From positions 1 through 30,632 of the IMG/VR virus record IMGVR_UViG_3300038682_000182: DNA of 30,632 nucleotides; one strand, given 5' to 3'. The notes below the pieces were generated by a model. It did not search any database. It saw only the letters and a list, made by a program, of their open reading frames with translations, and was not told the origin of the DNA. Positions 1-30,632 of the stretch are shown here, piece after piece. Position 1 is the stretch's first letter; each line of letters starts with the position of its first letter. This stretch comes from a virus. Position numbers and translations under genes: made by a program.

Positions 1-17
1 GTTTCCCAGTCACGATC
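1..17. other. Random-PCR primer remnant
   Basis: The first 17 bases, GTTTCCCAGTCACGATC, are identical to the fixed part of the primer B used in sequence-independent random-primed amplification of viral nucleic acid. The match sits exactly at the end of the window, as a library artefact would. These bases and perhaps a few that follow (the random part) are probably not phage sequence, so the last codons read in the partial gene here should not be trusted. Confidence 0.85.
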
Positions 18-110
18 GACGGCGGCCCCCAGGGCCACGTTAAGCAGCTCCATGTGGAAGTCCTCATGGTCTCCCTGGGTAAGCTCGCAAAGCCTCTGGT
101 ATTTATTCAT
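1..110 (-). CDS. Partial hypothetical protein (start only)
   Basis: A frame opens with ATG at 110 and stays open to the left edge, giving about 36 residues that begin MNKYQRLCELTQGDHEDFHM. Its ATG overlaps the stop of the upstream gene by 8 bases (ATGAATAA), the coupling used by nearly every neighbour in this operon, which supports it as real. The C-terminal part is missing, and the last roughly six codons visible come from the primer-like end. No family is recognised. Confidence 0.6.
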   Translation of the reverse strand, partial: MNKYQRLCELTQGDHEDFHMELLNVALGAAVDRDWE

Positions 111-324
111 CTTCATACTTGTATTTCTCCAATCCTATTTCCTCAAGAACCGACCTCATGTACTCAATCGTCACGTCGTGCTTATGCCAGGAGCGCTCAG
201 ACTTGGCAATTATGGTATCCCCTAGCGAGATGCAGATAGAGGTCATGCCATCCTTATCAGTGAGTAGGTCGTACGACACCTTGTCGCTGCGAACCCAGGT
301 TACCCCGTCAATCACTTGAAGCAT
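103..324 (-). CDS. Small hypothetical protein
   Basis: A 73-residue acidic protein of unknown function. The frame can be extended upstream to a TTG, but the ATG at 324 is preceded by a clear GGAGG six bases away, so I start there. The protein has a mixed alpha/beta look (VTWVRSDKVSYDLL, then ISLGDTIIAKS) and a charged C-terminal end rich in Glu, Lys and Tyr. It overlaps the end of the upstream gene and the start of the downstream one, so it is translated as part of the leftward operon. No known family recognised. Confidence 0.6.
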   Translation of the reverse strand: MLQVIDGVTWVRSDKVSYDLLTDKDGMTSICISLGDTIIAKSERSWHKHDVTIEYMRSVLEEIGLEKYKYEDE

Positions 325-625
325 CGCTCGCCTCCACAACTCTCCAGCACCAGTATCGTGCAGTGTAGTACCCTGGCTGGACCGGTCGACAGCCGGTCGT
401 TACGCAGATGGAGTTGAACCGCATCTTAGCAGCGGCCAGGGTGTACTTCTTCCTATCAAGAGCGACAACCCGGTCATAGCCAACAGCGTACTCAAACTCG
501 CCGGGCTCCGTGAAGCTCTCAGTCTGGTATGAAGGGTGGCGTTCTTCTTGTGGTAGTTGTATCAAAAGTTCCTCATCGACTGGTATCTCTGCCTGCTCTG
601 GCCACTTGTCATCGTCGTTATTCAT
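308..625 (-). CDS. Hypothetical protein
   Basis: A 105-residue protein of unknown function starting at ATG 625 and overlapping the stop of the RusA-like gene by four bases (ATGA type). The N-terminal half is acidic (DDDKWPEQ, PVDEELL). The C-terminal half holds two cysteines and an aromatic run (PGYYTARYWCWRVV). No membrane segment or catalytic motif is visible. Tight coupling with the putative resolvase places it in the same operon but does not reveal a job. Confidence 0.6.
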   Translation of the reverse strand: MNNDDDKWPEQAEIPVDEELLIQLPQEERHPSYQTESFTEPGEFEYAVGYDRVVALDRKKYTLAAAKMRFNSICVTTGCRPVQPGYYTARYWCWRVVEASDASSD

Positions 626-1047
626 TCTAACTCCTCAATCCTAACTAAGACCTTTGGGCGCCCGTCCTCTGATTTTGCCTGTCGATAAATCCGGTCAACC
701 CACTTCGGGGAGTCTTCCACTATCAGCCCACGAGACTTCAGTTCATCAAACAGCGGTTTGAAGCCCCAGGCTAAATTATCAACATCGAAGGCCCGGCACC
801 CTTTACCCCACAGCCTAGTCACCGTGACTCGGCGCTTCATCTCGGCCTGTGGGACATCAGTATACTTGAGAACCTTCCCGACTGCAAGTGTGCACTCCTT
901 CCGATGATCCCTGTACTTCCAGCCACTGCGCCCCCGGCCTGATGACTTAGTCACGTTCCCGCTGAGAGCCTCCAGGTCAAGGACTAGGGCCCACCATCGG
1001 ATAACCTCAGCGTCCATGTCAAACCCGCAAGATGGACAAGTGGGCAT
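622..1047 (-). CDS. RusA-like Holliday junction resolvase, with zinc knuckle
   Basis: A 141-residue protein that resembles RusA-type endodeoxyribonucleases, which cut branched DNA made during phage recombination and replication. The visible signature is FDVDNL (Asp88, Asp90, Asn91) followed by a helix with FDELKSRGLIVEDS (Asp112), the spaced acidic pattern of the RusA fold. A basic beta strand (MKRRVTVTRLWG) comes just before it, as in the family. An N-terminal CPSCG (Cys4, Cys7) could be half of a zinc site, which is not standard for RusA. It shares an operon with the helicase and recombinase genes. The assignment rests on motif spacing; the full catalytic set should be checked by profile search. 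Confidence 0.65.
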   Translation of the reverse strand: MPTCPSCGFDMDAEVIRWWALVLDLEALSGNVTKSSGRGRSGWKYRDHRKECTLAVGKVLKYTDVPQAEMKRRVTVTRLWGKGCRAFDVDNLAWGFKPLFDELKSRGLIVEDSPKWVDRIYRQAKSEDGRPKVLVRIEELE

Positions 1048-1605
1048 CTATTCGACCTCGCAATCGTCATCGCATTCAAGGTACTCGTGAGTCAGGCATC
1101 CCTGGCAGTAGCCGCAGCTCGGGCAGTACTTGCCCTCTCGAAGCCCGCCGACCAGCTCGTCAGGATCGGCGCCAAACTCCCTGCAGATGTCCGCAGAGTA
1201 TCCGCTTCCGTGGCCGGTGATACTTCCAACGTGAGACCAGCGCGGAACTCGCTTGATTGAGTTTCTTCCCGCGTATTCGACCACTCGCGCAAGAATCTCT
1301 CGCATGGCCTCGGGCGTTGAGAAGTCTGAGTTCGCCATCGATTCGACCTCGTGACCGTGCTCAAGGACCCATTCGATCCAGTCATAAATCTCAGTGCACG
1401 TATCCATGTTCAACTTCGTCCCATATCCGGCATCTCTGCCAAAGCCAAGTAATTTCATAGTCGTTTCCCTTGGTGGCTCCGGCCTAAGCGCCTTCTTGCA
1501 AGCATCGGCCAGATATTCGAATCCACGGTCCTGGTTGGAGGACAGCAGCTCAACTGTCGTGCGCGGTAACATCACCGCCACCATCTCAGATTTCTTCTCA
1601 CTCAT
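1048..1605 (-). CDS. Hypothetical protein with C-terminal zinc-binding cysteines
   Basis: A 185-residue protein of unknown function. The C-terminal 25 residues carry a cysteine cluster (CPSCGYCQGC, later a further Cys pair) that looks like a zinc ribbon. The first 49 residues form a separable segment. An internal ATG at 1458 (MKLLGFGRDAG) has its own AAGGGA upstream, so a shorter 136-residue product is possible. It overlaps the preceding coiled-coil gene by eight bases and abuts the RusA-like gene. No family recognised. Confidence 0.6.
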   Translation of the reverse strand: MSEKKSEMVAVMLPRTTVELLSSNQDRGFEYLADACKKALRPEPPRETTMKLLGFGRDAGYGTKLNMDTCTEIYDWIEWVLEHGHEVESMANSDFSTPEAMREILARVVEYAGRNSIKRVPRWSHVGSITGHGSGYSADICREFGADPDELVGGLREGKYCPSCGYCQGCLTHEYLECDDDCEVE

Positions 1606-2611
1606 CCTCGCCGCCTTTCTTCACATCATTAGGCACCCCGCTCATCGCCCGAATCTCAGCCGGCAACCGCTCGAGCTTGGTGGCGAATTCGTGGGCTTGA
1701 ACTGTTAAGGATTCCTTAATGGTTGCGGGTTCGGAGTTTTTCTCAGCCTCGCTCATCAACTGAGCAAGCACCACATCGGAGTCGATGCCCGCCTCGTTGA
1801 TGATTTCCTCGACCTCTTCGTCGCTGTACGGGACTTCCATGCTAAGGCTCTCGAAGCGGTTGACCAAGTTTGCCGGCTCCGAGTTGTTCTCATTGAGTAG
1901 GCAGCCCACCGAGCAGTAGACCTCAGTTCCGGTGCCTGAGGGCTTTCCGCAAGTAGGGCATGTGTGCAACCTGCCTAACTCGGTTGCCGGCTCAGCAGCA
2001 TGGGCTTTCTGCTTAGCCCTAGCGGCAGCATTGGCCAACCGGGCCAGCCCACGAGAGTCGCCCTGCCCAGTCGATGCCTGGAGGGCCCCATTGTATGCGA
2101 CCTCCCATGCGAGTGCCGCCGCCTTCCAATCCTCGGCAAGCTTGCGCTCTCGTATCCCTTCCGCTTGCTGACGCTCTGCGAACTCGCATGGGTCCACATC
2201 CCCAAAGCAGGCATGTAAGCGCTCATGCTCTTCTACGTGCGCGTTGTTCATGAGCACGTTTTGCTCCTCGCATACACGAAGGCACTCACGCAGCTGGTCG
2301 CTCTCGGCCTTGAGACGGTCGTGCTGCTGCTCTATTTGTCCGAGCATGAGCAGCGGCTTTCCCTCCTCCGGGGCTGCCCCTAGGGTCTCGACGACTTCCG
2401 CCAAATCGTCCACGAACGCAGCTTTCCAGCTACGAAGCCGCTCGTTCTCGCGCTCCAGTCGCTCGTTCTCGGCCCTGAGCTTTGTCATCTCAGACTCATA
2501 CTCGTGCGGGTTCTCCTCGCCCCAGATGAACTCTTTGCCGAGCTTCTGTAGTCGCTCGTTCTCGCGCTCCAGTCGCTCGTTCTCGCCCTGACACTCTCTG
2601 CAGTCGCTCAC
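1598..2611 (-). CDS. Long coiled-coil protein with zinc ribbon
   Basis: A 337-residue protein starting with GTG at 2611. Residues 1-120 are strongly coiled-coil, with a heptad unit NERLERE present three times and KL/RL spaced every seven residues. Around residues 215-240 is a CPTCG...CSVGC pattern, likely to bind one zinc. The rest is helical and acidic. It overlaps both neighbours by a few bases. A structural or scaffolding role in replication complexes would fit the operon, but no function can be assigned. The heptad codons form a perfect DNA repeat (listed separately). Confidence 0.6.
   Translation of the reverse strand: MSDCRECQGENERLERENERLQKLGKEFIWGEENPHEYESEMTKLRAENERLERENERLRSWKAAFVDDLAEVVETLGAAPEEGKPLLMLGQIEQQHDRLKAESDQLRECLRVCEEQNVLMNNAHVEEHERLHACFGDVDPCEFAERQQAEGIRERKLAEDWKAAALAWEVAYNGALQASTGQGDSRGLARLANAAARAKQKAHAAEPATELGRLHTCPTCGKPSGTGTEVYCSVGCLLNENNSEPANLVNRFESLSMEVPYSDEEVEEIINEAGIDSDVVLAQLMSEAEKNSEPATIKESLTVQAHEFATKLERLPAEIRAMSGVPNDVKKGGEDE
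2439..2585. repeat. Perfect 33-bp direct repeat inside the coiled-coil gene
   Basis: The 33 bases at 2439-2471 recur exactly at 2553-2585. They encode the same residues (NERLERENERL) in the coiled-coil gene, with a third, shorter copy of the unit nearby. Exact identity at DNA level, including third codon positions, suggests recent duplication rather than convergent heptads. Confidence 0.85.
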
Positions 2612-3084
2612 TGCTGCCCCTTCAATCGACTAAGCTCCGCCTCAAGCTCTGCAATCTTGGCAGCCTTGCGCTTCCCTGCATCCAGCTTCTGTACAGCCTG
2701 GGCGCATGCAGTCTTCATCGGTGACTTGGACTTCATCTTGGCCAGCTCTCGCATAGTGGACTCTTTTAGGTACACCTCGACTCGCACCTTTGGCTTCCGC
2801 TTCTTTTTCTTCTTGGGTACCTTTGAGATTTTGCGGTATAAATCGAACCCCTTCACTCTCTTGACTGTTGTCATAAATTTTGTTGAACTATGAGCCACGG
2901 CTTTTGCTAGTCCGCTATGTCGGCAGATTAGAACATCCCCATCCTCTATGACATCACTGCTACACAGCTTATACCAATACCAACCATCGTAGGCATGGCT
3001 TACCAGGACCTGCGACCCGAGCCCTCTATAAAAACTACCGCCAGCCCACCCCTCAGGCTTGTTTACATGCGTCACTTCACTCAT
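2608..3084 (-). CDS. Hypothetical lysine-rich protein with coiled-coil tail
   Basis: A 158-residue protein of unknown function. Residues 10-85 have aromatic beta-type sequence (GWYWYKLCSSDV). A very basic stretch follows around residue 90 (PKKKKKRKPKVRVEV). The last 30 residues are a helical Leu/Ala-rich heptad segment (KIAELEAELSRLKG). The basic linker could contact DNA or RNA, but that is only inferred from charge. The ATG overlaps the stop of the helicase gene by four bases, so it is translated directly after the helicase. Confidence 0.6.
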   Translation of the reverse strand: MSEVTHVNKPEGWAGGSFYRGLGSQVLVSHAYDGWYWYKLCSSDVIEDGDVLICRHSGLAKAVAHSSTKFMTTVKRVKGFDLYRKISKVPKKKKKRKPKVRVEVYLKESTMRELAKMKSKSPMKTACAQAVQKLDAGKRKAAKIAELEAELSRLKGQQ

Positions 3085-4496
3085 TTAATCATCTCCTTAT
3101 ATTTTTCTGGCATTGGAATCATCCTGCCTGTTTCAGCCTGCACCATAATCGGAACGATAACCCCGGCTTCTCCGAGAATGTTCTTGACGATATGAAGCTC
3201 GACTATTGACTCGTAGACAACCTTACACTTCTTCTTGCCCAGTGTCAATAGCGGAGTGTAATCTGGTTCTCCTGGGAGTGGTTTTTTGGGGACCGGGTCA
3301 TACTTGGCTGGTCGATACACGCCAATCTGCAGCTTAGAAGCAATTTTAAGCCAGGACGAACCAATCATGTCATTGATACGTGGCCGGCTAGACTGCCTCT
3401 TGTCCTGGGCCCGCTTGTCCACCTCCTGGCCAACCTGAGAGACAAACACATAAGCAATCCGGTCTCTCTTCGCGGCCAACTGCGCAGTGCGGAAGATATG
3501 CTTCAAAGCCAGGCGCTCTTCCCTGCCGTCCTCATCCATTAACTGGACGTAGTCAATGACAACAGCCATCAGCCCTCGCGTTCGTTTCAAGTGCCGTGCC
3601 AGGCGTACCACCTCATCGATACTGCAGATGTCCCCGCCCTGGATAACCCGCCCTGCCGTCTCGATGGCCCTCTCTGAGATGGAACCAATCAGCTCTTCCT
3701 GCTCATCGTTGAGGTCTCTCGTCGCTACGGCGCCGTAGTTAATGCCAGTTTGCCGGGCGATGAATCGCTGTACTGTAAGCTGGTCGCTATCCTCGAGGCT
3801 GATATCGAGCACTGAGCCAAGCCCTGAGTCTGCCATGCCCCAGACCAGGGAGTTCTTTGTAGTCGTCTTGAAGTTGCCACTCTCCCCGAAGATAGTGGTG
3901 ACCTTGTCGACCGGGATGCCGCCTGGAACGACGTTCTCGATACCGAGCCCCGTTGGAATTCCTGTAAGGAATGGTATGCCTTGCGACAGAAGCTCCCTCT
4001 CCCGACGAATCTTCTCCACCTCGCTCTCATAGCCATCGGCCATCGTATGGAATTGGTGAGACGAGAGGCCCTCTAGCTGGTCTACTGTGGAACGAATCAT
4101 CTGAAGTATCTCCTCCCCCGAGGAGCCCCTAGATGCCAGCCTGGCTACTTCTCCGTGGATGCCGGCGCACTCCCTCTTAAGCCATGCATCGCGAATCTTC
4201 TTTGCGTAGAAGGAGGCATTGCTTGTTGTCGATACCCCGGATGTTAACCCAGAGAGATAGGAGTACCCGCCAATCTTTTTGAACCGCTCTGGCGGGATTG
4301 CATCCCCCACCTCCATCTCGTCGACCTGCCTACCTGCTTCTCGTAGCTCCTTAATTGCAGCAAGGACCGTCTTGTTCTTTGGGTCAAGAAAGTGCTCCGG
4401 GTCTAGTCCCGCTTCATCGTAGCAGCTAGGGTCAACCAGCATCTGGCCAAGGAGGGCTCTCTCGAACTCGGCTGGGTTGGCATCATCAAACTTCAT
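3081..4496 (-). CDS. dnaB-like: Replicative DNA helicase, DnaB family
   Basis: A 471-residue protein with the two-part DnaB layout: an N-terminal helical domain (about 1-110, starting with the typical ERALLGQMLVDP) and a RecA-like ATPase domain (about 175-440). The Walker A is GESGNFKT (204-211), degenerate compared with GxxxxGKT in that Phe precedes the Lys. The Walker B is AVVIDYVQLM near 311-320, the SLE motif is ISLEDS at 232-237, and VFVSQVGQEVDKR with KLQIGVYRP matches the later DnaB motifs. It should unwind DNA at the phage fork as a hexameric ring. No primase or polymerase is visible in the window, so those are either beyond the left edge or supplied by the host. Length is normal for the family. 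Confidence 0.93.
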   Translation of the reverse strand: MKFDDANPAEFERALLGQMLVDPSCYDEAGLDPEHFLDPKNKTVLAAIKELREAGRQVDEMEVGDAIPPERFKKIGGYSYLSGLTSGVSTTSNASFYAKKIRDAWLKRECAGIHGEVARLASRGSSGEEILQMIRSTVDQLEGLSSHQFHTMADGYESEVEKIRRERELLSQGIPFLTGIPTGLGIENVVPGGIPVDKVTTIFGESGNFKTTTKNSLVWGMADSGLGSVLDISLEDSDQLTVQRFIARQTGINYGAVATRDLNDEQEELIGSISERAIETAGRVIQGGDICSIDEVVRLARHLKRTRGLMAVVIDYVQLMDEDGREERLALKHIFRTAQLAAKRDRIAYVFVSQVGQEVDKRAQDKRQSSRPRINDMIGSSWLKIASKLQIGVYRPAKYDPVPKKPLPGEPDYTPLLTLGKKKCKVVYESIVELHIVKNILGEAGVIVPIMVQAETGRMIPMPEKYKEMIK

Positions 4497-4648
4497 CGCT
4501 CACCCTCCGTGTACTCGATTAACTTTTTCACCAACAGGGTTCTCCACTTCCGAGAAAGCGGGACAGGATGCGTCAGTGGAAGCTCGATGTTCTTGATGCG
4601 TAGCTGTTGTTCCGTGTACTCCACTTCAACTTCTTCCGACTCACTCAT
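4493..4648 (-). CDS. Small hypothetical protein ahead of the helicase
   Basis: A 51-residue frame from ATG 4648, beginning MSESEEVEVEYTEQQLRIKN and ending in YTEGER. Its start overlaps the preceding Ea22-like gene by four bases and its stop overlaps the helicase ATG by four bases, so it exactly fills an otherwise empty gap and carries the ribosome path through the operon. The N-terminus is acidic and the C-terminus basic. Function unknown; a helicase-loader role is conceivable from position alone but there is no motif for it. Confidence 0.7.
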   Translation of the reverse strand: MSESEEVEVEYTEQQLRIKNIELPLTHPVPLSRKWRTLLVKKLIEYTEGER

Positions 4649-5064
4649 CGCCCACCCTCCACCGTTGAAGCCTCTTCCAGCTCCTCCAGGACCCGTCTCA
4701 TGTGCAAGTGGATCACCGGATGCATCTCATGATGTCTAGCCTCTTGGACTGCCTTACCGGCCGCCGTGACAAGCCGCTCGTACTTCTTCTTAAGCTTGGC
4801 TAGCTCGGCGTCGCCTTTTAGCCGCGCAATCTCATCAAGAAGAGCCAGCACTGTGGGCGGGTCGAATGCGGCGATGTGCTCGGCGTCGGGGATGATGAGG
4901 TGGCAGTCTCGAGTATTCGTCTGTGGGTACTCGTCCCCGCGAAAAAACACTCGTCCTTTTGCTGTGTCTGCATGATCTCGAAAGACCCTGGCCTCCCATG
5001 GCCCCGGCGTGGCTGCCTCAGCCTTCGCCCGAAGCTCTGCCAGTCTCTCTGCTGTCATCTTCAT
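4645..5064 (-). CDS. Ead/Ea22-like phage protein
   Basis: A 139-residue protein matching the pattern of the Ead/Ea22-like family found in many phages: an N-terminal LAELRAKAEAATPGPWEA, a central DAEHIAAFDPPTVLALLDEI, and a helical charged tail. The function of this family is unknown; members lie in accessory regions of early operons. It begins MKMT at ATG 5064 (a second ATG at 5058 is possible) and overlaps both neighbours by four bases. Confidence 0.8.
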   Translation of the reverse strand: MKMTAERLAELRAKAEAATPGPWEARVFRDHADTAKGRVFFRGDEYPQTNTRDCHLIIPDAEHIAAFDPPTVLALLDEIARLKGDAELAKLKKKYERLVTAAGKAVQEARHHEMHPVIHLHMRRVLEELEEASTVEGGR

Positions 5065-5516
5065 CTGAACCTACTTTCTGTGTTCCCCACCTCCGCCGCG
5101 TCCCCGTACTCAGCTCGAGCCCTGGATATCCAATCGGGGAGATGCTTGATAACCTGGCTCCAGGTTGGCTTGGTATCCATCCATGATACACCACCCCTCT
5201 CCAGCCATACAATCAGGGTATCCAGGTCATCCTTTCGTAGGTCTGAAATAGACCTTAGCGTGGCACCGCACCGGCTGAAGCTCCTCTTGTCGTACGTCTC
5301 AACGTTCACATGCTCTGAGGCTTCATTTAAGAGCCTCTGGTGGAGTTCCTGGGGCCCGATGACCGCTGGTACCTGGGTTTCCTTCCGGGCCTTAGAGGCG
5401 CTCTTTGTGGCCTCTGCGACGATGGTGCAGATTGCCTTGAGCATCTTCTCTTGGCTCGGGGTCCAGTCACCATCTTTGACTAAATCCCAGAACTGGTCTT
5501 TCCGTCTTTTCGCCAT
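5061..5516 (-). CDS. Hypothetical protein
   Basis: A 151-residue, mostly helical protein of unknown function. The N-terminus is basic (MAKRRKDQFW), the middle contains Ala/Lys-rich helix (ATKSASKARKE), and Trp residues are spaced through the C-terminal half (VWLERGGVSWMDTKPTWSQ). There are no cysteine clusters or membrane segments. It starts 11 bases after the end of the upstream gene and overlaps the Ea22-like gene. Confidence 0.6.
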   Translation of the reverse strand: MAKRRKDQFWDLVKDGDWTPSQEKMLKAICTIVAEATKSASKARKETQVPAVIGPQELHQRLLNEASEHVNVETYDKRSFSRCGATLRSISDLRKDDLDTLIVWLERGGVSWMDTKPTWSQVIKHLPDWISRARAEYGDAAEVGNTESRFR

Positions 5517-5527
5517 AAAGGAAATTC

Positions 5528-5911
5528 CTATTCTTGGTTTGATGTAGGTGAAGGTACCACACGCTCATAGCATGATTTGCATGATGTCGTAAGCCACCCA
5601 TCGACTTCCCTCAGATGCACAGACTTCCTACTACCACACACTGCGCAAGTCGCATTTGCCATGTCTAGGGCATACTCCACGGTTGCCCAGCACATATCGC
5701 AGAACCCTTCGTGATAGACCCGGAGCCCGCCGAACTTTCTCTTAATCTGGAGAATCCTCATGTCCTTGTTGTTAGCCAAGTAGGGTGATAGCCCCTCCAA
5801 CATTTCGAGAATTATCCCCCTCCAGCCATGTGGGACCGATACCATCGACCGGTGGATATTCCGGAATAGCCTGGGGTACATGTTGATCAGGTGTTGTCCA
5901 AATGAAGTCAC
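5528..5911 (-). CDS. Conserved phage protein with two CxxC pairs
   Basis: A 127-residue protein of a type seen in many phages. Its markers are a conserved IKRKFGGLRVYHEG centre, followed by CDMC (around 72-75), then CAVCGSRKSV, and CKSC near the end, giving a probable zinc site. GW in the C-terminal DGWLTTSCKSC also matches the family. It starts with GTG at 5911 directly after the stop of the upstream gene. The biochemical role is not known. Confidence 0.7.
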   Translation of the reverse strand: MTSFGQHLINMYPRLFRNIHRSMVSVPHGWRGIILEMLEGLSPYLANNKDMRILQIKRKFGGLRVYHEGFCDMCWATVEYALDMANATCAVCGSRKSVHLREVDGWLTTSCKSCYERVVPSPTSNQE

Positions 5912-6238
5912 CTAGGATCCCTCCTTTACCAGCTCATACTTGACGACAATCTTGGTTACCGTCTCTTCCCAGCACCGAACCTCGGGGCACTCAATATCTG
6001 ACGGGTCCGAGTAGTCGAAGGTCTCAGACTCCTGCATTTCCGTCTTTCCCCTGTCATACTCCAACAGGTAACACTTGCCACCAGACCTGAATACTGCTTC
6101 ATACCAGTTGGCCCATCGCGACTCTCGTACCAGCTCGTTTGATAGTAGCTGAAAGTCTGGGCCGAACTCATTCGCGGGGTATGCTCGGCCCACTGGGCAG
6201 GATACCACCTCAATCAAGCACTCTTTGTCAAATTTCAT
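5912..6238 (-). CDS. Hypothetical protein
   Basis: A 108-residue acidic protein. The frame extends seven codons further, but the ATG at 6238 has AGAAAGGA upstream at proper spacing, so this start is preferred. There are several Trp and Cys residues (SRWANWYEAVF, GKCYLLEYDRG, CPEVRCWEE) but no recognised domain. It is the first protein gene after the two tRNAs in the direction of transcription. Confidence 0.6.
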   Translation of the reverse strand: MKFDKECLIEVVSCPVGRAYPANEFGPDFQLLSNELVRESRWANWYEAVFRSGGKCYLLEYDRGKTEMQESETFDYSDPSDIECPEVRCWEETVTKIVVKYELVKEGS

Positions 6239-6263
6239 ACTCTCATCCTTTCTAAACAATCAG

Positions 6264-6336
6264 TCCGCCTGGGGAGACTCGAACTCCCGAACAGGGTGCG
6301 ACCCTGGCCACGTTAGCCGCTACGTGCTACAGGCAG
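6264..6336 (-). tRNA. tRNA-like gene, apparent anticodon CGC (Ala?)
   Basis: A 73-nt cloverleaf-like sequence with a 7-bp acceptor stem (CTGCCTG/CAGGCGG, one G-T pair), a perfect 5-bp T stem (GGGAG/CTCCC) with TTCGAGT loop, and an anticodon arm with loop GTCGCAC, giving anticodon CGC (codon GCG, Ala). The D stem is short (CAC/GTG or shifted CACG/CGTG), one anticodon-stem pair is a mismatch and the variable loop is only about two nt. Pair 3:70 is G-C, not the G-U needed by alanyl-tRNA synthetase, so amino acid identity is doubtful. CCA is not encoded. It lies one base from the preceding tRNA and is probably cut from the same transcript. Confidence 0.65.
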
Positions 6337-6337
6337 A

Positions 6338-6414
6338 TGGCCCCTCCGGCTGGGTTCGAACCAGCAACATCGCAGTTAGAAGCTGCGAACTCTCTCCGTT
6401 TGAGTTACGGAGGG
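6338..6414 (-). tRNA. tRNA-Arg (anticodon TCT), CCA encoded
   Basis: A complete cloverleaf: 7-bp acceptor CCCTCCG/CGGAGGG, D stem ACTC/GAGT with a loop containing GG, anticodon stem CGCAG/CTGCG with loop CTTCTAA, variable loop ATGTT, T arm GCTGG-TTCGAAC-CCAGC, discriminator G and an encoded CCA (6338-6340). It reads AGA. Arg-AGA tRNAs are common in phages whose codon use differs from the host. It is transcribed leftward, ahead of the CGC tRNA. Confidence 0.93.
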
Positions 6415-6456
6415 AAGTGGGCTGTATTTAGCCAGCGAGCCCAGCACTGGTGGACT

Positions 6457-6711
6457 CTAGCTAACCAGTGGGTACATCAGGCCAAGCAGGCCAGCAACCC
6501 ACAGGAGTAATGACAGTGGGATTGCTGCGCCTGCGAAAAACACAGCAATGACCAAGTCCCCTCCGTATGAGATATCCTGCCCGGAGATGGCCCAGATGCA
6601 GTAGTCAACACAGTGAGCGCCGAGCAGACCTACGCCCAGGAAGTACATAAGAAAGAACCCAGCCGATGTTAGGTGGGCCTCCTTCTCCGTCGTATCATTA
6701 TGCCCAGTCAT
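6457..6711 (-). CDS. Small membrane protein, two TM segments
   Basis: An 84-residue protein with two hydrophobic segments, about residues 17-43 (GFFLMYFLGVGLLGAHCVDY) and 53-78 (LVIAVFFAGAAIPLSLLLWV). The start used is ATG 6711, overlapping the end of the SSB-like gene; a TTG three codons upstream is less likely. Two-TM proteins of this size can be holins or inner-membrane effectors. There is no lysis gene beside it, so holin is only a possibility. Confidence 0.65.
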   Translation of the reverse strand: MTGHNDTTEKEAHLTSAGFFLMYFLGVGLLGAHCVDYCIWAISGQDISYGGDLVIAVFFAGAAIPLSLLLWVAGLLGLMYPLVS

Positions 6712-7210
6712 CGTCGTCAATCCCCGGGTCGTCCGACGCTGCAGGTGGGGCCTCTGGGAGCTTCTCTGGGGCCTTGTTGGCCTCGGTCACCTCGACAGGC
6801 GGAGCCTGGTCAAATGCGCCTGAGAGGAGAGCTGCGAACTCCCCAAGCTCATCCTCGGAGATGCCAGGGCGGTCCTTGACCGGGTTGATGTACTTCGACT
6901 TCCAGGACGACTTGCCCTCGTAGGTCTCGTACTCCTCTGTGCAGTCGGCCACTACAGAGCCAAGTCCCTGTGGATCGAGAATGTTGCTGTTGCTCATCCC
7001 GAGTGCCCGGAGCGCGCTTACCGCAAACCCTGGGCTCTTTTCATTGTTGAGGGTCACAATCTGGAAGTGCGTGAACTCCTCTCCAACCCGAGACTCATCG
7101 GCACAGTCCACTACCTTCAGTGGAACAATCATCTGCAGGTGTCCGTTTCTGGTCTTCTCAACTCGGTACCCGTCCAGTGCTACTACTTTGCTATATCGTC
7201 GTTTTGCCAT
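6698..7210 (-). CDS. Putative single-stranded DNA-binding protein
   Basis: A 170-residue protein. Residues 1-75 look like an OB-type beta barrel (LQMIVPLKVVDC, FTHFQIVTLNN). After a Pro/Ala-rich linker (EKLPEAPPAASDDPG) the chain ends in IDDDDWA, an acidic tail with a terminal aromatic residue like those through which SSB proteins recruit partners. The neighbours (Sak4-like ATPase, RecB-like nuclease, helicase) are the usual company of phage SSBs. I infer it coats ssDNA during replication and annealing. It is not a clear match to the canonical bacterial SSB, so the call rests on tail, size and context. Confidence 0.6.
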   Translation of the reverse strand: MAKRRYSKVVALDGYRVEKTRNGHLQMIVPLKVVDCADESRVGEEFTHFQIVTLNNEKSPGFAVSALRALGMSNSNILDPQGLGSVVADCTEEYETYEGKSSWKSKYINPVKDRPGISEDELGEFAALLSGAFDQAPPVEVTEANKAPEKLPEAPPAASDDPGIDDDDWA

Positions 7211-7212
7211 AT

Positions 7213-7485
7213 CTACTCTTTCTCCTCAATTGCTACGCAGATTGTATCATCCACAATATGAATGTCTTTGTCAACTTTTTGTCCAGACTTTCCGCCATGG
7301 ACCCAAGTTACAATGCCCGGCTCAATCCCAACTGCAGCTAATGGGCCCCTTGCCAGGACAGTAGCACGAGCATACTCACCTTGTCTACAGAGAAGAGCGA
7401 TGCCGCCCTTTGACTTCTCTTCTCCTCGGATGTACTCAATCATAACCTGGTTCCTCGTTGGCTTGATTCTGCTGGTGTCATCCAT
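7213..7485 (-). CDS. GroES-like co-chaperonin
   Basis: A 90-residue protein, close to the 97 residues of GroES and in the same order of motifs. There is an N-terminal IKPTRNQVMIEYI strand, a flexible segment EEKSKGGIALL equivalent to the GroES mobile loop (KSxGGIxL, the part that docks on GroEL), then YARATVLARGP, GIEPGIVTWV and a C-terminal DDTICVAIEE. Phage co-chaperonins such as T4 gp31 form a lid on host GroEL to fold the capsid protein. By family logic this one would help fold phage proteins in the cytoplasm. It is odd that it sits between SSB and recombinase genes, not with the capsid gene. It follows the ATPase gene without a gap. Confidence 0.75.
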   Translation of the reverse strand: MDDTSRIKPTRNQVMIEYIRGEEKSKGGIALLCRQGEYARATVLARGPLAAVGIEPGIVTWVHGGKSGQKVDKDIHIVDDTICVAIEEKE

Positions 7486-8220
7486 CTATTTCAGCGCCTC
7501 CGTATACGCCTTCCAGCTCAAGTCACAGCTGTCAGCGATGGGGATGCCCTGCTTTGTCGGGTGTACCGGGTCAAACTTGAAGCTTAGCACGCGCTTCCCA
7601 AGCGTCGTCGCAGTGGCCTTAGAACTCTTGTCCTTGCCGGGCTTGACGTATACTTGGAACTTCGCATGACCGACGAGGTCGACATTCTCCACTAAGAAAT
7701 CACCGCCAGCTTGGTCCATCTTGATAATGAACCGGTCGTACTTCGCCCCGTCCCCCGGCGGCTGGTAGCTCTTTGTCTGAGCATGTGCCAGCAAGATGCA
7801 CTGAAAGCCCTTGTGGGTGAGCTTGTCAATTTGGTTCGTGAACCGCTTCCACTGCCTAATCATGGGCGTTCTGAATTTGAACCAGCCCCCGCCGATGTCC
7901 TCGTGGGAATCAACCCCGGCCTCTCGAGCCAGATAGTCAAAGAGGAGAATTTCCATAGCGTCGACAGTGTCGAACACCAGTGTCTTGTATGGGATGTTCT
8001 CTCCAGTGGCCACCTCCTTGATGACCTGAAAGACCTCCTCCCAAGTCTTCACCCCGATGCGGTTAACGTCGAGGTGACCGGTGCGGTCCTCTGCCTCGAT
8101 GAATAGGGCGTCCGGTGCCTGACTTGCGAAGGAAGACTTACCCACCGCCGGAGGACCCCATACAAGAAGCTTCGCAGGCTTGTCGACTCGCCCAGATGAT
8201 ACGTTGTCCAACAACCCCAT
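7486..8220 (-). CDS. Sak4-like RecA-fold ATPase (phage recombinase)
   Basis: A 244-residue P-loop ATPase of the phage AAA_24/Sak4 type. Walker A is GPPAVGKSS (residues 22-30), Walker B is KTLVFDTVD (79-87), and CILLAHAQTK (141-150) is the sensor-like strand typical of the family. Sak4 proteins are small RecA/Rad51 relatives that promote single-strand annealing together with a phage SSB, which here lies two genes downstream. The position between nuclease and SSB genes makes a complete recombination cassette. Length is typical for the family. Confidence 0.85.
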   Translation of the reverse strand: MGLLDNVSSGRVDKPAKLLVWGPPAVGKSSFASQAPDALFIEAEDRTGHLDVNRIGVKTWEEVFQVIKEVATGENIPYKTLVFDTVDAMEILLFDYLAREAGVDSHEDIGGGWFKFRTPMIRQWKRFTNQIDKLTHKGFQCILLAHAQTKSYQPPGDGAKYDRFIIKMDQAGGDFLVENVDLVGHAKFQVYVKPGKDKSSKATATTLGKRVLSFKFDPVHPTKQGIPIADSCDLSWKAYTEALK

Positions 8221-8481
8221 CTAGTTCGCCTCCGGGTCTGGTTTTGTGCTCAAATCCTTGCCAAGTTCCAAGATAGCGTTTGCCTGGGCAGCTACCTCGG
8301 GGTTGAATACAAGCGCTGCGGTCTCAATTGTACTCCGAACAACGGTGAGATGGTCCGAGAGTGCCTTGATGAACACCTGGAAGGTGTCTGCGGCTAATTC
8401 GGGCCCCTCGATATAGCTCGTCTGAACTGATACGTCCCCATCTTCATTCTGCTTGACTGTTACTCTGAATTCTCTCTTCAT
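8221..8481 (-). CDS. Hypothetical protein in recombination block
   Basis: An 86-residue protein: an N-terminal two-strand segment (REFRVTVKQNEDGDVSVQTSY) followed by a long amphipathic helix (ALSDHLTVVRSTIETAALVF). It abuts the Sak4-like gene with no gap and follows the nuclease gene by two bases, so an accessory role in recombination is possible. No family is recognised. Confidence 0.6.
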   Translation of the reverse strand: MKREFRVTVKQNEDGDVSVQTSYIEGPELAADTFQVFIKALSDHLTVVRSTIETAALVFNPEVAAQANAILELGKDLSTKPDPEAN

Positions 8482-8483
8482 TC

Positions 8484-9425
8484 TTAATACTCCAAGGGGT
8501 TCGGGTTAATTTGATACAACATTATATTCTTCAAGTTTGTCTCTCCTTTGCAAACGGGCCGGAAGTCGCACTCTCGATTGAAGTCAAAGCAGCTTGCACC
8601 ATTCATTGGCCGGGCCCCTGTCTTAATCAGTGTTGCAATGTCCATTAGGTTGTTCTCTGCCATCTGATTATCGTGCAGGCTCTTCTCGAAGTCAACCCTT
8701 TTCAACAGAGAATCTCCACCCTCAAGGAGATACTTCGCGACCCGCGCCTTAAACTCCGCATCTCCTTCTGTGCGCAGCCTTGTTCCGGGCTTTGGGTCGC
8801 CCTTCTTGCCGTACTTGCCGTCACGCTTGTAGAACTCCTGCCTTGCTTTTGGCGTCGCCTTCAGCGGCTTGAGCTGAGGAACCTTGATTACGTCATATTT
8901 GATATATTCGACGTCAAAGCCAGACATCCGAGCGGCATAGACGTAGCTATCGGCCTGTGTGTTGATTTCCTTACGTTCCCAATATCGCTCCCCGTCGTCA
9001 ATCTTGGAGCGCGTTGTCTTGTGCTCCATGATGAAAAGTCGGCCCTCCCGGTCCCGACAGATGCCGTCAAACTTGCCACGGAAGATTGTGCCATCGGGAA
9101 GAGTCACACAGAACGGACGCTCAGCGTGGAGATACTCAATGCCATCGTTCTTGTAACGCTCATTATAGAGTGCCACGAGCATCTGACCAATAAGCACCTT
9201 ATGCCAGGGCAGCTCCTTTACAGTCCGCGAGAACGCCGCTACTTGCGCGTGGAGGTCCTTTCCTTTGCCTCGGGCCTCAAGGGCGTGGTGCATCCCGGAC
9301 CCAAAGGTTAGGACCGGGTCCTCCTCTGTTGGCTCAAAGCAGAGTTCATACTCGTACTCGTACAGCTTCGGACAGCGAAGGAACGCATCCACTACGGATG
9401 AGCGTAGTATTAGTGAATCACTCAC
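8484..9425 (-). CDS. RecB/Cas4-like PD-(D/E)XK nuclease with Fe-S cysteines
   Basis: A 313-residue nuclease. The catalytic core is visible as GMHHALE (His46/47), GKFDGI (Asp120) and IMEHKTT (Glu134, Lys136), the motif order of RecB/Cas4 exonucleases, with a QADSYVYA helix following. Cys18 (FLRCPKLYEY) and three C-terminal cysteines (Cys279, Cys286, Cys292) match the 4Fe-4S staple of AddB and Cas4 proteins. It probably resects double-strand ends to feed the annealing ATPase next door. The start is GTG at 9425. There is no Cas1, Cas2 or CRISPR array here, so a CRISPR role is unlikely. Confidence 0.85.
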   Translation of the reverse strand: MSDSLILRSSVVDAFLRCPKLYEYEYELCFEPTEEDPVLTFGSGMHHALEARGKGKDLHAQVAAFSRTVKELPWHKVLIGQMLVALYNERYKNDGIEYLHAERPFCVTLPDGTIFRGKFDGICRDREGRLFIMEHKTTRSKIDDGERYWERKEINTQADSYVYAARMSGFDVEYIKYDVIKVPQLKPLKATPKARQEFYKRDGKYGKKGDPKPGTRLRTEGDAEFKARVAKYLLEGGDSLLKRVDFEKSLHDNQMAENNLMDIATLIKTGARPMNGASCFDFNRECDFRPVCKGETNLKNIMLYQINPNPLEY

Positions 9426-9703
9426 GGCCTGTTGGCTCCCTTGTGACCATGCTTCTTGACAAAGTCTACAAAGTCGGCAATAAGCTCGGCCTCGGCCTCG
9501 TCAATCCTGTTCTCTCTAAGCTTGACCATGAGCGACCAGTTCGGCGGGGCAGGGCTAGTCCCCTCTCGGAAGGCCTTCCCAATCTCCTTTGCATCCTCAA
9601 GCTTAAATCCAGCATAAAACCCACCATGCTTTGACGGCAACCCTATATTTCTTAAAGCCGTGATTGCGTCGTCCGATAGTTCTACGGTGACTTTCTTACT
9701 CAT
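9422..9703 (-). CDS. Hypothetical protein
   Basis: A 93-residue protein of unknown function. I start at ATG 9703 (MSKKVTVELSDDAITALRNI), which overlaps the upstream stop by 8 bases. The first 20 residues resemble a short beta strand plus helix, like ribbon-helix-helix openings, but no further match is seen. Its end overlaps the nuclease GTG start by four bases. Confidence 0.55.
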   Translation of the reverse strand: MSKKVTVELSDDAITALRNIGLPSKHGGFYAGFKLEDAKEIGKAFREGTSPAPPNWSLMVKLRENRIDEAEAELIADFVDFVKKHGHKGANRP

Positions 9704-10154
9704 TTGATTCATCCTCAATGGGAGCAGCGATATCCTCGGGCCAGCACAGCTTACAGCGCTCCACGAGAGGCCCAGGGAGCCGCTCTAACAGGCCTCGAAT
9801 TGCATTAAACAGTTGACGCCCATCCTTCTCGAGAACGCCCCTAGCGGACTCCATGAGCGCTCTCGTATCGTCTGGCCCTGTCGGCGTGATGGCATATATT
9901 GCATCCCGCAGCTCGTGGCGTAGCTCGCCTTCTTGCTTTACAAGAGCCCGCATAGACTTCATGAGCGGCTTGTCCCACTGCTCTTTCGTCTTCGGAAAAA
10001 GCTCATCCACGAAGTAGGCCTTTTGTAGCCCGTCCATCCGCGGCAACCGAGACCGTACCTTGTTGTAGACTCCAACAGGGTCCATCACCTCGCCCTCGTC
10101 AAGTACGTCCATCGTCTCCTGGGCCAACATCATCTTAGCTTCGTTGCTTAGCAT
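9696..10154 (-). CDS. Hypothetical helical protein
   Basis: A 152-residue, mostly helical protein with many Arg, Glu and Leu residues and two C-terminal cysteines (RCKLCWPED). No recognised domain. Start ATG 10154 overlaps the stop of the 48-residue gene upstream (ATGCTAA). It lies in the block leading into the recombination genes. Confidence 0.6.
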   Translation of the reverse strand: MLSNEAKMMLAQETMDVLDEGEVMDPVGVYNKVRSRLPRMDGLQKAYFVDELFPKTKEQWDKPLMKSMRALVKQEGELRHELRDAIYAITPTGPDDTRALMESARGVLEKDGRQLFNAIRGLLERLPGPLVERCKLCWPEDIAAPIEDESNE

Positions 10155-10294
10155 AAAAATTCATCCTTTCCAAAGTTCTCCGCGATAAAGTGCATCAGTT
10201 TGAGCGCATCCTCTGGCGGGTAGTGCCACTCCTCTCCAGTCTCAGGGTTCGCGACAACTAGGTCACCATCTCCAGAGAGGCCCCAGATTAGCAT
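10148..10294 (-). CDS. Small hypothetical protein
   Basis: A 48-residue frame from ATG 10294 (MLIWGLSGDGDLVVANPETG...), ending in KDEFLC. A strong GGAGGA lies four to eight bases before the ATG and the stop overlaps the next gene start, so it is probably translated. It fills the gap downstream of the endolysin. The GDGDLVVANPETGEEW stretch suggests a small beta hairpin. No family recognised. Confidence 0.7.
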   Translation of the reverse strand: MLIWGLSGDGDLVVANPETGEEWHYPPEDALKLMHFIAENFGKDEFLC

Positions 10295-10308
10295 CTCCTC
10301 CGTTTCTG

Positions 10309-11112
10309 TCAAGCTGCACCTACAATCATGAGCAAGTCTTTCTCCATCTCGGCCATTGTCATGGGCCCGATGGCTACTTTGTCGCCCACTTCGTTAAACC
10401 CAACGTATTCGATAGCTCCACCAATGTTTAAGCGGAGCAGTCGCACGTGGGCAGCCCGCGTTCGCGCAAAACGTTTACGCTTCCAGCACGCGACGTATAC
10501 ATGGTCCAGGAGTAAATCGTCGGCGGTATATTCCTCAAACCGGTCGTCGGCCTCCAGCTTCTCACAAAGCGTGTAAGCACCCCTGGATTTGATATCGATA
10601 CCACCGTGCTTGAGCGCTGCACTGGCCCCCACTGCGCACCATGGACCGTCTATAGGGTTTTTATTTTTCTTGTACAGAGGAAAGCCACAGAACTCCCTAA
10701 GGCCTCTGATATACGCGCCGGTGTTATTTGGGGCATTCCCGGAGCCTTTGCCCTCTTGAGCTATCGCCCATTCCCATGCCGCCTTCAATTGGACGTTAAC
10801 GTCGACTACATGGGGTGCTAGAGTCGCTTTGGTCTTGGGGCCAAAGATGCCATCGACCTCCAAGCCGCATTCGTCTTGGAAAAACTCCACTAGTGCTTTT
10901 AGTTCTTTGTCTGTCGGTTTCATAATCTCTTCTTTCTCTGGTTTGTCGATAGGTCTGAGTTCGGTGAAGAATCTGAGACTTGCATGCTCCCCTGTCACGT
11001 CAACACCCCACTCCACAAACCGCCCATTGACTAACTGTCCATCCCCAGGTTGATTTGGTTCCCCATCTTCCAAGTACCGGTATAGTTGTCCATCTAGCTC
11101 AATCGTTCTCAT
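10309..11112 (-). CDS. Endolysin: peptidoglycan-binding plus Cys/His peptidase domain
   Basis: A 267-residue putative lysin. Residues 64-100 form a peptidoglycan-binding domain (ALVEFFQDECGLEVDGIFG, then PKTKATL, the DGxFGxxT signature). Residues 108-250 look like a CHAP/NlpC-type cysteine peptidase or amidase: GPWCAVGASAAL with catalytic Cys159, then AAHVRLL with His222 and a polar GFNEVGD segment. There is no signal peptide, so release would need a holin or similar. The first 60 residues are an extra domain of unknown use. Unusually, it is in the early leftward operon and not in the late virion operon. Confidence 0.8.
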   Translation of the reverse strand: MRTIELDGQLYRYLEDGEPNQPGDGQLVNGRFVEWGVDVTGEHASLRFFTELRPIDKPEKEEIMKPTDKELKALVEFFQDECGLEVDGIFGPKTKATLAPHVVDVNVQLKAAWEWAIAQEGKGSGNAPNNTGAYIRGLREFCGFPLYKKNKNPIDGPWCAVGASAALKHGGIDIKSRGAYTLCEKLEADDRFEEYTADDLLLDHVYVACWKRKRFARTRAAHVRLLRLNIGGAIEYVGFNEVGDKVAIGPMTMAEMEKDLLMIVGAA

Positions 11113-11297
11113 AGATTCTCCTCCCGCATTCTGCGCGCTATCTCATGCAGGTCGTTAAATTGCATACCGCACACCACGTGATCCATAAAGTACTCGTCTG
11201 CTATCTCGTGAATCAGCGCGCGCGTTTCCTCAATAGATGCATCGTCAGGGTCAAGGTCAAGAGTAAATGTCTCGTGTACTGTACATGTGACCTTCAT
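11109..11297 (-). CDS. Small hypothetical acidic protein
   Basis: A 62-residue protein with a beta-like N-terminus (MKVTCTVHETFTLDLDP) and a helical acidic C-terminal half. Start ATG 11297 overlaps the upstream stop by four bases and its end overlaps the endolysin start by four bases. Unknown function. Confidence 0.6.
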   Translation of the reverse strand: MKVTCTVHETFTLDLDPDDASIEETRALIHEIADEYFMDHVVCGMQFNDLHEIARRMREENL

Positions 11298-11650
11298 AGA
11301 TTCGCCTCAATCCATGAGGCGATCGCGTTGAATGACCAGCGGAGGTTATCGTTTGCATTCACTAGGAATGTTGCAGCCTTTTGGTCAATGTCGGAGCGAT
11401 CCATAGTGTCGGAACTCGGGTGTCCTAGACCCCCAGTGCTTGTAAACATGTCAGTGCTTACACCATCTCGGGTTGCTATAGGACTATCTTGCACCCATGA
11501 GTCCTCACCTTGAACTTCTTCCTCCAAGACGCCTAGACAGCAGTATTTCGCCACGCCACTAGGTGATATCACGCACATCTGCCCTTGCCCTTGTTCATAA
11601 TTCCCGCTCCTAAGCGCGGCTAGCCACTTCTCCTTGATTTCTTTATTCAT
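11294..11650 (-). CDS. Conserved phage protein of unknown function
   Basis: A 118-residue protein of a kind frequent in phages. It has an opening KEKWLAALRSGNYEQGQGQM, a CCLGVLEE motif in the first third, and a C-terminal NDNLRWSFNAIASWIEANL that resembles the family ending (ND...F..IA..IE). The upstream extension of the frame is ignored because the ATG at 11650 overlaps the previous stop. The role of this family is not known. Confidence 0.75.
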   Translation of the reverse strand: MNKEIKEKWLAALRSGNYEQGQGQMCVISPSGVAKYCCLGVLEEEVQGEDSWVQDSPIATRDGVSTDMFTSTGGLGHPSSDTMDRSDIDQKAATFLVNANDNLRWSFNAIASWIEANL

Positions 11651-11765
11651 TGTTTTGCTCCATTGGTATGAAGTTAGGTTCTCGATCGAACCAGCCCCCC
11701 AGTAATCCATACGCTATCACGAGGCACACGACGAGTAGAAGCCATTCCCAGCGGTCGTCACTCAT
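11643..11765 (-). CDS. 40-residue single-TM peptide
   Basis: A 40-residue frame from ATG 11765 with one membrane helix (EWLLLVVCLVIAYGLLGGWF, about residues 7-26) and a short polar C-terminal tail ending MEQNNE. The start overlaps the previous stop (ATGAGTGA) and the stop overlaps the next ATG, so it is well embedded in the operon. Being two genes upstream of the endolysin, it could be a small holin, pinholin or i-spanin-like peptide, but this is inferred only from topology and position. Confidence 0.65.
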   Translation of the reverse strand: MSDDRWEWLLLVVCLVIAYGLLGGWFDREPNFIPMEQNNE

Positions 11766-11949
11766 CGCAGATCTCCAAAATCGCGCGCGCGTGTGTAGAG
11801 TAAATGTAGGTAAAACTGCCCCAGTAGTTGCCCCCACCGTATGTTGTCACTGTAGACACCATGCAGGGAAATTCTGAAGGTTCAGAGACATGTCTCCAAT
11901 CTATGCACGTATCCCGCCTGTCGGAGTCACGCTGTAGCCAGCCTCTCAA
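11758..11949 (-). CDS. Small hypothetical protein (TTG start)
   Basis: A 63-residue frame opening at TTG 11949, overlapping the upstream stop by four bases (TTGA). It is rich in Arg and Asp early and in Gly, Tyr and Thr in the middle (VTTYGGGNYWGSFTYIYS). The rare start codon makes it less certain than its neighbours, but its fit between two overlapping genes supports it. Confidence 0.45.
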   Translation of the reverse strand: MRGWLQRDSDRRDTCIDWRHVSEPSEFPCMVSTVTTYGGGNYWGSFTYIYSTHARAILEICDE

Positions 11950-12158
11950 TCTTCAATCCTTTCAACTCTGACAACGAATCGCCCAAGCCCCTTGTGTAAT
12001 ACGCTGTCTGCTATGGCTCTCTTGACCTGACCCGGTATTAGGGACAACAGGCTGCCTACCCTGAACGCTCCCAGCCCGGTCAAGCCTAACTCAATCTCTG
12101 CCAGGACTTCACTGTTCGTCCCCTCGGGACCTCGACTCACTCCCTTGGCCTCACTCAC
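11946..12158 (-). CDS. First gene of the leftward operon, hypothetical
   Basis: A 70-residue frame starting at GTG 12158 with GAGGG about nine bases upstream. It is the first open frame after the strong promoter at 12303-12331 and its roughly 140-nt leader. The sequence (IELGLTGLGAFRVGSLLSLIPGQVKRAIADS) is helical with a basic C-terminal third. First genes of phage early operons are often host-takeover or regulatory proteins, but nothing here identifies a role. Confidence 0.5.
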   Translation of the reverse strand: MSEAKGVSRGPEGTNSEVLAEIELGLTGLGAFRVGSLLSLIPGQVKRAIADSVLHKGLGRFVVRVERIED

Positions 12159-12300
12159 AAGCTCAGACCCTCACAGACACACCGAAGCGAGCCGCTTGCG
12201 GGTTGCCCGAGGTGGCCAAGCGGAGCGCGGCAGGCGGGGAGCAAACCCAACCTCTCTGGACTTCTCTCTGGTGGGATTGTCCGTGTTACTCGCTGAAGCT
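12159..12300 (-). other. Structured leader RNA of the leftward operon
   Basis: About 140 nt between the promoter and the first GTG. It contains a strong stem (CCGCTTG with CAAGCGG, + strand 12190-12222) enclosing a smaller hairpin (CGGG-CAA-CCCG). Positions 12209-12233 match 21 of 25 bases of the rightward leader at 16082-16106 in the same RNA sense. The reading frame across this region overlaps the promoter and is not regarded as a gene. Confidence 0.6.
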
Positions 12301-12302
12301 CG

Positions 12303-12331
12303 ATTATAAAGACTTCCGGGCGGGCTGTCAA
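12303..12331 (-). promoter_or_regulatory. Consensus sigma70 promoter of the leftward operon
   Basis: On the minus strand TTGACA (12331-12326) is followed after exactly 17 bases by TATAAT (12308-12303), a perfect match to the sigma70 consensus. It lies just after the end of the 12346-12555 gene and points into the leader and the 12-kb minus-strand operon. It should be read by unmodified host RNA polymerase immediately after DNA entry. Confidence 0.93.
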
Positions 12332-12345
12332 CATGTTTTTTGCCA

Positions 12346-12555
12346 CTAAAATCCTACCTCTTCTGATATCAGCTCTTTAAGGTGATTCTCAGAAATATTC
12401 GCATTCGCGAGCACTCTGTCCGTAAGCCTTGGCATGCCATTTGCCCAGCTGTATTCGTCCACGAATACGCAGTCAGGGTAGGCTTCGTATGGGATGCTTA
12501 CAGCGCCAATGCGCTCGAGAATGATTCTGTAGAGTCCGGTCTTTCGTTTATTCAT
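12346..12555 (-). CDS. Small hypothetical protein
   Basis: A 69-residue protein with AGGAG about eight bases upstream of its ATG at 12555. Mixed alpha/beta sequence (YRIILERIGAVSIPYEAYPD), no recognised motif. It is the last gene of the lipoprotein operon and ends 15 bases before the -35 box of the consensus leftward promoter. Confidence 0.6.
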   Translation of the reverse strand: MNKRKTGLYRIILERIGAVSIPYEAYPDCVFVDEYSWANGMPRLTDRVLANANISENHLKELISEEVGF

Positions 12556-12806
12556 CGTCGTGCTCCTCTTGCTTTGCAGTAGTCAAGTAGTTCGTTTGTG
12601 ATGTCGCGGCAGAGTTCGTCGTATGTCTTGGCTCCGAGGGTCTCTATGACTTGTTCCTCGCAGTGTAGTGTGCGGCCATCCGCGAAGGTCATGCCGTCGA
12701 TTGCTAGGCTCCAGAGTTCGAGCATGCCGTAGTCGTCTCTCGTTGCCTCAGCGTCGCAGTGCACAGTAGCACCGAGCTTGGTGGAGGTGTGTTCGTAGTA
12801 GCTCAT
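12552..12806 (-). CDS. Small hypothetical protein
   Basis: An 84-residue acidic protein (MSYYEHTSTKLGATVHCDAE...). Start chosen at ATG 12806 because it overlaps the lipoprotein stop by four bases; the upstream extension of the frame runs antisense to nothing useful and has no start signal. It has a strand-rich first half and a helical, Cys-containing C-terminal half. Unknown function, co-translated with the lipoprotein. Confidence 0.6.
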   Translation of the reverse strand: MSYYEHTSTKLGATVHCDAEATRDDYGMLELWSLAIDGMTFADGRTLHCEEQVIETLGAKTYDELCRDITNELLDYCKARGARR

Positions 12807-13123
12807 AGCCCTAGCGCCCCCATGCAGCTTGCTGGGAGGAAGATGCGGCACTCTGCGACGAGGTAGTCATCTATGCAGTCATAGAGCCGAGAGTCCTCAA
12901 GTGGCGTTAGCGTGCCTGTGCAGTCGACTTGCTGGCAGATGTCGTCCAGCGTGGTGAGGTAGCAGCCCTCGAAGTCTTTCTGCGTCACGCACTCTGCGAG
13001 CTGTGCGCACTGTGCCGCTGCTACCACCTGTGCGGCAGCAAAGCGGTCTGGGCGGTCTGTTACGTCGCCAACGGTGCAGCTGGCGAGAAGGGCTGGGAGT
13101 AGTAGTAGTGTGATGCGTTTCAT
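12803..13123 (-). CDS. Cys-rich outer-membrane lipoprotein, candidate superinfection exclusion
   Basis: A 106-residue protein with a clear lipoprotein signal: MKRITLLLLPALLASC, with lipobox LASC and Cys16 as the modified residue. The residue after Cys is Thr, not Asp, so outer-membrane sorting is expected under the classical rule. The mature part has many cysteines (CAQLAEC, FEGCY, DICQQVDC, YDCIDDY, AECRIF, ASCMG), suggesting disulfide bonds in the periplasm. Phage lipoproteins such as T5 Llp block receptor proteins to exclude other phages; I infer a similar accessory role here, unproven. AAAGGA lies before the ATG. The gene is the second in a short operon with its own promoter. Confidence 0.75.
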   Translation of the reverse strand: MKRITLLLLPALLASCTVGDVTDRPDRFAAAQVVAAAQCAQLAECVTQKDFEGCYLTTLDDICQQVDCTGTLTPLEDSRLYDCIDDYLVAECRIFLPASCMGALGL

Positions 13124-13127
13124 GGTG

Positions 13128-13355
13128 CTATCCTTTCGCGATTTCGTGTGCCAGTGCGATGGGCGTGTGTGAGAGCTTGAGGCTGTGGAAGATGAATGCC
13201 TCAACAGAAAAACTACAATCATCATAGGGGTTGGTGAGCCTGTCTGCCATGTTAATAAGGCCGAGTGAGAGCGCCTTACGCTTAGGAGTAGTCACTCCCA
13301 TGCAGTCAAGACAGCAGCACAAGTCGTCGCAATCGTTAGTGTTTTTGTTTTCCAT
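13128..13355 (-). CDS. Cys-rich small protein with leaderless start
   Basis: A 75-residue protein starting MENKNTNDCDDLCCCLDC, with five cysteines in the first 20 residues that could bind a metal. The frame extends upstream to other starts, but the ATG at 13355 lies six bases after a -10 box and 35 bases from a -35 box, so the mRNA should begin at this ATG. No Shine-Dalgarno site can fit. It is the first gene of the lipoprotein operon. Function unknown. Confidence 0.65.
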   Translation of the reverse strand: MENKNTNDCDDLCCCLDCMGVTTPKRKALSLGLINMADRLTNPYDDCSFSVEAFIFHSLKLSHTPIALAHEIAKG

Positions 13356-13361
13356 GCTCTT

Positions 13362-13390
13362 ATCATGCACCCTGGCGTGGTGGCCGTCAA
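13362..13390 (-). promoter_or_regulatory. Leaderless promoter, leftward (lipoprotein operon)
   Basis: Minus-strand TTGACG (13390-13385), 17-base spacer, CATGAT (13367-13362), then AAGAGC and the ATG of the 75-residue gene. The predicted transcription start coincides with the A of the ATG. It is divergent from the promoter at 13447-13474, with about 56 bases between the two -35 boxes. Confidence 0.65.
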
Positions 13391-13446
13391 GAGGAATCTT
13401 CATTTAATCTCGAGAAAGTTTTCTTTGGAGAAATTGCATTTAGGTG

Positions 13447-13474
13447 TTGACTCCAGAGGCCACAGTGATAAGGT
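13447..13474 (+). promoter_or_regulatory. Leaderless promoter, rightward, first of three
   Basis: TTGACT (13447-13452), 16-base spacer, TAAGGT (13469-13474), then seven bases to ATG 13482. The -35 to ATG distance (35) places the start codon at the predicted +1. The block GTCTTAGCTATGG resembles GTCTAAGTATGG at the 14608 gene. Confidence 0.6.
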
Positions 13475-13481
13475 CTTAGCT

Positions 13482-13850
13482 ATGGAAAACATGAACAACA
13501 AAACGGAATCCGAACTCAACGCCCAAATCAAAGAGCTTGCTCCTGCATGGTGCGGTGATATCGACACCTGGGAGGAAGTCCAGGCTATCCAACGGGGTGG
13601 CTGCGCCTCTGGGGCCTACATGCCAGCGGTTACATATCGCACCGCTGTGGAGCGTATGACAGAGCATGATAGTGCGGTGATGAATTACCTGGACGATATG
13701 GGGGTGGACCTCGGAAGCGTGAATGAGCACCCGTCTTTTGCGGCTATTGCCGTACGCCTGCTTTCGACTGCAGTAGAGTGCTGGGCTGATAGTCTTGACC
13801 TTGAGGATATGGTCTCAGAGATTGAGGGAGCTGACTGGGGCGTGGTCTAG
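13482..13850 (+). CDS. Hypothetical acidic protein with leaderless start
   Basis: A 122-residue acidic protein (MENMNNKTESELNAQIKEL...). I start at ATG 13482 because it sits right after a -35/-10 pair; longer versions of the frame would begin upstream of the promoter. The sequence is helical with Trp and Asp-rich segments (WCGDIDTWEEVQ, VECWADSLDLEDM). No family recognised. The DUF3310-like gene begins at the very next base, so the two are co-transcribed. Confidence 0.65.
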   Translation: MENMNNKTESELNAQIKELAPAWCGDIDTWEEVQAIQRGGCASGAYMPAVTYRTAVERMTEHDSAVMNYLDDMGVDLGSVNEHPSFAAIAVRLLSTAVECWADSLDLEDMVSEIEGADWGVV

Positions 13851-14087
13851 ATGGGCAAGGAAAATAGAGATCCGGTCAGTCACTACATGCGCGGTGGCGT
13901 CGAGTGTATCGACGTCATGAAAGCAATCAGCACACAAGAGGAATTCCGGGGGTATCTGAAGCTCACGGCGATCAAGTATTTGCACCGCCTAGGCGAAAAA
14001 GATGCACCGGCCAGGGAGGTAAAGAAGTGCCTAGACTACGTGACGTGGCTACTGGCCGAGTATCGGCATGGGGATTCGGATGCCTAA
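13851..14087 (+). CDS. DUF3310-like protein
   Basis: A 78-residue protein matching the DUF3310 pattern of many phages: DPVSHYMRGGVECIDVMKAI at the N-terminus (HYxxGGxECID) and a helical LTAIKYLHRLGEKD...EVKKCLDYVTWLL at the C-terminus. The exact function is unknown; in some phages the domain is fused or adjacent to nucleotide-metabolism proteins. Its ATG directly follows the preceding stop, so translation is coupled and no separate promoter is expected. Confidence 0.8.
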   Translation: MGKENRDPVSHYMRGGVECIDVMKAISTQEEFRGYLKLTAIKYLHRLGEKDAPAREVKKCLDYVTWLLAEYRHGDSDA

Positions 14088-14598
14088 GGTGTGCCCAGAC
14101 TGCGGCGCCCCATGGTTAGAAGGTATCACCCCTGCTAGTGCGGGGTGGTGTACTGCAGAGTGCGACCTAGTGGGCCCTAGCGCGCCAGTGTCGGCTGTTT
14201 GGAGTGGTATTCTATGGGTCCCAAGCGGGGCACTAGGCAATAGCGACAGGAACAGATATTACCCTAGCATATGTCCCAGTCTCGTACCTGCTGCTGTCAG
14301 CTCAGCTGTGGCACAAGGCCCGGGCTGGGTGGACGTTATGGGCGAGCATGTCTGTAAGCGGGTCTGGTGGGTCTCCAAGCATTCCGTTGACAGTCCTCCA
14401 GGCTCTGCCAGATCAGCGATGGACCGCGCACCTGGCCACCCCATTAAATCGATTATACCGGTAGTAGTTGCCGGTGAGTATAACCCGATGAGTCTTAGGT
14501 ATGACAAGGCCGCCTACGACCTGCGCTTCGTAGATGGTAGTGATATTTCTTTTGAGAGGGTGCACTTGGCTGTTGACAGCGATGGTGGGAACCCCTAA
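14080..14598 (+). CDS. Hypothetical protein with N-terminal zinc ribbon
   Basis: A 172-residue frame. ATG 14080 overlaps the stop of the DUF3310 gene (ATGCCTAA). It opens with VCPDCGAPWLEG...GWCTAECDL, four cysteines that could bind zinc. The long middle part is Ser/Pro/Val-rich without recognised domain. The last 30 residues overlap the promoter of the next gene (14573-14601). Function unknown. Confidence 0.6.
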   Translation: MPKVCPDCGAPWLEGITPASAGWCTAECDLVGPSAPVSAVWSGILWVPSGALGNSDRNRYYPSICPSLVPAAVSSAVAQGPGWVDVMGEHVCKRVWWVSKHSVDSPPGSARSAMDRAPGHPIKSIIPVVVAGEYNPMSLRYDKAAYDLRFVDGSDISFERVHLAVDSDGGNP

Positions 14599-14601
14599 AG
14601 T
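14573..14601 (+). promoter_or_regulatory. Leaderless promoter, second of three
   Basis: TTGACA (14573-14578), 17-base spacer, TAAAGT (14596-14601), then six bases (CTAAGT) to ATG 14608. The -35 to ATG distance is 35. It lies inside the end of the preceding gene, so its position is constrained by both functions. Confidence 0.65.
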
Positions 14602-14607
14602 CTAAGT

Positions 14608-14775
14608 ATGGAAAGCAAGGAAATGAAATCAATAAACGATTACGCAGAGATGACCCGCGAGTTTCGCAAAGCTGTGCGGTTGCCTGGTGTTAAGGTGACC
14701 AAGGCATCTTCGGTCAGTGTGCTTGAGGCTGCTATTGATGCGGATGTCTGGGCGCTTATTAGAGGAGAGGCGTAG
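14608..14775 (+). CDS. Small hypothetical protein with leaderless start
   Basis: A 55-residue frame (MESKEMKSINDYAEMTREFR...) ending in WALIRGEA. It follows the promoter above so closely that the transcript would begin at the ATG. The first codons (ATGGAAAGCAAGGAA) resemble those of the other leaderless genes (ATGGAAAAC). Helical, with a basic central part. Function unknown. The next gene starts two bases after its stop. Confidence 0.65.
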   Translation: MESKEMKSINDYAEMTREFRKAVRLPGVKVTKASSVSVLEAAIDADVWALIRGEA

Positions 14776-14777
14776 TT

Positions 14778-14978
14778 ATGACTGCCAAGACGTGCTCTGA
14801 CTGTCGGTTCTGGGAAGACCTGCACTTTCGTACCAATGAGTGCCATCGGAGGTCTCCACAGTTTACTGGCGCACATAGCAATTCTGGGTGGCCCACGACC
14901 TGCGCGAACGACTGGTGCGGTGAGTTCCAGCCCAAGGCCGAGGAGAAGCCAGGTAGGGCGATTTATCGTGAGTATTAG
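14778..14978 (+). CDS. Small zinc-finger-like phage protein
   Basis: A 66-residue protein with a recurrent phage pattern: TCSDCRFWE at the N-terminus, a single Cys (NECHRRSP) in the middle, and WPTTCANDWCGEFQP near the end. Five to six cysteines are suitably placed for one zinc. Function unknown. It begins two bases after the previous stop, with AGAGGAGAGG upstream inside that gene serving as a ribosome site. Confidence 0.75.
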   Translation: MTAKTCSDCRFWEDLHFRTNECHRRSPQFTGAHSNSGWPTTCANDWCGEFQPKAEEKPGRAIYREY

Positions 14979-14989
14979 TCGATTACACA

Positions 14990-15017
14990 TTGACACCATG
15001 GCTGAATGCTGTACTGT
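14990..15017 (+). promoter_or_regulatory. Leaderless promoter, third of three
   Basis: TTGACA (14990-14995), 16-base spacer, TACTGT (15012-15017), then six bases (ATAGAT) to ATG 15024. The -10 is weak (three of six), but the -35 is perfect and the 34-base distance to the ATG repeats the pattern of the other units. Confidence 0.55.
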
Positions 15018-15023
15018 ATAGAT

Positions 15024-15206
15024 ATGGTCATCAAGCAAAGCATCTACTCTAAGCGTCGTCCCTACCAGTTTGGCGATGCAACCAGGAGGTTCATTGAGGC
15101 TAACCCGGTCACTGAGAGTCGAGGTCGGGTGCCTTGGTGCACTCCGGCTGAGGACCTGGGGCAGTGGCCCAGTGAGGGTGATTCGGTGGGGACCAAGGTT
15201 CTTTAG
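15024..15206 (+). CDS. Small hypothetical protein with leaderless start
   Basis: A 60-residue frame from ATG 15024 (MVIKQSIYSKRRPYQFGDATRR...). The ATG is at the predicted transcription start of the promoter at 14990-15017, so earlier in-frame starts would not be on this transcript. The protein is basic at the N-terminus with Trp and Pro in the second half (RVPWCTPAEDLGQWP). Unknown function. It is the last gene before the long untranslated region. Confidence 0.55.
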   Translation: MVIKQSIYSKRRPYQFGDATRRFIEANPVTESRGRVPWCTPAEDLGQWPSEGDSVGTKVL

Positions 15207-15225
15207 TGGGTGTGACTGCTTGTTC

Positions 15226-15244
15226 ACAGTACCCCCGGTACTGT
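15226..15244 (+). terminator. Perfect 8-bp hairpin after the small-gene cluster
   Basis: ACAGTACC and GGTACTGT flank a CCC loop, a perfect 8-bp stem 20 bases after the stop of the last small gene. There is no U-run, so it may be a transcript 3' end or stabiliser rather than a true intrinsic terminator. It could equally be a protein-binding dyad. Confidence 0.4.
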
Positions 15245-15800
15245 AGTGGGGTATGAGGGTATAGGAGGCTATTAGCTAAACCACAACCCCGCCCAAACCC
15301 ATAAGCCCAGCTGATACCTAACCCAGCAATCCCAGCCCAATACTCAACCAAGGAGTCTATAACCAACCTATCGAGCCAACATACCACCAGAGGGCCCAAA
15401 ACAGGCCCCTAAGAGCCGCAACACCGAGTGGAGTACCCTGGACTAACACCAGGTCCAACGGGGCTCACAGGGGCAGAGAGAGGGCCTCTCAGGGTGAGGG
15501 TCAAAGACAACACCGGGGGCTCTAGACTGGGGTCAGTTCCCCCCTAAGTTTTCCCCGGAAGTGGCGCCCAACTCACGCTAAGGGTAGAGAATTTTTGAGT
15601 TTTACCCTAGACCAACCACTGGGCATCCCGACTCCTCCAAGCAAGACCTCCCGCAAGCCAAGCTCCAGGCCAAATCCGGGCCTTCCCAATATTTTTATAG
15701 AGATACGCCACGGTACAGGCACTTACGGCGCACTCTGTAGCGCACAGGAACCACTAACCCGGCGGACTTCCTACCTTTTCAGCCTAGCACGCTCCTCATA
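15245..15800. other. Untranslated A/C-rich region
   Basis: About 550 bases with no supported gene. The stretch 15270-15420 is strongly A and C rich on the plus strand and poor in G and T, unlike any coding part of the window. A hairpin with an 8-bp stem (CTAAGGGTA with TACCCTAG, one bulge) spans about 15577-15610, and TAGCACGC is present twice near 15784 and 15799. Frames present here start with TTG, lack ribosome sites and have biased composition. Confidence 0.6.
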
Positions 15801-15940
15801 GCACGCCCTACAGAGCGAAGCGACAATACTCTCCCCTGCGCATAAGGGAGCGCAGCGACACATGCCAGGAGCCAAGCGCTAGCGCGGCAGCGATTATTAA
15901 CCTAGAGGCAACCTAGCTGACCGGCAAGTCCCATGCCAAC

Positions 15941-16012
15941 TATTTATAAGAACTCCGGCCCTAAAATATTTATATAATAATTACAGAGACATCAAAGATA
16001 CCTCAAAAATAG
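15941..16012. other. AT-rich patch, candidate DNA unwinding element
   Basis: The most AT-rich stretch seen in the window, including CTAAAATATTTATATAATAA, in an otherwise GC-rich genome. It lies directly between the GAGCGNAGCGA repeats and the strong rightward promoter, in the gap where gene orientation changes. This fits a duplex-opening site for replication, but AT-richness near a promoter can also have other causes. Confidence 0.4.
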
Positions 16013-16015
16013 TGC

Positions 16016-16043
16016 TTGACATCTTCGCTCAGTTTGGTATAAT
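16016..16043 (+). promoter_or_regulatory. Strong rightward sigma70 promoter with flanking dyad
   Basis: TTGACA (16016-16021) and TATAAT (16038-16043) with a 16-base spacer: both boxes are perfect. CGCTCA inside the spacer (16026-16031) and TGAGCG just after the -10 (16044-16049) form an inverted repeat around the -10 box, a good position for a repressor or activator site. It drives the 16.2-kb genes and, if read-through occurs, the late operon. Confidence 0.88.
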
Positions 16044-16200
16044 TGAGCGTAGCGAACCTAAAGGTCCTCTACTCCGTGTTACTACCGCGCTTCGCTTGGT
16101 CTCCTCAGTGAACTTGCAGTTCAGTTCGGAGGGTGTGTTGATTAGTTCTTGTTAGTCCAGGGCTTGGATACTGGGTATCGGGATAAGCGGAGGGGGATGT
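16044..16200 (+). other. Structured leader RNA of the rightward operon
   Basis: About 150 nt of untranslated leader. Positions 16082-16106 match the leftward leader in 21 of 25 bases. Downstream are a TGAACT-TGC-AGTTCA hairpin (16109-16123) and an enclosing CTCC/GGAG stem. TCCGTGTTACT at 16073-16083 is the reverse complement of a segment in the leftward leader RNA. The leader ends with GGAGGGGG before ATG 16201. Confidence 0.6.
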
Positions 16201-16548
16201 ATGAAAACCACGGCATCAGAAATCAAGGATAGCTTAGGCCTAGACCCGGACCGGAAGACCTCCGCACGCTACCTAGCCCTGGTTGAGAGTCACAGGCGCT
16301 CCACCGGGAAAGACCCGGGCCTGCGAAGGAGCGGCAGAACAACTGACATGCTCTGCGAAGCACTAGCGAAAGCAAAGGACGGCCACAGAGTCTCAGTCCG
16401 GGGCCACAGCCATCGCTATACACGGATACTAAGAACCGACCTGCTGAGGATGGCCGGAGAGCTCAATATAAGCTCAGACAAGTTTGTGGCCAAGCATGAA
16501 GACGCGGAGTTCGTGTTTGTAGACCATTATGACCCTAGGAGCGCATGA
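16201..16548 (+). CDS. Small P-loop-like phage protein
   Basis: A 115-residue protein. The central SGRTTDMLCEALAKAKDGHRVSV resembles phage proteins with a degenerate P-loop (GRTT in place of GKTT/GKST) followed by a helix and a strand. The C-terminal AEFVFVDHYDPR could be a Walker-B-like strand. It has an excellent ribosome site (GGAGGGGG). It is the first gene read from the strong rightward promoter. Whether it binds nucleotide is unproven. Confidence 0.6.
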   Translation: MKTTASEIKDSLGLDPDRKTSARYLALVESHRRSTGKDPGLRRSGRTTDMLCEALAKAKDGHRVSVRGHSHRYTRILRTDLLRMAGELNISSDKFVAKHEDAEFVFVDHYDPRSA

Positions 16549-16724
16549 TGGAGAAAAAAGACTCAGACGGCCCTGAGATTCGGGTCACCCTGAGAGGGGA
16601 CATCGTCTCCCTGGGCATTGGGGTAATCCCACTGGACTGCATTCTGACTGACACGATGACCCAATCCGAGATTGACGAGGCCATTGCCAAGATTAAGGCA
16701 GACCTCGACGCTCTAGACGAATAG
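16545..16724 (+). CDS. Small hypothetical protein
   Basis: A 59-residue frame starting ATGATG, overlapping the preceding stop by four bases (either ATG may be used). It has a beta-like first half (IRVTLRGDIVSLGIGVIPLD) and a helical acidic second half (SEIDEAIAKIKADLDALDE). It resembles small phage proteins of unknown role and is coupled to the P-loop-like gene. Confidence 0.65.
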   Translation: MMEKKDSDGPEIRVTLRGDIVSLGIGVIPLDCILTDTMTQSEIDEAIAKIKADLDALDE

Positions 16725-17027
16725 ATTAAGCCCACTGGCCAGGCCTCTGAATATGCTTTCTCTCGGCCTGTGGCAAATGTGAAGCAAAGCGGTTGGTCGC
16801 AAGGCAGAAGAAAGCTAGTATGCCCTCTGCGAGATGTCGGCCAAATGGCTTGGTAGTACCTCCAACCGGGGAACCCTCTATAAGCACCTAGGTAACAGGC
16901 TCCAAGGACACGGGCACCTGTCTAAAAAGGCCCCACCACATTTTACGGGACTGGGATTAAGTGCGGCAGGTCGCTCTCAGTTTAATTGGCAGATAACTCT
17001 TAATAACAGTTGCCACCCACATTTTCA
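16725..17027 (+). other. Untranslated region with several stem-loops
   Basis: About 300 bases between the small genes and the terminator/tRNA. I see a CAGGCC...GGCCTG stem (16740-16771), a nested structure TTGG-TCGCA...TGCGA...CCAA (about 16794-16843) and an AACT...AGTT hairpin near 16994-17010. A 68-codon frame at 16834 has no ribosome site. The region may be a structured RNA or antitermination zone; no known RNA family is recognised. Confidence 0.5.
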
Positions 17028-17120
17028 GCAAGGATGCTAGCCCACAGCGGGCTCCCTTGGACCTCGGCAGAGCATGCCTTGAGAGTCCCAGGAATGAGGG
17101 TGCAACTCCCTCTCCTTGCA
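17028..17120 (+). ncRNA. tRNA-like or attenuator RNA element
   Basis: GCAAGGA (17028-17034) is perfectly complementary to TCCTTGC (17113-17119), directly after a 5-bp T-arm-like hairpin (GAGGG-TGCAACT-CCCTC), giving a 93-nt shape like a class II tRNA with discriminator A and CC. The D and anticodon arms do not fold convincingly. The 3' strand also takes part in the terminator hairpin 17098-17123, so the two folds exclude each other. It may be a decayed tRNA or a regulatory switch. Confidence 0.35.
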
Positions 17121-17131
17121 CCTCCTTTTTT
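17098..17131 (+). terminator. Intrinsic terminator before the late operon
   Basis: GGGTGCAA (17098-17105) pairs with TTGCACCT (17116-17123) around a 10-base loop and is followed by CC and six Ts (17126-17131). This is a standard rho-independent layout. It lies between the strong rightward promoter and the packaging genes, so late expression needs read-through, antitermination or another promoter. Confidence 0.65.
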
Positions 17132-17209
17132 GCGGAGTGGGGAAGTCTGGTTATTCCCGCTGGTCTCATAAGCCAGAGGTCGCTGGTTCGAATCCAGCCT
17201 CCGCCTCCA
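17131..17209 (+). tRNA. tRNA with anticodon CAT, initiator (fMet)-like, CCA encoded
   Basis: A full cloverleaf: acceptor TGCGGAG/CTCCGCC with six pairs and a T-C mismatch at position 1:72, TG at 8-9, D stem GGGA/TCCC with CTGGT in the loop, anticodon stem CTGGT/GCCAG and loop CTCATAA, variable AGGTC, T arm GCTGG-TTCGAAT-CCAGC, discriminator T, then CCA. The unpaired 1:72 position, TGG start of the D arm, AG-CTGGT loop and AGGTC variable loop all recall bacterial initiator tRNA. The anticodon stem has two of the three hallmark G-C pairs. A CAU-reading Ile or elongator Met tRNA is the alternative. Its first base is the last T of the terminator. Confidence 0.88.
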
Positions 17210-17231
17210 ATCACTGAACGAGAAGGAACGC

Positions 17232-17681
17232 ATGTCAGAAGAAGAGAAGCCCAAGAAGAAGAGGCGCCTAGCTGGCAATCACCTCAGAGGCGACCGGAGA
17301 GGCATCGAGGAGAACGCTGCCGACTACTACAAAGAGTACCAGGACAGAGAGGTGCAGGTCCAGGATGTCTTTCTTCAATCTATGAAGATTGCCCAGGAGC
17401 TGCAAAGTCGAATAGAACGCGAGATGTTCAGTGGAATGCAGTACAAAGGCAAGGACGACCCATCCATGTCCCTATTTAACCCCGCGTTGAATAAATCCGC
17501 AGAGGGTCTAGGGAAGCTCGTCGCGCAGCTGCAGGGCATCCATTTACGGTTGCTCAAGGAGGGTGAGAAGCAGGCAAGAAACATGAGCCGGGAGGCGAAG
17601 GTGGAGCAGGCTGTTCGCTTTATCAAGAAACTCCCGGCTGCGGAGAAGGCGCGAATCAAAAAGGAGCTGGGATGGGGGTAG
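17232..17681 (+). CDS. Hypothetical protein, candidate small terminase
   Basis: A 149-residue basic, helical protein with GAAGGAA before the ATG. The N-terminus is Lys/Arg-rich (EEKPKKKRRLAGNH), the middle is helical (DVFLQSMKIAQELQSRIE), the C-terminus has coiled-coil character (AVRFIKKLPAAEKARIKKEL). It is the first protein gene of the packaging operon and could be the DNA-recognising small terminase subunit, but no HTH is obvious and the real one may be another nearby small gene. Confidence 0.5.
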   Translation: MSEEEKPKKKRRLAGNHLRGDRRGIEENAADYYKEYQDREVQVQDVFLQSMKIAQELQSRIEREMFSGMQYKGKDDPSMSLFNPALNKSAEGLGKLVAQLQGIHLRLLKEGEKQARNMSREAKVEQAVRFIKKLPAAEKARIKKELGWG

Positions 17682-18154
17682 CAAAGCTTCCACTGGACTT
17701 CTGTGTGTTCCGCGAGTTCGACCCAGAGACGGACTACAACTGTGTTCTCTCTGACTGGGCAAAGAGCTATCGATCCTCGCTATACGCAGGGCCCTGCCCT
17801 AACCACCTCTGGCACGAGCAGATGAAGAGCGTCCTTGATGGCGTTCTCGACCGTGGAGCCTACATCGTCATGGCGGTAGCGGACGATGACAGAGACCACA
17901 TCCTAGGCTGGGCATGCTTCGAGAGGAGCAAATGCGGCGTCTCAGTGGTCCACTACGTATTTGTGAAGGATGACTGGCGAGAAGAGTACGGGCTCGGCAG
18001 GACGCTCCTACAGCTCTGTGCGGATGGATTCTACATCTACACCTGCAGCACCAAGGACGGCAGCCGCATCTCGCAGGGTGGCAAGTTCGTCCCATCAATT
18101 ATCAAACGAAAGAACCTCGAGCCCATCTACGCCGAGGCAAGAAAGAACAAGTAA
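17672..18154 (+). CDS. GNAT-like acetyltransferase fold protein
   Basis: A 160-residue protein of a type commonly found just before phage terminases. YNCVLSDWAKSYRSSLYAG opens the domain, DHILGWACFER and SVVHYVFVKDDWREEYGLGRTLL match the GNAT beta4/beta5 strands and the acetyl-CoA pyrophosphate loop (here EYGLGRTLL, like RxxGxGxxL). The substrate is unknown; it may act on a virion or packaging protein. It overlaps the upstream gene and abuts the next one. Confidence 0.7.
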   Translation: MGVAKLPLDFCVFREFDPETDYNCVLSDWAKSYRSSLYAGPCPNHLWHEQMKSVLDGVLDRGAYIVMAVADDDRDHILGWACFERSKCGVSVVHYVFVKDDWREEYGLGRTLLQLCADGFYIYTCSTKDGSRISQGGKFVPSIIKRKNLEPIYAEARKNK

Positions 18155-18420
18155 TGGATTTGGTAGAACTTTCAGAGTCAAGCTTCATCACTCCGGTGAA
18201 GCTCAAAACAGAATCAGCGGCCAATCTTTGGAATCAGCGCATCATGGGCAGCACTCGGATGTTCGTCGACTTCGGGGGCGTCCCTAAGCTCATCCTCACC
18301 GACGGAGAGCTTAACATCCTGCGCTACATCCCGTACCACTGTGTGCGCGAGTTCAGCGTTTTGGGCCAAGGTAAGCTAAGCCTACCCCCTGAGCCGAAGA
18401 TGAGCAAGCGAGCTAAGTAA
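18154..18420 (+). CDS. Small hypothetical protein before terminase
   Basis: An 88-residue protein of unknown function with a beta-rich centre (MFVDFGGVPKLILTDGELNIL) and the conserved-looking YIPYHCVREFSVL. Start and stop each overlap the neighbours by one base (TAATG), a coupling typical of this packaging operon. A role in packaging is inferred only from position. Confidence 0.65.
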   Translation: MDLVELSESSFITPVKLKTESAANLWNQRIMGSTRMFVDFGGVPKLILTDGELNILRYIPYHCVREFSVLGQGKLSLPPEPKMSKRAK

Positions 18421-20129
18421 TGGACGACCACTTCTTCCAGCAGCTCGCGGAGGAAGACGCCCTTGCCCAGAAGCTCAGCGAGAGAGACGCCCTTGCAGCA
18501 GACGCGATTTACTATGAGCTGTTTGAGCAGCAGCAGGGTGTCATTGACGACCCCTACGAGTACAAGGCTCTCCTAACACCTCGACGCTCTGGCAAGACCC
18601 ACACAGCAATAGCCTACTCCATAATCGAATGTCTCAGGAACCCCGGCGCTATTGTTATTATTGTCACTTTGACTCTCAAGAGTGCAAAGAAGCTATACTG
18701 GGATGCCATACTCGGATTCTCCGACAAATATGGATTGAATTTGAGGCGTCCAGGTGGCGTTCATCACACCAATGCAGAAGCCCGCTTCGAAAACGGCTCT
18801 CAGCTATATTTGATGGGCGCAGAGACAAAGTCGGAAATCGAAAAGCTTCGCGGTGGCTCATATGACCTTGTCATTGTCGACGAGTGCAAGTCATTTGCTG
18901 AGCACATCTTCCAGGAGCTGATTGACGACATTCTAAGCCCCGCCTGCCAAGACAGAGGCGGCACGCTGTTTATCCTCGGAACGCCTGGCAACATCCTTGC
19001 TGGGCCCTTCTACGAGGCCACGTACCCATACGCCAAGAAGACGACCGTCATCAATGGCAAGAAGATTGACTACCCCGTTTCGAGACTCTACTCGAACCCA
19101 GGGGAGTTCTGGGAGAACCCGCCTCTCGACGAGGATGGGGACCCCTTCGAGCCAGAGTGGTCGCGGCATACGTGGACGCAGAAAGAGAACACGAGGACAA
19201 AGAATGACCTGTGGAAATCGTCTCTACGCAAGAAGAAATCAAAGAAGTGGGCCGACGACAACCCGACTTGGCTGCGCGAGCACCTGGGCCAGTGGATCTC
19301 AATGGGAGACGCCATGGTATATGCCTACGCTCGAATCGTTACGGCCGACAAGGGACTCGACGCGACAAGATGTACTTATCGTCGAGGTACCGGAGCCGGA
19401 TTTAACCGACACGGACTCCCAGACTCCGAAGAGTGGCGATACGTCCTCGGTATGGACCTGGGATACGAGGACGACCTAGCGATTGTTGTAGCGGCGTACA
19501 GTCCCAACATCGACAAGATGTACATCGTCCACGAGTTTAAGCAGCCTCACATGATTATCAGTGAGATTGCTACCCAGATTGAGCACCTGCAGCGGGTCTT
19601 CGAGGACAAGATTGAGGCTATGGTGGTCGACACCGGGGCCGGCGGCAAGCAGCTGGTTGAGTCCATGAATGCGATGTACGGGACCTACCTGGTCCGTGCA
19701 GACAAGACCGCCAAGACGGACTACATCGAACTCCTGAACTCAGACCTATATGACGCGAAGCTTCTCGTCCTGCCCGATGGGGAACTAGCCCGCGAGTGGC
19801 TGAATCTTCAGTGGGACCTCAGCAGCAAGACCAAAACTGAGCTCGTTCGCACAGGCCGCCTCAAGGAGGACCCTAAGTGCGCAAACCACCTCTCCGATGC
19901 AGCGCTCTACACGTGGAGGTTCTGCCTGCATCACTTCTCTCGGGACAAGATTAACGCCCCAGTGGAAGGGACGGAAGAGTACTACGACGAGATGGACTAC
20001 GAAGACGCAGTCGCAGCAGCTCAGGAGCGCAATAGAATCGCAGCCCAGGGCGAGTGGGGAACCCCGGGCCACACACTGGACCCCGAGTTCGACCAGGAAT
20101 GGAACTTAGATACCTCATGGCTCAGATAG
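18420..20129 (+). CDS. terL: Terminase large subunit
   Basis: A 569-residue packaging ATPase-nuclease. The ATPase domain (about 1-300) has Walker A TPRRSGKT (53-60), Walker B DLVIVDE (149-155) and the coupling motif GTPGN (188-191 region). The RNase H-like nuclease domain (about 335-510) shows the three acidic sites: GMDLGYEDD (Asp346), VVDTGAGG (Asp404) and HLSDAALY (Asp493). It would sit on the portal, pump DNA into the procapsid and cut it. Length is normal. The acidic C-terminal tail past residue 520 may bind the portal. Confidence 0.96.
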   Translation: MDDHFFQQLAEEDALAQKLSERDALAADAIYYELFEQQQGVIDDPYEYKALLTPRRSGKTHTAIAYSIIECLRNPGAIVIIVTLTLKSAKKLYWDAILGFSDKYGLNLRRPGGVHHTNAEARFENGSQLYLMGAETKSEIEKLRGGSYDLVIVDECKSFAEHIFQELIDDILSPACQDRGGTLFILGTPGNILAGPFYEATYPYAKKTTVINGKKIDYPVSRLYSNPGEFWENPPLDEDGDPFEPEWSRHTWTQKENTRTKNDLWKSSLRKKKSKKWADDNPTWLREHLGQWISMGDAMVYAYARIVTADKGLDATRCTYRRGTGAGFNRHGLPDSEEWRYVLGMDLGYEDDLAIVVAAYSPNIDKMYIVHEFKQPHMIISEIATQIEHLQRVFEDKIEAMVVDTGAGGKQLVESMNAMYGTYLVRADKTAKTDYIELLNSDLYDAKLLVLPDGELAREWLNLQWDLSSKTKTELVRTGRLKEDPKCANHLSDAALYTWRFCLHHFSRDKINAPVEGTEEYYDEMDYEDAVAAAQERNRIAAQGEWGTPGHTLDPEFDQEWNLDTSWLR

Positions 20130-20335
20130 ACGACTTGGAGCAAATCCTAATCCTCGGGCGAGAGCACGGGGCATCGCGAATAAGAATCGGCGACATCGAA
20201 GTGGACCTCTACCCAAAGGACCACATGCCACAGCCCGCACCAGAACCGCATAGGGGCGACTCACCTAAAACGGGAACAACCTTCGATGCCCTATTCGGCG
20301 AAGGCGGAGCCCCTAAATTCAATAACGAGAAATAA
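20117..20335 (+). CDS. Small hypothetical protein between terminase and portal
   Basis: A 72-residue acidic protein. ATG 20117 overlaps the end of the terminase gene by 13 bases; upstream extensions of the frame run through the terminase coding region and are ignored. The sequence has a short helical start (DDLEQILILGREHGASRI) and a Pro/Gly-rich tail. Unknown function, three bases from the portal gene. Confidence 0.6.
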   Translation: MAQIDDLEQILILGREHGASRIRIGDIEVDLYPKDHMPQPAPEPHRGDSPKTGTTFDALFGEGGAPKFNNEK

Positions 20336-20338
20336 CCT

Positions 20339-22228
20339 ATGCACGAGACAAACGCATTCTGGTGGGACAATCCCATTGAAGAGGACCTACTCAAGTCACG
20401 AGTACATCTTGACCTCTTTGACCACGTGCGTGCTGTCGAGGAGCGGCAACACTCCATTCATAGGCTCAACCTCTTTTGCGCTAAGCTCTACACGAACCGC
20501 CAGCTGGCATGCCTCACCTGGGGCACACACAGCGAGGAGGAAGGCTCTTATGGTCCGCTCTCGATGCGGACGGAGAACCTTATTGCCAACGCGGTAGACA
20601 CTGCCACAGCGCTCATCGGGCGCCAGAGGCCAAAGGCCACGCCGGTCGCGAAGGACGCCGACTTTTGCATTGAGCAGCTAGCAAAGCGCCTGGACCAATG
20701 GCTCTACGCTGAGTTTAAGAAGCAGGACGTCTACACCAAGATGCAGCGTGCCTTCAATGACGCATGCTGGGCCCAAGTGGCAGCATTGTACGTCGGCGTC
20801 GACGGTGACGAGATTTACACAGAGCGCGTCATGCCAGACGAGCTTGTTGTGGACCAAAGAGAGTGCGCCGGCAACAGCGAGCCAATCCAGATTCACAGAC
20901 GCCGCCTGATGAGCAAGGTTGTTCTCGAGGCGCTGTATCCAGACTTCAAGCCCGAGATTCGGGATGCCGGCAAGTCCGAGTACACCTCCTATCGCAAGCC
21001 AGGCCACGAGATGATTGTGGTCATTGAGAGCTGGAAGCTCTCCCTGGGCGGCGAGGACAAGGGGCGGCACAGCGTCGTCATTGAGGGCGCCACGCTCTTT
21101 GACGAGGAGTACGACCGCGACTGCTTCCCATTTGTGTTTCTTCGCTGGCACAGGCTCCCTACTGGCTTCTACGGCCGCTCTCTGGTGGAAGAGGGCGCTC
21201 CCTTCCAGCTGCGCCACAACGAGCTGAATCGCGTTATCCAGCTCTCTCAGGACCTCATGTGCGTACCCCGCATCTTCGTTGAGGGTGGAAGCTCAATCGT
21301 CAAGTCTCAGTTCGACGACGAGGTTGGCCGGGTTCTGCACTACCGGGGCAAGGTGCCCGAGGCAATGACCTGGCAGGGCGCATCGGCGGAGCTGTACAAC
21401 CAGCGAGAGGCTAACAAGGTCGCCCTGTTTGAGAGTATTGGCATCAGCCGCATGTCGGCACAGGCCAAGGTCCCAGACGGGGTTCGCTTCGACAGCAGCA
21501 AGGCCCTCCGAGAGGCCAACTTCAAAGAGAATGAGCGATTCCAGGTCCAAGCAGCAATGCTCGAGGACGCCTATATGGAGGTTGCTAAGCACTTCCTCTA
21601 TCACGGCAAGAAGCTATACACAGGGCGCAAGCCGTCCAAGAGCTGGCAAGAGCGAAGCCTGCTGGATGAAATCGACTGGGAAAAGCTTGGCGAGCCCGGA
21701 CAGATGTACGAGCTTCAGCTAGAGGCATCCTCGCTGAACAACATGACTCCCGCCGCAAGGAAAGAGCAGCTCGACGAGTGGGCCAACAACGGGCTTATCA
21801 CGCCAGATGAGTACAAGGGCCTCCTGGGGCACCCGGACATGGAAGAGGCTATCTCGCTATTCTCGGCCTCAGTGGACGACATCAAGAAGACCGACCAGCT
21901 CATCGCAGAGGGCAAGCGACCCCAGCCGGACCCACTACAGAATCTTACGTTCGGCATCCCGTACATTCACAAGACCTATCTCAAGCGCAAGAGCCAAGTC
22001 AACGTCCCAGAGGAGGTCCTTGAGGACTACCGGCATTGGATTGTTGAGGCTCAGGCCATCATGGAGGGCGAGCAGCAGGCTCAAACCAACATGGACGAGA
22101 TGGCAATGCAAGCAGAACAAGCGGCTATGGCAGCACAGAATCTACAGGCGCCCGTGGGAGAAGCAGGAACCCCGCTGCCAGCCGTTGCAACCACCGCACA
22201 AGGAACTCCCGCAGCGACACTGGTTTAA
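20339..22228 (+). CDS. Portal protein
   Basis: A 629-residue protein with the hallmarks of a portal ring subunit: an N-terminal region with NLIANAVDTATALIGRQRPKATP, a central strand-rich clip/stem area (WKLSLGGEDKG, FPFVFLRWHRLPTGFYGRSLVEEGAPFQ), the helix NRVIQLSQDL and a long Gln/Ala/Met-rich C-terminal barrel-like helix (GEQQAQTNMDEMAMQAEQAAMAAQ segment, in parts). Directly after the terminase and before the scaffold gene, its position is standard. It would be the dodecameric vertex channel for DNA. Confidence 0.9.
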   Translation: MHETNAFWWDNPIEEDLLKSRVHLDLFDHVRAVEERQHSIHRLNLFCAKLYTNRQLACLTWGTHSEEEGSYGPLSMRTENLIANAVDTATALIGRQRPKATPVAKDADFCIEQLAKRLDQWLYAEFKKQDVYTKMQRAFNDACWAQVAALYVGVDGDEIYTERVMPDELVVDQRECAGNSEPIQIHRRRLMSKVVLEALYPDFKPEIRDAGKSEYTSYRKPGHEMIVVIESWKLSLGGEDKGRHSVVIEGATLFDEEYDRDCFPFVFLRWHRLPTGFYGRSLVEEGAPFQLRHNELNRVIQLSQDLMCVPRIFVEGGSSIVKSQFDDEVGRVLHYRGKVPEAMTWQGASAELYNQREANKVALFESIGISRMSAQAKVPDGVRFDSSKALREANFKENERFQVQAAMLEDAYMEVAKHFLYHGKKLYTGRKPSKSWQERSLLDEIDWEKLGEPGQMYELQLEASSLNNMTPAARKEQLDEWANNGLITPDEYKGLLGHPDMEEAISLFSASVDDIKKTDQLIAEGKRPQPDPLQNLTFGIPYIHKTYLKRKSQVNVPEEVLEDYRHWIVEAQAIMEGEQQAQTNMDEMAMQAEQAAMAAQNLQAPVGEAGTPLPAVATTAQGTPAATLV

Positions 22229-22240
22229 TAAGGACAAACA

Positions 22241-23287
22241 ATGGATACAGAAGAATCGACCGCTCAGATTGAAGAGGGCGCCCCAGAGACCACGGAGTCA
22301 AACCATGAAGTTGAATACGGCGCGGAGGCCCAGTATGCCGCAGAGTACGCCAAGCAACGGCTTGAGGAACTAGGACTTGCGGAGGAGCCGACAGCCGAAG
22401 AGGGCCAGGGCGAAGAAGTCGTCGAGGCTACCCCAGAAGAGCCAGCGGAAGAGGGAGCGGAGGAAGTACCTGACCCTCCTGAGGCAACGTCAAGAGCAGC
22501 GAGACGCGCCCTACAACGCGAGAAGAAACTCCGTCAAGAGCGAGAAGAGTTCAGCAAGCAACAAGAGCAGTGGCGAGCTGAGCAAGAGGAGACAAGAGCT
22601 AAGGTTGAGTCTTTTGAAAAGTCTCGGCAGAACGCCCAAATAGACCCAGTCTCCCATCTCCTGGATGTTGGACTATCCAAGGATGAGCTCCTCGACGTTG
22701 CCCGAGAGATTTACTACGACCATATGCCCGAGGCCGCAGACTCCTCAGTGCGCGCAGAGATGGCCGCCATCAAGCGAGAGCGCCGCCTCAAACGCCTTGA
22801 ATTGGGCCTAGAAGAGAAGAAGGCTCCCGAGCCTGAGCCTGAGCCCGACAAGAACGCCGCAGCGGCCCAGTATGAGGCCCAGTATCGAGCGGGACTAAAC
22901 CAGTTCGCCGCGACAGTCGACGCAGAGGAGTTCCCTCATGCAGCGGCATACGCGAAGAAAGACTTTAACGACCTAGTTGCAGGGATGTTCAACGCTGCAT
23001 TGCAGAATGCGCAGCAGAGCGACGCAGGAGGAGACCTCACGCCAAGAGAATGTATGGCGAAAGTGGAGGAGTTCCTCAAAGCGCATAATCAGCAGAACAA
23101 CCAAGCAGCACCACAGCAGACCGAAGAGCCGCCTCCAGAGCAGAAGAAAAAGGCACCGCTACGAAACAAAGTAACGGCCGCTAGGCCCAATGATAAACAC
23201 GAAAGCGAACTTTCTCACGAGGAGCTAGTTGAGCGCTCACGGGCGCGATTTGACGAGGTTTTGCGAGAAAGTGGGCTTCGACGATAA
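22241..23287 (+). CDS. Capsid scaffold protein
   Basis: A 348-residue, very acidic, Glu/Ala/Gln-rich protein. Residues 1-85 are almost all acidic, 90-130 form a coiled coil (REKKLRQEREEFSKQQEQW), and the C-terminal 60 residues are basic (KKKAPLRNKVTAARP), the part that usually binds the inner capsid shell. Gene order portal-scaffold-capsid and composition make scaffolding the best call. An AAGGA site precedes the ATG. No protease domain is seen, so it is probably expelled, not cleaved. Confidence 0.82.
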   Translation: MDTEESTAQIEEGAPETTESNHEVEYGAEAQYAAEYAKQRLEELGLAEEPTAEEGQGEEVVEATPEEPAEEGAEEVPDPPEATSRAARRALQREKKLRQEREEFSKQQEQWRAEQEETRAKVESFEKSRQNAQIDPVSHLLDVGLSKDELLDVAREIYYDHMPEAADSSVRAEMAAIKRERRLKRLELGLEEKKAPEPEPEPDKNAAAAQYEAQYRAGLNQFAATVDAEEFPHAAAYAKKDFNDLVAGMFNAALQNAQQSDAGGDLTPRECMAKVEEFLKAHNQQNNQAAPQQTEEPPPEQKKKAPLRNKVTAARPNDKHESELSHEELVERSRARFDEVLRESGLRR

Positions 23288-23298
23288 GGATATAAACA

Positions 23299-24555
23299 AT
23301 GGCTATTTCTTCTGCAGCTTCAACGCGCGCCGCACTCGCAGCCGCCTATAAGGAGCTATTCCCCGACAAACGCCTTGAGCAGACCGCTCTCATGGACCGC
23401 GACATCATGAAGTGGCTTCCTAAGGCAGACGACCTCGAGGGTGATGGCATTCACATCCCCATCCGCTACGGCATGCCTCAAGGCGGAGGCGCTAACTTTG
23501 GTCAAGGCCAAGCTAACGTCACCTCTGGCAAGGTAAAGCGCACGTTCATTGAGCGCAATAAGTACTACGGCTTTGTGTCCATCGACGATGAGGCTGTTCG
23601 GTCTTCTCGCTCGAAGAAGGGCGCCTTCTACGGAGTGAAAGAGGTCGAAATTGAGGATATGATTCAAAATATCGCTCAACGCCTTGAGACTCACCTCTGG
23701 CGCGACGGCTCTGGTGCACTTGGTACCGTTAGCTCGGTCTCCGGTGGAGTTGTTACCCTCACAAACCCCGAGGACGTGGCTAACTTCCAAATCGGCGCTC
23801 CTATCGCCGCTCTCGAGGGTGCAACCACGGTAGCTCGCAACGATACCGTCACTGCTGTGACCGGTGTTGACTCCGCAGCTGGCACCATCACCTTTGCCGA
23901 CGACAAGGACGACGGTGACGCATGGGCAGCTAACGACCGCCTCGTGCTCTGCCAGCTTGGCTACACTCTGTCCGCTACGGACCTTGCTGTAACCACGGGC
24001 ATCTCGGACTACGAGAACGTCGTCTCCGGGCTTAGCGCTTGGATTCCCGCTACGGCTGAGACCTCTGGAACGTTCCTCGGAATGGACCGCACTGATGACG
24101 TCGACCGCCTCCAGGGCTTCCGGCAGGGCTACATTGGCTCCATTGAGGAGACCATCAAGAAGCTCCGCAGCCGCATGGGCCGCTACAGCGCTCGACCTGA
24201 CAGCATCTGGCTGTCACACGACAACTGGCACCGACTTGAGCTTGAGCTTGGCAGCCGCGCCGTCCGAGATGATGGCTCTGCAGCTACGTTTGGTCTCCCC
24301 ACCATCAAATACTCGTCTCCTAAGGGCGTGATGAAGGTGTACGCTGGTGCATTCTGCGAAGAGGATGTCGGATACCTTCTCCGACGAGACTCCTGGAAGA
24401 TTCATCACCTTGATGGCCTTCCTCACCTCATCATGAGCGATGGTCTCCGCTCGACCCGTGGACAGGACTACGACGGCATCGAAGTTCGCGCTCGTTACTG
24501 GGCAGAGCTTGCTTGCGATTCTCCCTTCCACAACGGCCGCTTCGTAATCGGCTAA
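23299..24555 (+). CDS. Major capsid protein
   Basis: A 418-residue protein directly after the scaffold gene. It starts MAISSAASTRAALAAAYKEL, has an E-loop-like region (GGGANFGQGQANVTSG), a spine-helix-like segment (EVEIEDMIQNIAQRLETHLW) and a P-domain style SIEETIKKLRSRMGRYSARPDSIWLS. Between residues about 145 and 230 is a Thr/Gly/Val-rich insertion that looks like an added beta domain. The HK97 fold is inferred from arrangement and size. It would form the icosahedral head. Confidence 0.88.
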   Translation: MAISSAASTRAALAAAYKELFPDKRLEQTALMDRDIMKWLPKADDLEGDGIHIPIRYGMPQGGGANFGQGQANVTSGKVKRTFIERNKYYGFVSIDDEAVRSSRSKKGAFYGVKEVEIEDMIQNIAQRLETHLWRDGSGALGTVSSVSGGVVTLTNPEDVANFQIGAPIAALEGATTVARNDTVTAVTGVDSAAGTITFADDKDDGDAWAANDRLVLCQLGYTLSATDLAVTTGISDYENVVSGLSAWIPATAETSGTFLGMDRTDDVDRLQGFRQGYIGSIEETIKKLRSRMGRYSARPDSIWLSHDNWHRLELELGSRAVRDDGSAATFGLPTIKYSSPKGVMKVYAGAFCEEDVGYLLRRDSWKIHHLDGLPHLIMSDGLRSTRGQDYDGIEVRARYWAELACDSPFHNGRFVIG

Positions 24556-24560
24556 TCCAG

Positions 24561-24580
24561 ATGGGCCCTTCGGGGCCCGT
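24561..24580 (+). terminator. UUCG hairpin after the capsid gene
   Basis: GGGCCC-TTCG-GGGCCC, an 8-bp stem when the flanking A-T and T-G pairs are counted, closed by a very stable UUCG tetraloop. It lies three bases after the capsid stop with no U-run. It most likely protects or punctuates the capsid mRNA (stabiliser or partial stop) so that capsid is made in excess of the downstream proteins. Confidence 0.6.
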
Positions 24581-24597
24581 CTCCACAAGGAGAACAC

Positions 24598-25017
24598 ATG
24601 GCTACAGGAAATACAAGCCGCCAGCTCTATCCAATGGAGCTATGCGCAACTAAGGGTCTGGTCTCAGTACCCGGTTCATTCAGAGTGGAGAGCACAGGTC
24701 CGGCCGTCGACGACGCCCGTGGCGATGGGTTCTCTGTTGAGATTAACACTGGCTCCGCCGGTGAGTACGTTGTCACCTTCGCCGAGAAGTATCCGGGCAT
24801 GGTGTCGGCTACGTTTGGAGTTGAGGAGCCCACCGATGGCACAGCAGCATATGACCTTGTCGTAACCTGCGAGACGTACAACGCCACCAATGGCACCGTG
24901 CTCCTTCGCCTGGCATCTGCCGATGGTACACCCACCCCGGCCGATATCGACAATGTCCGCATCAACTTCAACTTCTGCCTCCAGAAGTTCACTGCGCTCA
25001 GCGTGACGCACGACTAA
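24598..25017 (+). CDS. Probable virion (decoration-type) protein
   Basis: A 139-residue beta-rich protein (GEYVVTFAEKYPGMVSATFGVEE, DLVVTCETYN, VLLRLASADG). It directly follows the capsid gene with ACAAGGAG at its ATG. Proteins of this size and place are often head decoration proteins; the beta-strand character agrees. This is inference from position and composition, not from a specific motif. Confidence 0.6.
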   Translation: MATGNTSRQLYPMELCATKGLVSVPGSFRVESTGPAVDDARGDGFSVEINTGSAGEYVVTFAEKYPGMVSATFGVEEPTDGTAAYDLVVTCETYNATNGTVLLRLASADGTPTPADIDNVRINFNFCLQKFTALSVTHD

Positions 25018-25217
25018 TGGAAGGCGAACCGAAGCTATCCGAGCTTATGCTGGCTGGCCCAGCTGAGGCCGGGGATGCTGTTGAAAGCGGACAAGAGGAC
25101 GAGATTCAAGCTGCAGAGGATTTCTTCAATGAAGCCCTCCCCATGGAAGAGCGCGTCGAATCGCTTAAATTCCTTATTGAACTCGTAAATAGCTCAAGCA
25201 TCGACCTGGGCGAATAA
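25017..25217 (+). CDS. Small acidic hypothetical protein
   Basis: A 66-residue very acidic, helical protein (AGDAVESGQEDEIQAAEDFFNE, in parts, and MEERVESLKFLIELVNSS). Its ATG overlaps the preceding stop by one base. It could be a small head-assembly or chaperone-like peptide; nothing specific is visible. Confidence 0.6.
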   Translation: MEGEPKLSELMLAGPAEAGDAVESGQEDEIQAAEDFFNEALPMEERVESLKFLIELVNSSSIDLGE

Positions 25218-25223
25218 CGCTGA

Positions 25224-25243
25224 GCCGGGCAGGATATCCCGGC
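25224..25243 (+). promoter_or_regulatory. GC hairpin ahead of the adaptor gene
   Basis: GCCGGG and CCCGGC form a 6-bp stem around CAGGATAT, ten bases before ATG 25254. The only AGGA-like ribosome motif near this start lies within the loop, so the hairpin may tune translation of the adaptor gene. No U-run follows. Confidence 0.4.
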
Positions 25244-25253
25244 ATTCCATCTT

Positions 25254-25952
25254 ATGGCAACTCTCCTTGAAATACGCGACAAAGTTCGACAGAGGGCAGA
25301 TATCCAGCGCGAGACTGCGCGATACCCCGACGTCGAGCTGGACAAGTACATCAATGACAGCTACAAGAAGCTGTACGGCATCCTTGTTCGCAATCGCCTC
25401 CACAGGGATGAGGCCAACCAAACAATCACCGCAGATGGGAGCGCCACGTATGACCTCCCAGCGGACCATTTTGCTACCGTGGGCGTCTTCAAGCAAGAAG
25501 ATGAGTACTACCGCCGGCTGAAGAAGTTCGACCAGCGCATGAGGCCCCACGGAGCTACAAGTGCAGTTACAGGCGAAGCAGGGAAGTACCGAATCGCACG
25601 AGTGGCGGGAACTAAGACCATCGAGCTTTATCCGCGACCCCAAGACGGGGTCTACATTCATTCGTACGCCCCCATCCTCGCCGACCTTTCCGCAGACACA
25701 GACACCCTCGAGAGCGTTCTCAGCTGGGATGAGTACGTCGTAATCGACGCATCCATCAAGGCCCTCCGCAAGGAGAACACCGACACCAGGGAGCTCAAAT
25801 CGGACCTGATGGAGGTCTACTCCCAGATTGTCGCGGATGCCGCCGCAGAGGAACTCTCTGAGACCTACAAGGTAGAGCGCACCCGTACTCGACGCGGGGA
25901 CTACATCGACAGCGCAGACTTCTGGTGGTGCCGCGACGGAGACCGCTACTGA
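25254..25952 (+). CDS. Head-tail adaptor protein
   Basis: A 232-residue protein with the usual layout of podovirus adaptor proteins that dock under the portal: a helical N-terminus (LLEIRDKVRQRADIQRET, then VELDKYINDSYKKLYGIL), a beta-strand middle (ATYDLPADHFATVGVF, KTIELYPRPQDGVYIHSYA) and a helical C-terminus (WDEYVVIDASIKALRKEN). The start follows a GC hairpin. It probably forms the first ring of the neck. Confidence 0.75.
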   Translation: MATLLEIRDKVRQRADIQRETARYPDVELDKYINDSYKKLYGILVRNRLHRDEANQTITADGSATYDLPADHFATVGVFKQEDEYYRRLKKFDQRMRPHGATSAVTGEAGKYRIARVAGTKTIELYPRPQDGVYIHSYAPILADLSADTDTLESVLSWDEYVVIDASIKALRKENTDTRELKSDLMEVYSQIVADAAAEELSETYKVERTRTRRGDYIDSADFWWCRDGDRY

Positions 25953-26236
25953 TGAGCTTCCTGAAGGAGCCAGTGCGCGCCCTGGGACTTGATGGCGTCT
26001 TTAACTGGATTAAGGAGGTCATTGCCAAGGAGATTCTCTCCGGGCGACTTATCGAGGATATTGAGGTCTCCTCCGCCGGGGAAGAGATTGCCCACGGACT
26101 CGGACGCACACCAGTTGGCGTCGTTATCGTCAAGGCAGAGTCTGCGAATGGCGTCAAGGCGTTCAACTTCACCAAGGACTTTGTCACACTCACAAGCAAA
26201 AGCGGGACGTTCAACGTCTCAGTTTGGATATTCTAG
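25952..26236 (+). CDS. Neck/head-closure type protein
   Basis: A 94-residue protein. ATG 25952 overlaps the adaptor stop by one base (TGATG). It contains the motif IAHGLGRTPVGVVIVKAES and a closing DFVTLTSKSGTFNVSVWIF, which matches a common phage pattern (HGLGRxPxGxxxV...SxxVWVF) found in neck or tail regions. Its exact place in the virion is not certain. Confidence 0.7.
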   Translation: MSFLKEPVRALGLDGVFNWIKEVIAKEILSGRLIEDIEVSSAGEEIAHGLGRTPVGVVIVKAESANGVKAFNFTKDFVTLTSKSGTFNVSVWIF

Positions 26237-27357
26237 TGCCAGGTAACCCGCTATCAATTACGCTTCCGACCGTCGGGGATACCGAGGGCCCGGACTACGC
26301 CACGCTGATTAACAATGCCATCACCATAATTGTTGACGACCTAGAGGCGCAGGTCCTTCCTAGCGAGATTACCGTAAACGAGGACTTTAGCTACTCCTCT
26401 TCGGGGACGGCCTACGGAGCAGTCGACCTGGACCGTATCAATTTCACCGGAAGGGGCTCCCTCCCGAGTGGGACAATTACCGAGTCTGTATTCACTTACA
26501 ACAGTGAACTCTACTTCCAGGATGGAGCAGGCAATAACGTAGCCATCACAAGCGGTGGCTCAGTGGCGGGAGCTCCAGGCAATATCACCACTACAGGGAC
26601 GCCGGTATTTGGCTCGTCCGGCACTGCCCTCTTGTGGTCCGGCGGAGACCTCCAATTTCAGTTCAAGGCTGGCGCAAGCGCATGGGCCGACCTGGTATTC
26701 GGTGACGCGATGTTCCGCAATGGCACGAACACGATGACCATGACCTCGGGCGTGACCACGGACTACACCATCACCTGGCCGACTACGGCCCCAGGGTCCG
26801 GCACCAAGCTAATACAGGTCAACTCGTCCGGCACGCTGAGCTTCAGCAGCACAATCGCCGATGCAACCACGTTTACGAATCTAATCACTGCATCCGCAGG
26901 GGCAACCGCCGCAGCCAATCAAGACTTCACAGTATCTGGCACAGGGCGGTACAGGCACGGCCTTCGCTCGATGGCGCTACCGATTGCCGCTGGGTATTCC
27001 CCTTCAGGGACATTTTTCGTAAGCAGCCATGAGTGGAACCCTCCAGCAGCAGGAGAATTCCACTGGCCAGTACCTCTTGAGGCGGGGAAGACCATCAGTT
27101 CCGTTACGGTATACTATGCCTCCAACGTCGCCGAAGATAAGACCATCACGCTCTGGTCCAAAAGTACGACAGACGCCGCCGCCCCTAGTGCCATTGCCAG
27201 CCAGTATAATGGTACGGACACTGGGGCGTCGACACTGACTATGTCAAGCATCAGCCATACAATCGTAGCCGGAGACGCGTATTCTGTGGAGATTGATTTT
27301 GGCGGCACAGACGCCACCCACAGAATTAGCCACTGCGTAATCTTCTACACTGACTAA
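26236..27357 (+). CDS. Tail/fibre-like structural protein
   Basis: A 373-residue protein. I start at GTG 26236, which overlaps the preceding stop (TAGTG); a TTG four codons earlier is an alternative. The start PGNPLSITLPTVGDTEGPDYATLINNA... is a common opening of phage tail proteins. Most of the chain is Ser/Thr/Gly-rich beta repeat sequence (GTPVFGSSGTALLWSGGDLQ). The C-terminal 120 residues look like a beta-sandwich receptor or host-interaction domain (SVTVYYASNVAEDKTITLWS). It could be a tail appendage or fibre. Confidence 0.65.
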   Translation: MPGNPLSITLPTVGDTEGPDYATLINNAITIIVDDLEAQVLPSEITVNEDFSYSSSGTAYGAVDLDRINFTGRGSLPSGTITESVFTYNSELYFQDGAGNNVAITSGGSVAGAPGNITTTGTPVFGSSGTALLWSGGDLQFQFKAGASAWADLVFGDAMFRNGTNTMTMTSGVTTDYTITWPTTAPGSGTKLIQVNSSGTLSFSSTIADATTFTNLITASAGATAAANQDFTVSGTGRYRHGLRSMALPIAAGYSPSGTFFVSSHEWNPPAAGEFHWPVPLEAGKTISSVTVYYASNVAEDKTITLWSKSTTDAAAPSAIASQYNGTDTGASTLTMSSISHTIVAGDAYSVEIDFGGTDATHRISHCVIFYTD

Positions 27358-30300
27358 TGAGTACTCGATGGGAGACCATAGCCATCCCGTTCCAGGGAGG
27401 CATCGACACCAAATCAGACGCCAAGGCTGCGCCTATGGCCCGCCTGACAGAGCTTGAGAACGGTGTATTCACCAAGCGCGGCTCTATCCGCAAGCGGCAT
27501 GGCTATGATAAGACCGACGCTGTAGACGTCGATGGGCTCGCAGTCGCCGGGAACTGCCTGGGAACCTTCTCCGATAGCCTGGTCATGCTGGACGAGGGCC
27601 GCGCCCTTACTTACCAAGATGCCGACGACGCATGGAACGAACAGGGATACTTTAACCGCGTCGTCACCACCGTCAAGCAGGTCCAGGACGGCCCTGACAA
27701 GAAGACCCTCGGCGACCAGGCGGAGGTCAATGGCGTAGGCCTACGGGCATGGGTCGACGGCTCCGGGGATATCCAGGCTGAGGTCTACAATGCGGCCTCA
27801 GGGGCCAGGATTACTACGCTAACGCTAGCCATGGGCTCAAATCCTCGGTGTGTGGCAAGTGGCAAGTTCCTGCATTTAGTGTATGCGCTTGGAATCTCCA
27901 CAGACCTGATGAGCATACCCATCAATACCTTCAAGCCCTCGGAGGCAGTCATCGGGGACGCTGTTATCATCGCATCCGACCTGCACGCGGACGAGGTCTT
28001 CGACGCCTGTACCAGCAGCAACGGAGATAGTGCCATCTTCGCCTGGTACTCCACTGGCAGCGATGAACTCCGGTGGGGCCGGCTTCTCCCCGGCGGCTCC
28101 ACGGAATCCAAGAACGGGCGCTCAACGAATGCTATCGTAGCCCTCGCCATTGACGTATCATCCACGCACCTGCTGATTGGCCATGTGGAAGCATCGGCAA
28201 TAGTGACCACCTCGGTGGGGGATGTTAACGGTGGGCTCGCGGCAACCCCAGACACAGACTCAGAGGCTTCTGCCGGGTATGAGCGCGTCTCGGTAGCATG
28301 CTCGGATGAGCGGTATGCGGTCCTTTTCGAGAATCAGACCACAAAGCCTGAAAACCAGACCATCGAGGGCTGGATAGGCTACGACGTATCGGAACCATCC
28401 GCAGCAGGATACACCGGTACCGTCCTAAGGCATAGCCACCTCCTATCAAGCGGATTCTCGATTGGCGACAAGATTTACATGTACGTGGGCCACGAGAGCG
28501 CCAAGCAGGTCCAGAACAGCGCGTTCCTGCTGGAGCTTCTCCCAGACTCATCAGGAGGCTCTCTAAGCCGCGTTGTCTCCCAGATGAACTATGGGTCAAC
28601 TCCGGCGAGAACGACCGACACGCGGCTCCCTAGGGCCTCTGTGGACGACGCTGGGCTGTACTCTATCATTCTGCCTTACCAGAAGAAGGCCCCATCCACG
28701 AATGATGACAAGTTTCTTCATGAGAGCCTATCTCTGGCAAGCGCTACGGACTCCGACGCTAAGTACAGGCCAGTCGCAGCCGGCGGGGCTCTCTACGCCC
28801 CAGGAGGGATACTTTGGTACCTCGATGGAGGAGCCCCTGTCGAGTCCGGGTTTCTGCTGTTCCCTGAGCTTGATATTGAGTTCGGAAGCACTGACCCTGC
28901 GGACCACGAGGCCGTCACGCTTAGCGGCGGCGGAAATCTCTCGGCGGGCACCTACGGCTACAAGGTCTTCTACGAGTGGATTGGCGAGAACGGGGAGCGC
29001 CAGCTTTCGTCGGCGATTTCCTTCTCAGTTGCCGTGTCTGGCAGCCAGAGCGTTGAGCTGGAGATTCCCACCCTATTCCATACCCACAAAGGCGAAGACT
29101 CAGACGGTGGCACAAGGGAAGATGTTTCAATCGTAGTATATCGCACTGCGGCAAACCTCAACACCTACAATCGCGTCTCGAGCGCAGACCCGACAGATAC
29201 CGGCAGCAATGGTTACATCGTCAATGACCGGACGGCGGACTATGTCACGTTCGACGACGACCTAGCCGACGCCACCAGCAATGAGGTAGACCCTACTCGC
29301 GGGGGAGCGCTGGATAATATCTCGCCTCCATCATCAGCGGTTGCCATTGACGCGAATCGTAGGCTATGGCTCGCAGGCGGGGAGATTGCAGATAACCGAG
29401 TGGCATATTCAAAGCTCCGTGCAGACGGCGGCCCAATTGAGTACAACGATGCCCTCACAGTCGAGCTTCCAGACGAGGGTGGCCCCGTAGTTGGTCTCCA
29501 TGCCCTCGGGGATGCAATTGTCATCTTCAAGAACTCCCAAATCTACGCAATTGCCGGTGACGGCCCCAATAACAACGGATACGGTGACTTCCAGCAGCCT
29601 GTGCAGATCGCTACCGATGTTGGCTGCATCGATAGCCGGTCAATCGTTGAGACCCCCGAGGGATTGATGTTTCAGTCTCAAAAGGGAATTTACATGATTA
29701 ACAAAGGCTACCAAGTGGTCTACGCCGGCGCAGAGGCGGAAGGGTTTAACGACCAGGTCATCTCGGGAGCGAATCTAATCCCCGACCAGAACGCTGTGCT
29801 GTTCCTTTCGAGCGATGGGACCTCGCTCTGGTACGACTACCTCTTCGGACAGTGGTCGACCTTCACGGGGCATCAGGGCGTCTCAGGGGCCCTCTTTGAT
29901 GGCAAGTACCGCTACCTCAGAGCCAACGGGGAACTTATGACGCAGTCCACGACGAGCTACACAGACGGCGGCTCAGCGTACAGGCTCAGGGCTAAGACGG
30001 CCCCTATCCGCATGGGAGGCCTTCAGGAGTACTGGCGCTGCAAGAGGCTCTACATTCTTGGTGAGCGCTTCTCGGAGCACAGCCTGAGAACCGATGTATG
30101 GTTCAACAGGGAAAGAGCCCCCCAGGAAACGGTTATCTTCACCCCGGCAGACTTTATCGATGACGGCACATGGGGCTCAGAGGCGACCTGGGGCGCAGAT
30201 GATACCTGGGGCGGCGATATCGACTCAGGCGATTACCAGATGTCGTATGGGCTAGCAAGGCAGAAATGCCAGTCCGTGACATTCGAATTCACGGAGATTC

Positions 30301-30401
30301 CCGGCGCTGAGCCTGGGCGCTCCTTTGAACTAACTGAACTGGCCCTTCTTTGGGGCTCCATGGGCGGACTGGGCCGCCTCGCAAGCGCAAGGAGAAAATA
30401 A
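27357..30401 (+). CDS. Large tail nozzle-like protein
   Basis: A 1014-residue virion protein, start overlapping the preceding stop by one base. The N-terminus (IAIPFQGGIDTKSDAKAA... LENGVFTKRGSIRKRHGY) is the typical opening of podovirus tail tubular/nozzle proteins. The middle has repeated beta strands suggestive of a propeller or platform. From about residue 660, ALDNISPPSSAVAIDANRRLWLAGG and later GLMFQSQKGIYMINKGYQVV also recall nozzle proteins. Near residues 938-955 is a short WG repeat (TWGSEATWGADDTWGGD). It should cap the tail tube. Large for this group. Confidence 0.7.
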   Translation: MSTRWETIAIPFQGGIDTKSDAKAAPMARLTELENGVFTKRGSIRKRHGYDKTDAVDVDGLAVAGNCLGTFSDSLVMLDEGRALTYQDADDAWNEQGYFNRVVTTVKQVQDGPDKKTLGDQAEVNGVGLRAWVDGSGDIQAEVYNAASGARITTLTLAMGSNPRCVASGKFLHLVYALGISTDLMSIPINTFKPSEAVIGDAVIIASDLHADEVFDACTSSNGDSAIFAWYSTGSDELRWGRLLPGGSTESKNGRSTNAIVALAIDVSSTHLLIGHVEASAIVTTSVGDVNGGLAATPDTDSEASAGYERVSVACSDERYAVLFENQTTKPENQTIEGWIGYDVSEPSAAGYTGTVLRHSHLLSSGFSIGDKIYMYVGHESAKQVQNSAFLLELLPDSSGGSLSRVVSQMNYGSTPARTTDTRLPRASVDDAGLYSIILPYQKKAPSTNDDKFLHESLSLASATDSDAKYRPVAAGGALYAPGGILWYLDGGAPVESGFLLFPELDIEFGSTDPADHEAVTLSGGGNLSAGTYGYKVFYEWIGENGERQLSSAISFSVAVSGSQSVELEIPTLFHTHKGEDSDGGTREDVSIVVYRTAANLNTYNRVSSADPTDTGSNGYIVNDRTADYVTFDDDLADATSNEVDPTRGGALDNISPPSSAVAIDANRRLWLAGGEIADNRVAYSKLRADGGPIEYNDALTVELPDEGGPVVGLHALGDAIVIFKNSQIYAIAGDGPNNNGYGDFQQPVQIATDVGCIDSRSIVETPEGLMFQSQKGIYMINKGYQVVYAGAEAEGFNDQVISGANLIPDQNAVLFLSSDGTSLWYDYLFGQWSTFTGHQGVSGALFDGKYRYLRANGELMTQSTTSYTDGGSAYRLRAKTAPIRMGGLQEYWRCKRLYILGERFSEHSLRTDVWFNRERAPQETVIFTPADFIDDGTWGSEATWGADDTWGGDIDSGDYQMSYGLARQKCQSVTFEFTEIPGAEPGRSFELTELALLWGSMGGLGRLASARRK

Positions 30402-30632
30402 TGGGTCTAAATTGGTCACAAGGTATGCAGGGCGCAGCTGGAGGCGCGATGGCTGGCTCCGCTATCCCTGGAGTTGGAACACTTGTGGGTGGAGCCATCG
30501 GCGGGGCTATGGGGCTCTTTGGAGGCTCAAACGACCCCAATCAGGGGCACTATAATCTCCCGGGCTACGAGGACCGGCAGAACTCGCTCAACTCAGCCAT
30601 TTCAGGCGCAGCCGGAGTCCAGGCCCCAACGG
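30401..30632 (+). CDS. Partial Gly/Ala-rich virion protein (start only)
   Basis: The frame opens at ATG 30401, overlapping the previous stop by one base, and is open to the edge (77 codons). Residues 5-45 are Gly/Ala/Met-rich with small hydrophobic residues (AGGAMAGSAIPGVGTLVGGA), like the membrane-active start of internal DNA-ejection proteins. The rest is missing. It is probably an ejection or internal virion protein gene. Confidence 0.65.
   Translation, partial: MGLNWSQGMQGAAGGAMAGSAIPGVGTLVGGAIGGAMGLFGGSNDPNQGHYNLPGYEDRQNSLNSAISGAAGVQAPT

Follow-up and report, generated by a model that had tools for sequence, protein, structure and literature searches.

The stretch of DNA analysed here (the window) is a virus record of 30,632 bases with ∼55% G+C that encodes podovirus-type proteins, namely TerL, a head-tail adaptor/portal-like protein, and an internal virion protein. 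Two runs of open reading frames diverge, the leftward one starting at position 13355 and the rightward one at position 13482. In the leftward operon the first open reading frame is followed by 29 more down to position 308, among them those for a Sak4-like annealing protein, a Cas4-like exonuclease, a DnaB-like helicase, and a RusA-like resolvase. Rfam identified two tRNAs and nothing else in the window. Beside the tRNA-Arg gene lies a tRNA-like stretch (6262-6340, minus strand) with the T-arm GGGAGTTCGAGTCTCCC and a plausible acceptor pairing, which was called neither by ARAGORN nor by Rfam. The features of the divergent region and of the sequence to its right are as follows, with distances counted from TTGAC to the ATG.

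13128-13355, minus strand: 75-aa open reading frame, first of the leftward operon
13356-13390, minus strand: PL, predicted leaderless promoter, TTGACG-17-CATGAT-6-ATG; predicted +1 is the A of the ATG at 13355; distance 35
13447-13481, plus strand: PR1, predicted leaderless promoter, TTGACT-16-TAAGGT-7-ATG; ATG at 13482; distance 35
13482-13850, plus strand: 122-aa open reading frame of PHROG 12388, weakly DUF7222-like, under the Pfam cut-off
13851-14087, plus strand: DUF3310 protein in the same transcription unit as 13482, not leaderless
14068-14598, plus strand: open reading frame in the 13482 transcription unit, not leaderless
14573-14607, plus strand: PR2, predicted leaderless promoter, TTGACA-17-TAAAGT-6-ATG; ATG at 14608; distance 35; overlaps the 3′ end of the preceding open reading frame
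14608-14775, plus strand: 55-aa open reading frame with no in-frame start upstream
14990-15023, plus strand: PR3, predicted leaderless promoter, TTGACA-16-TACTGT-6-ATG; ATG at 15024; distance 34
15024-15206, plus strand: 60-aa open reading frame; the alternative in-frame ATG at 15006 sits within the promoter spacer
16016-16043, plus strand: for contrast, a leadered promoter with perfect TTGACA-16-TATAAT, a leader of ∼150 nt and a strong Shine-Dalgarno (SD) site before gene 16201

The two open reading frames that follow the 122-aa frame in its transcription unit are adjacent or overlapping and are possibly translationally coupled. The promoter at 16016 precedes the rightward block that begins at 16201 and leads into the structural genes. 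Originally the four leaderless-type sites had been assigned to an accessory island. This assignment is doubtful, as the divergent pair heads the leftward replication/recombination operon and a short rightward block; this position rather suggests that the pair is the early control region of the phage.

Several further elements were noted around these operons. Inside the leftward operon, within the open reading frame 12155-12346, a perfect TTGACA-17-TATAAT is found on the minus strand (12303-12331) and probably acts as a second promoter of leftward transcription. No convincing gene is seen in the ∼1 kb (15207-16200) that separates the small-ORF block from the structural block. Besides the perfect promoter at 16016, this region contains a perfect 13-nt inverted repeat (15436-15448 and 16150-16162) and, near 15938-15982, AT-rich ATTTATA stretches, and it could possibly be an origin or a packaging region. 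In addition, GAGCGNAGCGA is present in three copies on the plus strand (15813, 15848, and 16045), one of them directly after the -10 box of the 16016 promoter, and a less exact copy, GAGCTTCAGCGA, comes after the -10 box of the minus-strand promoter at 12331. It is possible that these elements are an operator shared by both perfect promoters.

The original prediction described four sites with TTGAC-to-ATG distances of 35, 35, 35, and 34 bases, and on re-reading the coordinates and the spacing proved to be as claimed. The -10 boxes had been called imperfect, matching at three to four of six positions. This is true with regard to the Escherichia coli consensus TATAAT, but three of the four boxes (TAAGGT, TAAAGT, and TACTGT, with a gap of 6-7 bases to the ATG) fully match TANNNT, the consensus of actinobacteria, the presumed hosts. 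The fourth box (13355), CATGAT, has a C in place of the first T and is a partial match. All four sites have ATG as start codon, one of the two start codons (ATG or GTG) of leaderless SigA-type starts. The near identity of the first codons was recovered for the two divergent genes, which match over 16 nt at their starts, ATGGAAAACAAAAACA (13340-13355) and ATGGAAAACATGAACA (13482-13497) being 88% identical.

Most other genes of the window carry an SD site. The claim that the four promoters leave no room for one is mostly right: a useful SD site is missing at the starts 14608 and 15024, but a weak AAGG is present at 13482, 8 nt before the ATG and inside the -10 box, and an AAGAG abuts the ATG at 13355. 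These two motifs are the only SD-like signals at their starts. The energies of the duplexes with the anti-SD sequence range from -0.7 to -6.3 for the four starts, compared to a median of -8.3 for the other genes. Furthermore, the 5′ ends of the four predicted mRNAs are unusually unstructured, with minimum free energies of the first 45 nt between -0.4 and -2.6 kcal/mol versus a mean of -7.2 kcal/mol for other genes.

Upstream in-frame ATGs exist in three of the four open reading frames (13403 on the minus strand, 13365 and 15006 on the plus strand), and the start assignment is therefore partly putative. For the gene at 13482 it can be compared with homologues from IMG/VR loci: 21 of 61 start at the identical residue and most others within a few residues, while most of them have GGAG-type SD sites. 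As the N-termini agree but the homologues use SD sites, the start at 13482 is sound, and here the predicted promoter has taken the place of the SD site. These observations bear on the strongest competing explanation, namely that the boxes are real but the mRNAs are leadered, being started elsewhere or translated from an upstream (13403, 13365, or 15006) or a downstream ATG. The upstream ATGs and the AAGG before the 13482 ATG would fit. However, none of the upstream ATGs has a good SD site and all are located within or ahead of the promoter, the homologues back the start at 13482, the 14608 frame offers no alternative upstream, and the register of 34 or 35 bases at all four sites would need a coincidence. 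We therefore consider leadered mRNAs unlikely.

Another explanation would be that the TTGAC boxes serve a phage regulator as operators and are not promoters, so that the spacing results from the position of the regulator near the start. In fact both divergent sites have GGCCAC and TGATAAG stretches in addition to TTGAC. These stretches, however, stand in different registers and are missing at 14608 and 15024, and a repeat search of 13300-13520 revealed neither direct repeats nor a short-spaced palindrome. Since in addition the -35 and -10 boxes taken together have a geometry that suits SigA and is seen again in unrelated actinophages (see below), operators are a very improbable explanation.

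The pattern itself is genuine and greatly exceeds chance expectation. With both strands of the window counted, the ATGs that open at least 40 codons and have TTGAC at 34 or 35 bases number exactly four, at 13355 (minus strand), 13482, 14608, and 15024. In 400 first-order Markov shuffles, a null that is independent of the assignment of gene starts, such ATGs numbered 0.30 on average and 3 at most, and any 1.7 kb held two or fewer. When the assigned ATG gene starts are considered, 4 of 39 carry TTGAC at this distance compared to 1 among the 915 other ATGs (p ∼1.2e-5, Fisher test), a value that is optimistic because we assigned the gene starts with the four sites included. Both comparisons, with shuffled sequence and with random ATGs, had been proposed along with the original prediction and came out in its favour. 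Thus, although TTGAC and TANNNT are short motifs, the shuffled counts, the Fisher p of ∼1e-5, and the in-register TANNNT at three of the four sites make a coincidental set of matches a negligible prospect.

The same geometry was counted in other phages as a joint pattern, that is TTGAC at 34-36 bases together with TANNNT at a gap of 6-7 before open reading frames starting with ATG or GTG. In 80 IMG/VR loci with relatives of the exonuclease (1.23 Mb) 27 joint patterns were found, whereas displaced patterns gave a mean of 5.0 and a maximum of 13. The counts at register shifts of -2, -1, 0, 1, and 2 are 3, 21, 27, 5, and 0, so that the optimum is sharp, lies at the leaderless register, and corresponds to a roughly five-fold enrichment. 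The IMG/VR loci in which gene 13482 has a homologue served as control phage loci (0.52 Mb) and yielded no enrichment, with 1 joint pattern versus 1.8 for the null. Outside the window the modal distance from the -35 box to the ATG is 35 (23 of 35 hits). In Curtobacterium phage Shrew (PQ868981) five exact annotated CDS starts carry TTGACN-17-TANNNT-6/7-ATG with a distance of 35-36 (6665, 10423, 12269, 61182, and, on the minus strand, 56025, in record coordinates). The same scan gave zero hits in Microbacterium phage Schubert and Mycobacterium phage Muddy, and thus the geometry is not used by every actinophage. Two further leaderless-type promoters of Shrew point to in-frame ATGs other than the annotated ones, one (L151:4652) 114 nt downstream of the start of gene 11 and one (L152:28715) 27 nt upstream of the start of gene 111, suggesting from the sequence that these two start annotations may be wrong.

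The exonuclease (8484-9425) also gives a hint to the host. Among the 212 phage records that it matches, 210 carry the name of an actinobacterial host (Microbacterium 190, Mycobacterium 7, Gordonia 7, Corynebacterium 4, Curtobacterium 1, and Mycobacteroides 1); one of the remaining two is a Weizmannia phage, the other a Caudoviricetes record without assignment. The gene order exonuclease-small ORF-ATPase is common to the window and Shrew, and the leaderless geometry is a further argument for an actinobacterial host. As the matches of Sak4 and TerL are mixed or proteobacterial, such a host is something we infer, and the window is probably an actinophage as judged from protein similarity. Close relatives were found neither by megablast of 10 kb against phages nor in IMG/VR with TerL, the portal, or the protein 23299-24555, and each of the 65 IMG/VR loci that carry a homologue of gene 13482 has at most one other gene in common with the window. 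A scan of genome contigs with the exonuclease alignment returned one distant match, a contig of a Planctomycetota MAG, which is uninformative on the host.

Promoter spacing, the scarcity of SD sites, the unstructured 5′ ends, and the start positions of the homologues agree, and therefore leaderless initiation is likely. Of the original prediction the leaderless reading thus stands as the best supported one, but the supposed rarity finds no support. We consider it likely that the four sites are host-type SigA promoters giving leaderless mRNAs; promoter activity, the position of +1, the actinobacterial host, and the early timing are what we infer. The host polymerase with a sigma factor of the SigA/sigma-70 group would begin the transcript with the A of the start codon, and actinobacterial ribosomes would bind the 5′-terminal AUG of the leaderless mRNA directly. 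PL and PR1 would form a divergent control point at 13.36-13.48 kb, with PL directed leftward into the replication/recombination operon and PR1 rightward, and the early leftward unit and the early rightward unit probably start from this pair. PR2 and PR3 would re-start transcription inside the short small-ORF block, and the later genes of each unit would rely on SD sites or coupling as usual. The structural block would be served by the perfect-consensus promoter at 16016; as this promoter is leadered and followed by a strong SD site, one genome appears to use both modes. It is improbable that the first-expressed gene set is kept free of SD sites as a selected class, for leaderless translation when, in the course of infection, initiation led by SD sites is reduced or lost to competition.

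Leaderless starts give reliable start codons and operon heads for anonymous phage genes. With its fixed 35-base register TTGAC-TANNNT-ATG is usable as a gene-start signal in actinophages; gene callers based on SD sites can miss such starts, and the two Shrew annotations seem to be placed off such a start.

A leaderless phage mRNA is the cI transcript of phage lambda from PRM, but this is a single, activator-dependent gene in an E. coli host. In actinobacteria on average 19% of genes are leaderless, and TANNNT belongs to the TA-like signals ∼12 bp ahead of leaderless starts (PMC3160421). Three of the four sites of the window have their TANNNT box at this position. In Mycobacterium tuberculosis 26% of the genes with a primary transcription start site are leaderless and TANNNT lies 7-12 bp before 73% of the primary start sites (PMC3898074); in Corynebacterium glutamicum 33% of the mRNAs are leaderless (PMC3890552). 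The sites of the window resemble these transcripts in having, at three of four, TANNNT ∼7-12 bp before a start site, here a predicted one, at AUG or GUG and little or no SD signal (PMC3898074, PMC3890552, PMC3160421). The published transcripts are, however, from cellular genes, and M. tuberculosis has no conserved -35 box, whereas TTGAC is present at all four sites here.

Among phages Shrew shares the geometry from promoter to ATG and the exonuclease-ATPase module; its sites, which come from our scan and go unmentioned in the record, are spread across 68 kb and not clustered within 1.7 kb as here. In our search of the literature on leaderless sets in other phages nothing closer than Corndog was found. 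For the cluster O mycobacteriophages (Corndog) leaderless SigA promoters were predicted in 2015, with the divergent pair PL1/PR2 in one intergenic region and PL2 as a third promoter (PMC4351075). Differences are the prolate head and the long, flexible tail of Corndog and, in the window, the tandem arrangement of two of the four promoters inside one small-ORF block. Four such promoters in one region had been regarded as unusual. This view is not supported, as the geometry is general in actinobacteria, is enriched in actinophage-like loci, and has a precedent in the Corndog group (PMC4351075). The predicted leaderless set thus follows a standard gene-start mode of actinobacteria and their phages, densely clustered but mechanistically ordinary.
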